A stretch of 64,000 nt of DNA from an uncultured Bacteroidota bacterium. Its GTDB lineage: Bacteria; Bacteroidota; Bacteroidia; Chitinophagales; Chitinophagaceae. The notes under the pieces were generated by a model. The model was not told the DNA's origin. It was given only the letters and a program-made list of their open reading frames with translations, and ran no database searches. The translations under genes and the position numbers were made by a program. This document shows, piece after piece, positions 1 to 64,000 of the stretch; within the stretch, counting starts at the first letter, position 1; the number at the start of each line of letters is the position of its first letter. The stretch spans positions 1-64,000 of the forward strand of contig CAILLK010000141.1 in NCBI GenBank assembly GCA_903835005.1. The letters run 5' to 3'.

Positions 1-1
1 A

Positions 2-469
2 TCTGTCGGAATGGAGGGTACCCTGAATGAGATCATAAGTGGCGGGAAATGGAGTGCGAGCAAAGCCAATGCAGCGATAGGCAGTACGGGAGTGCTGGGC
101 GGCATGGTGGCCGGGATGGATACGGTGATTTATACGGTGAGCAATGCATGGTGTACGGCATATACTACTGCTGTGATTACGGTTTTTGGGAGCGGGGAAT
201 GCCCGGCGCTGGGAAATGTGGAAATCAGTAAATGTGAAAATGTGAAAATTTGGCCGAACCCGTCAAGTGGTGATGTGGTGGTGCAATGCGGGGAAGCGGG
301 AATATTGCGGGCATATAATATACTGGGGCAGAAGGTGGCTGCATTTGATTTAATCGCCGGGGAGCATAAGGTGCAGTTAGGTAAAGGGATTGCAGAAGGG
401 GTTTACCTGATGGAGTATACCAATAATAATGGTGTGAGGAGTGTAGTGCATATGGTGGTAGCCCGATAG
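2..469 (+). CDS. 3' end of a T9SS-secreted protein (5' truncated by window)
   Basis: The reading frame is open to the left edge of the window, so the real start lies upstream; the internal ATG at 11 is not a credible start. The visible part opens with a bacterial Ig-like (BIG2-type) repeat of the form seen in Bacteroidota surface proteins (GGKWSASKANAAIGSTGVL). It ends in a type A T9SS C-terminal sorting domain of about 75 residues: WPNPSSGDVVVQC, then YNILGQKV, then EGVYLMEY and a basic last residue. Such domains direct export through the type IX secretion system and are removed or lipid-linked at the surface. The passenger domain is outside the window, so the function is unknown. A bidirectional terminator follows. 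Confidence 0.8.
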   Translation, partial: SVGMEGTLNEIISGGKWSASKANAAIGSTGVLGGMVAGMDTVIYTVSNAWCTAYTTAVITVFGSGECPALGNVEISKCENVKIWPNPSSGDVVVQCGEAGILRAYNILGQKVAAFDLIAGEHKVQLGKGIAEGVYLMEYTNNNGVRSVVHMVVAR

Positions 470-482
470 ATATACTAAGCTG

Positions 483-540
483 AATGGTGCCACCGCCACT
501 GAAGCTTCATAGCAAAATAAAAGCCCGGACCAAAAATTTT
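483..540 (+). repeat. Fragment shared with 59365-59420
   Basis: A stretch of about 58 bp just after the stop codon of the first gene resembles 59365-59420. The first 16 bases (AATGGTGCCACCGCCA) are identical and scattered identity continues through a GCC-GGAC segment into an A-rich end. Neither copy lies in a recognisable gene. The nature of this small repeat is unknown. Confidence 0.45.
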
Positions 541-576
541 ACTCAACCTGGTAAATTATCAAATCCAGGTAAATAA

Positions 577-601
577 AAATCCCGGAACTGGTCCGGGATT
601 T
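577..601. terminator. Bidirectional intrinsic terminator
   Basis: A perfect 10-bp stem (AAATCCCGGA / TCCGGGATTT) with a 5-nt loop has A-rich sequence on its left and T-rich sequence on its right. It sits between the end of the plus-strand T9SS gene and the convergent minus-strand M16 peptidase gene, so it can serve both. Confidence 0.75.
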
Positions 602-627
602 ATTTCCATTTTATTTTGAGCGGATGA

Positions 628-3366
628 TTATTTAAAATCTCCGGCTTTTACAAAGGTTATTTTGTTTGGGGCCAGGTATTTCTTCATAGCGTTGTTGATG
701 TCGGCAACTTTGAGGGCCAGGAGTTTGGCGTCCATGGCTTTGTCCCACTGCATGGTGCGGTCCATGTCGAGGCGGGCATTGAGGGTATTTACCAGTTGCG
801 CGTCTTCGGCGCGGCCGTTTTCGCGGTACTGTAAATAACCGCCCTTGGCGTCTTTGAGTTCTTTCTCGGTAAAGCCATCGGTGAGCATTTTATTGAGTTC
901 TTCCATCCATACCTTTTCCAGTTTTTCCTTGTTTTCGGGGTTGTAAATGGCATAAGAACCAAAACTGCCCGATTCATCGCGGGCACCGGCCTGCAACCAG
1001 GAGCCTACTCCATAACTGATCCCTTCCTTCTGCCTGATGCGGGTAGCTAGGCGGGAATTGAGGAAGCCGCCGCCGAAGATGAAGTCGCCCATGCGCAGTG
1101 CGGGGTAGTCAGGGTTGTCGTCGCGCAGTTTCAGGTTCATACCGCAAACCATCATGGCATTTTTCTTGTCGGGGGTCTTTATTTCCTTGTTCTGGGTAGT
1201 TATCGATTCGTATGGATCGGGGATACGGGTGTAGGGCATGGGTGATGTCCAGTTGCCGAGTATCTTATTGAGTTTATCGTTAACGGTGGCTTCATCAAAC
1301 TCACCTACAAATGACGCTGTGGCATGGGCCCCATTATAGAAGTTTTTGTAGAAGCTTTTCACATCGCTCAGTGAAGCATCTTTTACAGCAGCTACTTCTT
1401 CATCGGCCGACATATTGTAGTTGATATGCCCTTTGGGCCATACCGACATGATATGATTGTACTCGCGGAAGGCAATGCTCTGGGGCTCTGAGCGCTCCTG
1501 CTCCAACTGACTGAGGTTTTCGTTTTTCAATGTCTTGAATTCATCATCGGTCAGCAGCGGTTCGTGCAGCATTTCATAAACCAGATCCATTGCCTGAGCA
1601 ATGTTGGGCTTGGTGGATTTAATCATGATATTCACATTCTGGCCGCCGCCGTATACATATACGCTGGAAGAGAGTTTGTCGAGCGTTTCATTGATCTGCG
1701 CCATGGTATGTTCCTTAGTGCCTCTTTTGAGCATAGCAGCGGTAAGGTTGGCAACAGCGCCCTTGCCTTGCAGCGCTTTTTCCTCGCCCATGCGCAGGGT
1801 AATTACGCCTTCTATAGTATTGCCCCTTGTTGTTTTGCTGAGCAGCACATATTTTGCGCCACCAGCTATAGTACCGTGTTTGCAGCGCTTGTCAATATTA
1901 TCGGGCGAGGGGTCGAAAGCCTCGGCCTGGGCCAGCGCGGCATTGCCTTTGTAATCTTTTACCAGTGCAGCTACATCGGGCTGCTGTGGCGGGGTAGCAC
2001 GCACCGGATCGGCGGTGGGTATAAATTCACCAATGGTGCGGTTGCTTTTTATGAAGTAGATTTTTACAATCCGGTTCACATCATCCGCAGTCACTTTTTT
2101 AAGGTGGTCGCGATACAGGAATGCAAGCCGCCAGTCGCCCTGCGCAATATACTCGCTGAGGGTAAGGCCGGTGTACATAGTATTGCGGTATGTTTCTTCA
2201 AAGTTCTTGATGAGCTTGGCTCTTGCTTTCTCCACTTCATCGGCGGTTATGGGGTTTCCGGCAATATCATCAATGGTATTGAGCAGCGCTTCTTTGGCTT
2301 TTTTGATTGATTTTTCCTTCAGCACATCGGCAGTAATATAGAAGTAGGAAGGGTCTTTCAGTGCCGGATTATCGGCCCCTACTGTCGAAGCCAGGCCGGC
2401 TTTTACCATACTCTGGTACAGGCGGCCATTGGGCTGGTTGGTAAGCGATTCATTCAGTATGTCGAAAGCGGCATAATCTTTATCCGCACCCGATACCACA
2501 TGATAAGCCACACCCACTGTCTGCACATCACCCACGCGGTTAAGCGTTACACTGCGCTCGCCATCCTGCGCGGGTTCTATGGTATAGCACGGGTCTATAA
2601 CACGGGTTGGCCGGGGTATACCGCCAAAGTATTTTACTACCAGCGCCAGGGTTTTGGCTACGTCTATCTTACCGGCTACCAGCAGCACTGCATTATCGGG
2701 CTGGTAATATTTTTTATAAAATGCCTGCAGGTTTTTGATGGGCACTTTTTCAATGTCTTCTTTTGAGCCTATGGTTGCCTTGCCGTAGTTGTGCCACAGG
2801 TACATAGTGCTCAGTACGCGCTCTTCGAGAATATTCTGCGGTGAATTTTCACCTGATTCAAATTCGTTTCTCACCACGCTGAATTCGCTCTTCAGGTCTT
2901 TCTCTGCAATGAAAGAATTGATCATCCTATCGCTTTCCAGGCTCAGGCCCCAGTTGAGGTTTTCATCGGTAGCTGAGAAGGTTTCGAAATAATTGGTACG
3001 GTCGTAAGATGTGCTGCCGTTTGGGCTGGCGCCATGCGCGGTCAGTTCATCGGGCACATGCGGGTGGTGTGCAGAGCCTTTAAACAGCATATGCTCGAGC
3101 AGGTGGGCCATACCGGTTTCGCCATAACCTTCCATGCGCGAGCCTACCAGATAGGTGGCATTGACTGTAATGGTGGGTTTGCTCTGGTCGGGGAACAGCA
3201 GCACCCGCAGACCATTGGAAAGCCTGTATTCAGTTATCCCTTCAACTTCAGTAACCTTTTCGGGCCCCGATTTCGAACTGGCAGGCTTTTTCTGGGCGGT
3301 GGCATTTGTGCCCATACAGCCGAGGGCTAAAACCAGCATGCCGGTAAATATTCTGTTGAATTTCAT
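628..3366 (-). CDS. Secreted M16 family zinc peptidase, two-module
   Basis: Pitrilysin-type (M16) metalloendopeptidase of about 912 residues. The inverted zinc motif HLLEH is at about residues 88-92, inside an N-terminal M16 domain (about 35-250), followed by an inactive-type M16 C domain. A second pair of M16-like domains fills the C-terminal half and lacks HxxEH, as usual for long members. An N-terminal signal peptide (hydrophobic stretch ending near NATAQ) indicates a periplasmic protein. I chose the ATG at 3366; the frame also has a TTG six bases upstream. A Bacteroidota promoter element TATTTTTG lies about 35 bp upstream. The likely role is degradation of peptides in the envelope. A second, shorter M16 gene lies at 51.6-52.9 kb. 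Confidence in the family is high; the substrate is unknown. Confidence 0.93.
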   Translation of the reverse strand: MKFNRIFTGMLVLALGCMGTNATAQKKPASSKSGPEKVTEVEGITEYRLSNGLRVLLFPDQSKPTITVNATYLVGSRMEGYGETGMAHLLEHMLFKGSAHHPHVPDELTAHGASPNGSTSYDRTNYFETFSATDENLNWGLSLESDRMINSFIAEKDLKSEFSVVRNEFESGENSPQNILEERVLSTMYLWHNYGKATIGSKEDIEKVPIKNLQAFYKKYYQPDNAVLLVAGKIDVAKTLALVVKYFGGIPRPTRVIDPCYTIEPAQDGERSVTLNRVGDVQTVGVAYHVVSGADKDYAAFDILNESLTNQPNGRLYQSMVKAGLASTVGADNPALKDPSYFYITADVLKEKSIKKAKEALLNTIDDIAGNPITADEVEKARAKLIKNFEETYRNTMYTGLTLSEYIAQGDWRLAFLYRDHLKKVTADDVNRIVKIYFIKSNRTIGEFIPTADPVRATPPQQPDVAALVKDYKGNAALAQAEAFDPSPDNIDKRCKHGTIAGGAKYVLLSKTTRGNTIEGVITLRMGEEKALQGKGAVANLTAAMLKRGTKEHTMAQINETLDKLSSSVYVYGGGQNVNIMIKSTKPNIAQAMDLVYEMLHEPLLTDDEFKTLKNENLSQLEQERSEPQSIAFREYNHIMSVWPKGHINYNMSADEEVAAVKDASLSDVKSFYKNFYNGAHATASFVGEFDEATVNDKLNKILGNWTSPMPYTRIPDPYESITTQNKEIKTPDKKNAMMVCGMNLKLRDDNPDYPALRMGDFIFGGGFLNSRLATRIRQKEGISYGVGSWLQAGARDESGSFGSYAIYNPENKEKLEKVWMEELNKMLTDGFTEKELKDAKGGYLQYRENGRAEDAQLVNTLNARLDMDRTMQWDKAMDAKLLALKVADINNAMKKYLAPNKITFVKAGDFK

Positions 3367-3400
3367 AAGCAATAATTTGATTCGGAAAATGGATGAGTAT

Positions 3401-3408
3401 CAAAAATA
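3401..3408 (-). promoter_or_regulatory. -7 promoter element for M16 peptidase gene
   Basis: On the minus strand this reads TATTTTTG, matching the Bacteroidota -7 consensus TAnnTTTG, 34 nt upstream of the ATG at 3366. No clear -33 TTG is present at the ideal spacing. Confidence 0.45.
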
Positions 3409-3791
3409 ATAAAATAATGATGAGTTGTATATAGGGCTCAAACAAATTGAGGTGGTTTAAGTGAAGCTTTCAAAATAATTCCTGCAATCTTACTCGTTCT
3501 TTTCCAGTTTCTCTTCGTTGTAAAAGTCTTTAAATAATGCATTATTCGCAGATTTCACTCCCCGATAAACAGAAAAACAACTTGGCAATGTGGTGTACTT
3601 TATTTAATCATCGTTCCTAAGGTTATTTAACCTGGTGGTATACAGGGTACGTTGTTGAAAAGTCTCACTCGAAGCCGCTAACAAATAATCAGAAAACAGG
3701 CAGGTCATAAATTCAAGACCGCAAAACCATCAAAACAGGTTGTACTCATCTTTACCAGGAATAGAATATTGCAGGGATTTTTTTTCAGTAA
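3409..3791. other. Intergenic stretch, nothing recognised
   Basis: AT-rich spacer between two minus-strand genes, downstream of the 1517-aa gene. I see no RNA gene, no convincing terminator hairpin with a T-run and no repeat shared with other parts of the window. Confidence 0.5.
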
Positions 3792-6700
3792 TTACCTTAT
3801 CAGCGTCAAATCTCCCTTCATCTCCCTGGTATGATCGCCCTTGTTGCCACATACTATTTTGGCATACCAGTAATAGCTGCCCATTTCGGCAGGGATTCCT
3901 TTGTAGTAACCATCCCATCCCTGGTCTATGTTGGCTGTATTGGTGAGGTTGTATACTTCTTCACCAAAGCGGTTATAAATGGAGAACCTGACAATATACA
4001 TATCACCGGTAAACCGGAAGCGGTAAATATCATTCAGGCCATCGCCGTTGGGGGTAAATGCATTGGGCAGTATCGGGTTGCAGCAATCGTCATAATCCAC
4101 AGTTGAGGTAGATGAATCTGTGCAGTTGTTTGCATCTTTTACCCACACCGTATATTTACCATTTTTCAGGTCGAAAATTCCTGCTGTTGTGGAGGCTTCA
4201 CTATTGCTCCAGAGGTAGGTATAAGGCCCGGTACCGCCCGTTACTGTAGCCATTACAGCACCCTTATTAACAGTTCCGGTGCAGATATTAAGCACCACGC
4301 TGTCGGTAATGTTCAGCGCATCGGGTTGCGTAATATTTACTGTGGTATCGGCCTTGCAGCTCCTGCTGTCGGTAATTGTGATGGTATACTGGCCTGCATA
4401 GAGATCATGATAAACCCCGGAATCCATTTTCTGGGTTGAACTGCCGAGCTGATAATACAATGGTGGCGCGCCCCCTGAAGCATACAGATAAATTGTACCA
4501 TTTTTTGCATTAAAACATAATGGTGGCGTTATCACCACACTGTCTGTAATAATTGGCGGGATACCGGTAAGCGTAAGCGTTGTATCAATACTGCAGCCAT
4601 TGGAATCTTTCACATAAAAAGTATAGATGCCGGCCTGTAAAGTATCAAATCCGTTGCCATTCGAAAAGTTGGTATTATCGTCGGAATAAGCATAAGGCAA
4701 GGTGCCGCCGGAGGCAGTGACTTTTACTGAACCGTCCTTAAACCCGGGGCATGTAGGGTTGAGGGAATCAATGCCGGTAAATTTCAATTGTGCGGGCTGG
4801 GTAAGCACAACAGTTGTATCTGCCGTGCAGCCATGTACATCTTCAACCTGAATGTAGTCTACACCCGCAGTAAGGCCGGTGTAGGTGTTGCTTACCTGGT
4901 AGGGCTGGGAGTTGAGTGCATACATATAAGGCGGCGTGGCGCCGGCTCCGGTTACCGTTACTGATCCGTTGCTGCCGTTGTAGCAGGAAATATTGCTGAC
5001 ACTGACATCTGCAATATAAATTCTTGCCGGTTGGGATATAGTGAATACAGTATCGTGCAGACAGCCGTTGGCATCCTTCACATAAAAAGAATCAGTTCCG
5101 GCCGACAGGCTGCCATAAACTGTAGAGGCTGAATAAACTCCCGTATTGTAAGAGTAGGTATAGGATGGTGTGCCGCCAGTGGCCGAGAGTGTAATACTGC
5201 CATCGTGCAGGCCATAACAGGAAGGTTCTGTAACAGCTACCCCGGGAACGAGTATTCCCGGCTGGCTTACAGAAACCGAAGTATCGAAAGTGCAGCCATT
5301 TGCGTCTTTTACATTAATCACATAAGTCCCTGTAAGCAGGCTGTCGAAAATATGGGCTGTGCCAAACGGCGCTGTGCCTGTAGAAAATGAATAGGGGGAA
5401 GTGCCGCCAGTGCCGGTTACATTAATGATGCCGGTAGCCTGGTTATAGCAGAGCGCAGGCGTAATGATAAAAGTAGCAGAAACAACTAAAGAATCGGTAA
5501 TGATAATTGAAGTGTCGTGAACACAAAGGTTGGCGTCTTTAACATGAAAAATGTAGGTGCCCGCAGCAAGCGGAGTAAATGCAGCAGCAGTACTGTATGC
5601 GCCTGCTCCCACCGCATAGGTATAGCCCGGAGTTCCGCCGGTGGCAGAGAGGGTCACCTTGCCGTTGGCAAGTGTGGCACAGGTTGATTTTATAACAACC
5701 GCCGATGGTATAATAAAGGCAGGTTGAGACAAGGTAAGCGTAGTATCTTTTTCGCAGCCGTTGGCATCCTGAGTATGCAGGGTATAGGTTCCGGCTGCAA
5801 GGCCGCTGAACAGACTTGCAGTGCCATAGGTACCTGTGCCCAGCGCAAAAGTGTAAGGAGCAATGCCCCCCGAAACATGCATGGTCAGCGATCCATCACT
5901 GCCGCCATTGCATGCAGGCTGGTGAAGGCTCACAGAATCAATGCGCACAGGGGTTGGTTGGGTAAGTGTAACTGAGTCGGTATAAATACAGCCATTGGCA
6001 TCCTTTACCCCAACTGCATGTCCTCCGGCAGTAAGTCCTGAAAGGATGCTGGAAGCGCCCCATGTACCACCATCTACTGTATACTGATAAGCAGGAGTAC
6101 CGCCTGTGGCTGTAACAACTATGATACCAGTTGCAGCGCCGTTGCAGTGCACATTGGTATCGGCAGTTGTTATGGTGATTGCCGTGGGCTGGGTAAGGGT
6201 CATTGAAGTATCAAAGAAGCAGTTTTCGGCATCTTTGATGTGCAGGGTATAGGTGCCTGCTGTGAATGTAAACGCATTGGTTGCGCCAAATGGATTGGTA
6301 TTGTAGGCATAGGTATAAGGAGGGCCAAAGCCGCCGGAACCAACCATAGTAACCGTGCCGGAGCCACCATGGCAAAGGATAGGTGATATAGTAAGTGCGG
6401 AATGAATAATTTCAGAATCAACCAGGGTTATGGTTGTGTCTATCTCGCAGGCGTTGGCATTTTTTACATGGAAAGTATAAGAGCCGGCACCCAGTCCGCC
6501 AAACGAATCAACGGCAGTATATGCCCCTGTGCCTATGGCATAGGTATAGGGAGCAATACTATTGTAGGCAGTAATAATCACATAGCCATTGGTAAAGGTG
6601 TTGCACAGCGGCTTGTGAATATCAAAATGCCACAAAATGGGAGTTGCATTGGGTACGGTGATGGTGGTATCCTTTACACAGCTGTTGGCATCCTTTACAT

Positions 6701-8345
6701 GCACTACATAGCTGCCGGGAGTGAGCCCGCTGAATAAACCTGAACCAGAATAGGAGCCGCCGCCTATAGCATAGGTATACGGGGCCAGTCCGCCACTACC
6801 TGTTACGGTAGCTGTGCCTGTGCTTCCCCCGGGGCAAAGTGGTGGTGTGGTAACAACTGCTGCCAAAGGCAAAGGTGGTGAAACAATAGTAATTGTGGTG
6901 TCCACAAAGCAGCCGCTGGGGTTGGTCATTTTAATAGTATATGTTCCGGCTACAAGACTATCGGTTACCATTCCGGTAATACCGGTAAGGGTTCCTATGG
7001 TTACGCCCGCCTGTATGATTTGCATGCTCCATGGGCTGGCAGAACCTCCGGGTGTAACATGAAAAACTGCTTTTGCCGTGCAGGTGGCAGCAGAAACAAG
7101 TGCATAAGTTTCTGTTGGCATGGGCAGTACCGTAACCGTGTATGCAATGGTCTGCTGCCCGGACAGCGGACAACCATCATCGGCGTAGTTGATATAAAAT
7201 ATGTAGTTTCCCGGCGCTACACCGGTAGTATTCCAGGAGAAGGTACCCAGGGGGGCAAGTGTGCCATTGCCAACTATATTAAATGTTGCACCTGCTGGCA
7301 GCCCCGATACCGTCATGGTTATATGGTTGCCTCCGGGATCGGTGGGGTTAATATGAAAAGTAAACGGCCCTACCGACTGGCACAAACTAATGATGGTTCC
7401 GGTTACAGTGCCTGCTGATGCGCCGCTTATACTGCCGTTAGGCGGGATATTGGAGCATGGGGTAATTACTACCACAGTCATTTCGCGCTGGCTGGTACCC
7501 CTGAGTACCCCGGCATGATATTCTTCCACATTATACACCACAAGAGCCTTTTGAAGAATATTGGGTGTAAAAGCCAACTGGCCGGTAGTGCTGCTGAAAG
7601 AGTAAGTGCCTGCGGCTGCGCCGATAGGAGCAGTGGCCGTATAAGGTGCTACATAACTCACTGTGCTACCTGTAGTGCCGTCAATGCCCGGAACAAGGTT
7701 AAATACCAGGCTGTCTCCATTTGGGTCAACGGCTCCGGGATTAAAGTTTGCAGGGATATCAAGGCAATAAAACGGGGTGGGTATGGTGGTATAAACGGCG
7801 TTTGAATTGTTGAATGTCGTATTGTTGAGTGTATCGACAAGCTGTATTGTTGTTCCTGATGCAATATTTGTGATACTGGTACTTCTGCCAGCAGATGGTG
7901 TAGTACCGCCTCCCATATATCCAGTAAAAAGGAAACGCCATACTGCCGACGGGCCCGTAACAGTTACATTTGCTGTATAAACAAATTTCTTTATTCCGGG
8001 GATTGGATTGGACAAACTTGTGCAAGTAGTACTATCAAGGTCTGCGGGACAGACCGGAGTAACTTCTATGCCGTTAATAGGCGCCTGTAGCACCAGGTTT
8101 GCAGTGCTTATGTATGTTCCTCCATTGTAAAGATCTATTTCAGGTTTTGCAGTATCAAGTGAAGGGAAAGCTCCTCCGTGGCAATCGCCATAAACAACCA
8201 GATGAATAGTATAAGTATTGCCCGATACCCAGGTATAATACATGTCAATCCCGAAAATATGCGTAGCCTGCGACGGCACTGCCGAAAGCAGGATGAGTAT
8301 AAATAAAGCCGCCTTTCGCAGCAATGAGGTAACGCTTATAGCCAT
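3792..8345 (-). CDS. Giant SprB-like repeat surface protein with type B T9SS C-terminal domain
   Basis: Secreted protein of 1517 residues. Order: signal peptide (1-27, ending SQA); an N-terminal region typical of large gliding-associated proteins (THIFGIDMYYTW, VVYGDCHG; about 28-300); a cadherin/Ig-like segment (about 305-410); then twelve tandem SprB-type repeats of 76-79 residues (about 498-1422); and a gliding-motility C-terminal domain (about 1423-1517, PNAFTPNGDGLNDIYRF ... GWDGYYKG). The repeat pattern is a Cys, GG(T)xPYTY, GL.AGxY, VKDANGC and DTT..LTQP. The type B C-terminal domain marks export by T9SS and retention or movement at the surface, as for SprB adhesin in Flavobacterium. 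No SprF-like partner gene is adjacent. Function as a mobile adhesin is inferred from family resemblance. Confidence 0.88.
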   Translation of the reverse strand: MAISVTSLLRKAALFILILLSAVPSQATHIFGIDMYYTWVSGNTYTIHLVVYGDCHGGAFPSLDTAKPEIDLYNGGTYISTANLVLQAPINGIEVTPVCPADLDSTTCTSLSNPIPGIKKFVYTANVTVTGPSAVWRFLFTGYMGGGTTPSAGRSTSITNIASGTTIQLVDTLNNTTFNNSNAVYTTIPTPFYCLDIPANFNPGAVDPNGDSLVFNLVPGIDGTTGSTVSYVAPYTATAPIGAAAGTYSFSSTTGQLAFTPNILQKALVVYNVEEYHAGVLRGTSQREMTVVVITPCSNIPPNGSISGASAGTVTGTIISLCQSVGPFTFHINPTDPGGNHITMTVSGLPAGATFNIVGNGTLAPLGTFSWNTTGVAPGNYIFYINYADDGCPLSGQQTIAYTVTVLPMPTETYALVSAATCTAKAVFHVTPGGSASPWSMQIIQAGVTIGTLTGITGMVTDSLVAGTYTIKMTNPSGCFVDTTITIVSPPLPLAAVVTTPPLCPGGSTGTATVTGSGGLAPYTYAIGGGSYSGSGLFSGLTPGSYVVHVKDANSCVKDTTITVPNATPILWHFDIHKPLCNTFTNGYVIITAYNSIAPYTYAIGTGAYTAVDSFGGLGAGSYTFHVKNANACEIDTTITLVDSEIIHSALTISPILCHGGSGTVTMVGSGGFGPPYTYAYNTNPFGATNAFTFTAGTYTLHIKDAENCFFDTSMTLTQPTAITITTADTNVHCNGAATGIIVVTATGGTPAYQYTVDGGTWGASSILSGLTAGGHAVGVKDANGCIYTDSVTLTQPTPVRIDSVSLHQPACNGGSDGSLTMHVSGGIAPYTFALGTGTYGTASLFSGLAAGTYTLHTQDANGCEKDTTLTLSQPAFIIPSAVVIKSTCATLANGKVTLSATGGTPGYTYAVGAGAYSTAAAFTPLAAGTYIFHVKDANLCVHDTSIIITDSLVVSATFIITPALCYNQATGIINVTGTGGTSPYSFSTGTAPFGTAHIFDSLLTGTYVINVKDANGCTFDTSVSVSQPGILVPGVAVTEPSCYGLHDGSITLSATGGTPSYTYSYNTGVYSASTVYGSLSAGTDSFYVKDANGCLHDTVFTISQPARIYIADVSVSNISCYNGSNGSVTVTGAGATPPYMYALNSQPYQVSNTYTGLTAGVDYIQVEDVHGCTADTTVVLTQPAQLKFTGIDSLNPTCPGFKDGSVKVTASGGTLPYAYSDDNTNFSNGNGFDTLQAGIYTFYVKDSNGCSIDTTLTLTGIPPIITDSVVITPPLCFNAKNGTIYLYASGGAPPLYYQLGSSTQKMDSGVYHDLYAGQYTITITDSRSCKADTTVNITQPDALNITDSVVLNICTGTVNKGAVMATVTGGTGPYTYLWSNSEASTTAGIFDLKNGKYTVWVKDANNCTDSSTSTVDYDDCCNPILPNAFTPNGDGLNDIYRFRFTGDMYIVRFSIYNRFGEEVYNLTNTANIDQGWDGYYKGIPAEMGSYYWYAKIVCGNKGDHTREMKGDLTLIR

Positions 8346-8651
8346 AATTATTTAAGGTTTATGAAAACCCACTCCTTCCAGACGAAAATTTTCCTGTTTT
8401 CCTTCTGCATCAATTTCATTTTAACACTATCCAATATTTATTACCTCATATAGTATTCTGAACTGAAATCCATTTTCAGGTATAAAATTACTTCATAAAT
8501 AATACTTCTGCAAAAAAATTATGTAGTATATAATCTACAAAATGTCGTTTTTATGTAAATATTAATCAACTGTTATTAATGCGTCACTTAATTTCGGGGG
8601 GTACCTGAAAAAAGTTTTATTTACAGATGTTTCAGGAGGTTATGTTTATTT
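8346..8651. other. Divergent intergenic region
   Basis: About 300 bp AT-rich spacer between the divergent SprB-like gene and dcd. Apart from the dcd promoter element at its right end I see no structured feature. Confidence 0.5.
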
Positions 8652-8659
8652 TATATTTG
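8652..8659 (+). promoter_or_regulatory. -7 promoter element of dcd, apparently leaderless
   Basis: TATATTTG matches TAnnTTTG and is followed by only four bases before the dcd ATG at 8664. Because the transcription start normally lies a few bases after this element, the mRNA should begin at or next to the start codon. Confidence 0.55.
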
Positions 8660-8663
8660 CACC

Positions 8664-9200
8664 ATGATTCTTTCTGATTCCCGTATACTCGAAGAAATAG
8701 AAAAAGGTACAATTGTTATTGAACCCTTCGACCGCAAAAACCTGGGTTCCAATTCCTATGATGTGCACCTGGGCAAATACCTGGCTTTATACAACGACGA
8801 AGTACTAGATGCCCGGAAACATAATCTGATCACTCATTTTGAAATACCGCCCGAAGGCTACATACTGCAGCCCGGTCATCTTTACCTGGGTGTAACCGAA
8901 GAATATACCGAATCGCACGCGCATATACCATTCCTTGAAGGCAAATCATCTACCGGCCGCCTGGGCATCAATATCCATGCCACAGCGGGCAAGGGCGATG
9001 TGGGTTTCTGCAATGCCTGGACCCTGGAGATATCCTGTATCAAAAAAGTAAGGGTATATGCCGGAATGCCCATCGGGCAACTGATCTATTTCATGGCCGA
9101 GGGCAATGTACTTAACCCGTACAACAAAAAATCGGGCGCCAAATACGTCGGCAGAACCAATATGCCCGTGGAAAGTATGATGTGGAGGAATGATTTTTAA
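8664..9200 (+). CDS. dcd: dCTP deaminase
   Basis: Cytosolic enzyme that deaminates dCTP to dUTP, feeding dTMP synthesis. The 178-residue length is near the family norm. The N-terminus MILSDSRILEEI is the conserved family start, which fixes the ATG. Further motifs are NLGSNSYDVHLG (27-37), the nucleotide-binding LEGKSSTGRLGI (91-102), and TLEI with the presumed catalytic Glu at 122, followed by GQL and YxGR near the C-terminus. Whether it also hydrolyses dUTP, as in bifunctional relatives, cannot be decided here. It is monocistronic and followed by a repeat-bounded toxin-antitoxin module. Confidence 0.95.
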   Translation: MILSDSRILEEIEKGTIVIEPFDRKNLGSNSYDVHLGKYLALYNDEVLDARKHNLITHFEIPPEGYILQPGHLYLGVTEEYTESHAHIPFLEGKSSTGRLGINIHATAGKGDVGFCNAWTLEISCIKKVRVYAGMPIGQLIYFMAEGNVLNPYNKKSGAKYVGRTNMPVESMMWRNDF

Positions 9201-9271
9201 AGTGCCACGACTCTAATAGTGGATTCAGGAATTTGAACCTCGTTTTCAAACGTAAGGTTCGAAAATTCTGC

Positions 9272-9338
9272 GGCAGCCGTTTCTAAAAAACCACTATTGC
9301 ACGTAAATCAGATCAGCGGTTCACGGACCTGGCGCACG
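9272..9338 (+). repeat. 68-bp palindromic repeat, copy 1 (upstream of YafQ module)
   Basis: Degenerate copy of a repeat family also at 10023-10090, 54969-55036 and 56041-56108. It shares GCAGCCG, TCTAAAAAACCA, AAATCAGATC, GGTTCACGGACC and the end TGGCGCAC with the better-kept copies. Its right flank GTATTCCA is also shared (as ATATTCCA) with the copy at 54969. It precedes the antitoxin start by about 126 bp and lies in the same orientation as copy 2, so the two are direct repeats around the module. Confidence 0.7.
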
Positions 9339-9411
9339 AGTATTCCAGATGCCGATACATAATAAAGGAATATCTTGGTTTTGGTCACCCATTTCCCCTT
9401 GTTTAATTAAC

Positions 9412-9440
9412 TTTGACATAAGAACATTGGTATAGTTTTG
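9412..9440 (+). promoter_or_regulatory. Promoter of the YafQ-type toxin-antitoxin operon
   Basis: TTTG (9412-9415) followed after 17 bp by TAGTTTTG (9433-9440), a good match to the Bacteroidota -33/-7 promoter. The antitoxin ATG is 24 nt further on. The promoter lies inside the repeat-bounded segment, so the module carries its own promoter. Confidence 0.6.
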
Positions 9441-9464
9441 AGTAAAATACCCTAATTTTATACT

Positions 9465-9668
9465 ATGACTTACATTGCCGTAGATGACCATACCACAGAA
9501 GGTAAAAAGCTGGTTGCTTTCCTGAAAACGCAGGAGTATGTGGCAATACTTGAAGAGGCTAATGATACTACAAAAAAGGCCATAAAAGATGTGGATGCCG
9601 GCAAAGTAAAAAAGGTTAAAAATCCGGAAGACTTATTCCGCCAAATTCTTGGCAAACAGCATGTATGA
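9465..9668 (+). CDS. Probable antitoxin of a YafQ/RelE-type module
   Basis: Small charged protein of 67 residues directly upstream of a YafQ-like toxin and overlapping it by 8 nt. The sequence (MTYIAVDDHTTEGKKLVAFL..., then DAGKVKKVKNPEDLFRQIL at the C-terminus) fits a short RelB/DinJ-type antitoxin with a C-terminal toxin-wrapping segment. The first 30 residues would form a dimerisation/DNA-binding part, though no clear ribbon-helix-helix signature is visible. In such operons the antitoxin binds the toxin and represses the shared promoter. The assignment rests mainly on gene order, size and overlap. Confidence 0.7.
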   Translation: MTYIAVDDHTTEGKKLVAFLKTQEYVAILEEANDTTKKAIKDVDAGKVKKVKNPEDLFRQILGKQHV

Positions 9669-9933
9669 AATTGCGTATTCCAACCAGTTCGACAAAGATC
9701 TGAAACTGGTAGCCAAAAGAGGTTATGATATTGACCTGCTCAGGGAAGTCATAAAAGAACTTCATCATTCAGGCAAATTGCATAGCCGTTATCTTACCCA
9801 TAAACTTCACGGAGAATATAAAAATTACCTGGAATGCCATATAAAACCTGATTGGCTGCTTATCTGGAAACAAGACGACACTGCAAAGACAATTTTGTTA
9901 ACCAGGACTGGTAAACATACTGACCTCTTTTAG
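9661..9933 (+). CDS. YafQ-family RelE-like mRNA endonuclease toxin
   Basis: Type II toxin of 90 residues. YafQ-type toxins cut mRNA in the ribosome A site. It aligns along its whole length with YafQ: N-terminal YSNQFDKDLKLVAKRG, then THKLHGEYKNYLECHIKPDWLLIW, then TRTGKHTDLF. The catalytic positions known in YafQ are all present: His50, His60, Asp64, Trp65, His86 and Phe90. A TTG 12 nt upstream would add four residues, but the ATG at 9661 overlaps the antitoxin stop by 8 nt in the usual way and gives the family N-terminus. It appears intact and functional. Confidence 0.88.
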   Translation: MYEIAYSNQFDKDLKLVAKRGYDIDLLREVIKELHHSGKLHSRYLTHKLHGEYKNYLECHIKPDWLLIWKQDDTAKTILLTRTGKHTDLF

Positions 9934-10022
9934 CGTAAATTTTGTAGATCTCAGACGAATCTCCCGTTATTTCCATTGGTTTTCCAAGCTCCCTAAAGAT
10001 ATAAAGCTGATTTTACAGACAT

Positions 10023-10090
10023 TGCTGCCGGGTCTCAAAAACCAATGCAGCCCGAAAATCAGATCCGAAGTTCACAGACCCGGCGCACCA
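10023..10090 (+). repeat. 68-bp palindromic repeat, copy 2 (downstream of YafQ module)
   Basis: The best-kept copy. Its ends are inverted (GCCGGGTCT near the left, AGACCCGGC near the right), so the element can fold into an imperfect hairpin. Its centre CAGCCCGAAAATCAGATCCG and the following AAGTTCA are identical to copy 3 at 54969-55036. It starts 89 bp after the toxin stop codon. Confidence 0.8.
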
Positions 10091-10141
10091 GGTGGGCAAA
10101 GCAAAAAGGATGTTTTATAAAACTCAAAAGTAGTTGCAACT

Positions 10142-10597
10142 TTACCTGATCCCGCTCAGGATATCCTGCTTGCCTTCATAATTCACCGGTATAGTCAGGT
10201 ACACACCATTTCGCCCAGCCCTGATTTTGCCATCGAGTTTTATATCCACATCACTGTTCATCAAAAGTTGCAAGACATTGGGCAATATGTTTTTCAGTTC
10301 CACCTCAAGGGTTACGGGTAGCGAAAAGGTATCTTTTGCAGGCAATATGCATTGGTTTCCTGCATTCATTTTCCCCGCCTGCCTGCCGTTGAGGAATACA
10401 TCCACATCGGCGCTTTTCAGCTTCATGGAGTAGCTGTTTGGGTTGTATAACCGGATATCCATTGCCAGCAATGCTTTGTTATTACTGGCCTGCTTCATAC
10501 TGAAGTTCTCCACACTCTGGTAAATGAGTTCTTTAGGCTGCCTGCAGGCTGCTGACAGCAATACAAATAAAACGGGCAGCCAGCATTTATTTTTCAT
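10142..10597 (-). CDS. LEA14/WHy-like lipoprotein
   Basis: Lipoprotein of 151 residues with a signal peptide and a Cys at 18 in LLSAAC, so it is probably anchored in the envelope. The mature part resembles LEA type 2 (water stress and hypersensitive response) proteins: a beta-sandwich with IRLYNPNSYSMKLKSADVDV followed by GNQCILPAKDTFSLPVTLEV. In bacteria these proteins have no defined biochemical role beyond a suggested stress or envelope function. It is transcribed alone, with the M1 peptidase gene upstream in the same direction and a promoter element 24 nt before the ATG. Confidence 0.75.
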   Translation of the reverse strand: MKNKCWLPVLFVLLSAACRQPKELIYQSVENFSMKQASNNKALLAMDIRLYNPNSYSMKLKSADVDVFLNGRQAGKMNAGNQCILPAKDTFSLPVTLEVELKNILPNVLQLLMNSDVDIKLDGKIRAGRNGVYLTIPVNYEGKQDILSGIR

Positions 10598-10620
10598 AGC
10601 CTGATTTTTATTATTCTCAC

Positions 10621-10628
10621 CAAAACTA
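10621..10628 (-). promoter_or_regulatory. -7 promoter element of the LEA-like gene
   Basis: Reads TAGTTTTG on the minus strand, matching TAnnTTTG, 24 nt before the start codon at 10597. Confidence 0.45.
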
Positions 10629-10674
10629 ATCGATGATCAGCATAAGTTAATCACAAATTTTATCCGCCCGTGTA

Positions 10675-13600
10675 TCAAAAAAGTGCTCTGTTAATCCCCA
10701 CTACATACCTGAATGTAGCATACTGGTCATTGCTGTATGGCGCACGGTTAAGAAATACCGGCAGGTCGAGGCGGATGGTCAGCGGTTTAGCTTTCTCAAA
10801 TACTCCCCAGCTCTTGATTGTAAACGCAAAGCCAACTCCGGCATCCACATGCACATTGCTCCACTGGTATGGCGATGGGGTGATGGCAGAATAATCGGGC
10901 AGCGTAAAATTGCTCAACTCCATAACACCTGCATCGCCAAAAGCATATACATTGGCACGAAGCCATTTGCGGAAGAAGCCAGGCTGCCAGGGCAGGTATC
11001 TTTCAAAACCAATCTCTATATTGGCCGATGCGCCACTCCTGGCCTTATAGCCTTCAAGCAAAATATTATTGCGCTCATCGGGCGAGAAGTAGCCGGAATA
11101 GCCCCTGAGATCAAGCCCGCCGCCCTGCTGAAAATGATTCACATCGTAGCGCGATATGCCTTCCCAGTCGGAAGGAATAAAACCCACACTCCGGGTATAT
11201 TTGTTCTCCATTTGCTCCTCCGGGCTGGCGCCTCCCATATACAGCAGGCTCTCATTGGGCAGGTGTGCGCCCAGGCCATAACGGCCAAAAATGCGGGTGC
11301 GTATTTCCAGCTTGCCCAGGTAATTGTAGTTTATTGATTCCAGTTGGGCATAAGAGTAATCGAATGCATTGGTAAGTAATGGCGCCCTGAAGCTGAATGT
11401 ATACTTACCACCGCTTTTAAAGTAATTGTAGCGGTGGGTCCAAGAAGCATTTAGCGAAGAATTGGGCTGCCCGGCAAAGCTGCTCCAGTCGGCCGGATCA
11501 GGCAGATAGTCAAGTGATGTGCCCCCGGGCCGCCACATGGTTTGTGCATAGAGCTGCAGGGTATTGTTATCATTGGTCAGCCAGTTCAGCCCCCCTCTGT
11601 GGTACCACAATCCATCCAGGTAGCGGCTGTTGATCTGCAATTGCAGTTTGGGCATATTCCTGGTGATAGCTGAGTTGTAGTTGAAAGTATAGTTTACCGG
11701 GTCATATTTCGAATACATTCCTTCACCGGTAAAGGGCAGATATGCATTTTCCTGCAGCAGGTGCGAGTTCCACCATACAGTGGCATCTATATTATACAGG
11801 CTTTGCAGATAGCTCCCTTCAAAGTGGATACCTGCTTTTATGCCATCCACGGCGTTCCACCACAGGTCGGGCCGCACATCCAGCAGGTATTGCCTGCGGT
11901 TCAGCGGGTCATTAAGTCCGCCATCCAGCCGCAGGTTTATGGCATCAGGGCTGATGCATAGGCCACGGCTTTTATAGTTGTCCATATAGTCCTTATCCGC
12001 CAGCCGGAATGATGTATCAATCTGCACATTCCTGATGCCTCCGGGTATCTGCACATCGGCGGTGTATTCCGTATTCAGCTTGCCCCAGCCGGTCCATTTA
12101 GGCAGCAGGGTAGCGTCTGTCTGTTTCTGAAACCACGTATTGGGTATGTAGAAATTATGCATGTCGCCGTCTTTGCCTGTTACGGTAAAGTCAATGGGCA
12201 TCTGCATTTCGCCCTTCCTTCTGAATTTAATGGCAAAGCTGTCAGTTCCCCGGATCTTATGAATGCTGGAGATGCCATAATCAAGCGTCTTGGTTGTCTC
12301 AAACCATTCATCGAAAAACCACGAAAGGTCAGCGCCTGTAAACTGTATGACCGACGCCCTGAAATCTTCGAAATAGGGGTGAGCCATTTTCCACTGCTCA
12401 AAGTAATGGTGCATGGTGGCCTTAAACAGGGAGTCGCCCAGCGTGTATTGCAGGTTGTAAAGCATTGATGCCGTCTTGAAATAAACAAGGCCATAACCGC
12501 CTCCCTGCCCCAGGGCGCTGTGGAAGTCATCGCTATGGGTATTAATTGGCAGGTTATAAACCTGGTTCACCTGCTCATAGGTATACCTGTTCAGGAATGT
12601 GCCATCCAGGGTAGGAGTGGTTGATGCAAAGTGTTTGCGGTAATGCCAAATGGACTCTTTCTCAGGATGTTGCTTTTCTCCTTCAATAGCCAGTGAGCCC
12701 CATGCAGTAAGGAACTGGGTAAAGCCTTCATCCATTGCAGCGCGGTAGGTTTCATTGCTGCCCACCTGTCCGTAAAACCAGTTGTGCCCTATTTCGTGTA
12801 TAAACAGGCCCCTGTAGCCGGGGTCACTGCCGCCATCCATGGTTATCATCGGGTATTCCATGCCGTCGCGCGCATCGGCTGCAACTATCTTGGGGTAGCA
12901 ATACATGCCTATATCCTGCGAGAAGGTTTTAATAATTTTGGTCAGGTATTCAGGTGCATTCTGCCATCCCGAAGCATGTGGCTCCTGCACTATGGCCACG
13001 CACTCTACTCCGTTCCAGGTAGCAGCGCCCAACCGGAAAGACGGGTCTGCAGTAAACGCAAAGTCATGCACATTGTTTCCGGTATAGTGCCATACTTTGC
13101 GCTTGCCTTTTTCATATGGAGTAATGATGCCGGGTGGTTCTTCCCATTTTTTATTGGCGAAGTTTCTGATGTCCAGTTTTTCTCTTAGTGTATCTGGCAG
13201 CACTTCTTCGCGGTTTTGCAATACTCCGGTTGCCTCCAGCACATAGTTCGACGGGAAATCAAGCTGCACATCAAATATCCCGAAGTCGCCATAAAACTCC
13301 CTGTTCAGGTGCTGGTAAGTATCCCAGCCATGCATGCGGTCATAAACGCATATCTTTGGGTACCACTGGCAGCCATTGTAGTGCATAAAGCCCCAGGCAT
13401 TCCACATCTGCATCCTGCGGCGCGTGCCGCCGATATCATAATAAGTATTGAAATTCATCTTGATCACAATTCTTCCTCCGGGCTTTAAAGGATGCGGCAG
13501 ATAAACCTTCAGAATTGTATTATCCATTTCCGACTTTGCATTCTGCCCGTCCACCTGAATGCCATCCACGGTTATCCCCAGTCCGGCAGCCTCTTTCGGC

Positions 13601-14004
13601 CCCATTGGCGATTTCACTTTATTGGCCAGCTCCAGCTCCTGCAGATGACTGCCTTCAATAAACGCGTTCTGGTAAAGGTGGAAGTAAACAAAGTTCAGTT
13701 CATCGGGCGAGTTGTTCCAGTAGATCAGTTGTTCAGCTCCCTCTATGTGGTTATCTTCCTCATGCATACGGGCATAAATGTTGTATTGCACATCCTGCTG
13801 CCAGTAGGCCGCATCTGGTTTTCTGTTCTTCCAGTAATACTGGTTATCAGGCGTCCGGTATAATTTATCCGCCATTGATTTGCCGGGCTCGTCTTGTGGC
13901 CGGCCCATATCCCGCATATTATCGTTCTTGCCGTCTTTAAGCTGGGCAGGTGCAATGGTTGAGAAAAGGCATAAGCATATTATAATGAGTAGTCGTAATC
14001 GCAT
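10675..14004 (-). CDS. M1 family metallopeptidase with C-terminal outer-membrane barrel-like region
   Basis: Long protein of 1109 residues. After a signal peptide (1-20) comes an M1 (gluzincin aminopeptidase) catalytic region, about 60-600. Its zinc site is HEIGH at 403-407 with the third ligand Glu 18 residues later at 426 (MDEG), and DGMEYPMI at 380-387 stands at the substrate-binding GxMEN position. The remaining ~460 residues are rich in alternating aromatic/polar strands (GGLDLRGYSGYF, DAGVGFAFTIKSWG) and end in a terminal Phe, like outer-membrane beta-barrels of the surface-antigen type. A catalytic domain displayed on a barrel is inferred. M1 members with long C-terminal extensions are known in Bacteroidota. 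It is therefore probably an envelope-bound peptidase. Confidence 0.85.
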   Translation of the reverse strand: MRLRLLIIICLCLFSTIAPAQLKDGKNDNMRDMGRPQDEPGKSMADKLYRTPDNQYYWKNRKPDAAYWQQDVQYNIYARMHEEDNHIEGAEQLIYWNNSPDELNFVYFHLYQNAFIEGSHLQELELANKVKSPMGPKEAAGLGITVDGIQVDGQNAKSEMDNTILKVYLPHPLKPGGRIVIKMNFNTYYDIGGTRRRMQMWNAWGFMHYNGCQWYPKICVYDRMHGWDTYQHLNREFYGDFGIFDVQLDFPSNYVLEATGVLQNREEVLPDTLREKLDIRNFANKKWEEPPGIITPYEKGKRKVWHYTGNNVHDFAFTADPSFRLGAATWNGVECVAIVQEPHASGWQNAPEYLTKIIKTFSQDIGMYCYPKIVAADARDGMEYPMITMDGGSDPGYRGLFIHEIGHNWFYGQVGSNETYRAAMDEGFTQFLTAWGSLAIEGEKQHPEKESIWHYRKHFASTTPTLDGTFLNRYTYEQVNQVYNLPINTHSDDFHSALGQGGGYGLVYFKTASMLYNLQYTLGDSLFKATMHHYFEQWKMAHPYFEDFRASVIQFTGADLSWFFDEWFETTKTLDYGISSIHKIRGTDSFAIKFRRKGEMQMPIDFTVTGKDGDMHNFYIPNTWFQKQTDATLLPKWTGWGKLNTEYTADVQIPGGIRNVQIDTSFRLADKDYMDNYKSRGLCISPDAINLRLDGGLNDPLNRRQYLLDVRPDLWWNAVDGIKAGIHFEGSYLQSLYNIDATVWWNSHLLQENAYLPFTGEGMYSKYDPVNYTFNYNSAITRNMPKLQLQINSRYLDGLWYHRGGLNWLTNDNNTLQLYAQTMWRPGGTSLDYLPDPADWSSFAGQPNSSLNASWTHRYNYFKSGGKYTFSFRAPLLTNAFDYSYAQLESINYNYLGKLEIRTRIFGRYGLGAHLPNESLLYMGGASPEEQMENKYTRSVGFIPSDWEGISRYDVNHFQQGGGLDLRGYSGYFSPDERNNILLEGYKARSGASANIEIGFERYLPWQPGFFRKWLRANVYAFGDAGVMELSNFTLPDYSAITPSPYQWSNVHVDAGVGFAFTIKSWGVFEKAKPLTIRLDLPVFLNRAPYSNDQYATFRYVVGINRALF

Positions 14005-14348
14005 TTTGAGAATTTGGGTTAAAAATAGAATTTTATGGGTAAACGGATAATGCTTGTTTCAGAGCTTTTACCCTTTACGCGGAATATCTCTGAATTAACC
14101 GTCCTATTTCTCTCATTTGTGATGAGCGTTTTGGATAATCCTTATATGTCTCATAAAATGGCCTCTTTCGCTTAATTGAACGTAAATTCGAATCGAACAG
14201 GAGCCTAAAAGATTTTGGGATAAAATTGTGGTTTGCAGGTAAAGTAAGATACGAATTAAAGTGGCTGCATTTTTTTCAGAAAAATCGAAGCTTTTAATTT
14301 AAGCTATTTCAGCAGGTATTGAGATGTATTAACAATACTTCTGGCATT
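14005..14348. other. Divergent intergenic region at the strand switch
   Basis: About 345 bp between the divergent M1 peptidase and DUF255 genes. Genes to the left are mostly minus and genes to the right mostly plus. I see no RNA gene, palindrome array or DnaA-box cluster in it. Confidence 0.5.
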
Positions 14349-14356
14349 ACCTTTGC
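14349..14356 (+). promoter_or_regulatory. -7 promoter element of the DUF255 gene, apparently leaderless
   Basis: TACCTTTG matches TAnnTTTG and ends three bases before the ATG at 14360, so the transcript should begin about at the start codon. Confidence 0.5.
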
Positions 14357-14359
14357 CTT

Positions 14360-16399
14360 ATGGCCAACAGACTGATTAATGAACAAAGCCCATACCTGCT
14401 TCAGCATGCGCATAACCCGGTAGATTGGTACCCTTGGGGTGATGAGGCGTTTGAACGGGCGGCAAAGGAGCATAAACCACTTATAATAAGCATAGGTTAT
14501 GCAGCATGCCACTGGTGCCATGTGATGGAGCATGAGAGCTTTGAGGACGAGGATACGGCAGCCTATATGAATGAGCACTTTGTATGCGTGAAGGTGGATC
14601 GGGAGGAGCACCCCGATGTGGATCATATGTATATGGATGCCGTGCAGGCAATAGCAGGCAATGGAGGCTGGCCGCTGAATGTGTTCGTTTCGCCCGGGCG
14701 AGCTCCGTTTTATGGGGGTACTTACTATCCGCCGAGACCGGCATACAGCAGGCCATCGTGGATGCAGATACTGCACCGTATGAATGAAATATGGACCTCA
14801 CAGCAGGATGAAGTGATGGCTCAGGGAGATCAGTTGCTAAAGCACCTCCGACAGGCATCGCAACGTATTACGGTGCAGGCAACTGATAAGCTTGATGAGT
14901 CTGTTTTAAGAAAAATTACAGACAACTTACTGAAACAAGGAGACAAGCAATGGGGCGGATTCGGGAATGCACCGAAATTTCCGGGTACAATGGCTGTCAG
15001 TTTTCTGCTGGAGTATTTCCATTATACCGGGTACAAGCCTGCGCTGGACCACGCTTTGCTGAGCCTGGACTGCATGATTGCGGGTGGTATTTATGATCAG
15101 ATTGGCGGGGGATTTTCCAGGTACTCTACCGACAGGGAATGGCTTGCCCCGCACTTTGAAAAGATGCTGTATGATAATGCACTGCTTATTATGGCCTTGT
15201 GTGATGGTTTTAGGGCCACCGGGAGTGTACACTACAAGCGGATAATTGAGGAGACGGTTTGTTTTGTGGAAAGGGAACTTAAAGATAAAAGCGGCGGTTA
15301 TTATTGTGCCCTGGATGCAGACAGTGAAGGTGTGGAAGGGAAATTTTATACCTGGACATGGGATGAATGGATAGAAGCCCTGGGAGAAAATGATGTGGTT
15401 GCTGAGCAGTATTTCGGTATAAAGAGAGCTGGAAACTGGGAGGGTACCAACATTCTCCATATTGCAAAGACCCAGGAGGCAATAGCCCTGGACAGCGGAT
15501 TAAGTGTTGATGAGGTACAAATGCGTATAAACAGCGTGAAAGGCTTGCTGCTGAACAGGAGAGCTGCAAGGCAGAGGCCACAGACCGATGATAAATGCCT
15601 GTTGTCGTGGAATGCGCTGATGAATACAGCTTTGACCAAAGCCGGAATAACTTTGTTTACATCAGACCAGCAACTGGCGGAGGGCTATCTGCGCCGCGCT
15701 GAAGAGCATATGGTATGGATGCTTGGCGCTTTTGATACCGATGGAGGCTTGTTGCACACCTGGAAAAACGGGGTTGCCAGGATAGCTGCAAAACTGGATG
15801 ATTATGCTTACCTGGTGGACGCATTGCTGCAACTTGGCTCAGGTGCCGGCAATCCGGAATATATACTGGAAGCTGCCAGCCTTATGGAGGATGTTTGCAG
15901 AGTTTTCGGGGATGAGGGCGGCTATTTTTATTATACATCATCAGGCCAGAAGGATATACCAGTGCGGAAGATAGATACTTATGACGGTGCTCAGCCATCA
16001 GCCAATGCCGTTATGGCGCGCAATTTATTAACCTGCGGTTTATGTTTGGGGCGTACAGACTGGACTGAACGCGGGGAAATGATGATTTATAACCTGTCGG
16101 ATACCATATCCAGATACAGTTATTCTTTTGGCTATTGGGCCATGATGCTGCAACGGCAGTTAAAGGGGATGAAAACCATTATTTTCTCGGGTAAAGGAGC
16201 AGAGGTCGAAATGAGGAAATTGCAGTCAAATTGGCTTCCTGAGGCTTATTTAATTATATTGGACAAAGAAATATCTGAAGTGCCGGTTCTGGAAAATAAA
16301 TATTTTGACGGTAAAATGTCTATATTTGTCTGTTCGGGACACACCTGCCTATCGCCTGTAAGCAGTGCCAGTGAAGCACTTCAGCAAATAACAGTTTGA
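14360..16399 (+). CDS. Thioredoxin-fold DUF255 protein (YyaL/SSP411 family)
   Basis: Protein of 679 residues matching the YyaL/spermatogenesis-associated 20 family along its length. The N-terminal thioredoxin-like domain (about 1-165) starts with the family signature [21 protein letters not shown] and carries a CHWC motif at 50-53. The remainder is an alpha/alpha-toroid like glycan-processing six-hairpin enzymes. The conserved N-terminus supports the chosen ATG. No signal peptide is present, so it is cytosolic. The biochemical function of the family is not established; a redox or sugar-epimerase-like activity has been proposed from the fold. It precedes gldK by about 180 bp and is probably not part of that operon. 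Confidence 0.88.
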
Positions 16400-16580
16400 A
16401 AAAAAAGAATAATAGATTAGTGTATTTTGTCAAGTAAGTTTCTGTAGAATAATTAACAATTTTTCCCGGAAGCTTGTATTTTTCGAAAAAACTTTGAATA
16501 TTGTGCATCGGTTTAGTGTTGAGAGGAGGAAATGGATGAAATTATTTAGTTGCAACATTGCAAAAACACCAGATAGTAGT

Positions 16581-17846
16581 ATGAAAAAAACTTCCCTGAA
16601 GGTCTCAGCTTTAGCATTGCTCGTACTTGCTGCAAGCTGCGGGAAATCGGGCTCCAATGGCCAGTTAGTAGGCGATCAAACGAGAATGAATTATAAGGCG
16701 CCACTGCCTATAGGCATGGTTTATGTTCCATCCGGATCCTTTAAAATGGGAGCCAGTGATGAGGATATACGCGGAAGAAATGACGCCACGATTCATACCA
16801 TACAAATGGTAGGTTTTTACATGGACGCCACTGAAATATCCAACCAGGAATACAGGCAGTTTACCAACTGGGTTAGGGATTCCGTAGCCAATACCATCCT
16901 CGGTAATTTCAAGGATATGCCGGACGGCTCTACCAGGCTGGATATGAGCAAGCATATCAACTGGAAAGATCCTGAACTGCAGGACCAGTTATCGTCTATA
17001 TATATACCTGCTGAATTATCCGGCTGGGGTGTAAAAACCTTTGATGTCAGCAAGTTTGTATACCATTATACGTCATTCGACTATGGCAACTCTGTGAGGC
17101 ACCCCACAGAAACCCAGATCAAGTACGTAAATGCATTTGATATCCCGAGCTATCCGGATACAACTGTATGGATCAAACAGTTTAATTATTCATTCAACGA
17201 GCCCATTGCCCAGCAATATTTCTGGTTCCAGGGCTTCAATAAATATCCTGTTGTAGGAATTAACTGGAAACAGTGTAATGCCTTCTGCGACTGGCGTACG
17301 AAAGTGTGGAGAGCTGAGCGCGAAAGAGAGCACCAGTATACTGAAAGCCGTTTCCGCCTTCCTACGGAAACTGAGTGGGAATATGCAGCAAGGGGTGGCC
17401 GTAATGAATCTCCTTATCCATGGGGCGGTCCATACATTATCAATAAAAAAGGATGTTATCTTGCGAATTTTAAACCACAGCGAGGCAACTATGCGGCTGA
17501 CGGAGGATTATATACTGTACCGGTTGACAAATATGCCGCGAATGATTATGGCCTGAAGAATATGGCAGGTAACGTGTCTGAGTGGACTTCATCTGAATAT
17601 GCAGGTGGCAACTATAATCAGCAGGCTGATCTGAATCCGAACGTAGAATACAATGTTCAGCCGGGCGATGCACAGTGGATGAGGCGCAAAGTGGTGCGCG
17701 GAGGTAGCTGGCGCGATGTTGCTTACTATCTCCAGGTAAGTACCCGCGATTATGAATACCAGGATACCGCAAAGGCATACATAGGATTCCGCTGTGTATA
17801 TACAGAAGTTAACCCGGCCCTGACCAACAGGAAAGCAATCAGATAA
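16581..17846 (+). CDS. gldK: Gliding motility/T9SS lipoprotein GldK
   Basis: Outer-membrane lipoprotein of the T9SS core. GldK and GldN form the periplasmic ring beneath the outer membrane. From the ATG at 16581 the protein has 421 residues, a signal peptide and lipidation Cys at 20 (LLVLAASC). The frame is open 29 codons further upstream, but that extension would bury the signal peptide, so it is rejected. The mature part is a formylglycine-generating-enzyme/sulfatase-modifying fold: MVYVPSGSFKMG, then RLPTETEWEYAARGG, then NMAGNVSEWTSSEY, and VRGGSW near the C-terminus. It is the first gene of gldKLMN, with gldL starting 48 bp downstream. Confidence 0.95.
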   Translation: MKKTSLKVSALALLVLAASCGKSGSNGQLVGDQTRMNYKAPLPIGMVYVPSGSFKMGASDEDIRGRNDATIHTIQMVGFYMDATEISNQEYRQFTNWVRDSVANTILGNFKDMPDGSTRLDMSKHINWKDPELQDQLSSIYIPAELSGWGVKTFDVSKFVYHYTSFDYGNSVRHPTETQIKYVNAFDIPSYPDTTVWIKQFNYSFNEPIAQQYFWFQGFNKYPVVGINWKQCNAFCDWRTKVWRAEREREHQYTESRFRLPTETEWEYAARGGRNESPYPWGGPYIINKKGCYLANFKPQRGNYAADGGLYTVPVDKYAANDYGLKNMAGNVSEWTSSEYAGGNYNQQADLNPNVEYNVQPGDAQWMRRKVVRGGSWRDVAYYLQVSTRDYEYQDTAKAYIGFRCVYTEVNPALTNRKAIR

Positions 17847-17894
17847 GAAACTAAAACATCCAAATTAAAAATAAACAAAGAAAAACCAGCTAAT

Positions 17895-18716
17895 ATGAAT
17901 CCAATAGTTCTGTTTTTTGAGACCAATCAAGGTAAGTATATAAAAAATCTCCTTATCGGGCTTGGTGCCTCGGTTGTGTTGCTCGGTGCCCTTTTCAAGA
18001 TCCAGCACTGGCAGGGTGGTGGAACAATGCTTACAATAGGCATGTGTACAGAAGCATTTATCTTTGCCATGCTTGGATTAATACCTCCTCACAGCGATTA
18101 CTATTGGGAGCGTTTTTACCCGGACATTACTGAGAGCCCGCACGTTGAAGCATACCGTAAAGGAATCAAGCACGGCGGATTACCTAAACCAGGTGAGCCA
18201 CCAACAAAATCTCTTGATAAGATGCTGGAAGAAGCTCAGATAAACACGCCTAATCTGAAAAAACTGAGTGATAATTTTCAGAATTTCAATAAGGCAGTGG
18301 GCCAGATTAAGGATATGTCGGATGTTACTGCAGCAACAGGCACTTATTCTCAGAGTGCAAGAGATGCCGCTGAAGCATTGGGCACTATGAAGAATACCTT
18401 TATCGGCGCTACAAAAACTATGAGCGCTTTCAACGAGGCAGCTGAAGACACTACTAAATTCCACGATCAGGTAGTAGTATTATCCAAAAATCTGGGTACG
18501 CTGAATTCTATTTACGAAGTAGAATTGTCGGATGCGAATAACCATCTTAAAGCGATGAATAAATTCTACAGCAGCCTTGTAAATGCATCTGAAGCTATGG
18601 CGTCAAGTGCAAAAGATGCAACTGATACAAGAGAGCAGATTGGCTTGTTAGCTAAAAACCTGACTACACTGAACCAGGTTTATGGCAATATGCTCTCCGC
18701 TATGCAAGGCCGTTAA
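17895..18716 (+). CDS. gldL: T9SS/gliding motor protein GldL
   Basis: Inner-membrane motor subunit, 273 residues. Two transmembrane helices lie at about 18-36 and 43-63, separated by the conserved KIQHWQGGGTM. The second helix contains a Glu (E53 in CTEAF) at the membrane position that is functionally important in GldL of the proton-driven GldLM motor. The cytoplasmic part is helical and likely coiled coil (about 110-273), with repeated VVVLSKNLGTLNSIYE and IGLLAKNLTTLNQVYG segments. It works with GldM, encoded 50 bp downstream, to convert proton flow into rotation that powers secretion and gliding. Confidence 0.95.
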   Translation: MNPIVLFFETNQGKYIKNLLIGLGASVVLLGALFKIQHWQGGGTMLTIGMCTEAFIFAMLGLIPPHSDYYWERFYPDITESPHVEAYRKGIKHGGLPKPGEPPTKSLDKMLEEAQINTPNLKKLSDNFQNFNKAVGQIKDMSDVTAATGTYSQSARDAAEALGTMKNTFIGATKTMSAFNEAAEDTTKFHDQVVVLSKNLGTLNSIYEVELSDANNHLKAMNKFYSSLVNASEAMASSAKDATDTREQIGLLAKNLTTLNQVYGNMLSAMQGR

Positions 18717-18766
18717 TTAATAATTTATTGCAGTAAACAATTAATGTTCATAGTAAAAGCTAAATA

Positions 18767-20356
18767 ATGTCTATACCTAAAGAGCCGCGACAGATAATGA
18801 TCAACCTGATGTACCTGGTGTTGACCGCCCTGCTGGCCCTAAATGTATCCAATGAGATTCTCAACGCCTTTAAGACATTGAGCCTCAGTATCGACCGGTC
18901 GAATAAATCTATTGACCAGAAGAATACTGAAGTCTATGATGCTATTAAGGAAAATGAGAAAGCGCCAGGCCAGGAAGCTAAAGTAAAACCTTACCGTGAA
19001 AAAGCAGATGCTGTTGTGAAACGTGCTGATGACATGGTTAAATTCTTTGAGGTGTGGAAAAAGAGGATTACTATTGAGGCTGGTGGTTATAATGTTGATC
19101 CGGAAGACTCAGCCCTGCATATTCCTGCCAGGATGGATAATATTGATGCAACAACGAAATTGCTTGTGGAACTGAAAGGAGGCGATACAATGAAGAAGCA
19201 GATTACAGATGTGCGTGATTTCTTTCTAAGCCAGCTTACTAAAGAGGATACTGCAAAGTTAAGTCCGCTTATGCCGTTGCGTATTACCCATGCCAAGAAA
19301 AATGATCACAACCCTACCGGTGACTGGAGTATTGAAAATTTCGAGCATATGCCTGCCATTGCAGCAATAGCCTTATTTTCAAAGTATGAGAACGACGTGC
19401 GCAGCAGTGAAGCACTCGTGCTGAACAGGTTGTTTGAAGAAGCGCATATGAAGGATATCAAGTTTGATACCATTGGTGCGGTGGCTGTTCCTAAAACAAG
19501 TTATGCACTTGAAGGTCAGAAAATCGAAGCTTCCATATTATTGGCTGCATTCAATAAAGCCCAGAGGCCAACAGTAATAATGCAAGGAGGCGGTGGTTCT
19601 ACCAAGCCGGCGCTGAACGGTGTAGTTCCCTGGGAGACAATTGCTCATGGAGTTGGATTGCAAACGGTACGAGGCCGAATTGAATTACAAACAGAAACCG
19701 GCCCGGTTTCAAGAGACTGGAAGTTTGAATACATGGTAGGTAGTACCGGAGCTTCAATGGCGCTTGATAAGATGAACGTGTTCTATATTGGTGTCGACAA
19801 TCCGGTAACCGTTGCAGCGGCAGGTTATTCTGTTGAAGATGTTTCGATAGCTGCTGCTACCGGTGGTTGTACTATTACCGGTGACAAAGGTCATTTTGTG
19901 ATCAAAGACCTGAAAAAAATTGATCCGAACTTTGTAGTTGAAATTTTTGCGAAGACTCAGGACGGTTCGAAGAAGAAAGTGGGTGAAATGAAAATAAGAG
20001 TAAAGAAGATTCCGGATCCGGTGGCTATGGTTAACGGAAAACCCGGTGGAGGTATGCCTGCATCGATCTTCAGAGCACAGGGTGGCCCGATAGCTGTACT
20101 TGCCTCATTTGATTTTGATGCTAAGTTCAAGATCGTAAGCTTTGATTACAGTACTACTCCGAAAGGAAAAGATTATCAGGGGCCGTTTCACGTAGAGAAC
20201 CGGGCCGTAGGTTGCCGGTTCAGCGACAATGCCCAGGTTTCTAAATTCCTGAATCTGGCAAAGGCCGGCGATAAAGTTTTCCTTGATGACATCAAGGCGG
20301 TTGGTCCTGATGGTACCACAAGGACACTGGCGCCATTATATTTTACTTTGAATTAA
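18767..20356 (+). CDS. gldM: T9SS/gliding motor protein GldM
   Basis: Stator-spanning shaft protein, 529 residues. A single N-terminal transmembrane helix (about 11-30, PRQIMINLMYLVLTALLALN, with Asn and Arg as in family members) crosses the inner membrane. The rest forms a chain of periplasmic domains: a helical D1 domain (about 35-225) and beta-rich domains to the C-terminus (GQKIEASILLAAF, MNVFYIGVDNPVTV, RAQGGPIAVLASFDFDAKF). The helix packs inside the GldL pentamer and the periplasmic end contacts the GldK-GldN ring. The order and length match gldM in other gliders. gldN starts 23 bp later. Confidence 0.95.
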   Translation: MSIPKEPRQIMINLMYLVLTALLALNVSNEILNAFKTLSLSIDRSNKSIDQKNTEVYDAIKENEKAPGQEAKVKPYREKADAVVKRADDMVKFFEVWKKRITIEAGGYNVDPEDSALHIPARMDNIDATTKLLVELKGGDTMKKQITDVRDFFLSQLTKEDTAKLSPLMPLRITHAKKNDHNPTGDWSIENFEHMPAIAAIALFSKYENDVRSSEALVLNRLFEEAHMKDIKFDTIGAVAVPKTSYALEGQKIEASILLAAFNKAQRPTVIMQGGGGSTKPALNGVVPWETIAHGVGLQTVRGRIELQTETGPVSRDWKFEYMVGSTGASMALDKMNVFYIGVDNPVTVAAAGYSVEDVSIAAATGGCTITGDKGHFVIKDLKKIDPNFVVEIFAKTQDGSKKKVGEMKIRVKKIPDPVAMVNGKPGGGMPASIFRAQGGPIAVLASFDFDAKFKIVSFDYSTTPKGKDYQGPFHVENRAVGCRFSDNAQVSKFLNLAKAGDKVFLDDIKAVGPDGTTRTLAPLYFTLN

Positions 20357-20379
20357 TTAACTTTTAAAAATATAAGGAT

Positions 20380-21303
20380 ATGAACATCCTAGACAGAATA
20401 CAATTTACAGCAGCAGTAGTATTACTTTTTTCCGGAAGCGCAGCATTTGCTCAACCAGGTAGTACAACTGATGTCAGCCTGACTGACAAAGGATACTATG
20501 GTGTAAAACTGGATTCAAGCTGGAGACCTTCAAGAACCCCTGATGGCGCATATGACCGCGTGGCACACAACAGTATGCCGATTGCATGGCAGCATCTGCG
20601 TGAAGAGGATATACTCTGGAAAAAAAGAGTTTGGAGAGAAATAGATACCCGCGAGAAACAAAATATCGGTTTCAGGTATATGGGAGATGAAAATTCAGGT
20701 GGTGGTATGTTCATAGAAATCCTGATTGATGGTATAAAAAGGGGTAAAATAAGAGCCTACAGCAGTATGGATGACCGTTTTACCACTCCACTTTCAAAAG
20801 AAGAAGTTCTGGAATCGCTCGCAGGCAAGCCTGATACTATTCCGGTAACTGATCCGATTACTGGTGTTGAAACGATTAAGGTTATTAAGAAAGATTTTCA
20901 ACCGGAAGCAATTACTACTTACAGGATGAAGGAAGACTGGATATTTGACCGCAATGAGGGTAAGATGATCGTTCGTATCGTTGGTCTGGCGCCGGTAAAA
21001 GATATCATAGTAGACGGTTCTTTCAGAGGCAAGCAGTCTATGTTCTGGTTGTATTATCCCGATATCCGCGGTTTACTGGCACAGTATGAAGTATTTAATC
21101 CTGAAAATGATGTAGCCCGTTTTACGTGGGATGAGTTTTTTGAGAGCCGTCAGTTCTCCAGCAAAATCACCAAGGTGAGCAATCCGTTCCAGTCAGACTT
21201 TAAAGATCTGGGTAACGGGATGAATGCTATGGAAACATTGTATGAAAGCCAGCACGCGTCAGAAGAAATTTTTAATAAGGAACATGATATGTGGGTATAT
21301 TAA
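20380..21303 (+). CDS. gldN: T9SS/gliding ring protein GldN
   Basis: Periplasmic T9SS protein of 307 residues, partner of GldK in the ring below the translocon. The signal peptide ends around AAFAQ (residue 24). Characteristic stretches include DILWKKRVWREIDTREKQN, FQPEAITTYRMKEDWIFDRN and LFWLYYPDIRGLLAQYEVFN-like text near 220. It is the last gene of gldKLMN, closed by a strong terminator 70 bp downstream. GldN of F. johnsoniae has a close paralogue GldO; no such duplicate is present here. Confidence 0.94.
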   Translation: MNILDRIQFTAAVVLLFSGSAAFAQPGSTTDVSLTDKGYYGVKLDSSWRPSRTPDGAYDRVAHNSMPIAWQHLREEDILWKKRVWREIDTREKQNIGFRYMGDENSGGGMFIEILIDGIKRGKIRAYSSMDDRFTTPLSKEEVLESLAGKPDTIPVTDPITGVETIKVIKKDFQPEAITTYRMKEDWIFDRNEGKMIVRIVGLAPVKDIIVDGSFRGKQSMFWLYYPDIRGLLAQYEVFNPENDVARFTWDEFFESRQFSSKITKVSNPFQSDFKDLGNGMNAMETLYESQHASEEIFNKEHDMWVY

Positions 21304-21374
21304 GGGATGGCTGTAAAAAAAATCCATAACAACCGGTAACAGTCATTTCAGCAATTATTATTTTAAATAATAGT

Positions 21375-21397
21375 ACCCCGGCTTGCCGGGGTATTTT
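21375..21397 (+). terminator. Terminator of gldKLMN
   Basis: GC-rich stem ACCCCGGC / GCCGGGGT around a minimal loop, followed by ATTTTTAT. It lies 70 bp after gldN. Confidence 0.85.
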
Positions 21398-21434
21398 TAT
21401 AATACTATAGTCAATAATACATGATCTGAATTAA

Positions 21435-22160
21435 ATGGAGCAAAAAAACAAGCCAGTAATTGAAGTTTGTCTGTCACCTGCATTGTTGCATTTATACAAC
21501 GTAGCAGATACAGTAGTAGTAATCATAGATATTTTCAGAGCAACATCAACCATTACAGCGGCATTGCATAATGGTGCAAAATGTGTTATTCCTGTAGCTT
21601 CAGTCGAAGAATGCATTCGGGTGGGGGCCTCTGTTTCCGGAAGTATTACCGCAGGAGAGCGTGATGGTAAAGTGATCGAGGGATTGCAATTTGGTAATTC
21701 GCCTTCCGAGTATCCGTCGGAATTCATCAGTGGGAAAACCCTTGTACTTACTACAACTAATGGCACCAGGTTGCTGCACATGGTAACCGGGGCTGAAGAG
21801 ATAGTTATTGGCTCGTTTTTAAACCTGCACGCTTTATGCAGTTACCTGGTATTGAGAGGTAAAAAAGTATTACTTGCCTGCGCCTCATGGAAAGACAAAT
21901 TTAACCTGGAAGATACTTTATTTGCCGGTGCAGTAGTGGATGTAGTGCAGAATGACTTTGAAATTAACTGTGACAGTGCAAGAGCCGCACTTTATCTGCA
22001 TACGCAGTCAAATGGTGATTATATCAGTTTCCTCAGAAACAGTTCCCATTATCTAAGGTTGTCGGCCTACGGGCTTCATGATGAATTGGCTTATTGCGTC
22101 ACCACCGATCTGCATCCTGTATTACCTGTTCTTCGAGGCAAGGAAATTGTCAGTTTATAG
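21435..22160 (+). CDS. comB: 2-phosphosulfolactate phosphatase family protein (ComB)
   Basis: Cytosolic protein of 241 residues of the ComB family, Mg-dependent phosphatases that convert 2-phosphosulfolactate to sulfolactate. Family signatures are VVIIDIFRATSTITAAL (about 28-44), AGERDGKVIEGLQFGNSP (about 73-90) and LVLTTTNGTRLL (about 105-116). In methanogens the enzyme acts in coenzyme M synthesis. In Bacteroidota, which lack that pathway, it may act in sulfolactate or sulfonolipid-related metabolism. That substrate is not proven. It is set apart from gldN by a terminator and is probably monocistronic. Confidence 0.85.
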   Translation: MEQKNKPVIEVCLSPALLHLYNVADTVVVIIDIFRATSTITAALHNGAKCVIPVASVEECIRVGASVSGSITAGERDGKVIEGLQFGNSPSEYPSEFISGKTLVLTTTNGTRLLHMVTGAEEIVIGSFLNLHALCSYLVLRGKKVLLACASWKDKFNLEDTLFAGAVVDVVQNDFEINCDSARAALYLHTQSNGDYISFLRNSSHYLRLSAYGLHDELAYCVTTDLHPVLPVLRGKEIVSL

Positions 22161-22264
22161 CAGCATTTAACTCTGATTGAAGCCAGAGGTAAGCAGTTAT
22201 GCAAAAAGCAACGAATTAAATTTTGGTTTTTCGGTGATTTTCTTCTCTTTTTATGGCGATGAAA

Positions 22265-22329
22265 CATTATTAACACGTTAATAATGAACATCTAATGAAA
22301 GTAACAATTAGATGGTTAACACGTTTAAC
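22265..22329. promoter_or_regulatory. Palindromic operator-like cluster upstream of the giant adhesin
   Basis: A 22-bp region (22265-22286) is a perfect inverted repeat, CATTATTAAC then AC then GTTAATAATG. A second element, GTTAACACGTTTAAC at 22315-22329, repeats its core TTAACACGTT 46 bp downstream. Between them lies another 8-bp inverted pair CATCTAAT / ATTAGATG (22289-22314). The cluster sits 70-140 bp upstream of the probable promoter, where a regulator could bind. The cognate regulator is unknown. Confidence 0.5.
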
Positions 22330-22400
22330 AGGTTTAATATAATGTTTTTGTTATTAAAATAAAGAATTTCAAAAACTGGCTAAGTTGCCCATTTTTTCCC

Positions 22401-22408
22401 TACTTTTG
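22401..22408 (+). promoter_or_regulatory. -7 promoter element of the adhesin-OmpA operon
   Basis: TACTTTTG matches TAnnTTTG, 25 nt before the ATG at 22434. Confidence 0.5.
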
Positions 22409-22433
22409 CGCCATTATTGATAAACTATTTCTT

Positions 22434-25400
22434 ATGGAGGCAAAAAACCTTTACGCAGGACATTTAAATTCAGGAAAAAGCCGAATAAAATTAAGCTATT
22501 TACGTACGCTTCTTTTAATCGGTATTATGTTGGTTGGGGTATCTTCCCAGGCACAAACAACGGTACAGTACAGTCAGTCATTTACAGCCGGTGCTCTGGC
22601 ATCCCCTGCTGCATGTAATGCATGGACTACATTCAGAGCAGCACTGAACGGGAATGTTTTTTCGAGTGTAACCATTAGTGGATCTCTTGACCCTGTTGGT
22701 GTTACTAATACTGATGTCACTGCTGTGAATGCATTAGCAAACGCTTTATATACCGGAACAACTTATTCTACCGGGGGATGGAAAGTGGGTGGATGCTCAA
22801 CAAGCAATTGCGGACCAGCAAACATTGAAATAGATGTTAATGGTACCATAGGTGGTTCTGCCGCTACAACGTGTGGTTGTAACACAGGTGGTTACAGTAT
22901 CAGACCAAATTATGGTGTTGCCGGCTGGTGGGGTGGAATAGGAAGCAACTGCGGCGGAGTAAATCAGACACTGACCTTGACTTTTACTATTCAGCCGGTA
23001 TCATTTGTAAAAGGTACTGTAAATGGTTCAGGGGTTTTTGAGATCGGCGACACAATCTGTGCCAACTCGGGCGCCAACCCAATCAACTCATTACTGACAG
23101 TATCAGACCGCACAGGTGTTAATGAAGCATGGACACTTAATACCGCTCCTAACCATGGTATTGTATTAGGTATACCAGTTACAGGAGTTCCATCAGGCGC
23201 AAGTGTAAGTCCTACAGGCATTACTTATACACCAAACACCGGATTCAGCGGCGTAGATTCATTTAAGATCCAGGTAAACAACGGTACACAGACAGCCATT
23301 GCCAATATTACTGTTTTGGTTAATCCCGGTCCTTCTGCAAGTGTTGCTGGTATCAGTTATTGCCCAGGCGGTTCCGGAACACTTACTGCAAGCGGTGCTA
23401 CTACCTATACATGGGCTCCTGCAACCGGTTTATCAGCAACCACAGGTACTTCTGTAACAGCTAATCCTACAGTAACTACGACATATACTATTACAGGAAC
23501 AACAGGAGCTTGTTCGGGTACAACCACTGCACAGGTTACCGTTAATCCATTACCAACAATAGGTACATCAGTTGGTTCGGGCACAGCTACTTGTGCAGGT
23601 ACAGCAACAGCAATTACCGCAACAGGAGCTTCAACTTATACATGGTCTCCATCTACAGGATTATCGTCAACAACAGGTGCAACTGTTTCTGCAAACCCTG
23701 TATCGAATCAAACTTATACTATTACCGGCACTTCGGCAGCAGGCTGCAGTAACACAGGTACTGTTTCAGTAACTGTTAATCCATTGCCACTTATTAGCGG
23801 TGGATCAAACACCTCTGTTTGTTTGGGCAATAACACTACCCTCACAGCATCCGGAGCTTCAACCTATTCATGGTCGCCGGCTGCAGGTTTATCTGCAACT
23901 ACAGGAACAAGTGTGGTTGCCAGCCCGACTTCAACTACTACTTATTCGGTTACCGGGACTATTACTGCTACAGGCTGCCAGAGAACAGCCTTGGTTACAG
24001 TTTCTGTGAATCCGGTTCCAACAATAAGCGCTACAGGAAGTGGATTAGTAACAATTTGTTCCGGTTCATCTGCAACTTTAACCGCTACCGGTGGTGTTAG
24101 CTATACCTGGTCGCCATCAGCCGGCCTCTCTGCTACAAGCGGCAACACTGTTACCGCAAATCCTACTACTACTACTACTTACCAGATAACCGGTACCAAC
24201 TCATTTGGTTGCAGTAATTCTTCTGCTCCATTCAGTGAGGTGGTGAGTGTTAACCCGCTGCCATCGCCCATTACCGGCAACACTCAGGTATCTACAACAA
24301 TTACTACACAATTAAGTGATGGAACAGGCGGCGGAACATGGACATCTTCAAATCCTGGTAATGCTACGGTAATCGCTGCAACCGGACTTGTAAGCGGAGT
24401 TGCTCCCGGCTCAACCATTGTTACTTACACATTACCAACAACATGTGCGGTTCATACAACGGTTAATGTAAATGCAGCATCTGCAGGCCTTAATTTTGAT
24501 GGTACAACTTCTTATGTTCTATTAGGCAATCTTTTAACAGGTGGACAGTCGTACACTAAGGAAGCCTGGATTAATGTTCCTTCAACTGCAGCAAATACCA
24601 ATATTATTTCTTCACCGGATGCTCCGTTTTATATTCAATCCGGTCATCTCCAGGCAGCCAATAATTATCTGTCTGCCCCAACCTATGCTATTGATCCGGG
24701 TACTTTCCCAACAGGCCAGTGGGTTTATGTTGCTGTAACTTATGATCAGCCTAGCAATACAATGAATTTGTACCGCAATGGGGTACTTGTTGCAACAAAT
24801 ACTTCGTCTGCTTCATATGCTGCCGGTATTAATAATATTGGTGCATATGCCGGCGCTTATCTCAATAATGAAACAATGGATGAAGTGCGTGTTTGGAACA
24901 TTGCCAGGACCCAGGCTCAGATTCAGGCCAACATGAATTGCGATATTCCGCAAAATCCTAATCTTATTGCATACTATCGTTTTGACGAAGGGGTTGCTGG
25001 TGGAAATAATACCAATAAAGCTTATGTACTCGATTACAGCGGAAATGGTAATTGCGGAACCCTGACAGGATTTGCATTGACAGGAGCAGGTTCTAATTTT
25101 GTAACAGGGGCAGTAGGTGATTGCAATCCTATATCTATTACAGTACCTGCTGCTACCAATACCGGTACTGCAACTGTTTGTATTGGTCAGACCACTACAT
25201 TAAGCAACAGTGTCAGCGGTGGTTCATGGACTTCAGGAAATACAGGTACTGCCACAGTAAATGCATCTACAGGAGTTGTCACTGGTATTGCCGGTGGAAC
25301 TGTAAATATCACTTATACACTTAATTGCGGTACCGCTGTAACACCGGTAACCGTTTATCCTGCTCCTTCGCCTATTACCGGTACACCGGTAGTTTGTGCC

Positions 25401-28400
25401 AGTGGCGGAAATACTACTTTGAATAATGCTACTGCTGCTGGAATATGGACCAGCAGCAACGGAAATGCAACAATCGGTTCTGCTTCAGGTATTGTTACCG
25501 GAGTTACCGCTGGTAATTCTACAATTACTTATACTTTAAGTGACGGTTGCATAGTAACTGAAGTTATCACGGTTAACCCGTTACCGGTTATTACCGGCAG
25601 CCCTAACACTACAATTTGTTTGGGTCAGTCAGCTAACCTTACCGCCGGTGGCGGACTAAGTTATTCCTGGGCTCCTTCAGACGGTTTATCATCTACTGCC
25701 GGGTCAGCTGTTACTGCTTCTCCGACGGTTACTACTACTTATACTGTTACCGGTACAGGACCTGTTACCAGCTTACAAGCCCTTAGTTATGTACAGTCGT
25801 TTACCAGCGGATCTGTGCCGACAACACAGTGCACTGCATGGGCAACATTCCTCGCTTCATTAGGTAGTACCACAACCTATACCGGATTTACAATTAAAGG
25901 CAGCATGGATGCTACCGGTTACACCTGTACCGATCCGGTAGTTGCAACAGCTATAGCCAATGCGCTCAACACGGGCACTGCTGCTTCATACAGTTCAGAC
26001 GGGCATACATGGTATGTTGGTACCGGTTGCGGCGGTGGCTGCGGTGGCAGCGGACCTGCAATTGAACTGGCTGTTGATCAGGGAACATGTGCATGTGGTT
26101 CTATAGCTGCCGTTAGGCCTCAGATCAATAATACCAACTGGGGTGGATTAGGAACAACCTGCAGTGCCCCTACACAGACATTGGAAGTAGATTTTTATAC
26201 AGGTACAAGTTGTACCAATACAACGACTATTACTGTATCAGTTAATCCGCTGCCAACTATCAGCACATCAGTGGGTTCAGGTACTGCAATCTGTAATGGT
26301 TCATCAACAACAATTACTGCCAGCGGTGCGGTAAATTATACATGGTCTCCGTCTGTAGCTTTATCAGCTACTACAGGAGCTACAATAACAGCAAATCCTT
26401 CATCTTATCAATCTTATGAGATTACCGGGACAGATATTAACGGATGTTCTAACACAGCAAACGTTGATGTCAGTGTTAATCCGTTGCCAGCTTCAATCTC
26501 AGGGTCACTTAATTTCTGCCTGGGATCGGTAGTTTCATTGTCTGATGGGTCAGGTGGCGGAACATGGACCAGCAGCAACAATGCTGTTGCAACTGTTGAT
26601 GCTTTCGGAAATGTTAGTGGTGTTGCTACAGGTGTTGATACCATTACTTACACATTACCTACCAGTTGCAGCACATGGGTATCTGGAACTGTAAATCCAT
26701 TATCAGATGTTACAGTTAGTCCTCTCCTTGGACAAACTGTTTGTAACGGCGCTTCAACCACCCCTGTGATTTTTACAGGTTCTGTAGCCGGTACTGAATT
26801 TGACTGGACAAATACAATGCCTTCAATCGGTATTCCTGCTTCGGGTTCTGATACTATTTTCTCAGTATCTGCTGTAAATACATCATTTGTTTCTGACACT
26901 GGTTATTTTACGGTAACACCCTATAACAACGGTTGCCCCGGTACACCAGGCAGTTTTTATATAGCAGTTAATCCTACTCCGGATGTTTTTGCATCAAATC
27001 CTCCGCAGACTTTATGTAACGGGACAATGACAGCACCGATATCGTTTGCAGGAGATGTGGCAGGAACTATTTTTACCTGGACAAATACTAATTCCAGCAT
27101 TGGCATAGGTGCCTCCGGAACCGGCAATATCGCTTCTTTTGCAGGTATTGATACATCGGCTCAGGTACTGACATCTGTTATTACAGTAAATACCAGCGCG
27201 GCAGGCTGTACTGGCAGCTCCAACAGCTTCACCATTACTATTGATCCGACTCCGCTTTTAATTGGATCGCTGACTTCAACAATATGCAACAATACATTGT
27301 TTAATTATATTCCTTCTACACTTACTCTGGATTCTACCTTTACCTGGACACGTGCATCTGTTGCAGGAATCAGTGAGCCAGCAAGTGCCGGTACGAATAA
27401 TACCAACGAATTACTGAATGATACATCACTGGTACCGGTTAACGTTACTTATGTTTATGTGGTTCAGGCCAATGGATGTACCGATACCGCTGATGTGGTT
27501 GTTACAGTTAATCCTACACCACATCTGATATCTACGCTTGCCCCGGCTGCAGTGTGCGACAGCGCATTCTTCAGGTACTCACCCATAAGTAATGTTACAT
27601 CGGGTATTACCTTTACCTGGAGCAGGCCTGCAGTAGCAGGTATCAGCAATCCGGCCGCCAGCGGTGTGGATACAATTAAAGAATACCTGGTAAATACAAC
27701 CCCAAACCCGGTTGAAGTTCCGTATGTAGATACTATGACCTACTTCGGATGCAAGTATACCGATGTGATTACTGCAACAATTAATCCTAAACCGTTGCTG
27801 AGCACGCCTGTTTCCTTATCACAGATTTGTGACAGCTCAACATTAACCTATGTTCCTGCAAGTGCAACAACAGGAACTACCTTTACCTGGAGCCGTGCTG
27901 CAATAGCTGGTAACCCGGCAAACAGTGGCGTGGATACAATCAGTGAAATGCTGGTAAACACAACTACCGCCTCGGTTATTGTTACTTATGTCGATACCCT
28001 GAAGGCTAATGGTTGCTGGAATGCTGAGAATATTACTGTAAGGGTGATGCCTTCTCCGGTATTAAGCAGTTCTCTTGATTCGGCCATGTGCGACAGTTCT
28101 ATATTTAATTATACACCAATGAGTGCTACGGCCGGAACAGGTTTTACATGGGCCCGTCCGTTTGTTACCGGTATTCTTAATGCACCGGAAAGTGGCATTG
28201 GTAACCCTAATGAAGAACTGATCAACACTACTAACGACAACCTTAATGTTACCTACATTTATACACTGAATGACAGTGGTTGTACGCACGTTCAGGATGT
28301 AGTGGTAACCGTTCATCCTACGCCGGTTTTGTCTTCACCTCTTACATCTGTTGTGTGCAGCGGCACTCCATTTGTATATGGTCCTCTGAGCTATACGGCA

Positions 28401-29369
28401 GGTACCGGTTTCAGCTGGAAACGCGGATCAATTACCGGAATTACTCCAGCTACAGATTCAGGCAGCGGCGTAAGCATTACCGAAACACTGGTGAATGGTA
28501 CCAATGCTCCGATAGTTACAGGTTATCAGATTACACTTAAGGCTAACGGTTGCCCTCATAAAGAAAATATTACGGTAACTGTAGATCCGACACCAGCTTC
28601 AGCTGCGATATCCACCTTTGCTGAAGGGCAGATTTGTACAGGAACAGCCTTCCAGAATTTCGGTACTTCAACTCCGGCTCCGGCGGGCGTTAATTATATC
28701 TGGAGCGTGAATAATGCAGTTATAGAGGGCCATGGCAGCGGCAATCAGTACATACTTGTATCCTTTAATAATCCTGGTGCAGCTTCCGTAGTTCTGACTA
28801 CTGATATGAATGCATATGGTTGTAAAAATTACAGTGCTGTAACCTACACTGTTTCAAGCAGTGCGGCACAGACTCCTGATGTGATTTATTTCAACGGCCA
28901 GTTTGTATGCCTCCAGAATAACCTGGTACATTATCAGTGGGGATTTGATGATGCCATTACTCTTGATTCTACCCTGATTCCGGGTGAGGTTAATCCTAAT
29001 TACTTCAATAACGGGCCAGATCTTACCTACAAGTACTACTGGGTAGCTACTACCGATTCAGGTGGCTGTGTTCAGAAAACCTACTTCAACATGCCAACAG
29101 GAATTACCAAGGTATCTGCTCCGGTAGCAGGAGATATTAAGGTATATCCTAACCCGGCCAATGAGGAACTGAATGTGGTTTTCAATAACTCCATTACCGG
29201 TAAGCTAGAAGCTGAAGTGGTTAATATGCTCGGTCAGAAACTGATGAGTACTGTAGCTGATGACCATAAAGCAATGCTGAACGTAGCTACATTGCCCGCT
29301 GGCACTTATATGGTAGTATGCTACAGCAACGGTACTAAGTTGACAGCCGTAAGATTTGTTAAAAACTAA
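22434..29369 (+). CDS. Giant multidomain T9SS-secreted adhesin
   Basis: Protein of 2311 residues. Order: an extended signal peptide (cleavage near SSQAQ, about 41); a Cys-rich domain (43-187); a cadherin-like Ig domain (about 200-300); four PKD-like modules of about 80 residues (TLTASGA..YTWSPATGLSATTG pattern); a BIG2 module; a LamG/concanavalin domain (about 685-857, GLNFDGTTSYVLLG ... MDEVRVWNIARTQAQI); further BIG2 and PKD-like modules; a second copy of the Cys-rich domain (about 1118-1263); more modules; about eight repeats of the TPxLxxxLxSxxCxxxxFxY type (about 1420-2140); and a type A T9SS C-terminal domain (about 2235-2311, VYPNPANEELNV ... VNMLGQKL ... LPAGTYMVV). The architecture indicates a large surface adhesin. 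It is cotranscribed with the OmpA gene 25 bp downstream. Confidence 0.9.
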   Translation: MEAKNLYAGHLNSGKSRIKLSYLRTLLLIGIMLVGVSSQAQTTVQYSQSFTAGALASPAACNAWTTFRAALNGNVFSSVTISGSLDPVGVTNTDVTAVNALANALYTGTTYSTGGWKVGGCSTSNCGPANIEIDVNGTIGGSAATTCGCNTGGYSIRPNYGVAGWWGGIGSNCGGVNQTLTLTFTIQPVSFVKGTVNGSGVFEIGDTICANSGANPINSLLTVSDRTGVNEAWTLNTAPNHGIVLGIPVTGVPSGASVSPTGITYTPNTGFSGVDSFKIQVNNGTQTAIANITVLVNPGPSASVAGISYCPGGSGTLTASGATTYTWAPATGLSATTGTSVTANPTVTTTYTITGTTGACSGTTTAQVTVNPLPTIGTSVGSGTATCAGTATAITATGASTYTWSPSTGLSSTTGATVSANPVSNQTYTITGTSAAGCSNTGTVSVTVNPLPLISGGSNTSVCLGNNTTLTASGASTYSWSPAAGLSATTGTSVVASPTSTTTYSVTGTITATGCQRTALVTVSVNPVPTISATGSGLVTICSGSSATLTATGGVSYTWSPSAGLSATSGNTVTANPTTTTTYQITGTNSFGCSNSSAPFSEVVSVNPLPSPITGNTQVSTTITTQLSDGTGGGTWTSSNPGNATVIAATGLVSGVAPGSTIVTYTLPTTCAVHTTVNVNAASAGLNFDGTTSYVLLGNLLTGGQSYTKEAWINVPSTAANTNIISSPDAPFYIQSGHLQAANNYLSAPTYAIDPGTFPTGQWVYVAVTYDQPSNTMNLYRNGVLVATNTSSASYAAGINNIGAYAGAYLNNETMDEVRVWNIARTQAQIQANMNCDIPQNPNLIAYYRFDEGVAGGNNTNKAYVLDYSGNGNCGTLTGFALTGAGSNFVTGAVGDCNPISITVPAATNTGTATVCIGQTTTLSNSVSGGSWTSGNTGTATVNASTGVVTGIAGGTVNITYTLNCGTAVTPVTVYPAPSPITGTPVVCASGGNTTLNNATAAGIWTSSNGNATIGSASGIVTGVTAGNSTITYTLSDGCIVTEVITVNPLPVITGSPNTTICLGQSANLTAGGGLSYSWAPSDGLSSTAGSAVTASPTVTTTYTVTGTGPVTSLQALSYVQSFTSGSVPTTQCTAWATFLASLGSTTTYTGFTIKGSMDATGYTCTDPVVATAIANALNTGTAASYSSDGHTWYVGTGCGGGCGGSGPAIELAVDQGTCACGSIAAVRPQINNTNWGGLGTTCSAPTQTLEVDFYTGTSCTNTTTITVSVNPLPTISTSVGSGTAICNGSSTTITASGAVNYTWSPSVALSATTGATITANPSSYQSYEITGTDINGCSNTANVDVSVNPLPASISGSLNFCLGSVVSLSDGSGGGTWTSSNNAVATVDAFGNVSGVATGVDTITYTLPTSCSTWVSGTVNPLSDVTVSPLLGQTVCNGASTTPVIFTGSVAGTEFDWTNTMPSIGIPASGSDTIFSVSAVNTSFVSDTGYFTVTPYNNGCPGTPGSFYIAVNPTPDVFASNPPQTLCNGTMTAPISFAGDVAGTIFTWTNTNSSIGIGASGTGNIASFAGIDTSAQVLTSVITVNTSAAGCTGSSNSFTITIDPTPLLIGSLTSTICNNTLFNYIPSTLTLDSTFTWTRASVAGISEPASAGTNNTNELLNDTSLVPVNVTYVYVVQANGCTDTADVVVTVNPTPHLISTLAPAAVCDSAFFRYSPISNVTSGITFTWSRPAVAGISNPAASGVDTIKEYLVNTTPNPVEVPYVDTMTYFGCKYTDVITATINPKPLLSTPVSLSQICDSSTLTYVPASATTGTTFTWSRAAIAGNPANSGVDTISEMLVNTTTASVIVTYVDTLKANGCWNAENITVRVMPSPVLSSSLDSAMCDSSIFNYTPMSATAGTGFTWARPFVTGILNAPESGIGNPNEELINTTNDNLNVTYIYTLNDSGCTHVQDVVVTVHPTPVLSSPLTSVVCSGTPFVYGPLSYTAGTGFSWKRGSITGITPATDSGSGVSITETLVNGTNAPIVTGYQITLKANGCPHKENITVTVDPTPASAAISTFAEGQICTGTAFQNFGTSTPAPAGVNYIWSVNNAVIEGHGSGNQYILVSFNNPGAASVVLTTDMNAYGCKNYSAVTYTVSSSAAQTPDVIYFNGQFVCLQNNLVHYQWGFDDAITLDSTLIPGEVNPNYFNNGPDLTYKYYWVATTDSGGCVQKTYFNMPTGITKVSAPVAGDIKVYPNPANEELNVVFNNSITGKLEAEVVNMLGQKLMSTVADDHKAMLNVATLPAGTYMVVCYSNGTKLTAVRFVKN

Positions 29370-29394
29370 ATTGTGTAATATTAAATCCCGATAA

Positions 29395-31233
29395 ATGAAA
29401 CGAATATTTTTCTTACTGTTAATAGCTGGCATAGCCGGCAATGCTGTTGCCCAGAGTGATGCCAATTTCAAAAAGGATTCAATATGGAGGCCATCTCACT
29501 TTGCTCCTGATGCTCTTCTGCCCCATTGGCTGGTTGATGTGAACCTGCTTGGTGGTGGTGTCAGCCAGTCATATACTATGGCTAACTCTATAAATAATTA
29601 TAGCAATGCCATAGGCAGTGTAAGCAATACCGGTTCCCTGTCATTTAAGAATGGCCTGGCTTATGGTTTTGATGCGCAATTGGCTTATTTTTTCGGGAAA
29701 AGCAATACATTCGGCCTTGGTCTCGGCTTTATGTACCTTGGGGAGCAGGGTGATGCTACACTCAACCAGTTTACGGTACAATACCAGTCAACTGACAGCA
29801 AGGGGCAGATTTTCAGACAGATTGTTACTGCCGATGGCGGAATTAAGGAACACCTGAATATTACCGATTTGAATATTCCGTTGTTGCTTAAATATAAGCA
29901 CAGGTTCTCGCAAAGGTGGGGATTTACGGCTGATGCAGGTGCCCTGTTCAACCTGCAGATGAAAAACCGTTATTCCAGCAATGCTGCTTTTGATTATGAA
30001 GCGATATACCAGGTTACAACGGATGGCAGTACAAAGTATGATGCATCTCCTACTCCTAATGTGAATGACATTCTTTATACTAAAGCTCAGTACAACCGGG
30101 TTAACCCTCCTCAGAATGAAAATTTTTATTTCAACAATACACTGAGAGGAGAAGGTTATAATGTAGGCTTAGGTATTACACCAAATAGCAACAAGGGTAC
30201 AGTATCGTATATGACAGGATCAGTTGGCCTGTTGGTTCAGCCGGGCGTCAATTATTATTTCAGCGACAAAACAGCGCTGAACCTGGGTGTTTACTTCCTT
30301 TACCAGCCTATGATGAACAGCAGCAGCAATAATAACCAGATGCTTACCAATAAGCTGGGTGATTATTCTACGGTAATGGACATGGCTAAAAACATTACCA
30401 ATATTTCTTACGGTCTTAATTTAGGCATAAGGATTTATATGGGTAAAGGCAGAGACCGCGACCATGATGGTATCCCGGACAGGCAGGACAGATGTCCGGA
30501 CGTGGCTGGTCCTGTGAGGTTTAACGGTTGCCCTGATAGTGATGGAGATGGTATTCCGGATATCGACGATGCCTGCCCGAAAGTGGCTGGTATAGCTAAG
30601 TTCCATGGTTGCCCTGATAGTGATGGTGATGGTATACCAGATGCAGAAGATGCTTGTCCGTATGCGCCAGGCCCTGCCAAGTATCATGGTTGCCCTGATA
30701 GCGATGGTGATGGTATCATAGACAAGAATGACTCTTGTCCGCACACTCCTGGTCTGGCTATCTACAACGGTTGCCCGGATACAGATGGCGATGGTATACC
30801 TGATAACCAGGATGCATGTCCTACTATTCCTGGTGTACCTGAATATCACGGTTGCCCTGCTCCGCCTGTAGCTAATAATGACGACAGCAAGGTATCTGTT
30901 CCGATCCTGTTTGAGGTAGATAAATACGTTATACACAAATCATCTTATCCTACCCTCATTGAGGCTGCACACAGGCTGAATGACGACCAGGATGCGATTA
31001 TTATTGTAGATGGCTACACCGATAATACCGGCTCTGAAGCGCACAATGAAGTGCTGTCTATGAGGCGTGCTAAAGCGGTTAAGGCTCACCTGGAAGATAT
31101 GGGTATAGATCCTAAACGCATACAGGTTCAGGGACATTCTGATAAGGACCCTGTAGCGCCAAACGATTCTCCGGAAAACAAACTGAAGAACAGGCGCGCA
31201 GTAATGCATCTGAGCACTGCTGATAAGAAATAA
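29395..31233 (+). CDS. Outer-membrane protein with barrel, TSP3 repeats and OmpA domain
   Basis: Protein of 612 residues with a signal peptide ending NAVAQ (residue 20). Order: an outer-membrane beta-barrel (about 30-345, e.g. FGLGLGFMYLGEQ and VGLLVQPGVNYYFSDKTALN); five thrombospondin type 3 repeats (about 350-490, each with DSDGDGIPDxxDxCP and a GCP end) that bind calcium; and a C-terminal OmpA domain (about 500-612, DGYTDNTGSEAHNEVLSMRRAKAV, ending in NRRAVMH) that binds peptidoglycan. It begins 25 bp after the giant adhesin and shares its terminator. It may anchor or support the adhesin at the outer membrane, by analogy with adhesin/PorP-SprF-type partnerships; that link is inferred. Confidence 0.9.
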   Translation: MKRIFFLLLIAGIAGNAVAQSDANFKKDSIWRPSHFAPDALLPHWLVDVNLLGGGVSQSYTMANSINNYSNAIGSVSNTGSLSFKNGLAYGFDAQLAYFFGKSNTFGLGLGFMYLGEQGDATLNQFTVQYQSTDSKGQIFRQIVTADGGIKEHLNITDLNIPLLLKYKHRFSQRWGFTADAGALFNLQMKNRYSSNAAFDYEAIYQVTTDGSTKYDASPTPNVNDILYTKAQYNRVNPPQNENFYFNNTLRGEGYNVGLGITPNSNKGTVSYMTGSVGLLVQPGVNYYFSDKTALNLGVYFLYQPMMNSSSNNNQMLTNKLGDYSTVMDMAKNITNISYGLNLGIRIYMGKGRDRDHDGIPDRQDRCPDVAGPVRFNGCPDSDGDGIPDIDDACPKVAGIAKFHGCPDSDGDGIPDAEDACPYAPGPAKYHGCPDSDGDGIIDKNDSCPHTPGLAIYNGCPDTDGDGIPDNQDACPTIPGVPEYHGCPAPPVANNDDSKVSVPILFEVDKYVIHKSSYPTLIEAAHRLNDDQDAIIIVDGYTDNTGSEAHNEVLSMRRAKAVKAHLEDMGIDPKRIQVQGHSDKDPVAPNDSPENKLKNRRAVMHLSTADKK

Positions 31234-31245
31234 GATTAAGGTCAA

Positions 31246-31295
31246 ATACTAAATGAAAAAGGTTATCCGGAAGGGTAACCTTTTTCATTTAGTAT
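31246..31295 (+). terminator. Terminator of the adhesin-OmpA operon
   Basis: A perfect 20-bp inverted repeat (31246-31265 against 31276-31295) with a 10-nt loop, including AAAAAGG / CCTTTTT. It is unusually long for a terminator and, because its outer part is A/T-rich, could act in both directions. Confidence 0.85.
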
Positions 31296-31548
31296 TTATT
31301 TTATTTTCTCTTCAGGAGGGTTTCGCAGGTTTGCCATCAATTAGGAGCAATGATTTTTAGAGTACCTGGACTTCTGCTTTGGCTTTAAATATAAGTAAGG
31401 AGTGTGAAATAAAATTATCTCCCCGCTGTTTTAAATTGACCTGAAATATACCCGGTACGATTGATATTACCGGTATTGTCAGTAAATTCAGGAATCGTGC
31501 TATTGGTTATGTGATTTGCGTATTGAGTATTATTCTTTGCGATTCATA
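31296..31548. other. Intergenic stretch, nothing recognised
   Basis: AT-rich spacer between the convergent OmpA and lectin genes. No open frame with a plausible start, no repeat and no RNA gene were seen. Confidence 0.5.
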
Positions 31549-31585
31549 AAAAAAATCCACCTGCAATATCGTTTTTGCAGATGGA
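31549..31585 (-). terminator. Terminator of the ricin-type lectin gene
   Basis: On the minus strand an 11-bp stem (TCCATCTGCAA / TTGCAGGTGGA, one G-U pair) is followed by eight T residues, 30 bp after the lectin stop codon. Confidence 0.8.
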
Positions 31586-31616
31586 CTCCTATCCCTTTTT
31601 ATACGGGTTCAATCAA

Positions 31617-32120
31617 TTAACGTGCTCCGTAAATTCTCCATTTCTGATTTTCACCACCCGATCTGTCCCAGAGTTGCACCTTGGTGCCATTCTGGTTAAT
31701 GGTATGACTATCGGCATCCAGTACGCGGCCGTTGGCAACACATTCAATGATAAATACGTCGTGCCCAACTTCTTTTAACCGCCATTTCTGGTTTTCGCCA
31801 CCCACTCTGTCCCATAGCTGCACTTTTGTGCCGTTACGGTTTAGCTCATGGCTGTTGGCATCCAGTACCCGGCCGCTCTGCACACACTCAATAATGTATA
31901 TACCTGGGCCAACCTCTTTGAACCGCCATTTCTGATTGTCGCCATGGTTGTTGTCCCATAGTTGCACTTTGGTGCCGTTACGGTTCAACTCGTGACTGTC
32001 GGCATCCAGCGCCCTTCCTGATTGAACACATTCAATATGGCATATCCGGTCGTTGAACTGCGCCCTGGCATTTAAGCCCAGCATAGTAAGTGTTAATAAA
32101 AACAGGCTGATTTTCTTCAT
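31617..32120 (-). CDS. Secreted ricin-type beta-trefoil lectin with three near-identical repeats
   Basis: Protein of 167 residues from the ATG at 32120. An upstream in-frame codon would add nine residues before the signal peptide and is rejected. The signal peptide ends LNARAQ. The mature protein is almost entirely three consecutive 46-residue ricin-B (QxW) repeats. Each has IECVxxGRxLDAxSHxxNxNGTKVQLWD and NQKWR. Together they make one beta-trefoil with three potential sugar sites. It is secreted, probably to the periplasm or outside, and no catalytic domain is attached. The ligand is unknown. Downstream it has its own terminator. Confidence 0.88.
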   Translation of the reverse strand: MKKISLFLLTLTMLGLNARAQFNDRICHIECVQSGRALDADSHELNRNGTKVQLWDNNHGDNQKWRFKEVGPGIYIIECVQSGRVLDANSHELNRNGTKVQLWDRVGGENQKWRLKEVGHDVFIIECVANGRVLDADSHTINQNGTKVQLWDRSGGENQKWRIYGAR

Positions 32121-32278
32121 ACAAGTTTGATTTTGTTTGGTATACAATGGTTTTCATTGCCAATATAAGCAAGTTATCTGGCATGACTAAATTATAAACA
32201 TAAAATAATTTGATTTTTCAGGAAAATTCTTTCTTCATAAAAGCATGTTATATGAACCGCATTACATGCAGATACAGT

Positions 32279-32422
32279 TTACTCCCTGTGGTAGCCATGG
32301 TTAAAATGGCCATGCCACGGCCTGTGAAAATAAGGTCCGCGCTGGGGGTGTACATGCATGCAAGAGGCGGAAGTAATAGCAACCAATAGGAATAAAGCCA
32401 GTCGTTTAAGCATGTTTCTCAT
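32279..32422 (-). CDS. Small His-rich lipoprotein-like peptide (47 aa)
   Basis: Short gene read from the sequence: MRNMLKRLALFLLVAITSAS, then Cys21, followed by HVHPQRGPYFHRPWHGHFN and a few more residues. The first 20 residues form a signal peptide and Cys21 could be lipidated, although the residue at -3 is Ser rather than Leu. The mature part of 27 residues is rich in His, Arg, Pro and Gly. Small lipoproteins with basic, His/Gly-rich tails are frequent in Bacteroidota but have no assigned role; metal binding is a guess. It lies 158 bp upstream of the lectin gene on the same strand. Confidence 0.6.
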   Translation of the reverse strand: MRNMLKRLALFLLVAITSASCMHVHPQRGPYFHRPWHGHFNHGYHRE

Positions 32423-32617
32423 ATTTAGAATGTTGAATGGATAAGGATGTAAATTTAATGAGAATCTGCTGAAAACAAAATTTCAGGGAATTCAATTATT
32501 TATGGGAAGGAAACAAAGTTGGCCACGATTGCAATATATTCTCTTGGTTTACAACCGCTTTTGGCGGGTTTTACTAAATACCGTTTTTTGGCGCATAAAA
32601 TACCGTTAATCAACGGG

Positions 32618-32646
32618 TTGCGCATTTTTTTGTGTTTGTATTTTTG
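32618..32646 (+). promoter_or_regulatory. Promoter of the 120-aa gene
   Basis: TTG (32618-32620), 18 bp spacer, TATTTTTG (32639-32646): a good Bacteroidota -33/-7 pair. The next start codon is 63 nt downstream. Confidence 0.55.
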
Positions 32647-32708
32647 TGAGGACAAAACGGAAGAAGCCGAAAATCCGATCAAAGAGTAGGCAGATAAAAT
32701 GATTTTTT

Positions 32709-33071
32709 ATGTCAGTAAGTTATTTATTGCAGCGTGTATCTCTCAACAATGTTGCAGATGTTGCAGGTCTATGGCAGCATGAAGGTGGAAATGTTCTGCA
32801 GGATGGCAAGCAGGTTGGTTATTATGCCAGTTACAAAAGAGTTACCAACGGGGGTACTACAGCTGAAAATACAGCTATGCTTACCCTGACTATTTTCTTT
32901 AACAAGTTGCTTGGCACTACTGCGCCAGAGAACATTACCGTTCAGGGTTCTCACGACTTCAATTCCGGAAATGAGATAGGCAGCGTGAGCGCAGCTTCTG
33001 CCGGCCATCATGCAATGATTGCTCAGAATTTTTCCCGTAACGGCGCTACCAATATCGCTACAATAGGGTAA
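32709..33071 (+). CDS. Hypothetical protein, 120 aa
   Basis: I do not recognise this protein. It has 120 residues, no signal peptide and no transmembrane segment. The composition is rich in Ala, Gly, Asn, Ser and Thr, with VSLNNVADVAGLW, KQVGYYASYKRVTNGG, ENITVQGSHDFNSGNEIGSV and a Gly-Ala-Thr end. Alternating polar/hydrophobic stretches suggest an all-beta fold. It is probably a real gene because it has a well-formed promoter upstream and a strong terminator directly downstream. It is transcribed alone. Confidence 0.7.
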   Translation: MSVSYLLQRVSLNNVADVAGLWQHEGGNVLQDGKQVGYYASYKRVTNGGTTAENTAMLTLTIFFNKLLGTTAPENITVQGSHDFNSGNEIGSVSAASAGHHAMIAQNFSRNGATNIATIG

Positions 33072-33105
33072 TTTTTAACCGGAACATAACCCGGTTTAAG
33101 GACTT

Positions 33106-33148
33106 CTCCATCGTTTAAAGCAAAAGCTTTTACGATGGAGATTTTTTT
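33106..33148 (+). terminator. Terminator of the 120-aa gene
   Basis: A 9-bp perfect stem CTCCATCGT / ACGATGGAG with an A-rich loop, followed by eight T residues. Confidence 0.85.
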
Positions 33149-33349
33149 TGCCTTAATAATTCGATTTGCTGATCAGCATTTTGCGGAAATCACCTCCTGA
33201 TCATGTAAAAGTGTTTATTGCAAATAACAACTATGTGAATTGGCGAACACGTGCACTGGTGTTACCATGGTGTCGGATTCAATAGAGCGTCAATGGAATT
33301 CGAGATCGAATGAATGAAATAAAATATATCAATAAATGAAACGAACAGG
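33149..33349. other. Intergenic stretch upstream of the DnaA-box cluster
   Basis: About 200 bp spacer between the terminator of the 120-aa gene and the DnaA boxes, AT-rich at its right end (33310-33340). No gene or repeat was seen. Confidence 0.5.
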
Positions 33350-33462
33350 TTATCCACCGTAATCCACAGGTTATGCACACCTATTTGGGCTATTTTGGGC
33401 ATAAATTACCCTGAAACGGGCTATAGGAGCGGGTTTCGGGCCATTTTACTCCGTGTGGATAA
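33350..33462. promoter_or_regulatory. DnaA-box cluster upstream of mraZ
   Basis: Four 9-mers match or nearly match the DnaA box TTATnCACA. TTATCCACC (33350-33358) has one mismatch, TAATCCACA (33360-33368) one mismatch, and TTATGCACA (33371-33379) is a full consensus match. TGTGGATAA (33454-33462) is the exact complement of TTATCCACA. The first three are spaced 10-11 bp apart in one orientation, i.e. on the same face of the helix. Possible roles are DnaA control of the dcw operon or part of a replication origin. Confidence 0.55.
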
Positions 33463-33473
33463 ATATGTGTAAT

Positions 33474-33481
33474 TAATTTTG
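33474..33481 (+). promoter_or_regulatory. Probable -7 promoter element of the dcw cluster
   Basis: TAATTTTG matches TAnnTTTG, 54 nt before the mraZ ATG and 11 bp after the last DnaA box. No clear -33 TTG is visible, which would suit a regulated promoter. Confidence 0.45.
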
Positions 33482-33535
33482 TGTTTATTGGTGGGAAATT
33501 GTGTTATTTTGTGTAGAAAATAATATTCTATTAAA

Positions 33536-34003
33536 ATGACAAGCTTTCTCGGTGAATATGAAATAGCAATGGACGCCAAAGGGCGTTTCTTGCTGCCATC
33601 GGGACTGAGGAAGCAGATGGCTGAGGAAACCGGCGGCCAGTTTGTAATAAAACGCGATTTTGAAGCTTGCCTGACCATATATCCGCTGGATACATGGAAA
33701 GCCATAAGTGATAAAATAAATAAGCTCAATGATTTTAAGCCGGAAGTAAGGGAATTTAAAAGATTGTTTCTGAACGGCGCCACCATTGTGGAGCTGGACA
33801 GTGCAGACAGAATACTGGTACCCAGGCTATTGATGGAATATGCTGGTTTGAAAAAGGATGCAATATTAGCGGCGCAAGGCAATAAACTGGAGTTGTGGGA
33901 TAAAGATACATTTAATAAGTACATCGCCCAAAATTCTGTGAATATGAGCAGGCTGGCAGAAGAGGTAGCTAAAGATTACGGGAACCCGTTTGAAAATTTG
34001 TAA
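33536..34003 (+). CDS. mraZ: Transcriptional regulator MraZ
   Basis: DNA-binding repressor of the division and cell wall (dcw) cluster, 155 residues. It has two AbrB/SpoVT-like half-domains: the first with GEYEIAMDAKGRFLLPSGLR (about 6-25), the second with GATIVELDSADRILVPRLLMEYAGL (about 81-105). These are the repeated swapped-hairpin motifs. In other bacteria MraZ forms a ring and binds direct repeats upstream of its own gene to control the cluster. It is the first gene here and is followed by rsmH after one base. The promoter region contains DnaA-like boxes. Confidence 0.94.
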   Translation: MTSFLGEYEIAMDAKGRFLLPSGLRKQMAEETGGQFVIKRDFEACLTIYPLDTWKAISDKINKLNDFKPEVREFKRLFLNGATIVELDSADRILVPRLLMEYAGLKKDAILAAQGNKLELWDKDTFNKYIAQNSVNMSRLAEEVAKDYGNPFENL

Positions 34004-34004
34004 C

Positions 34005-34910
34005 ATGGCAGAACCCGGTTTTTACCACACAACAGTTCTTTTAAAGGAGGCTGCAGATGGTTTGGCAATAAAGCCCGATGGTGTTTATGTGGATGCCACT
34101 TTTGGCGGTGGCGGGCACAGCAGGGCCATACTGGAGCAACTGGGGCCGGTGGGAAAGCTGATCGCTTTTGACCAGGATGCAGATGCCTGGAAGAACAAAC
34201 CGGAGGATGAAAGGCTGATACCGGTAACAGAAAATTTTAAATACCTGCGGCGTTTTTTGAGGCTGCACGGACATATGGAGGTGGATGGCATATTGGCGGA
34301 TTTAGGGGTTAGTTCTTTTCAGTTTGATACAGCAGAACGTGGGTTTTCCATCCGTTTCGACGGGCCTCTGGATATGAGGATGGATATACGCAATGAGCTT
34401 ACTGCGGCAAAGGTGCTGCAAACCTACAGCGAGCTGCAGTTGCTGCAGATATTTGAGCAGTATGGCGAGGTAAGGAACTCAAAGCAACTGGCAAAGCACA
34501 TCGTTACCCATCGCAAAGGCGGCGGGGTGCAGAGTATAGAGGGGCTTAAGGCTATGCTGGGGCCGGTGATAAGGGGAAACCCGATGAAGTACCTGGCACA
34601 GGTATTTCAGGCGCTGAGGATAGAGGTAAATGACGAGCTGGGGGCGCTAAAGGAGTTTCTGGCTCAGGCGGCAGTAAGTCTTAAGCCAGGTGGCAGATTA
34701 AGTGTGATCACTTTTCACTCACTGGAAGACCGGATAGTGAAGCATTATATAAAGCGGGGCAGATGGGATGAAGCAGGTGAATATGAGGAACAGATAAAAC
34801 CGCCATTGCGGCCTGTAAACCCCAAACCGATTGAGCCAACTGATGAAGAGATAAAGAGAAACCCAAGGGCCAGGAGTGCCAAGCTGAGAGTGGGTGAGCG
34901 GGTAGAATAG
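34005..34910 (+). CDS. rsmH: 16S rRNA (cytosine(1402)-N4)-methyltransferase RsmH
   Basis: SAM-dependent methyltransferase (formerly MraW), 301 residues from the ATG at 34005. It methylates N4 of C1402 in the decoding centre of 16S rRNA. The SAM motif is VDATFGGGGHSRAIL (about 28-42); other family stretches are GILADLGVSSFQFD, ERGFSIRFDGPLDMRMD, VFQALRIEVNDEL and LSVITFHSLEDRIVKH, ending in RNPRARSAKLRVGER. A TTG further upstream overlaps mraZ and is not a likely start. Its place as second dcw gene is standard. Confidence 0.95.
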   Translation: MAEPGFYHTTVLLKEAADGLAIKPDGVYVDATFGGGGHSRAILEQLGPVGKLIAFDQDADAWKNKPEDERLIPVTENFKYLRRFLRLHGHMEVDGILADLGVSSFQFDTAERGFSIRFDGPLDMRMDIRNELTAAKVLQTYSELQLLQIFEQYGEVRNSKQLAKHIVTHRKGGGVQSIEGLKAMLGPVIRGNPMKYLAQVFQALRIEVNDELGALKEFLAQAAVSLKPGGRLSVITFHSLEDRIVKHYIKRGRWDEAGEYEEQIKPPLRPVNPKPIEPTDEEIKRNPRARSAKLRVGERVE

Positions 34911-34964
34911 ATGATGGGTGAATAGGTTTATAAGTGGAGACGTTTATAAGTGGATGCATAATAA

Positions 34965-35333
34965 ATGAGCACAGAGGAAAACATAGCGCAACAGGAAGTA
35001 CTTACACCGGCACAACGGGTGAGGAGCGACTGGCGTTCGCTGGTGGAGAAGGTATCTTATAAGGCGATAGTCAATAATATACCCTACCTGGCATTTATTG
35101 TTTTGCTGTGTGTGATATACATCAGCAACAATCACCGGGCGCTGGAAATGCAGCGGGAACTGAATGCCAAACATAAAACACTGAAGGAACTGAGATGGAA
35201 ATATATGGATACTAAATCCCAGCTGATGTTTGTGAAAACAGAAACTCAGGTAATCAAACGGGCTGAGGGTGTGGGGTTAAAGCCATCGTTGCTGCCGGCG
35301 TATAAAATAAAAAAAACAAACCCCGGGCCCTAA
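34965..35333 (+). CDS. ftsL: FtsL-like cell division protein
   Basis: Small bitopic membrane protein of 122 residues: a cytoplasmic N-terminal part (1-39), one transmembrane helix (about 40-57, IPYLAFIVLLCVIYIS), then a periplasmic coiled coil (about 58-105, NHRALEMQRELNAKHKTLKEL) and a short basic tail. This is the layout of FtsL, which links FtsQ and the septal synthase FtsW/FtsI. Primary sequence is weakly conserved in this family, so position between rsmH and ftsI is a major part of the argument. The 54-bp gap before it contains a duplicated GTTTATAAGTGGA. Confidence 0.85.
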   Translation: MSTEENIAQQEVLTPAQRVRSDWRSLVEKVSYKAIVNNIPYLAFIVLLCVIYISNNHRALEMQRELNAKHKTLKELRWKYMDTKSQLMFVKTETQVIKRAEGVGLKPSLLPAYKIKKTNPGP

Positions 35334-35430
35334 AGGGGAGAGGTTAGGGGTTTCAACCTGGGAACATTGATGAACTGGTAACAACATATAATTTTTAAGA
35401 AGTAAAAAAGGGTTAAAACAGGAAAGTAAA

Positions 35431-37536
35431 GTGGCGAAGAAAGAGGCAAATGTAAAGAAGGACATTAGGTTCAGGGTGTATATCGCCTTTACATGCATAT
35501 GCCTGCTGGGAATAGCCATTATGGTAAAAGCCTCGCTCATTGTTTTTAAAGACGGGCCCAGGCTGAAGGAGTTGTCGCAGGAGATGCATACCCGTTTCGA
35601 TACGCTTATTGCAGAGCGGGGCAATATTTACACAGAGCAGGGAGTATTACTGAGTTCCTCTATTCCGGAGTTTGAAGTGCATATTGATTTCTCGGTAATT
35701 GACTCCGGGCTTTTTGCAAAGAATATTGATTCGCTGTGCAGTTGCATGGCTACATTGTTTAAAGATAAATCGGCCTACCAGTACAAGGAAGAATTCGTAA
35801 AGGCCTACAATGATGAGAACAAATACTACCTGCTGGGCCGCAAACTGAAGTATTACCAGTATGAAGCACTGCGTAATTTCCCCATTTTTAATAAGGGCAA
35901 GGGGTATGGCGGCTTTATTGAAGATATAAACGAGAAAAGGGAAAACCCTTACAAAATGCTCGCAGCCCGTGCCATAGGTGTATTCAGGGATACCAACCTT
36001 TCCGGCCTTGAAGCAACCTACAACAAGGACCTTGTAGGTGAAAACGGCAGAAGGGTGGTGCAGAAAAGCACGGGTAATGTTTGGGTGCCGATAGAAGGAT
36101 CGGAAGTAGACCCGGTAAACGGGCACGATGTTGTTACCACACTGGATATTAACATTCAGGAAGTAGCCGAGCACGCCTTACTGAGTATACTGGAGAAGTA
36201 TGAATGCCTTTATGGTACTTGTATTGTGATGGAAGTAAATACCGGCAAGATCCGCACGCTGGTGAACCTTGGCCGCCAGCCTGATGGCAGCTACTGGGAA
36301 GATTTTAACTACGCCATGATCCCTACCGAGCCGGGATCTACTTTCAAGCTGGCTACACTGCTTTCCCTGCTGAACGATAAGCTTATAAATGTAGACCAGA
36401 TTGTGGATGCGGAAGGCGGAGCGATAAGGTTTGGCAACAGGATCATGAAAGACTCGCACCTGGGCCTCCATGCTATGCCGATATGGAAAGCTTATGCCGA
36501 ATCGAGCAATGCAGCCCTGGCCAAGCTGGGCTATACTTACTACAAGGATAACCCCTCTAAGTATGTGCAGCACCTGAAAGACTTTCACCTCGACAGGCCA
36601 ACAGGTATTGACCTGATAGGTGAGCGGCGCACACACATAATTATGCCGGGCACTGATGAATGGAGCGCAACTACGCTGCCATGGATGGCTACGGGTTATG
36701 GCGTGCTGGTATCACCGTTGCACACCTGTATGCTGTATAATTCTATAGCCAACAAGGGCAGGATGATGAAACCCTACCTGGTGAGCGCAATAAAGGAATA
36801 TGGCAAGGAAGTCAAAAATTTCGCTCCGACAGAATTAACACAGGTGGGCGACTCAACTGTAATAGCTCAGTTGCTGAAATGTACCCGCGCAGTGGTTACT
36901 GAAGGTACAGCCAAGGGCATTGAATCGCCGTACTATACCATAGCAGGCAAAACAGGTACCGCCCAGGTGGCCGATAAAGGAATCCGTTATTCCGATGGGG
37001 TATATCAGGGGTCGTTTGTTGGGTTTTTGCCAGCAGAGGATCCTAAATACACCATATGCGTTGTCATCCGTACCAAGCCTCACTCGGCGGCATATTATGG
37101 CGGGGCAATAGCAGCGCCTGTTTTCAGGATGGTAGCCGATAAAATTTTCTCTGAGAATATGGGCGCTTGGGAAGCTCCGCTCGATAGTCTTGCCAGGATG
37201 GGTACCGCTGATCTGCCTGCAAAGGCGGCCACGGGCAGCAGTTATGAAGTGTTGCTGCATGCCATTGGCAAAACAGTGGCTATGCCGGAAGATAATACCA
37301 ATTCGCTGATGCAGCTGGTAACGGATACAACAAGGAATCTGGTAATACAACCCAGGAAACTATACAGAAATGTAATGCCGGATGTAATGGGTATGAGCCT
37401 GAAAGATGCGGTATACATGCTGGAAACAAGTGGAATGCAGGTGCATGTGCAGGGAAGGGGAAAAGTAAAAGTACAATCTGTGGCGCCAGGTACTGCCATT
37501 ATAAAAGGACAAAATATTATACTTCAATTAAGCTGA
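35431..37536 (+). CDS. ftsI: Septal penicillin-binding protein FtsI (PBP3-like) with PASTA domain
   Basis: Peptidoglycan transpeptidase of 701 residues, starting with GTG at 35431. It has an N-terminal membrane anchor (about 15-35) and a PBP dimerisation domain (about 55-225). In the transpeptidase domain (about 250-590) the catalytic motifs are STFK at 303-306 (nucleophile Ser303), SSN at 358-360 and KTGT at 507-510. A C-terminal PASTA-like domain (about 640-701, PDVMGMSLKDAVYMLE) is present, as in SpoVD-type and Bacteroidota FtsI. It crosslinks septal wall together with FtsW. The GTG start is preceded by GGAAAG. murE overlaps its stop by one base. Confidence 0.93.
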   Translation: MAKKEANVKKDIRFRVYIAFTCICLLGIAIMVKASLIVFKDGPRLKELSQEMHTRFDTLIAERGNIYTEQGVLLSSSIPEFEVHIDFSVIDSGLFAKNIDSLCSCMATLFKDKSAYQYKEEFVKAYNDENKYYLLGRKLKYYQYEALRNFPIFNKGKGYGGFIEDINEKRENPYKMLAARAIGVFRDTNLSGLEATYNKDLVGENGRRVVQKSTGNVWVPIEGSEVDPVNGHDVVTTLDINIQEVAEHALLSILEKYECLYGTCIVMEVNTGKIRTLVNLGRQPDGSYWEDFNYAMIPTEPGSTFKLATLLSLLNDKLINVDQIVDAEGGAIRFGNRIMKDSHLGLHAMPIWKAYAESSNAALAKLGYTYYKDNPSKYVQHLKDFHLDRPTGIDLIGERRTHIIMPGTDEWSATTLPWMATGYGVLVSPLHTCMLYNSIANKGRMMKPYLVSAIKEYGKEVKNFAPTELTQVGDSTVIAQLLKCTRAVVTEGTAKGIESPYYTIAGKTGTAQVADKGIRYSDGVYQGSFVGFLPAEDPKYTICVVIRTKPHSAAYYGGAIAAPVFRMVADKIFSENMGAWEAPLDSLARMGTADLPAKAATGSSYEVLLHAIGKTVAMPEDNTNSLMQLVTDTTRNLVIQPRKLYRNVMPDVMGMSLKDAVYMLETSGMQVHVQGRGKVKVQSVAPGTAIIKGQNIILQLS

Positions 37537-39008
37537 TGAGGCACTTAAGCGACATACTGGAGGGCATAGACTATACACTGGTAAAGGGCAACCTTGACCA
37601 CGTTGTAACCGGCTTGCACATCGATTCGCGGAAGGTAACCCCGGGCAGCTTATTTATTGCAATAAAAGGTACCCTTACTGATGGGCACGATTACCTGGAG
37701 AAAGCGGTGGAGAACGGGGCAGTGGTAGTAATAATTGATAATGCCGGGGTTGCACGAATGCCCGGCATACCTGCCACATTTATAGTTGTGAAAGACAGCA
37801 GCGCAATTGTGGGCTTGCTGGCCGCTGCCTTTTATAATCATCCTTCCGGATCACTGAGAGTGGTAGGGATAACCGGAACAAACGGCAAAACGACCACTGC
37901 AACACTATTGTATCAGTTGTATGAACAGATGGGGCACAAATGCGGCCTGCTATCTACAGTTCAGAATAAGATTCACGATATGACTGAAGCATCTACCCAT
38001 ACTACTCCGGATGCGATTTCGATTCAGGAATTGCTGAGAAGAATGGTGGATGCTGGTTGTGAATATGCATTTATGGAAGTTAGTTCTCATGCTATACACC
38101 AGCACAGGATAGAGGGTATACAATTTGCAGGAGGCGTCTTCACCAATATCACTCATGATCACCTGGACTACCACAAAACTTTTGATGAATATATACGGGT
38201 AAAGAAAAGCTTTTTTGACAACCTGCCCGAAGATGCATTTGCACTTACCAATGCCGATGATAAGCGCGGTATGGTGATGCTGCAGAATACCAAAGCATCT
38301 AAAAATTCTTATAGCCTGAAGATGCCGGCAACCGTAAAGGGAAAGGTGATGGAAAACAACCTGACCGGACTGGTAATGACTGTGGATGGCATAGAAGCGC
38401 ACTTCAGGATGATAGGGACATTTAATGCTTATAACCTGCTTGCAGTATATGGCGTGGCAACGCTGCTGGGATCCGATAAAATGGAGGTGCTGTCAGTAAT
38501 GAGCGGATTAAGGGGCGCTGCAGGGCGTTTCGAAACCTATATGTCGCCAAAGGATAAAATACTGGGCATTGTGGATTATGCACATACCCCTGATGCGCTG
38601 ATCAATGTACTGGCTACCATTAATCAGTTGCGCACACAGGGCCAGCAGTTGTTTACAGTGATAGGCTGCGGTGGCGACAGGGATAAGACAAAGCGGCCGG
38701 TAATGGCTGAAGTGGCATGCGAGCATAGTGATAAAGCAATACTGACAGCCGACAACCCGAGAAGTGAAGACCCCGAGATGATACTGAATGAAATGGAGGC
38801 CGGATTGACCGGTGTGCAGAAAAGGAAGAGCCTGAGAATAACAGACCGGAGGGAGGCAATAAAAGTAGCATGTACGCTTGCTCAACCCGGCGATATAGTG
38901 CTTGTGGCAGGCAAGGGGCACGAAAACTACCAGGAAATAAAAGGTATAAAACATCATTTTGATGATAAAGAAATTTTGACTCAGGCATTCGAAACATTGA
39001 ATAAATAA
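37536..39008 (+). CDS. murE: UDP-MurNAc-L-Ala-D-Glu:meso-diaminopimelate ligase MurE
   Basis: Cytosolic ATP-dependent Mur ligase, 490 residues, adding the third stem residue. The P-loop is GTNGKTTT (114-121). The motif DNPR at 406-409 is the signature of meso-diaminopimelate-specific enzymes, so this organism should have DAP-type peptidoglycan. Conserved [11 protein letters not shown] (about 203-213) carries ligase catalytic and metal-binding residues. The start overlaps the ftsI stop (TGATG), indicating translational coupling. murF, often next in other phyla, is absent; mraY follows after 8 bp. Confidence 0.95.
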
Positions 39009-39016
39009 AGGCATTT

Positions 39017-40288
39017 ATGCTGTACTATCTGTTTACTTATTTACGGGATAATTTTCACCTGGCAGGCGCCGGAGTGTTTAATTATATCACCTTCAGGGTA
39101 GCTATGGCCATAATGCTTTCATTGGTTATATCTATGCTGATGGGCAAGCGGCTGATTGCTTACCTGCAATACAAACTGATTGGCGAAATAGTGCGGGATC
39201 TCGGCCTGGCGGGAGAGGCACAGAAGAAGGGAACGCCCACAATGGGCGGGCTGATAATTATAGCTGCTATACTCATACCTACATTATTGTTTGCAAGGGT
39301 GCTGAATGTATATATAGTGCTCATGCTGGTATCTACTGTATGGCTGGGCTGTGTGGGCTTCCTGGATGATTATATAAAAGTATTCAAGAAAAATAAAGAA
39401 GGGCTTGCCGGAAGGTTCAAGATAATGGGGCAGGTAGGCCTGGGTATAATTGTTGGCCTCACTATGTACTACAATAACCATGTGGTGATCAGCAGAGAAG
39501 TTACAGGCGGCCATACCGGGGCTTATAATGCTGCCGAGAAGCTGGAGCCGGGAGGGTCGTCAAGGAAAGACGAAAACGGGAAAGAGCATAGTTATGTAAA
39601 CATCAGAACGGCTACCACAACCATACCGTTTATAAAATCGCATGAGTTCAGGTATGAAAAGATTGCGGCTGTATTCGGAGAGAAGTATGTAGATATTACC
39701 ACCCCGGTTCTGTATATACTTTTTGTCATCTTCATTATTGTTGCCGTATCTAATGGCGCCAATATTACAGATGGGGTAGATGGGCTGGCTACAGGTGTAT
39801 CAGGAATAATAGGTGTTTGCCTGGGCGTGTTTGCCTATGTATCGGGCAACTACTTTTTTGCAGGCTACCTGAATATAATGAATATACCCAACCTGGGTGA
39901 ACTGTCTATTTTCATTGGCGCGTTTGTTGGCGCTTGTGTCGGCTTTCTCTGGTACAATGCCTATCCGGCGCAGGTGTTTATGGGCGATACCGGAAGCCTT
40001 GCGCTGGGCGGTATAATAGCATCATTGGCTATCATAGTGCGTAAAGAGCTGCTCATACCTATTATCTGCGGCATATTCCTGGTAGAGAATCTATCGGTGA
40101 TGTTGCAGGTATGGTATTTCAAGCGGACGAAGAAAAAATATGGCGAGGGCCGCAGGATATTTCTAATGTCACCACTGCATCACCATTATCAGAAACTGGG
40201 TTACCATGAATCTAAAATTGTAACCCGCTTCTGGATAGTGGGGATCATACTGGCCATTATGAGTATAGTAACATTAAAACTGCAATAA
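39017..40288 (+). CDS. mraY: Phospho-N-acetylmuramoyl-pentapeptide transferase MraY
   Basis: Integral membrane enzyme, 423 residues with about ten transmembrane helices, that transfers phospho-MurNAc-pentapeptide to undecaprenyl phosphate to make lipid I. Motifs are [12 protein letters not shown] (about 75-85), [16 protein letters not shown] with the catalytic-site Asp pair (about 115), [15 protein letters not shown] (about 249-263), [10 protein letters not shown] (about 323) and [11 protein letters not shown] near the C-terminus. It is longer than the E. coli protein because of a hydrophilic insertion (about 165-205), usual in Bacteroidota. It overlaps murD by one base. Confidence 0.95.
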
Positions 40289-41643
40289 TGAACGGAAACA
40301 ATCAGCGCCTGGTGATATTGGGTGCCGCTGAAAGCGGTATAGGCGCTGCATTGCTTGGAAAACAGAAAGGCTGGCAGGTATTTGTGAGCGATGGAGGTAT
40401 AATAAAAGAGCAGTTCAGAAACGACCTGATTAAAAATGAAATAGGTTTTGAAGAGGGCGGGCATACGCCTGGATTAATACTGAATGCTGATTGCCTGGTG
40501 AAAAGCCCGGGAATTAGTGATAAGGTAGAGATAATGAAGAAGGTAAGGAGCGCAGAGATTGAGGTATGCAGTGAAATAGAATTTGGTTTCCGGTATAAAG
40601 GAGATAGCAGGATAATAGCTATTACCGGCAGTAACGGTAAGAGCACAACTACAAAGCTTACATGGTATGTGCTTAAGGAGGCTGGGTATGATGTGGCTAT
40701 GGTGGGGAATATAGGCTACAGTTTTGCAAGGCAGATAGCTGAGCGCCCTTGCGAATGGTATGTGATGGAGGTGAGCAGCTTTCAGCTCGATGATATCCAT
40801 TTGTTCAGGCCGGATATTGCTGTGTTGCTGAATATCACGCCCGACCACCTGGACCGCTATGATTACAAGTTTGAAAATTATGTGGCATCCAAATTCAGGA
40901 TAACACAGAATCAAAATATTGCAGACTTCTTTATTGTCAACCAGGACGATGAAGTAATAAAAGAATATCTGGCAACTAACTCAGTTCACGCTAAAAAAAT
41001 TTATTTCACAATGAACGAAACTAACCCGGACAATGAAGGTGGCTCAATAAGTGGAAGCCGGTTGTATATCCAGATAGATGGAGATATGATGGATATGTCA
41101 ATTCACGACCTTGCAATTAAAGGTAAGCACAACCAATATAACAGTATGGCAGCGGGAATATCGGCACGCATAGCAGGCGTAAGAAAGGAAAAGATACGGG
41201 AAAGCTTTATGGGCTTTGAAGGGCTGGAACACAGGCTGGAGTATGTAGCCACAGTAAGAGGCGTGACATTTATCAATGACAGTAAGGCTACTAATGTTAA
41301 TTCGGTTTGGTTTGCACTGGAGAGTATGAATAAACCGGTTATTCTCATTTTGGGAGGCCAGGACAAAGGGAACGATTATACTGAAATAATGGCGCTGGTT
41401 TCTGAAAAAGTGAAAGCAATAGTGTGCCTGGGCGCTGATAACAAACCGATTCATGAGGTTTTTGATCCGGTGGTGGAAACAATAATTGATACCAATATCG
41501 CAGCTGATGCAGTTAATGCCGCTTATGCGCTTGCCGAAAACGGAGATGTGGTTTTATTGTCTCCTGCCTGTGCCAGTTTCGATTTGTTTAAAAACTATGA
41601 AGACCGCGGCAGGCAGTTTAAAGAAGCAGTGAGGAACCTGTGA
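40288..41643 (+). CDS. murD: UDP-N-acetylmuramoyl-L-alanine:D-glutamate ligase MurD
   Basis: Cytosolic Mur ligase of 451 residues adding D-Glu to UDP-MurNAc-L-Ala. The N-terminal Rossmann-like domain begins RLVILGAAESGIGAAL, the P-loop is GSNGKSTT (114-121), and the Mur-ligase centre LNITPDHLDRY is near 190. The C-terminal domain has LILGGQDKGNDY and LLSPACASFDLFKNYEDRGRQF, typical of MurD. The start overlaps the mraY stop by one base. A 331-bp gap separates it from ftsW. Confidence 0.95.
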   Translation: MNGNNQRLVILGAAESGIGAALLGKQKGWQVFVSDGGIIKEQFRNDLIKNEIGFEEGGHTPGLILNADCLVKSPGISDKVEIMKKVRSAEIEVCSEIEFGFRYKGDSRIIAITGSNGKSTTTKLTWYVLKEAGYDVAMVGNIGYSFARQIAERPCEWYVMEVSSFQLDDIHLFRPDIAVLLNITPDHLDRYDYKFENYVASKFRITQNQNIADFFIVNQDDEVIKEYLATNSVHAKKIYFTMNETNPDNEGGSISGSRLYIQIDGDMMDMSIHDLAIKGKHNQYNSMAAGISARIAGVRKEKIRESFMGFEGLEHRLEYVATVRGVTFINDSKATNVNSVWFALESMNKPVILILGGQDKGNDYTEIMALVSEKVKAIVCLGADNKPIHEVFDPVVETIIDTNIAADAVNAAYALAENGDVVLLSPACASFDLFKNYEDRGRQFKEAVRNL

Positions 41644-41827
41644 GTAGCAGGCAGTTGCCGGTTTATAATTTACCACTATGGAATAAAGAAAAGGAAAGAA
41701 TAGTTGGATGTAACGCGAAAGGATAGGATAAAAAAGAACGGAACGGTATAAAAATGATAAAACAAAAATCTAAACTCAATAGGATAAGCTTAAGGATAAT
41801 GATAGCTCTGAAAGACCGGAATATCTT

Positions 41828-41890
41828 AGCCGGGGGTGAAGCCCCGGTACAACATAAAACAATGATAAGCCCTGAAGGGGCGTAATATGT
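41828..41890. repeat. REP-like double-hairpin element between murD and ftsW
   Basis: The murD-ftsW gap (41644-41974) is AT-rich and holds no gene. It contains two GC-rich hairpins about 30 bp apart: CCGGGG GTGAAG CCCCGG (41830-41847) and GCCC TGAA GGGGC (41869-41881). The form resembles dispersed REP-like elements common in Bacteroidota genomes, but I see only one copy in this window. Right of it is a degenerate GACTTTAGAC/GACTTCAGAC repeat (41930-41965). Confidence 0.45.
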
Positions 41891-41974
41891 TTTGTATTAG
41901 TCTTAAGTAAATGATATTGAGGAGATTTTTGACTTTAGACTAACTACTATAGACTTCAGACTTAAAAAAGAGAC

Positions 41975-43315
41975 ATGGCAGGCAGAATGCAGCAAATACT
42001 GACAAAGACGAAGGGCGACCAGGTTATCTGGGGCGTGGTGCTCGTGCTGTCATTTATCAGTCTGCTGGCCGTATATAGTTCTACCGGGTCACTGGCTTAC
42101 CGGATGGAAAAGAACTCCAACTACTACCTCGTGAAGCAGGTAATGGTGCTGGGCCTTGGCTTGCTTATAACTTACTGGGTACATAAAATCAATTATACCA
42201 AATTCGCAAGGGTGGCTGTAATATTATATCTGCTGAGCTTGCCATTGCTGGTATATACTTTATTCTTTGGTACCAGCCTTAATGAAGGCAGCCGGTGGAT
42301 CAGGCTCCCCGTCATTAATCTTACTTTCCAGACGTCCGACCTTGCCAAGCTGGCTTTGTTCATGTTCCTGGCGCGCATATTAAGTATGAAGCAGGCGGTA
42401 ATCAAAGACCTGCGCAAAGGGTTTGTTCCTGTATTGTTGCCTATGCTATTTACCTGCGCACTCATTGCACCGGCAAATCTCTCAACAGCCTTGATGCTGG
42501 GTATTACCTGCAGTATACTTTTCTTTATTGGGCGTGTACAGGTGAAACACCTGATGTTGCTGTTTGTGGTTGGCCTGATGGGGGTTTCTACACTTTTTGT
42601 AGTATCAAAATTAACAGGGTTCGGCAGGGCAAAGACATGGGAGCAGCGCATTGAAGACTTTGCCGGTGGCAAGAAAAAAGAAGGTAAGCCCGAAGATGTG
42701 TACCAGGTGCAGCAGGCTAAAATTGCCATTGCCAATGGTGGCATCACCGGCCGCGGGCCTGGCCGCAGCCTTCAGAAAAACTTCCTGCCCCATCCTTATT
42801 CCGATTTCATTTTCTCAATAATCATTGAAGAATATGGTCTTATAGGTGGCGGTGTATTGATGTTGCTGTACCTGCTGTTTCTGTGGCGCAGCATACTCAT
42901 ATTCAAGAGGTGCCCTTTTGCTTTTGGTGCATTCCTTGCGGTGGGCCTGAGCATTACCCTGGTTTTCCAGGCCATGCTGAATATGGCAGTGAATGTTCAC
43001 CTGGTGCCCGTTACAGGCCTCACGCTGCCTATGGTAAGTATGGGTGGTTCCTCCATTTGGTTTACCAGTATTGCTATAGGTATAGTGCTCAGTGTAAGTA
43101 AGTATGTGGATGAAATGGAGGGTGAAAAGAAAAGCAATGCAAAGCGGGCGGCAGAGGCAGTGAATGAAGAAGATACTGAAGAAGTGGAGGAAGAAACAGT
43201 AATTGATGAAAAGAATGAAGAGGTGGCTGTGGAGGCATTGAAGACCGCAGCTAAGCCGGAAAGGAAACCAAGGAAGCAAATTATTAAAGGTGATACGCCG
43301 GTACCGGCAGTATAA
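41975..43315 (+). CDS. ftsW: Septal peptidoglycan glycosyltransferase FtsW
   Basis: SEDS-family membrane protein, 446 residues with about ten transmembrane helices (to about 375), polymerising lipid II at the septum with FtsI. Family stretches include ASLLAVYSSTGSLAYR-like text near 30, GSRWIRLPVINLTFQTSDLAKLALFMFLAR (split over about 107-135), and GPGRSLQKNFLPHPYSDFIFSIIIEEYG (about 262-290). MGGSS follows near 351. A hydrophilic C-terminal tail of about 70 residues is first acidic (EEDTEEVEEE) and then basic (RKPRKQ). That tail is longer than in E. coli FtsW. murG starts five bases after the stop. Confidence 0.94.
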   Translation: MAGRMQQILTKTKGDQVIWGVVLVLSFISLLAVYSSTGSLAYRMEKNSNYYLVKQVMVLGLGLLITYWVHKINYTKFARVAVILYLLSLPLLVYTLFFGTSLNEGSRWIRLPVINLTFQTSDLAKLALFMFLARILSMKQAVIKDLRKGFVPVLLPMLFTCALIAPANLSTALMLGITCSILFFIGRVQVKHLMLLFVVGLMGVSTLFVVSKLTGFGRAKTWEQRIEDFAGGKKKEGKPEDVYQVQQAKIAIANGGITGRGPGRSLQKNFLPHPYSDFIFSIIIEEYGLIGGGVLMLLYLLFLWRSILIFKRCPFAFGAFLAVGLSITLVFQAMLNMAVNVHLVPVTGLTLPMVSMGGSSIWFTSIAIGIVLSVSKYVDEMEGEKKSNAKRAAEAVNEEDTEEVEEETVIDEKNEEVAVEALKTAAKPERKPRKQIIKGDTPVPAV

Positions 43316-43320
43316 AAAGT

Positions 43321-44424
43321 ATGGGCAATCTGAAAGTGATCATAGCAGGTGGCGGAACGGGGGGGCATATCTTCCCTGCGGTAGCTATTGGCCACGCGCT
43401 GCAAAGATTAAAGCCAGGAACTGAATTGCTTTTTGTGGGTGCCAAAGACAAGATGGAGATGGAAAAGGTGCCGCAGGAAGGTTTTAAAATAATAGGGCTG
43501 GATATCGCTGGATTTAACCGTAGCGCTGTCTGGAAGAATATATCGTTACCGTTAAAGCTATTGAAGAGCAGATTTAAAGCCAGGGAGATCATAAAGGAGT
43601 TTAAACCTGATGCGATTGTTGGGGTAGGTGGCTATGCCAGCTTCCCGGTTCTGAATGCAGGTCAGGGTGTAGGTATACCAACCCTGATACAGGAGCAGAA
43701 TTCATTTGCAGGCAAGAGCAATAAGATTTTAGGCAGGAAGGCAAATGCCATCTGTGTAGCCTACGAAAACATGAACCGGTTTTTTCCTGCTGATAAACTA
43801 ATACTTACCGGAAATCCTGTAAGGAAAAGTATTACCGGAATGAACAGGACAAGTGAAGAAGGTAAAAATTGGTTCGGGCTGAACGCGGATAAGAAAACAT
43901 TATTGATCATCGGTGGCAGCCTGGGCGCCAGGTCAATCAATGAAAGTATTGAATGCGGCCTGGATGAATTGCTGAAAGAAGATGTGCAGATTATATGGCA
44001 GACAGGGAAACCCTTCTTTGAGCAGGCAAAAATCAGGGTGAAGGATTCAGGTGAAAGAGTGAAGGTCTTTGATTTTATTCGGGAGATGGATTATGCTTAT
44101 GCCGCCGCCGATATGGTTGTTTCAAGGGCAGGGGCGCTGGCTATTGCTGAGCTGTGCATAGCTGCGAAGCCGGTAATTTTTGTTCCCTATCCTTTTGCTG
44201 CAGAAGATCACCAGACAAGCAATGCATTGGCGCTGGTAGATAAGAATGCCGCATTATTAGTAAAGGATAGCCATGCAAAAGCAGAACTGACAGGAATAAT
44301 AAAATCATTACTTAATAACGAAACAACTCAGATGCTGATGTCGCAAAACCTGAAGGCACTGGCAATCAGAAATGCAGATGAAAGAATAGCCGGTAAGGTG
44401 ATAGAAATTGCCGGGTTTAGTTGA
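43321..44424 (+). CDS. murG: UDP-GlcNAc:lipid I N-acetylglucosaminyltransferase MurG
   Basis: Peripheral inner-membrane glycosyltransferase (GT-B fold), 367 residues, converting lipid I to lipid II. The first glycine loop is GGGTGGHIFPA (about 10-20); IVGVGGYASFPVL (about 100) and LIQEQNSF (about 120) are family motifs. The second glycine-rich segment is IIGGSLGARSIN (about 197), and the UDP-GlcNAc site is SRAGALAIAEL near 264, followed by PYPFAAEDHQTSNA. The start is five bases after ftsW. Confidence 0.95.
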   Translation: MGNLKVIIAGGGTGGHIFPAVAIGHALQRLKPGTELLFVGAKDKMEMEKVPQEGFKIIGLDIAGFNRSAVWKNISLPLKLLKSRFKAREIIKEFKPDAIVGVGGYASFPVLNAGQGVGIPTLIQEQNSFAGKSNKILGRKANAICVAYENMNRFFPADKLILTGNPVRKSITGMNRTSEEGKNWFGLNADKKTLLIIGGSLGARSINESIECGLDELLKEDVQIIWQTGKPFFEQAKIRVKDSGERVKVFDFIREMDYAYAAADMVVSRAGALAIAELCIAAKPVIFVPYPFAAEDHQTSNALALVDKNAALLVKDSHAKAELTGIIKSLLNNETTQMLMSQNLKALAIRNADERIAGKVIEIAGFS

Positions 44425-44440
44425 TAAAAGACAAGGAAGA

Positions 44441-44520
44441 GAATTTGGAATTTGGAGTTTGGAGTTTGGAATTTGGAATTTGGTATTTGGTATTTAGAAT
44501 TTGGAATTTGGTTTTTGAAT
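44441..44520. repeat. Heptamer tandem repeat between murG and murC
   Basis: About eleven head-to-tail copies of GGAATTT and variants (GGAGTTT, GGTATTT, AGAATTT) fill most of the 103-bp murG-murC gap. It is a simple-sequence tract with 7-bp period, not a CRISPR. Confidence 0.85.
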
Positions 44521-44527
44521 TATTAGT

Positions 44528-45886
44528 ATGAATGTAAAGGAAATTAAAAGGGTGTATTTTATTGGTATCGGCGGCATAGGTATGAGCGCTCTTGCCCGGT
44601 TCTTTCATGAGCGGGGTGCAGTAGTATACGGCTATGATAAAACCGAAACCGACCTGACCCGCCATCTGGCATCAGAGGGTATGATCATCCATTTTTCCGA
44701 TAACATTGAATTGATTGATAAATCGGCTGAGCTGGTCGTGTATACTCCTGCAATACCTAAAGATCACAGTGAACTGGTTTGGTACCAGGAAAACAACTAC
44801 CAGGTTTTTAAGCGAAGCGATGTATTGCAGTGGATTACCCGCTCACTTAAATCCGTTACAGTAGCTGGTACGCATGGCAAGACCACAATATCAACCATGA
44901 TCGCCTACCTGCTGCGCGAAACTGGTTTTGGTTGTAATGCCTTCCTTGGAGGTATTTCAGTGAATTACAACAGCAACTACTGGAGCAGTGATAATGATGT
45001 GGCTGTGATAGAAGCTGATGAATATGACCGCAGTTTTCTGAAACTGAATCCGGATATAGCTGTGCTAACGGCTATTGATCCCGACCACCTGGATATATAT
45101 GGCACCGCAGAGGAAATGGAAGCTGCATTTATACAGTACACAAAAAATATTAAGCTGGGCGGCACATTGCTGGTGAAACATGGCCTCCACAGGCAGGCAG
45201 ATTTGAAAGGGCCCGTAACAATCAGTTACAGCCTGCAGAATCCGGGAGCGGAAGTGTATGCCGGAAATATTGTGCAGAAGAATGGTGGTTATGTGTTTGA
45301 TATTACCGGCGCCGACTGGAAGCTGGAAAATATTCACCTGCAGATAGGGGGTATGCACAATGTGGAAAATGCGGTTGCAGCTATTACGGTTACTGAGTTG
45401 CTGGGTATAAACGGGGAAGAGGTTAAAAAAGCGCTGATTGGTTTTAAGGGGGTAAAGAGAAGATTTGAATACCTGGTCAAAACTGACAGGATGGTGTATA
45501 TAGATGACTATGCGCACCATCCGGCAGAACTTGCAGCACTGATAAAAAGTGCTAAGCAGTTATTCCCGGGCCGCAAATGTGTGGTTTGTTTTCAGCCCCA
45601 TCTGTTCAGCCGCACCCGCGACCTCGCCGACGGCTTTGCCCACAGCCTCGATATGGCCGATGAAGTGCTGCTGCTGGATATATACCCTGCCCGGGAGTTG
45701 CCTGTGGAGGGTGTAACCTCAGCAATGATTGCCGGAAGGATGCAGAATAAGGCGCATACCATCCTGTCGAAAGAAGCAGTGATGGAATATGTAAAGCGCG
45801 CCCCGCTGGAATTGTTTATAACTGCCGGGGCGGGAGACATTGATAAATTAACAGAGCCAATAAAACAGATACTGGAACAGAGATAA
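44528..45886 (+). CDS. murC: UDP-N-acetylmuramate:L-alanine ligase MurC
   Basis: Cytosolic Mur ligase, 452 residues, adding the first stem residue. The N-terminal Rossmann motif is FIGIGGIGMSALA (11-23), the P-loop is GTHGKTT (114-120), EADEYDRSFL lies near 160 and AIDPDHLDIYG near 180. The C-terminal domain has YIDDYAHHPAEL and FQPHLFSRTRDL, both MurC-specific. The stop overlaps the ftsQ start (TAATG). Confidence 0.95.
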   Translation: MNVKEIKRVYFIGIGGIGMSALARFFHERGAVVYGYDKTETDLTRHLASEGMIIHFSDNIELIDKSAELVVYTPAIPKDHSELVWYQENNYQVFKRSDVLQWITRSLKSVTVAGTHGKTTISTMIAYLLRETGFGCNAFLGGISVNYNSNYWSSDNDVAVIEADEYDRSFLKLNPDIAVLTAIDPDHLDIYGTAEEMEAAFIQYTKNIKLGGTLLVKHGLHRQADLKGPVTISYSLQNPGAEVYAGNIVQKNGGYVFDITGADWKLENIHLQIGGMHNVENAVAAITVTELLGINGEEVKKALIGFKGVKRRFEYLVKTDRMVYIDDYAHHPAELAALIKSAKQLFPGRKCVVCFQPHLFSRTRDLADGFAHSLDMADEVLLLDIYPARELPVEGVTSAMIAGRMQNKAHTILSKEAVMEYVKRAPLELFITAGAGDIDKLTEPIKQILEQR

Positions 45887-46977
45887 TGGCAGAGAAGCGT
45901 AAAATATCAATCAGGAAAATATTGCAGATGGTGGTTACTCTGATTGTAACCGGCTGCTGTATTACTGCTATGATCAGCGCTTCTAAAATTGAAGACAAAA
46001 AAATAGTACGTAAGGTAGCCGTACACATAAAGAACGATAAGAAATACCATTTTATAGAGCAGCAGGAAATATTGGATCTCGCAATTAAACGGAACCAGGT
46101 GGACCTGGAACATACGCCCATTTCAAAACTGGATATCCAGGGCATGGAGCAGGTTATTATGGCCGATCCCTGGGTTGCCAATGCACAGGTTTTTATAGAC
46201 AAGGAATATGTGCTGCAGATGTATGTTACACAGCGGATTCCTGTTGCAAGGGTATTCGACAGAAGCAACCGGTCTTATTATCTCGATACTACTTTAAGTA
46301 TCATGCCGGTTTCGCCCAACTATGTTTACTATACTACGCTCATCACCAATATGCCCGATATAAATAACGACAATGCAGGCTGGGCGCTGAGGAAAGATAT
46401 CGTGAGCCTGGTAAGAAAGCTGCAGGCCGATTCTTTCTGGAATGCTCAGGTATCGCAGATCATTGTTGATTCGCCCGGCATGTTTGAACTCGTTCCGGTT
46501 TTAGGTGATCAGCGGATAATTTTAGGCGATGTTTCCCGGCTGAATGAGAAGCTCGATAACCTGTTTATTTTCTATAAAAATGTCCTCAACCGCATAGGCT
46601 GGGATAAGTACGAAGCCCTCGATCTGAGGTTTAGCGGCCAGGTTATCGCTACCCCTTCACTGCCTTATAAAGGGCCAACAGATAAGGCTGTGGTAACTAT
46701 GAACTGGATCAACAGTATTCTGGAAACTGAAGCAAAGAACGATGCGGAAAACACAACGCGGGATTCGGTAAAGGCCGAGGCAAAAAAGATTCAGGCGATA
46801 CCGGTTAAAGCAAAGCTGGTTATAAAGCCGGCGAAAAAGCCGGTTAAGAAAATCAAGTATGTAATGCCCGATAAGGCGGCACAGAAAACAACTGATAAGA
46901 AAGGTAAAAATACATCGGATAAAAATAAAGGACAGGCAAATGGCGCTAAGAACAAACAGGATAAAAAGAGTCACTAA
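45886..46977 (+). CDS. ftsQ: Cell division protein FtsQ
   Basis: Bitopic membrane protein of 363 residues. It has a short cytoplasmic N-terminus, a transmembrane helix (about 12-32), a POTRA domain (about 40-115, ending MADPWVANAQVFIDKEYVLQM) and the FtsQ beta-domain (to about 265, QRIILGDVSRLNEKLDNLFIFYKNVL and YEALDLRFSGQVI). The last ~90 residues form a Lys/Ala-rich low-complexity tail (PVKAKLVIKPAKKPVKK) not found in E. coli FtsQ. It scaffolds the FtsL/FtsW/FtsI complex. It overlaps murC by one base. Confidence 0.9.
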   Translation: MAEKRKISIRKILQMVVTLIVTGCCITAMISASKIEDKKIVRKVAVHIKNDKKYHFIEQQEILDLAIKRNQVDLEHTPISKLDIQGMEQVIMADPWVANAQVFIDKEYVLQMYVTQRIPVARVFDRSNRSYYLDTTLSIMPVSPNYVYYTTLITNMPDINNDNAGWALRKDIVSLVRKLQADSFWNAQVSQIIVDSPGMFELVPVLGDQRIILGDVSRLNEKLDNLFIFYKNVLNRIGWDKYEALDLRFSGQVIATPSLPYKGPTDKAVVTMNWINSILETEAKNDAENTTRDSVKAEAKKIQAIPVKAKLVIKPAKKPVKKIKYVMPDKAAQKTTDKKGKNTSDKNKGQANGAKNKQDKKSH

Positions 46978-46998
46978 CCAGTTATAAATTTCAGCAGT

Positions 46999-48420
46999 AT
47001 GAGCAAAAAAGAACAACCCATTATTGTAGGCCTGGATATTGGCACAACCAAGGTGGTAGCTATTGCGGGCAGGAAAAATGAGTTTGGAAAAGTGGAAATA
47101 CTCGGTTCGGGCCGTTCCGATTCGGCGGGTGTGAGCCATGGTGTGGTTATGAATATAGAGCAGTGCATCCGCTCTATCGAGCTGGCTATTGATAATTGTA
47201 TTGCCTCTAATCCCAACCTTGAAATTAAGGAGGTGTATGTAGGCATTGCAGGCCAGCACATCAAAAGCCTCCAGACCAGGGGCGACCGGGTGCGCGGCAA
47301 TGTGGATAGCGAAATAGGCAAGGATGATATTGAATTACTGGTCAGAGATCAGTATAAAACATACATACCAGCAGGCGACCAGATCATTGATATTATTCCG
47401 CAGGATTTTACGGTGGATAGTATCCCTAATGTGGTGGACCCGATAGGCATGAGCGGTGTAAAGATCGGGGCGAATTTTCATATCATCACCGGCGACCGGA
47501 ATGCCATCCGCAACATTAAGCGGTGCGTGGATAAGTCGAAGCTGATGACCCGCGACCTGGTACTGCAGCCCCTTGCCTCGGCCGCAGCTGTCATGAACGA
47601 TGAAGACCTGGAAGCTGGCGTGGCTATAGTAGATATAGGGGGTGGCACTACCGATCTGGCGGTCTTCTACGATGGTATGCTCAAGCATACTGCGGTTATT
47701 CCTTATGCCGGCGTAAACATCACAAACGATATCCGTAACGGGCTTGGTGTATTGCGCGCCCAGGCCGAGCAGATGAAGGTTCAGTTTGGCACTGCACTTG
47801 CCGATGAGGCCAATGCAAATGCCTATATTACTATTCCGGGGCTGAGAGGATTGCCTCCTAAAGAAATTTCCGTAAAGAACCTTGCCCACATCATACAGGC
47901 AAGGATGCAGGAGATACTGGAATATGTGGTTTACCATCTCAAGCAGATAGATCTCGATAAGCGGCTGTATGGCGGTATCATCCTTACAGGTGGTGGTGCT
48001 CAACTGAAGCACATTACCCAGCTTACGGAGTTCGTAACCGGCATGGGTGCACGCATAGGTTATCCCAACGAGCACCTGGCTGGCGGCCATAACGATAACC
48101 TGATGAACCCTATGTATTCCACATGTATAGGCCTCATTTTGCGCGGCTATCACGACTTTGAAAACGGCAGGATGCGCTTTGCCGGCGAAGGTGGCAACTT
48201 TATGCATATTCAGGCCGATGTAGAAAAAGAAGTGGCAGCTGAGACGGATACAGATGATGATATGCAGTTGGAAAAAGAAGTAACCGAGAGCGAGGAACAA
48301 CTGGAAAGATACAAGCAGAAGGCACGCAACCGTAACGAAAATGTAAAGCGCCTGTTCGATGGTCTGAAAGGTAAATTCATGAAGATATTTGAAGACGTAG
48401 AGGACGAAGAAATAGGCTGA
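46999..48420 (+). CDS. ftsA: Cell division protein FtsA
   Basis: Actin-like ATPase of 473 residues that tethers FtsZ to the membrane. Phosphate-binding motifs are VGLDIGTTKVVAIAG (about 10-24) and VAIVDIGGGTTDLAVF (about 209-224). IILTGGGAQLKHI (about 327) is the adenosine motif. The SHS2/1C insertion carries SAGVSHGVVMNIEQC. The C-terminus ends in a helical stretch (NENVKRLFDGLKGKFMKIFE, about 448-467) that can act as the membrane-targeting amphipathic helix. It is 21 bp downstream of ftsQ. Confidence 0.95.
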   Translation: MSKKEQPIIVGLDIGTTKVVAIAGRKNEFGKVEILGSGRSDSAGVSHGVVMNIEQCIRSIELAIDNCIASNPNLEIKEVYVGIAGQHIKSLQTRGDRVRGNVDSEIGKDDIELLVRDQYKTYIPAGDQIIDIIPQDFTVDSIPNVVDPIGMSGVKIGANFHIITGDRNAIRNIKRCVDKSKLMTRDLVLQPLASAAAVMNDEDLEAGVAIVDIGGGTTDLAVFYDGMLKHTAVIPYAGVNITNDIRNGLGVLRAQAEQMKVQFGTALADEANANAYITIPGLRGLPPKEISVKNLAHIIQARMQEILEYVVYHLKQIDLDKRLYGGIILTGGGAQLKHITQLTEFVTGMGARIGYPNEHLAGGHNDNLMNPMYSTCIGLILRGYHDFENGRMRFAGEGGNFMHIQADVEKEVAAETDTDDDMQLEKEVTESEEQLERYKQKARNRNENVKRLFDGLKGKFMKIFEDVEDEEIG

Positions 48421-48528
48421 TAATAAGTATGAACTCATAAGTAATAAGTCGCAGGTAATAAATTTTGGAAAACACATTTAAAATTCACAACTCAATAAAT
48501 ATTCACTAACCCCCCAAATTAAGAGTAT

Positions 48529-50169
48529 ATGATACATTTTGAAATCCCCAGGAATCAGTCATCTATTATTAAAGTAATAGGCGTAGGTGGCGGCGGAAGT
48601 AATGCCGTAAATTACATGCACAGCCTTGGTATAGAAGGTGTGGATTTTGTTGTCTGCAATACAGATTCGCAGGCGCTTGCTTTAAGCCCGGTGGCCAACA
48701 AAGTGCAGCTCGGACCTCATCTCACCCAGGGCCTGGGGGCCGGGGCAAATCCCGAGATCGGTAAGCAGTCGTGCGAGGAAAGTCTCGATGATATCGCCAA
48801 GATACTGAAGGTAAATACCCGCATGGCCTTTATTACTGCCGGGATGGGCGGTGGCACTGGTACAGGTGGTGCGCCTGTGGTATCCAAGATCTGCAAGGAA
48901 CTGAATATCCTCACCGTGGGTATTGTAACAACCCCTTTTACCTATGAGGGCCGCAAACGCATGAAGCAGGCTATGGAAGGCATTGAGCGCATGCGCGATA
49001 ATGTAGATACCATACTCATTATATCCAACGACAAACTGCGCCAGCAGTTCGGCAATCTGCCTTTCACTCAGGCATTTGCCAAAGCCGATGATATACTGGC
49101 TACTGCTGCTAAGTGTATTACAGATGTGATCACTACTACCGGCCAGATCAATGTGGACTTTGCCGATGTATGCACCGTAATGAAAAATGGCGGCGTGGCT
49201 ATATTGGGCAGCGCTGCTGCAAGTGGCGAAAACCGCGCCAAGATGGCTGTGGAAGAAGCCCTCAATTCTCCGTTGCTCAACGACAGCGATATACGTGGCG
49301 CCAAGTGGTTGCTGCTCAATATCACATCGGCCGCAGGCGAGTTTGAGCATACCATGGATGAGGCTGAAGCTATACAGGAATATGTGCAGATGATGGCCGG
49401 CGATAATTGCGATGTAATACTGGGTATGGGCCACGATCCTAACCTGAAGGAAAGGATTGCGGTAACCGTGATTGCTACAGGGTTCAACATGAAGGAGATC
49501 AACATTGAGATGCCTATCCGCAATCATGAGCCTGAAAAAATAACTGTGAAGCTGGGCGATAAATCAGCCATCCCTGTCAACAGTGATGACGATGTAAAAA
49601 CAACCCTGCAGCAGCCTGTGAGCATGGAGCCTGTGCTGGTCGAGATGCCCATAGTGCACTACACCCTGCCTGAGTTAAAGCCTGAAGAATTGGTTGAACC
49701 GGAACCTGTATACCAGTATGTGCCGCCGGTTGAAGAGCCGGTTACTGCATATGCACAGGTAAACACCCTGTTTGTGCACGAAGAAAAAAGGCCGGATGAA
49801 ATACCCATGCAGCTGGTGATCAAAAATGAAGAACCAGTGCGTGAGCCGGTAACTATGAAAATAGGGGAGCGCATACTCAGTGAAGAGGAGATAGAAGAAC
49901 GCAGAAGGTTTGAAGAGCAGAAAAGGCAACTGGAAGACCGCGCAGAGCGCCTGCGCCGCATGAGCTTCAATATTAAAGGCACCGAGAGCAATGACGAAAT
50001 GGAAGCAGTGCCGGCCTATATGCGCAAGAACCTGAAACTCGATAACCAGGTTGCTTCATCCGATCCTTATTTCAGCGGCTACAGCATTGGCCGTAACGAT
50101 AATAAAGATAACCAGCAATCATCTATACAAACCATCAATACTTTCCTTGATGGCAAGAAACCTGATTGA
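48529..50169 (+). CDS. ftsZ: Cell division GTPase FtsZ
   Basis: Tubulin-like GTPase, 546 residues, forming the Z ring. GTP-binding glycine loops are GVGGGGSNAVNYM (18-30) and GGGTGTG (107-113), and NTDSQAL is at 44-50. The tubulin/FtsZ core ends near 325. A long linker (about 330-480) is rich in Pro, Glu and Val. Then come a predicted coiled coil (SEEEIEERRRFEEQKRQLED) and a C-terminal segment with VPAYMRKNLKLD, the partner-binding peptide region, ending SIQTINTFLDGKK. The length is greater than E. coli FtsZ because of the linker, as usual for Bacteroidota. A terminator follows. Confidence 0.97.
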   Translation: MIHFEIPRNQSSIIKVIGVGGGGSNAVNYMHSLGIEGVDFVVCNTDSQALALSPVANKVQLGPHLTQGLGAGANPEIGKQSCEESLDDIAKILKVNTRMAFITAGMGGGTGTGGAPVVSKICKELNILTVGIVTTPFTYEGRKRMKQAMEGIERMRDNVDTILIISNDKLRQQFGNLPFTQAFAKADDILATAAKCITDVITTTGQINVDFADVCTVMKNGGVAILGSAAASGENRAKMAVEEALNSPLLNDSDIRGAKWLLLNITSAAGEFEHTMDEAEAIQEYVQMMAGDNCDVILGMGHDPNLKERIAVTVIATGFNMKEINIEMPIRNHEPEKITVKLGDKSAIPVNSDDDVKTTLQQPVSMEPVLVEMPIVHYTLPELKPEELVEPEPVYQYVPPVEEPVTAYAQVNTLFVHEEKRPDEIPMQLVIKNEEPVREPVTMKIGERILSEEEIEERRRFEEQKRQLEDRAERLRRMSFNIKGTESNDEMEAVPAYMRKNLKLDNQVASSDPYFSGYSIGRNDNKDNQQSSIQTINTFLDGKKPD

Positions 50170-50198
50170 TAATTGAGTTTGGAATAATCTGGTATCAG

Positions 50199-50233
50199 AA
50201 AGAGCCGGAGATTAAAACTTTGGCTCTTTTAAT
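50199..50233 (+). terminator. Terminator of the dcw cluster
   Basis: An 8-bp stem AAAGAGCC / GGCTCTTT with a 15-nt loop, followed by TTTAATTTTG, 30 bp after the ftsZ stop. Confidence 0.7.
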
Positions 50234-50308
50234 TTTGTTTAACTTATTTTAGCAGAGTTTGGCACGTAATGTGATTATGTATTAGTAACCAACAATTAAA
50301 CAAGGTTT

Positions 50309-50584
50309 ATGAAAAAAATGATTTTCGCGATGACCATCGCAACAGGGCTTCTGGCAGCAAACTTTGCCAATGCTCAGACTACTGAAAAGACAACAACCAA
50401 AGTGCACAAAACCACCTCGGTAAAAACAACTGATGCATCAAAAGCAACAGCGGCAAAAGCACCTGAACAGACTGCGCATGCAGCCAATACAGCGCCGGTA
50501 ATTACTAAAAGTGACGCAAAAACCACACCTCCGGTAAAAACCAAAGCCACCAAAAAAACGGTAACAGAGGTGAAAACCAAGTAA
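50309..50584 (+). CDS. Small secreted Lys/Thr/Ala-rich protein
   Basis: Protein of 91 residues with a clear signal peptide (MKKMIFAMTIATGLLAANFA, cleavage near NAQ at 23). The mature part is almost entirely low complexity: Thr, Lys and Ala with Val and Pro (e.g. TTEKTTTKVHKTTSVKTTDA), so it is very basic and likely unstructured. No family is recognised. It is monocistronic with a strong terminator just after it. A periplasmic location and binding to anionic polymers are possible but unproven. Confidence 0.8.
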   Translation: MKKMIFAMTIATGLLAANFANAQTTEKTTTKVHKTTSVKTTDASKATAAKAPEQTAHAANTAPVITKSDAKTTPPVKTKATKKTVTEVKTK

Positions 50585-50600
50585 AACAGCAATGAATTAA

Positions 50601-50636
50601 ACAGGGTGCCCGGTATGTATCGGGCACCCTGTTTTT
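50601..50636. terminator. Strong intrinsic terminator
   Basis: A 12-bp perfect stem ACAGGGTGCCCG / CGGGCACCCTGT with an 8-nt loop, followed by TTTTAAAT. It ends the small secreted protein gene and lies just beyond the convergent SGNH gene. Confidence 0.9.
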
Positions 50637-50666
50637 AAATCTCTTTTCTAATCTTAATATACTTAC

Positions 50667-51542
50667 TTATTTAAGTTCATCAACGATTTTTTTTATTTTT
50701 TCAGCATAGCTATTTTCGATTTTTGCATGGTATTTAATTTGCGATACACTCCGACCAGTGAAATACTTGTAAAATAAGCAGGCAATCATATAAGATCCAT
50801 ATTCAGTAGGATGATTAGTGTGAGTAGAAAAGCACTGGAAAGGAAGTGTCTGTATCTTGGCTTTTTGAAAGGCTTCACCTACTGGAATAATGTCTGCCGA
50901 TATATTGGAGGCTATTTCATCGAAAGTTGTTTTAATAATCTGAAACTCTTCTTCACTATTATGAAATGTATCTGAACAATAAATTTCTTTAAGCTTATCG
51001 TTGGGTAGACTATGTAGAATAAAAGTTCTTATCACATTTCTGCTTTTTCCGGATTTGCCTCCAGGTATACAATAATTGATGGGATATTTATTCAGGGTAA
51101 TAGACTGAAATAATATTGTTTTAGCACCTTGAAGCTTTATCAGACTGTCAAACATTAAAACGGCAGGCTTGAATGCCAACTGCCGAAGTTCAGGAATAAG
51201 TATATTGAAAGGTCGTTCTTGTAAAACCACATAATCCCATTTGTCAGTCAAAATCTTTGTGATTGTTTGTGGTATTTCATTGAGTGATGCCGCAGAATAG
51301 CCAGTATCGTTGTGATAGCTATGAGTTAAATGATCAGCTAATGATGCGCCGGCATGAGTCATTACACTCACTTTAATATCCACATTAGTTTCATCAAACA
51401 TTTCCTGTAAGGTTATCGGCATCTCATTATAATATGTAAAGCTATTGCCAATTAACAATAGCTTCTTTTGCCCCTGCCCTGAAGCTATTAGAGGAGATAA
51501 GCTAAACAGAAATATAGCTAAATTTACAAGTATCTTTAACAT
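50667..51542 (-). CDS. SGNH/GDSL-like secreted hydrolase-fold protein
   Basis: Protein of 291 residues with a signal peptide (cleavage near ASGQ, about 23). It resembles SGNH-type esterase-fold proteins of the DUF4886 kind. Block I is LLLIGNSFTYYNEMP with the presumed nucleophile Ser34, block II has HAGASL, and DYVVLQERPF corresponds to the later oxyanion block. The final block is THTNHPTEYGSYM, where His244 matches the catalytic His but the usual Asp three residues earlier is His241. Activity is therefore uncertain. The substrate is unknown; relatives act on acyl or acetyl esters of glycans. It lies 80 bp downstream of an M16 peptidase gene on the same strand. Confidence 0.65.
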   Translation of the reverse strand: MLKILVNLAIFLFSLSPLIASGQGQKKLLLIGNSFTYYNEMPITLQEMFDETNVDIKVSVMTHAGASLADHLTHSYHNDTGYSAASLNEIPQTITKILTDKWDYVVLQERPFNILIPELRQLAFKPAVLMFDSLIKLQGAKTILFQSITLNKYPINYCIPGGKSGKSRNVIRTFILHSLPNDKLKEIYCSDTFHNSEEEFQIIKTTFDEIASNISADIIPVGEAFQKAKIQTLPFQCFSTHTNHPTEYGSYMIACLFYKYFTGRSVSQIKYHAKIENSYAEKIKKIVDELK

Positions 51543-51622
51543 TTAGAGCTGGTTTTCGATAATTGTTCTTGAAAGAATTCCAAACCCATAAAACTAAATT
51601 GGTACCATTAACCATATATCCG

Positions 51623-52864
51623 CTATCCCTCCTTCTTCCGGTAAAACAATGTATTTCCGTTCCCCTTCCTGAAAATATCCTTTGCTGTCTGCTGAATGGA
51701 TTCTGCGGTCAGCGCCTTGTATTTGCCCCATTCTTCATTAATCATTCCGGCATCACCCATCAGCTCATAAAAAGCCAGGTTATTTGCCCTGCTCAGCAAG
51801 GTCATATCTTCAAAGGCTATCATTGCCTCAATCTTATTTTTCGCCTTCTGCAGTTCAAGGTCTGTTATGCCATTGGCCACAAATTTAGCAATTTCATTAT
51901 CCACAGCAGCGTTGGCATCTTCCAGGCTTTTGCCTTCCCTTATTTTTCCCTCTATCACCAGCAAGCCGGGGTCAAGGCTGCCGGTATGGTAGCAACTGAT
52001 GTTGCTGAACAACTGCTCCTCTTTCACCAGCCGCTGGTATAGCCTCGATGAAAAGCCGTTGCCCAGTATATCGGTAACCAGGTCGGCAGGGTAGTAGGCA
52101 GGCTTAAGGCGGGCGGCTATATGCCAGAATTTATATAGCGCATCCAGCGGCACATCGGCATGCACGGTTTCCAGTGTGTCGCTTTCCTGTGCAGGTTCAG
52201 CAGGCAGCTGGCGGGTATATTTTTCACCTGCCGGTATCGGGCCAAACCATTTCTCAGCCAGTTCCTGCACCTGCTCCACAGTTACATTGCCCGCCACGCA
52301 CATCACCGCATTCTGCGGGTTATAATGCATACCGAAGAATGCCTTCACATCCTCCAGTTGCGCTTCCTCTATTTGTTTCAGGTCTTTGCCTATTGTAGGC
52401 CACTGGTAAGGGTGTTTTTTATAAGCCTGCCTGCGTATCAGGTGCCAGGCATCGCCATAAGGCTTGTTGAGGTAGTGCTCTTTAAACTCTTCACACACCA
52501 CTTTGCGCTGCACGTCCAGGCTTTTTTCGCTGAAGGCCAATGACAGCATACGATCGCTTTCCAGCCAGAAAGCCGTTTCCAGGTTTTTAAGTGGCAGTTG
52601 AATGTAGTAGTTGGTGATATCATTGGTGGTATAAGCATTGTTTTCCCCACCAGCCATCTGCAGCGGTTCATCATAATCCGGGATGTTCACACTGCCGCCA
52701 AACATCAGGTGCTCAAACAGGTGTGCAAACCCCGTCCGCTCCTGTTCCTCATCCCTTGCGCCCACATCATACAGTATATTCATGGCCGCCATAGGTGTAG
52801 CCTTATCCACATGCACAATAACCCTTAATCCGTTTCCCAGCCGGAACCGCTCAAATTGAAGCAT
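51623..52864 (-). CDS. M16 family zinc peptidase, short form
   Basis: Processing-peptidase-like M16 protein of 413 residues with one active and one inactive domain. The inverted zinc motif HLFEH is at 48-52 within GFAHLFEHLMFGG, and the second half has the M16 C-domain pattern (VCVAGNVTVEQVQELAEKWF). There is no signal peptide, so it is probably cytosolic, unlike the long M16 peptidase at 0.6-3.4 kb. M16 proteins of this size often work as heterodimers, but no partner is adjacent. A promoter element lies 17 nt upstream of the ATG. Confidence 0.92.
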   Translation of the reverse strand: MLQFERFRLGNGLRVIVHVDKATPMAAMNILYDVGARDEEQERTGFAHLFEHLMFGGSVNIPDYDEPLQMAGGENNAYTTNDITNYYIQLPLKNLETAFWLESDRMLSLAFSEKSLDVQRKVVCEEFKEHYLNKPYGDAWHLIRRQAYKKHPYQWPTIGKDLKQIEEAQLEDVKAFFGMHYNPQNAVMCVAGNVTVEQVQELAEKWFGPIPAGEKYTRQLPAEPAQESDTLETVHADVPLDALYKFWHIAARLKPAYYPADLVTDILGNGFSSRLYQRLVKEEQLFSNISCYHTGSLDPGLLVIEGKIREGKSLEDANAAVDNEIAKFVANGITDLELQKAKNKIEAMIAFEDMTLLSRANNLAFYELMGDAGMINEEWGKYKALTAESIQQTAKDIFRKGNGNTLFYRKKEG

Positions 52865-52880
52865 ACAACAGTGTTTGGAG

Positions 52881-52888
52881 CAAAGTTA
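52881..52888 (-). promoter_or_regulatory. -7 promoter element of the short M16 gene
   Basis: Reads TAACTTTG on the minus strand, matching TAnnTTTG and followed by C as often seen; 17 nt upstream of the ATG at 52864. Confidence 0.5.
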
Positions 52889-53508
52889 ACTGAATAAGGA
52901 TCAGGATTTAAGGATTTTAAGGATTTCAATGTATCCTGAATTTTATGCCAGCTTACCTGCTGTTTATTCATCGGTTTGCGTGCCTGGGTTGGATTGCTAT
53001 CTTTTATGTGAATTGCACACTGCTCTGAAAAAATATTTTTGCGCACTTTTTTATTGATTTTAAGGTAGTTAGTTCCTGATAATTGCGCATTTCTTCAGTA
53101 AGTGTGCAATTTTGATTTAGGTCATGTTACTTGTTATATTGCTTTCTGCAAAATCCATGTGGTTGCTTCGCCGCATTTTGCTATTATAAGTTGATTTAGA
53201 TTCAGGAACATTTCACTATGATATGATGGCAAGTATATGATAATCAAAATATGGCTTTGGTGGTATTTTCAGCGCAAAGTCGTCTGACTGCTGAAGAAGC
53301 GGTTCTGACGACTTTCAGTCAATATTTCAGCACTGTCATTTTCATAGTGCTTGTGCGCAGCAAATCGTTTACTTGCAATGACCCTCAATTTTTAAAGCAT
53401 AATAAAAGACCATGGTCGTTGCAGATGTCATTTAAGTCAATTCATTGAAAAACAAGCGACATGCAGCCTCAGGAGTTTTGCATAAAGATCCGGATAAGCA
53501 GGGTGATT
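52889..53508. other. Intergenic stretch, nothing functional recognised
   Basis: About 620 bp AT-rich sequence at the left edge of the accessory island. It holds a small degenerate direct repeat of AAGGATTT (52905-52930). A 65-codon open frame at 53251-53448 has no supporting features. No RNA gene or insertion sequence remnant was recognised. Confidence 0.5.
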
Positions 53509-54513
53509 TTATTTAGTTTGGGATTTTTTGATTGACTGGCGTTGTAAGGCCCTGCGCTGGGCGCGGTTCATTGGCTTAGGTTGAGGTATTGGTTCAGGCT
53601 TTGGGCTATTCTCTTTTTCTACTATATCGGAGTAGTAATTGAGACGGGCAGCGTGTTCGTCTTCGAAGCCTTCGCACCAGAGTTCCTCACCCCTGCCTTC
53701 TACTATTGGTGCTGGTGCAGTGGCAGCTTTACTTTGTAGCTGCTTTTCTTTTAGAGGATCCTGCACTTTAGGATCATTGCTTTGTTTTGCTCCGGCTTCT
53801 TTTCCGGCGAGGCATTCCATGAAGGCCAAATGCTCTTCTCGGATGATTTTCCGGCGCTCTCCGGCTGAGATTTCAGGCATGGAATAGTTTACAGGGACGT
53901 ATGGGGCATCCGGGTCATTGTAATTGTCCCCGGCGTATGGATCGGGTTCGCAGGTTGGCGGGTTTTCGTACCAGAACATTTTGTCTTCGATGTCGAGCTG
54001 GATTTCCCTTGTGTTTTCTTCTTTCTTTGGGATGCAGTTATATTCGTCTATTTTTCCTTTCATGAGGTTGTGAGGCCTTACCCTGGCAAGGCTGCGGATA
54101 TAATCGTCCATCAGGGGCTGGATTTCGAGGGCCAATTCGGGTTTCTTTTTATTGGCAAATTCCATGAAGCGATTCCTCATTTCGATTGTTTCGTTGAGGG
54201 CGTTGCCTTTGGTGAGTTTGCGGACGAGAGTCCCGAGCTTGTAGAGATTATTTATCTGATCGTTGGTGTACGGACTAAATGCTTTGGCGGGATCGAGCAT
54301 TTTTTCCTGGTAATTTATGAATATAAGCCATGCATTTTCGGTGCCGATGGCAGGCATATTATCAGTACTTTTTTTGAGTCGGTCCCATTCATTTTCGGCG
54401 GTCCAATAGTGCATGGTGCGGCGGCTGATGCCCAGCAGTTGCGCAATCTCGGTTTTGGTGAGATCTGTTTTGATCAGGAGCGATTCGGCGAGTTCTTTTT
54501 TGTCTTCTTTCAT
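53509..54513 (-). CDS. HTH protein resembling a phage terminase small subunit
   Basis: Protein of 334 residues. The N-terminal part (about 10-45, LLIKTDLTKTEIAQLLGISRRTMHYW) is a helix-turn-helix of the type found at the start of terminase small subunits and some recombination-related proteins. The middle is helical (about 60-170). The C-terminal half is Pro/Glu/Lys-rich and seems disordered, ending in NRAQRRALQRQSIKKS. No phage genes are nearby, so it may be a domesticated or relic phage gene, or a DNA-binding regulator. I cannot assign a function with confidence. A 20-bp palindrome lies about 185 bp upstream of its start. Confidence 0.6.
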   Translation of the reverse strand: MKEDKKELAESLLIKTDLTKTEIAQLLGISRRTMHYWTAENEWDRLKKSTDNMPAIGTENAWLIFINYQEKMLDPAKAFSPYTNDQINNLYKLGTLVRKLTKGNALNETIEMRNRFMEFANKKKPELALEIQPLMDDYIRSLARVRPHNLMKGKIDEYNCIPKKEENTREIQLDIEDKMFWYENPPTCEPDPYAGDNYNDPDAPYVPVNYSMPEISAGERRKIIREEHLAFMECLAGKEAGAKQSNDPKVQDPLKEKQLQSKAATAPAPIVEGRGEELWCEGFEDEHAARLNYYSDIVEKENSPKPEPIPQPKPMNRAQRRALQRQSIKKSQTK

Positions 54514-54696
54514 TTTGATGTAGTCTAAAGTCTTTAGTATTTAGTCTAAAGTTTATATCAATATATTGTTTGGTAAATTTGAATTTTAAATTATAAATTC
54601 CATTTAGTTCAAAATAAGATTTTCGGGAACAAAGTTCCGGTGGGGATTTGGATTACTGAAAAGAAGTTTTTATGACAGTGCAGTTTTCGTACTGTC

Positions 54697-54716
54697 ATGT
54701 ACCGTATACGGTACAT
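54697..54716. promoter_or_regulatory. 20-bp perfect palindrome (operator-like)
   Basis: ATGTACCGTA followed by its exact complement TACGGTACAT. It overlaps the right arm of another inverted repeat, ATGACAGT (54672-54679) / ACTGTCAT (54691-54698). It is the sort of site bound by a dimeric regulator. It lies in the 646-bp gap upstream of the HTH gene; the rest of that gap is AT-rich with a degenerate AGTCTAAAGT repeat at 54525-54555 and the repeat copy at its right end. Confidence 0.5.
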
Positions 54717-54968
54717 CATGTAAATTTTTTCGGGGCTAATGGGTTGGGGATTATTGCTTTATAGGTTATTGATACCTTCGGATTTTCGCAAGTGCCCACA
54801 TAGTGGGATTTTGTTATGGGTTTTGGGAGATATTATGGTGAATCATTATTGATATTATTGTTTCTTTAGTTTGCAAACAAAAATGTTTGTATAAATTTTT
54901 GTTTGTGTAAAATTATGTTGTCGTTTTTTCTTGTTGTTTTATATTGATCTGTATAAAAATTGGAATAT

Positions 54969-55036
54969 TGGTGCGCCAGGGTCATGAACTTCGGATCTGA
55001 TTTTCGGGCTGTAGTAGTTTTTGAGAACTGGCAGCG
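54969..55036 (-). repeat. 68-bp palindromic repeat, copy 3 (downstream of PemK-like module)
   Basis: In minus-strand orientation it matches copy 2 (10023-10090) throughout, including TCTCAAAAAC, an identical 27-base centre, and the end TGGCGCACCA. It starts 123 bp after the stop of the PemK-like gene and lies in the same orientation relative to that gene as copy 2 does to the YafQ-type toxin. An 8-bp inverted repeat AATCAGGA / TCCTGATT (55040-55068) lies next to it. Confidence 0.8.
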
Positions 55037-55159
55037 ACAAATCAGGATTTCGGCTTTTTATCCTGATTAAGATAAGTAAACCAGAATGGTTAAAGATATG
55101 GAGAGGACAAAGAAAGAAACATATACTATTTCAATTCGTATTGCTGTGCTGCGTAAACC

Positions 55160-55513
55160 TCAAAAATTGACACCGAAAATCTTCTTATTGAGTTCTTTTA
55201 TCATTGCATGGTAAGCTTCCATCTTCATTTGGTTTACAGGAGTACCAATGATGCAGGAACAAGGTAAAAAATTGATTAAATACAGACGAACTCTTGATTT
55301 TTTTTCTTTCAGAGGTTTGAGAAACATTGTATCATTGAGCGGGAAGCTGAATTCATTAGCCGGGTCGAAATAAAGCGAATCTGTAATCATTATCCCAACA
55401 AACTGATCTTCTTCTTCATTCACTTCCTCCGGGGAAAGCACAATGACTAAATGATTTTCTTTAGTATTGGAGCCAAATACGACATTAATAACATCCCGTC
55501 TATTTATTTTCAT
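55160..55513 (-). CDS. PemK/MazF-like toxin candidate
   Basis: Protein of 117 residues. The sequence follows the PemK/MazF (SH3-like) pattern: an opening INRRDVINVVFGSN, then HLVIVLSPEEVNEEEDQFVGIMIT, then a FSFPLND turn and KPLKEKKSRVRLYLI. The C-terminus is a helix (MEAYHAMIKELNKKIF). MazF-type proteins are sequence-specific mRNA cleaving toxins; here the classic catalytic Arg/Thr cannot be placed with certainty. It overlaps the upstream 145-aa gene by 14 nt, so the two are translationally coupled, like toxin-antitoxin pairs. Family assignment is moderately sure. Confidence 0.6.
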   Translation of the reverse strand: MKINRRDVINVVFGSNTKENHLVIVLSPEEVNEEEDQFVGIMITDSLYFDPANEFSFPLNDTMFLKPLKEKKSRVRLYLINFLPCSCIIGTPVNQMKMEAYHAMIKELNKKIFGVNF

Positions 55514-55937
55514 GAACCGGTTCTTTGTACTTATTTAAGTTCGCAAGAATAGCAGAAGAAGATGCAGCAAACATGTTTTTCTTGAGCACATTATATTTCC
55601 GTTTATGCTCATATATTTCCTCAATTTCAGAAATGGTTTTTAGTGAAATTTCAATACTCTTGTTTATTGAGACAAGATTTAAGTTTTGCGAATTCTCGAT
55701 GGCTTTTTTTGCAGACGAAAACATGGTTTTAACCTTATTTAAGTTCTTTTCATCTCTTTCGGCAATAGCAATTTCATTCGCCAATACCAGGTCTTTAAAG
55801 CCTACCAATTTTAAAGCCATGTCACTATAAATTCTTGACGGGAACTTTATTACATGAATTAATTTGCCTAAAAACGGGAACCTGAACGATTCCATCCAAA
55901 GCCATGAACTTGTTGGTATTGATAAATCTACATTCAT
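55500..55937 (-). CDS. Unknown partner (possible antitoxin) of the PemK-like gene
   Basis: Protein of 145 residues from the ATG at 55937; an in-frame TTG nine bases upstream overlaps the promoter element and is unlikely. I do not recognise the family. The first third contains aromatic residues (TSSWLWMESFRFPFLGKLIHVIKF). The rest is helical and charged, probably a coiled coil (about 60-130, EIAIAERDEKNLNKVKTMF and ISEIEEIYEHKRKYNVLKK). No DNA-binding motif is evident. Because it overlaps the PemK-like gene and shares a repeat-bounded segment with it, an antitoxin role is suggested by context only. Confidence 0.65.
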   Translation of the reverse strand: MNVDLSIPTSSWLWMESFRFPFLGKLIHVIKFPSRIYSDMALKLVGFKDLVLANEIAIAERDEKNLNKVKTMFSSAKKAIENSQNLNLVSINKSIEISLKTISEIEEIYEHKRKYNVLKKNMFAASSSAILANLNKYKEPVHENK

Positions 55938-55943
55938 AAAAGA

Positions 55944-55951
55944 CAAATTTA
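55944..55951 (-). promoter_or_regulatory. -7 promoter element of the PemK-like module, near leaderless
   Basis: Reads TAAATTTG on the minus strand (TAnnTTTG) and ends six bases before the ATG at 55937. The module therefore carries its own promoter within the repeat-bounded segment. Confidence 0.5.
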
Positions 55952-56040
55952 CAAAAAATGAGTTGAAAAAACGATGATTTAATGTGCTACTAAGCTTTCA
56001 TTAATTGTATCTTGTATTTTTTACGAAGGGGCATCATCGT

Positions 56041-56108
56041 TGTGTAACGCCGGGTCCTGCAACAATTGTTCTGAAATTAGGATGTAATGGTTTTTGAGAC
56101 CCGGCTGC
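56041..56108 (-). repeat. 68-bp palindromic repeat, copy 4 (upstream of PemK-like module)
   Basis: In minus-strand orientation it shares GCAGCCGGGTCTCAAAAACC at one end and GGACCCGGCG at the other with copy 2, while its centre has diverged. The terminal inverted repeat (GCCGGGTC / GACCCGGC) is intact. It lies about 100 bp upstream of the 145-aa gene start, in direct orientation to copy 3. The surrounding gap 55952-56258 holds nothing else that I recognise. Confidence 0.75.
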
Positions 56109-56258
56109 GACATCATAAGATTTCAGCAAGAAATAAAACTGTGGAGACTCGCCTGATGCTTAAATTTCAATGCGCCTTACTCAGTAAAATATATAATTAT
56201 ATTGCAATGAGCGTTTCTGCAATTTTATCCATATTTTAGCAAAAGTAATTAGATATTT

Positions 56259-57998
56259 ATGAAAGGAAGTCCCCATGGTAAATTGAACATTGAAATTGAA
56301 GGCAAATCTTTCAATACGAACAATGGTGCGAAAAATTATGAAGACGCTTTTAAATTCTTGTATGAACAGGGATTATTGAAATCTACTATTTTGTCCGATT
56401 TTCCTAATCTTGTTAAGAAAGCGAAACTGGATTTTACCTCAAAAGCTGATATAGAAGATGCCAAGCCATTAGATGAAAACGAAACATTATGGATATCGAC
56501 TCATGGCTCTAATGAAACTAATAAAGGAAAAATTGAAAAACTTTTAAGAAGGTACAATATAAATAGTAAGGTAGAAATTGTACAAAATGAAACAACAATT
56601 AGAAAAAAGAATAAGGAAAATGCAATACCGGATGATGAGTATAAAGAACAAATTGATGCTGATGGAGAAATTGGTGTTGCAAATTTCTGGTGGCTTAACG
56701 CCAACCCGAAAATATGGACATTTGACCGGGTAAATATTGGTGAGAAGGAGTGGTATAGTACCCACAATGATGACAATAACAAAAGAAGGATTTACAAAAA
56801 CTTTGAAGCGGTTAAACCCGGTGATTTAATGATTGGGTATGAGAGTTCTCCAAACCAACAAATCAAGGCGATTCTTCAAATAACAAAAGGGATTTACAAT
56901 GCAACAGAAAGAGATAATAAAGAAGAAATTGAGTTTGAATTAATTGAGAAAATTCCAATTCCAGTTGATTGGAATGAGATAGAAAAAAATCCCGGTTTGC
57001 AAAATTGTGAGGTAATCACGACCTATCAGCACCAGGGTAGTTTATTCCGTTTAACAAAAGATGAATACAATATAATAAGAGGACTTATTGACAGTAAGAA
57101 TAATAGCAACCCTCAAATTGATGAAATCAACAAAATACCTTACAATTTTGCAGAAGATGCTGACAAGCCATTTATAAGCGAAGCAGATTTTTTACAGGCA
57201 GTTTCTTTACTTAAACGAAAGAAGAACATCATTTTGCAAGGGCCTCCGGGAGTTGGTAAAACATTCATTGCCCGGAAGCTGGCTTATGAGGTAATGCATG
57301 AAGTGAAGGATGCCAATATTGAAATGGTGCTGTTTCATCAATCATACAGCTATGAAGATTTTATTCAGGGGTTGAGGCCGAATAAGGATGGAAAGTTTGA
57401 TTTAAGAAATGGTATTTTTTATACCTTCTGCAAGAAGGCATTAAGGTATCCTGCTGAAAAATTCTTTTTTATCATTGATGAAATCAACCGGGGAAATCTG
57501 AGTAAAGTTTTTGGAGAACTTATGATGTTGATTGAAGCAGACAAACGTAAAGAAAAATACGCACTGAAACTGACTTATGCCGAAGATGAACAAAAATTTC
57601 ATGTTCCCGGAAACCTTTACATCATCGGTACTATGAATACTGCCGACCGGTCGCTGGCTATTGTAGACTATGCGCTGAGAAGGCGTTTTGCATTCTATCC
57701 ATTGCACCCGGATTATGGTGAAACATTCAGTGCTTTTCTTTTGGAAAAAGGGGTAACTGAAAGCCTTATTGAACATATTTGCAGGTCAGTAAAAAGTGTC
57801 AATAAAAAAATAACTGAGGACAATAATTTAGGCGCAGGTTTCCAGATCGGGCATAGTTATTTCTGTTTGCCCAATGCAGATAATGAGGACGCATGGTGGA
57901 ACGATATTCTCAGCTTTGAATTAGCACCGCTAATTGAAGAGATATGGTTTGATGATCTTGACAAGGCGAAAGAGATGATTTCAATTCTTACGAGATAA
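56259..57998 (+). CDS. mcrB: McrB-like AAA+ GTPase with N-terminal EVE domain (type IV restriction)
   Basis: Motor/specificity subunit of a McrBC-type restriction system, 579 residues. An N-terminal region of unknown fold (1-120) is followed by an EVE (PUA-like) domain, about 139-275 (VANFWWLNANPKIWTF ... VKPGDLMIGYESSPN), a fold that reads modified bases. The AAA+ domain (about 300-579) has Walker A GPPGVGKT (328-335), Walker B IIDEIN (405-410) and the McrB signature MNTADRS (459-465), then the arginine-rich YALRRRF. McrB relatives use GTP to translocate on modified DNA. The McrC nuclease gene begins three bases after the stop. Confidence 0.92.
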   Translation: MKGSPHGKLNIEIEGKSFNTNNGAKNYEDAFKFLYEQGLLKSTILSDFPNLVKKAKLDFTSKADIEDAKPLDENETLWISTHGSNETNKGKIEKLLRRYNINSKVEIVQNETTIRKKNKENAIPDDEYKEQIDADGEIGVANFWWLNANPKIWTFDRVNIGEKEWYSTHNDDNNKRRIYKNFEAVKPGDLMIGYESSPNQQIKAILQITKGIYNATERDNKEEIEFELIEKIPIPVDWNEIEKNPGLQNCEVITTYQHQGSLFRLTKDEYNIIRGLIDSKNNSNPQIDEINKIPYNFAEDADKPFISEADFLQAVSLLKRKKNIILQGPPGVGKTFIARKLAYEVMHEVKDANIEMVLFHQSYSYEDFIQGLRPNKDGKFDLRNGIFYTFCKKALRYPAEKFFFIIDEINRGNLSKVFGELMMLIEADKRKEKYALKLTYAEDEQKFHVPGNLYIIGTMNTADRSLAIVDYALRRRFAFYPLHPDYGETFSAFLLEKGVTESLIEHICRSVKSVNKKITEDNNLGAGFQIGHSYFCLPNADNEDAWWNDILSFELAPLIEEIWFDDLDKAKEMISILTR

Positions 57999-58001
57999 TC
58001 T

Positions 58002-59036
58002 ATGCAGATACCGATAGAAAATATATACTACCTACTTTGCTATGCCTGGAACAAACTGGATGAAAAAGACCGCGTATCTATTGCAATTGATGACAAAACG
58101 GAATTACTTGACCTGTTTGCAAAGGTGCTTATCAATGCCAGCAGAATGCTGCTGAAAAGAGGTATTGATAAAAGCTATGTTGATCATACAACTGATATTG
58201 CTGGAGTAAAGGGCAAACTGGAAATGAGTCAGACCTTAAAAAGCAATCTGCTTTTTAAACAAAGAACGGTCTGCACCTTCGATGAATTTTCGGCGAATAT
58301 TTTATCTAACCAGATTCTTGTTTCTAGCATTTACCGGTTATTAAAGACAAAGGAACTTGACAAAGAATTAAAGGCTGAATTATGGATTTTGGTGAGGATG
58401 TTTGCAGGTATTGATCAGATTGAACTCAAGCCCTCATTGTTTAAACAGGTAAAAATCAACAGGAACAATCACTTCTATGGTTTCATCATGAATGTGTGCC
58501 AGATCATTCTGGAAAACACCCTGCCAACTGAAGATAAGGGAGCTTATAAATTTGCTGACTTTACAAGAGATGAAAAGAAAATGAACCAGCTTTTTGAAGC
58601 GTTTGTCAGGAATTTTTATAACCTTGAAGTAAGTAAATTCAAAACAAGAAGAGAGAATATTAAGTGGCGGGTATCAGGAATCGAAGAGTCGTTGCAATAT
58701 TTGCCTCAAATGGAGACAGATATCACCTTGGAAAATGACACTGAGAAAATCATCATTGATGCGAAATATTATAAAGACACAATGACAGTAAATTATGGCA
58801 AGGAAAAAATAAAATCTGCTAACCTTTATCAGCTTTTCAGTTACCTGCTTAATCAGCAAAATCAAGACCCAAAAACAATCAATGCTACCGGAATCCTGCT
58901 ATACCCTACAACAGAGCAGGAATATAATCTTGATTTCAAGTACCAGAGCCATAATATCCAGATCAGAACTGTGAACCTGAATACAAACTGGAAGCATATT
59001 TCTGCACGATTAAAGCAGATTGTCGAGGTGAATTGA
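58002..59036 (+). CDS. mcrC: McrC-like endonuclease subunit
   Basis: Protein of 344 residues matching McrC along its length, starting with the typical IPIENIYYLLCYAWN. The nuclease centre of the PD-(D/E)xK type is near the C-terminus: Asp240 in METDITL and Asp253-Ala-Lys255 in IIIDAKYYK. An N-terminal beta-rich region contacts McrB and stimulates its GTPase. With the EVE-McrB encoded three bases upstream it should cut DNA carrying modified bases, such as phage DNA. Both catalytic acidic residues and the Lys are present, so the system looks intact. Confidence 0.92.
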   Translation: MQIPIENIYYLLCYAWNKLDEKDRVSIAIDDKTELLDLFAKVLINASRMLLKRGIDKSYVDHTTDIAGVKGKLEMSQTLKSNLLFKQRTVCTFDEFSANILSNQILVSSIYRLLKTKELDKELKAELWILVRMFAGIDQIELKPSLFKQVKINRNNHFYGFIMNVCQIILENTLPTEDKGAYKFADFTRDEKKMNQLFEAFVRNFYNLEVSKFKTRRENIKWRVSGIEESLQYLPQMETDITLENDTEKIIIDAKYYKDTMTVNYGKEKIKSANLYQLFSYLLNQQNQDPKTINATGILLYPTTEQEYNLDFKYQSHNIQIRTVNLNTNWKHISARLKQIVEVN

Positions 59037-59364
59037 GTTATTATGATGACAATATTTCAGTGCAATATATAATGTCTCATATGGACTTATCTATAGTGCG
59101 AAAAGGGTAGCCCCAGACGTGGCAAATAAGGAGAGACCGAGATGATATGCTACTAAGCGAAAGCCCACTATCGGGGCAGAATGAATTTTCCTGAGACGTA
59201 CTTATTTCCCATCATTTACTGAGGTTGCACCGAAGGAACGGTATTTTCAACTACCACAATTGGAATCAATGCTTTGATTGGGCAAGGTGCAAAGGCCATG
59301 GATATAACTCAGTCATCGGTATGACATTCGCTAATGGGCAAGCCCAATGGATATCCAACTCTCA
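59037..59364. other. Intergenic stretch with possible RNA structure or gene remnant
   Basis: Between mcrC and the 3' end of nuoN. ATAGTG (59093-59098) can pair with CACTAT (59166-59171), and GCCCC (59110-59114) with GGGGC (59173-59177), which would cross as a pseudoknot. TGCTACTAAGC near 59148-59158 also occurs near 55985 (outside copy 4). The rest has only short broken reading frames. No gene is supported. Confidence 0.35.
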
Positions 59365-59420
59365 AATGGTGCCACCGCCAATGAACCTCAATAGATGGAA
59401 TAAGCCAGGACAAAAAAAAT
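59365..59420 (+). repeat. Fragment shared with 483-540
   Basis: Second copy of the short shared fragment (AATGGTGCCACCGCCA, then partial identity through GCC-GGAC to an A-rich run). It abuts the 3' end of nuoN. Confidence 0.45.
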
Positions 59421-60821
59421 CTACTTCCCGAGACTTTCCAGAAAAAGCTGCGGATAAATACCCAGCAACAGAACAAGCGCGCAGGTAATAGCCAGCATAA
59501 TACGGTCGCCGGTGGTGATGGGCGAATTCAGTTCAGGAGTGCCGGGCTTGAAGTACATGGCTATGATGACCCTGAAATAATAGTACACACTGATTGCGGC
59601 CATAAGCAGAGCAAAGATTACCAGCCACATAAGCTGGCCCTGATGCACTACCGCGGTGAGCACATAAAACTTGGCCATAAAGCCGCCGGTAAGCGGGATA
59701 CCCGCCAGTGAGAACAGGAAAATACTGCTCACAAATGCCAGGAAAGGTTCGCTTTTGGCAAGACCGTTAAAGCCATCGTAGGTATAGTCTTTCAGTTTGA
59801 TAAGTACTGAGAAAATACCGATAGTGGCTACACTGTAGGCTACACCATAAAAAATGATGCCCCTCATGCCATAAGCAGCATCGGCGGAATTAACAGAGAG
59901 TATTGCAAACAGCATAAAGCCTGCCTGGGCTATGGAGGAGTAAGCCAGCATGCGCTTCACACTTTGCTGGAAGACGGCGGTAACATTGCCCACAAACAGT
60001 GTGGCGGCTGTAATTATTGCAAGCAGGAGGGTCCAATGCTGGCCCAGCGAATTAAACGAAACATGGAATAGTCTGAGAAATGCAAAGAACGCGCCAGCCT
60101 TAACCACAGTAGCCATAAAGGCGGTAAATGCAGTAGGGGAACCATCATACACATCGGGTGTCCACATATGCATGGGAGCGGCAGAAACCTTGAACGACAG
60201 GGCTATCATAATAAATACGATACCTGCTATAGCCAGCGGATTGATATTATCATAATGAAGTATGCTTCCGAATTTATCGATATAGAAAGTGCTTGAAGCG
60301 CCATACAGGAGGGTAATACCCATGAGCAGGATACCTGTAGAAAATGCCCCCATCAGGAAGTACTTGAGCGATGCCTCACTGCTTTTCAGGTTGCGCTTAT
60401 CGCTGCCGGCCAGTATGTACTGAGGAATAGAAAGTATTTCGATGCCGATAAAGAGCATCAGCAGGTTGTTGTAGGTGGTGAGAATGAATAAACCGCAAAG
60501 AATAAAGAAAATGAGCGCAAAATACTCGGCCACATGCAGCCCGACTTTCATGATCTCTTTGCCCAACAATGCTACATAAAGCAGGGTGCAGCCGGTCATG
60601 AGCATATTGAACCATAAAGAAGAATGATCTATCTGCAGCATGTTGTTGAACAGCAACTGAGAAGAGTTGGCCGGAGTATCCATCAGTTCATAAATGGTTA
60701 CACCAAACAGTGCAGCAAAAAGCAGTATTGCAAGCGCAACAATGCTTTTCTTATTGCTTACCGCAATACCGGCAAACATCATGAAAACACCCAAAACCGT
60801 TGTAGCAATAATTGCCTTCAT
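59421..60821 (-). CDS. nuoN: NADH-quinone oxidoreductase subunit N
   Basis: Antiporter-like membrane subunit of respiratory complex I, 466 residues from the ATG at 60821; an in-frame GTG nine bases upstream is less likely. About fourteen transmembrane helices. Family stretches are LLMLFIGIEILSIPQYILAG, then SSEASLKYFLMGAFSTGILLMG and FKVSAAPMHMWTPDVYDGSPT with the conserved Lys in the broken helix, and VKRMLAYSSIAQAGFMLF. It takes part in proton pumping coupled to NADH oxidation. It is the last of the three nuo genes, transcribed nuoL-nuoM-nuoN. Confidence 0.95.
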   Translation of the reverse strand: MKAIIATTVLGVFMMFAGIAVSNKKSIVALAILLFAALFGVTIYELMDTPANSSQLLFNNMLQIDHSSLWFNMLMTGCTLLYVALLGKEIMKVGLHVAEYFALIFFILCGLFILTTYNNLLMLFIGIEILSIPQYILAGSDKRNLKSSEASLKYFLMGAFSTGILLMGITLLYGASSTFYIDKFGSILHYDNINPLAIAGIVFIMIALSFKVSAAPMHMWTPDVYDGSPTAFTAFMATVVKAGAFFAFLRLFHVSFNSLGQHWTLLLAIITAATLFVGNVTAVFQQSVKRMLAYSSIAQAGFMLFAILSVNSADAAYGMRGIIFYGVAYSVATIGIFSVLIKLKDYTYDGFNGLAKSEPFLAFVSSIFLFSLAGIPLTGGFMAKFYVLTAVVHQGQLMWLVIFALLMAAISVYYYFRVIIAMYFKPGTPELNSPITTGDRIMLAITCALVLLLGIYPQLFLESLGK

Positions 60822-60937
60822 ATAAATCACCCCAAACCCCTAAAGGGGCTTTAAACTTTAATTCCTGATTGGAATATTACAGAAAGGAATTAAAATTGTT
60901 AATAATATACTTAAGAACCTTTTTACAAAAAGGTATT

Positions 60938-62368
60938 CTATTTAACTATCATCCCGGCTATGCCTGAAGTAAGATCCAAAAGTGGTTTCGGATATACCCC
61001 GAGGAACAATACCAGGCAAATAATTATCACCAGGCCCACAAGTTCATTAATGCTCAGGTCTTTGGCAACAATCATCTTCACTGCATTGCCGTAGGTTGTT
61101 TTCTGAATCATGTTGAGTGTATACACAGCACCCAATATGATACCTGTACCGGCAATCACCATTAGCACCATATGGCTTGAAAACAGCCCGTTGAACAACA
61201 TAAACTCACCAATGAACCCATTAGTCAACGGCAATGCGATACTGGCCAGCGAAACCAGCACGAAAGCAATGGCCATCTTTGGCGCAGTTATAGCCATTCC
61301 GCCGAGCTTGGTCATATCGCGGGTTCCCCAGCGGTTTTCGATCATGCTTACCACTACCCACATACCGGTAATATTGATACCATGGTTGAACATCTGAACC
61401 ATAATGCCATGCATACCTATGCTTGACTTTGTAAAAGCTACTGCACACATAAGGCCCATATGCGCAATTGAAGAATAGGCAATAAGACGCTTGATATCTG
61501 TTTGCACCATTGCAATACAGGAAGCATACACTATACCGATTACCGACATTATGATAACCGTATCGGACCAATAAGCCACGCCTTCGGGAACCACAGGTAA
61601 TAACCAGCGCAATACCGCGTACATCCCCATTTTCACCATCAGCGCACTAAGGATAATAGTAACCGGCGTAGGTGATTGCTCATAAGTATCGGGCTGCCAG
61701 GAATGGAACGGGAATATGGGCATTTTGATGGCAAATGCAATGAACATGAGCCAGAATAACCAATGCTGTGTGAGCTCGGGCAATGACCGCCCGGCATGTA
61801 CGATATCGGCCCAGGCGAAGCTTGGCAGGCCATTTGTTTGCTGGGAAAGAAAGATTAACCCCGCCAGCAGCATAAGGCTACCCACAAATGTATAAACGAA
61901 AAACTTAAACGTAACAGCAATCCTTTTTTCGCCACCCCACTGAGAACAAAGAAAATATACGGGTATAAGCGCCAGTTCCCAGAATACATAAAACAGAAGG
62001 GCATCGGAGGCAAGGAAAACACCCATAAGCCCTGCCTGTGAGAGCAACATGAAACCATAAAATGCACCCGGCCGCTCAACTTCCTTATTAGAATTCACTA
62101 AAAAAACAACCAATACCACTATACCTGTAAGCAGGCAAAGCATACTGCTCATGCTATCGGCAAGCAAGCTGAAAGTAGCGCCAATGGAAGGAATCCAGGG
62201 CATAGTAAAAGTGGAACTACCTGAAAAACCTGCACCGCTGACCAAGGCAGCAACAGCCAGGGTAGCACAGGAGCTTAATAAGGCAAGTATCCTGGCGCCT
62301 TCACCTTTAATGGCAAAGGACAGAATGCCTGTCAGCAATGGAATGATTATAAGTAATATTAAAAACAT
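60938..62368 (-). CDS. nuoM: NADH-quinone oxidoreductase subunit M
   Basis: Antiporter-like membrane subunit of complex I, 476 residues with about fourteen transmembrane helices. Family stretches are ALLFYVFWELALIPVYFLCSQWGG with the conserved membrane Glu, IKMPIFPFHSWQPDTYEQSPTPVT and LIAYSSIAHMGLMC. It forms one of the proton channels in the membrane arm. It lies 116 bp upstream of nuoN and 93 bp downstream of nuoL, so the three are probably cotranscribed. The nuoM-nuoN gap contains an AACCCCTAAAGGGG palindromic segment. Confidence 0.95.
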   Translation of the reverse strand: MFLILLIIIPLLTGILSFAIKGEGARILALLSSCATLAVAALVSGAGFSGSSTFTMPWIPSIGATFSLLADSMSSMLCLLTGIVVLVVFLVNSNKEVERPGAFYGFMLLSQAGLMGVFLASDALLFYVFWELALIPVYFLCSQWGGEKRIAVTFKFFVYTFVGSLMLLAGLIFLSQQTNGLPSFAWADIVHAGRSLPELTQHWLFWLMFIAFAIKMPIFPFHSWQPDTYEQSPTPVTIILSALMVKMGMYAVLRWLLPVVPEGVAYWSDTVIIMSVIGIVYASCIAMVQTDIKRLIAYSSIAHMGLMCAVAFTKSSIGMHGIMVQMFNHGINITGMWVVVSMIENRWGTRDMTKLGGMAITAPKMAIAFVLVSLASIALPLTNGFIGEFMLFNGLFSSHMVLMVIAGTGIILGAVYTLNMIQKTTYGNAVKMIVAKDLSINELVGLVIIICLVLFLGVYPKPLLDLTSGIAGMIVK

Positions 62369-62461
62369 AATCTTAATTTATAAACCCCAAAACTTCTGAG
62401 GTGGATCTATTCTCAATTTTATCCAAATACAATGCCTGATATCTTTAACAGGAAGCAGGTC

Positions 62462-64000
62462 TTACCTTATTACAAAAAAGCTCAGTGCAAACAGCACCAC
62501 TATTCCCAATACCATTACAAAAATGTAAAAGCCTACTTGTCCGCTCTGTAACAGACGCATCTTATCGCCACCCCATTTCACCGACTTTCCTACGCCGTTA
62601 ACCGCTGCATCAATACCCTTGCGCTCGGCATATTTGTCCAGGATGCCGGAGAGTGACTGAAGTGGTTTCACAATAATTGCATTGTACAACTCGTCTATGT
62701 ACCATTTATTTTCAAGAACCTTAGCCAATCCGGTACTTTCGGCAAACTTAGGTTTGCTGTTTACAGACCAGGCCACAATAATCATGATAACTACCACTAC
62801 AACAGAGATCCCCATGAGCATCCATTCCGTGCCTGCATCTAAATGATGAAGTCCGGAATTGGTAACGGCTGTGCTTAAGAAAGTATCAATAGCATTGTGC
62901 TCGCTCATTACTTCGGGCAAGCCAACATATCCACCGATAATGGATAAGATAGCCAATATTATAAGTGGCAACGTCATAGCCGCCGGACTTTCGTGCAGAT
63001 GATGCTGCTGATCTTCGGTACCCCGGAAATTGCCTGTGAAAGTAAGCACATACAAGCGGAACATATAGTAGGCCGTCATCATTGCTGCCAAAATACCCAA
63101 GGCATACAGTATAGGATCGTGGCTATATGCGGCTGCGAGAATAGCGTCTTTGGAGAAGAAACCGGAGAAACCGGGAATACCTGATATGGCCAGGCAACCA
63201 ATGAGGAAGGTGATCTGGGTAACCCGCATTTTCTTGCCGAGGCCACCCATTTTGCGGATGTCCTGCTCGCCACCCATAGCATGAATAACACTGCCTGAAC
63301 CGAGAAAGAGAAGAGCCTTGAAGAAGGCATGAGTCATAACATGGAATACCGCAGTAGTATAAGCGCCGACACCTAATGCCAGAAACATAAAGCCAAGCTG
63401 GCTTACGGTAGAATAGGCGAGTACTTTTTTAATATCGTATTGCCTGACAGCTATTGTAGCAGCCAGGATAGCAGTTGCCAAACCAATGATGGCAACCACA
63501 TGTAAAATCATAGGAGTAAGATTGTACAATGCACTGCTACGTGCTATCATATAGATACCTGCTGTAACCATTGTAGCAGCATGTATGAGCGCTGACACAG
63601 GAGTCGGGCCGGCCATCGCATCGGGCAACCAGGTATATAATGGTATCTGAGCGCTTTTGCCGGTAGCACCGATAAAAAAGCAAAGGGCAATCCAGCTCAT
63701 TGTAGATTGTGGCATAACCACCTGTGAATTGTGCAACTGACCGAAAAATTCGTTGTAAGAAAGCGTTCCGTAATTTACAAATACCAGCAGCATACCTACC
63801 AGGAAGCCCAGGTCGCCGATCCGGTTCATTACAAACGCTTTTTTGGCAGCATTGGTAAAATCGCGGTTCTTGAACCAGAAACCAATCAGTAAATAAGAGC
63901 AAAGTCCTACACCTTCCCAACCGATGAACATAATGAGGTAATTTGCCCCCAGCACCAGCAGTAACATGGAAAATACAAACAGGTTGAGATAGGCAAAGTA
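62462..64000 (-). CDS. nuoL: NADH-quinone oxidoreductase subunit L (5' end outside window)
   Basis: C-terminal 512 residues of the largest antiporter-like subunit of complex I. The frame stays open to the window edge (YFAYLNLFVFSM...), and about 120 residues of the N-terminus are missing. Recognisable parts are NYLIMFIGWEGVGLCSYLLI, GKSAQIPLYTWLPDAMAGPTPVSALIHAATMVTAGIY (split over two helices) and VLAYSTVSQLGFM. Near the C-terminus, NKWYIDELYNAIIVKPLQSL leads into the lateral amphipathic helix that runs along the membrane arm. An internal ATG at 63967 is not the true start. Confidence 0.94.
   Translation of the reverse strand, partial: YFAYLNLFVFSMLLLVLGANYLIMFIGWEGVGLCSYLLIGFWFKNRDFTNAAKKAFVMNRIGDLGFLVGMLLVFVNYGTLSYNEFFGQLHNSQVVMPQSTMSWIALCFFIGATGKSAQIPLYTWLPDAMAGPTPVSALIHAATMVTAGIYMIARSSALYNLTPMILHVVAIIGLATAILAATIAVRQYDIKKVLAYSTVSQLGFMFLALGVGAYTTAVFHVMTHAFFKALLFLGSGSVIHAMGGEQDIRKMGGLGKKMRVTQITFLIGCLAISGIPGFSGFFSKDAILAAAYSHDPILYALGILAAMMTAYYMFRLYVLTFTGNFRGTEDQQHHLHESPAAMTLPLIILAILSIIGGYVGLPEVMSEHNAIDTFLSTAVTNSGLHHLDAGTEWMLMGISVVVVVIMIIVAWSVNSKPKFAESTGLAKVLENKWYIDELYNAIIVKPLQSLSGILDKYAERKGIDAAVNGVGKSVKWGGDKMRLLQSGQVGFYIFVMVLGIVVLFALSFFVIR

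Follow-up and report, generated by a model that had tools for sequence, protein, structure and literature searches.

Toxin–antitoxin-like gene pairs between direct copies of a dispersed hairpin repeat in a Bacteroidota genome

Genes and repeat copies in the window

The window analysed here is a 64,000-nt stretch on contig C141 of genome G000, hereafter the own genome. Four copies of one repeat, designated R, were found in it (Table 1). Copies 1 and 2 bracket a YafQ toxin–antitoxin (TA) pair, and copies 3 and 4 bracket a PemK-like gene with its partner, both as originally predicted. The orientation relative to the modules was also confirmed to be alike at the two sites: both modules are transcribed opposite to the strand of the bracketing copies, so that all four copies point against module transcription. 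The 27-base core ascribed to copies 2 and 3 proved to be an exact match, located at 54985 (+) and 10048 (−). Gene conversion between copies 2 and 3 would be one possible source of this 27-mer; the identity of copy 2 is 84.3% with copy 3 and, nearly as high, 81.6% with its counterpart in the sister genome G020. The claim that such an arrangement is hard to explain by chance stands for the repeats themselves, which lie far beyond chance, but not for the shared orientation, which is a 1-in-2 coincidence because each pair is direct. A BLAST search of the whole own genome with DNA of the copy-3/4 region, independent of the covariance model (CM), detected copy 2 (E 3.7e-15) and seven more places; copy 1 was not recovered by this search.

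Table 1. Repeat copies and neighbouring genes in the window (E-values and CM bit scores of copies 1–4 come from a CM of which these copies were training rows; R2 is the 50-copy model)
Feature	Position	Strand	Evidence or comment
Repeat R copy 1	9243..9337	−	CM 67.5 bits, E 5.8e-14; model R2 60.2 bits at 9249-9337
67-aa gene, overlapping YafQ from upstream	9465..9668	+	antitoxin by position; without Pfam family
YafQ toxin, 90 aa	9661..9933	+	Pfam PF15738 102.9 bits; NCBIfam RelE_StbE 73 bits (cut-off 27.9)
Repeat R copy 2	9998..10088	−	CM match, E 5.8e-20; 5' flank homologous with same-site repeat of G020
HTH DNA-binding protein gene, 334 aa	53509..54513	−	dispersed family related to phrog_4151
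Region U, upstream of HTH gene	54620..54853		recurs elsewhere, at times just before an R
Repeat R copy 3	54971..55062	+	CM 97.1 bits, E 1.7e-21; R2 91 bits
PemK/MazF-like toxin candidate, 117 aa	55160..55513	−	Pfam PF02452 (PemK_toxin) 21 bits (curated cut-off 23.1)
Partner gene, overlapping PemK-like gene	55500..55946	−	148 aa from TTG, 131 aa from ATG
Repeat R copy 4	56045..56135	+	CM 79.1 bits, E 6.5e-17; R2 75.6 bits
McrB-like protein, EVE + AAA domains, immediately after copy 4	56259..57998	+	Pfam AAA_5, EVE; NCBIfam McrB 305.8 bits, below the cut-off of 637
McrC-like protein	58002..59036	+	NCBIfam NF007277 355.3 bits (cut-off 338)

Judged from its family scores, the YafQ assignment is solid. 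The label 'PemK-like' would be a fair but weak one, resting on a match below the curated cut-off; a PDB sequence search with this 117-aa protein gave no match, and its single-sequence structure prediction was useless (pLDDT 38.9). For the 148-aa partner no family was detected in Pfam, NCBIfam or PADLOC. The names dcd-like, PurH-like, SecA-like, AccC-like, M16-like and NuoN-like, used for other genes, are presumed from recognition of their sequences and not from family searches. By sequence, the HTH gene can be assigned to the group of phrog_4151, a phage DNA-binding protein family. Besides the window gene and phrog_4151 of Bacteroides phages, this family was observed at L074 (463-1209), at L078 (6594-7328) and at L149-L154. 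Genome G028 has six copies, four of them no more than about 1.5 kb from the end of a contig.

Other repeats often stand before R, namely U, X and a T of about 115 bp. Several copies of T per locus, mixed with R, were found at L009, L010, L011, L012 and L013. Among the U matches listed for the own genome, four lie outside the window; those on C135 and C73 adjoin an R, and those on C67 and C84 do not. U also stands before R in the window and at L066, L070 and L078, a count that is biased since these loci were selected for their R. The order HTH-U-R was observed in the window, at L074 and at L078; in G028, HTH-U stands at six places where no R was detected.

Structure and distribution of the repeat

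R consists of a core of about 92 nt and a looser 3' extension, and is predicted to fold into a bulged stem closing a loop of about 40 nt. A stem of 10 pairs, one unpaired base near its foot and an inner helix of 4 pairs were kept on 50 copies. In the 50-copy alignment, which was made with a model and hence favours the structure, 83.1% of the cells were paired, and the value fell to 37.5-42.1% when the partner was slid by one base. Changes on both sides of a pair were counted in 41 cells against 17.0 in shuffles, none of 500 shuffles being as high. The extrahelical column inside the stem was occupied by a letter in 48 of the 50 copies, a T in 38. Stem 1 contained 24 G-U versus 25 A-C cells, and the inner helix, the 3' side of which hardly varies, 36 versus 1. 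As G-U is not above A-C in stem 1, nothing marks the folded molecule as an RNA of this strand.

Two covariance models were used, R1 built from 15 copies and R2 from 50. R1 matched the own genome at 35 places up to E 1, of which 30 were at E ≤0.0012. Three matches (C74, C124 and C76:94254; E 0.03-0.66) were excluded, leaving 32 own copies in a table of 50 from three genomes, to which G020 and G028 contributed 9 each; L068 6481, L075 and L078 7653 among the 50 are weak or partial (E up to 0.003). One further R, in L157, was detected later and lies outside the loci tabulated below. In a CM search of 60 genomes (the own genome, 34 of the same genus and 25 more distant), R was found in three, the own genome, G020 and G028. 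Within the genus it was thus present in 3 of 35 genomes and absent from the other 32 under stricter filters, by which weak matches are lost. A class-wide scan with R2 detected R in one of 395 genomes, the own one, at a low sensitivity set by scoring 10 candidates per genome. Stretches fitting a DNA pattern in Halieaceae, in Chitinophaga pinensis and in an alphaproteobacterium were tested with the CM, and none of the three was confirmed. Viral contigs gave no exact pattern match to R, and plasmids no match for copy 3. Rfam at gathering threshold gave no family at the place of R, and its sole match in the window was a DUF805b RNA motif (RF02914) at 32657-32692. Among the literature titles searched, none refers to a repeat of this kind; its absence from print is not proved by this. 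Copies of R in the own genome were enriched within 1.6 kb of contig ends (12 of 30, 9% expected, p 4e-6), as expected if repeat mosaics break the assembly. Judged from these searches, R is most likely a new family of dispersed intergenic repeats, restricted to the genus within the searched collections.

Orientation, gene content and plasticity of the repeat loci

We then tabulated 36 loci, 23 from the own genome, 6 from G020 and 7 from G028. Neighbouring copies less than 5 kb apart were direct in all 13 pairs (8 own, 3 in G020 and 2 in G028; p 0.0002), two of which have weak or partial copies as partners. The agreement was maintained in 9 of 9 pairs (p 0.004) after tandem and paralogous pairs were removed by hand; plain tandem duplications were seen at L009 (15953/16828, 93% over 819 bp) and L085. 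An ORF was enclosed between copies less than 5 kb apart at 5 of the 36 loci, L010, with outer copies 11 kb apart, not being counted as enclosing. The enclosed modules are the YafQ pair, the PemK-like pair, a CHAT-like gene (L009), an HTH gene (L078) and a low-scoring 173-aa ORF (L068); four run against R and one along it. The nearest genes showed no strand bias with respect to R, with 12 on the same and 17 on the opposite strand at the 5' side and 18 and 15 at the 3' side. Many neighbours of R are ordinary genes by eye or by Pfam, for instance those for DMRL synthase and FolB (both Pfam). The CHAT-like gene of L009 (10596-15113) codes for a 1505-aa protein with a C-terminal CHAT match of 14.7 bits (cut-off 24) and no PADLOC match. 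At L069, a small gene followed by an acetyltransferase-like gene, recognised by eye, occurs twice around an R (5667-7791 and 9055-9824).

The gene content near R was compared with that far from it, using small genes of 50-180 aa from a simple gene caller (near, ≤1 kb, 32 genes; far, >2 kb, 64 genes). TA pairs within 1 kb of R were YafQ, PemK-like, PIN (L082) and RelE (L088), and those far from R were two ParE pairs. With each TA pair counted as one unit, the frequencies were 4/28 near and 2/62 far (p 0.07); per gene they were 8/32 and 4/64 (p 0.018). The Pfam search covered 25 near genes out of 32 and, from the 64 far genes, 10 that looked TA-like or small by eye, so that TA genes far from R may be undercounted. 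Without the two seed modules the difference was 2/26 versus 2/62 units (p 0.58), with p 0.24 per gene. A lone Unstab_antitox and a DUF433 protein in the far set and a DUF2204 nucleotidyltransferase in the near set were left uncounted as pairs.

R tends to lie on the G-rich strand, at 27 of 36 loci on raw counts (p 0.004) and at 23 of 32 (p 0.02) when the bias was taken from the third codon position in genes that lie away from R. Replication-strand bias was rejected as the cause of like-oriented neighbours: C141 and C73 hold R both ways, about 45 and 52 kb apart, and for this reason the weak skew bias does not explain the strict local agreement. The check proposed with the original prediction was carried out with the CM, the loci of three genomes being tabulated, and the surplus of small two-gene modules with one set orientation that it called for was not shown. 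The outcome comes close to the one named there as a refutation, ordinary neighbours and no orientation bias.

Comparison of orthologous sites indicated differences in what lies between the repeats. In the dcd-sg118 interval of the dcd-like locus, the YafQ pair is present in the own genome and a 244-aa HTH gene in G020, both between repeats, and about 96 bp stand there in G028. The own genome and G020 share the flanks of this locus, with 96% identity in a 178-aa gene and 91% over 1079 aa in the far gene. Over 564 nt, which comprise the 5' flank and R up to its nucleotide 64, the R at L078 6142 of G020 and copy 2 are homologous (78%), suggesting descent from a single R. At the PurH-like locus (L009/L081), which is conserved as far as a 504-aa gene, G020 next has a single R, and the own genome has R, the CHAT-like gene and three more R in succession; the R that precedes the CHAT-like gene has a 5' flank common to both genomes (78% over 119 nt). 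L071 and L083 carry a like-directed R upstream of the same gene, with different neighbours.

Gene order was examined at few loci and in fragmented genomes, where contig breaks can mimic synteny breaks. In each of 10 relatives, the genes that flank R at L067 fall on separate contigs; in G004 they lie deep within long ones. At L068, both sides were found in 6 of 10 relatives, on separate contigs in every case; in the other 4 a single side was found. G020 and G002 each have the genes left and right of the copy-3/4 island on two separate contigs. At this site in G020, an R was found 362 bp beyond the M16-like gene, in the direction opposite to copy 3. Between the two R loci of the window, the order of G020:C72 is kept over about 38 kb (14.3-34.0 and 48.5-52.9 kb by comparison, 34.0-48.5 kb by fitting distances). 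A gene-sized segment of about 1 kb at window positions 50.6-51.6 kb is missing at the same place in G020, with no R there, and no R was detected at a synteny break near 13.9-14.3 kb. From these two changes it follows that R is not needed for alteration of gene content or order.

At L009, L078 and L068, the two framing copies are mutual best matches over R and/or the 3' flank, here called the pair signature. The homology extends from R position 5 to 147 for the L009 pair and from position 4 to 232 for the L078 pair (copies 6142 and 7930, separated by a partial third one). At L009 and L078, the 5' flank of the outer copy instead matches the orthologous locus.

Explanations and comparison with known systems

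Taking these observations altogether, we consider it moderately probable that R is a genus-restricted intergenic repeat within larger mosaics of T, U and X, and that the mosaics are recombination hot spots for accessory DNA. TA pairs, the HTH gene, the CHAT-like gene and perhaps McrBC would be gained, lost and exchanged at the mosaics, and gene order would break there. The most likely step would be recombination between direct copies of R with the 3' extension: a circle inserted in a Campbell-like manner would give R-module-R, and loss of the module would leave one R. The pattern at L009 and L078 could arise from entry of a circle by a single crossover in R and its 3' flank, or from a long duplication at entry. 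As the cause of the changes we infer recombination at R, of RecA type and with help from the hairpin; identity within the five framing pairs, 74-90%, is low if a RecA exchange was recent. The covarying hairpin, the distribution in 3 of 35 genomes, the direct pairs, the plastic orthologous sites, the pair signature at L009, L078 and L068, the enrichment at contig ends and the breaks as opposed to about 38 kb of conserved order all speak for hot-spot mosaics. Against them stand the YafQ and PemK-like modules of the window, in which the pair signature is absent and to which the entry mechanism would therefore apply by analogy, the gene differences free of R, and the opposite R at the copy-3/4 site of G020. 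Insertions and breaks at R may also reflect only intergenic sites that are tolerant of them.

Several of the same observations can be read differently. If R was a REP- or MITE-like element, spread by an HUH (Y1) transposase on single-stranded DNA, the genes between copies would be incidental. The imperfect, bulged palindrome in dispersed copies, the preference for the G-rich strand (27/36; 23/32), as if insertion followed the replication strand, and the two Y1_Tnp genes of the own genome (L094 and L095) are in agreement with such a spread. However, R was absent within about 1.5 kb on either side of both genes, no clean empty or filled site with fixed ends was found, and neighbouring copies are direct and not alternating. 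A 40-nt bulged hairpin distinct from R was detected at window 53276-53315, L095 1100-1139 and L156 5049-5088 (identical or 95%), one such hairpin lying 334 bp upstream of the longer Y1 gene; it is probably the REP of this RAYT-like gene, and because of its position R is not evidently that REP. The flanks of the Y1 genes in the own genome thus gave no support to a RAYT-driven REP. For G020 and G028 the HUH explanation was kept, because a Bacteroidetes subclass of HUH proteins is described with genes flanked by atypical structures that have copies elsewhere (PMC6006769). Overall we regard it as rather unlikely. The reading of R as a gene for a structured RNA, or as a regulatory RNA, with upstream leaders of its own would agree with the covariation of the stem and with the recurrence of U and X upstream at roughly constant distance. 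Against it speak stem 1, in which G-U is not in excess of A-C, the variety of unrelated leaders and the lack of an Rfam family there at gathering threshold, and it appears very improbable.

R as the site of a dedicated cassette system would imply a hairpin with an extrahelical base, recognised attC-like by a recombinase, and modules moving as circles with one R. Such a system would account for the preservation of the bulged hairpin by compensatory change, for adjacent copies being always direct, for different modules and for single R versus R-gene-R at orthologous sites, and for the start of the L009 and L078 pair homology at the hairpin foot, R position 4-5. Most of the 36 loci are without an enclosed module, the enclosed genes do not share one orientation, and the TA enrichment depends on the seed modules; these points, together with the lack of attC boxes and integrase given below, make a dedicated system unlikely. 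Its more specific form, an unrecognised Bacteroidota cassette site at which a putative recombinase moves TA and defence genes as R-module circles among many sites and not within one array, is less likely still. Of the shared cassette-like mechanism originally proposed, one homologous structured family, direct neighbours, module swap and R versus R-gene-R were borne out, and the layout (5/36), the strand bias and the TA excess were not. The two TA pairs between copies of R are real, yet they have the look of guests at recombination-prone sites and are not proof of a dedicated cassette system. A caution can be drawn from this case: two repeat-framed TA pairs resembled cassettes, yet the pattern is not borne out by the genome-wide table.

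The palindrome of integron attC sites is bounded by two boxes, R'' (RYYYAAC) and R' (GTTRRRY). Both boxes were found in none of 50 copies of R, AAC being present in 8 flanks and GTT in 7. In the 99% complete draft of the own genome, no match to the integron integrase model TIGR02249 exceeded the cut-off, and weak hits were also obtained in 14 of 14 control genomes. Integron membership was rejected on these two counts. R also differs from integrons in that a common gene orientation is lacking and the modules are few. The dif site is much shorter than R. Pdif/Xer modules of Acinetobacter plasmids, which end in XerC- and XerD-type half-sites, resemble the R loci in having TA modules between repeated sites. 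With attC, as described in PMC2727003, R shares a folded imperfect palindrome, an extrahelical base and direct copies around some modules.

Like REP/BIME elements with TnpAREP (RAYT), R forms dispersed extragenic bulged hairpins. The foot of a REP palindrome bears a tag, GTAG or CGTC (PMC3733652). Copies of a REP element flank its tnpA(REP) gene. REP elements differ from R in that neighbouring repeats alternate in direction in BIMEs (PMC2817692), whereas R neighbours are direct and the RAYT-like gene of the own genome lies near another hairpin.

The closest known system is that of the Neisseria NIME and minimal mobile elements (MME), with dispersed short repeats, intergenic mosaics and rearrangement boundaries, and, as at one of our loci, whole-gene modules that vary among related genomes between one pair of conserved genes (PMC3898611, PMC9778887). 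Incorporation of MME proceeds by homologous recombination alone. In the dcd-sg118 interval, the one locus given here in full, different modules were indeed found between the same conserved flanks. The NIME, made up of RS elements and dRS3 repeats, number 80-288 per Neisseria genome (PMC3898611), versus about 30 copies of R in the own genome. From what is described there, R differs in sequence and phylum, is a long-loop bulged hairpin and not a 20-bp dRS3 around RS elements, and can itself frame a module. If the hot-spot reading is true, the mosaics of R would be a Bacteroidota counterpart of the Neisseria repeat mosaics, in which structured repeats mark the entry of TA and defence genes, and would provide a model for finding such entry sites in other genomes.
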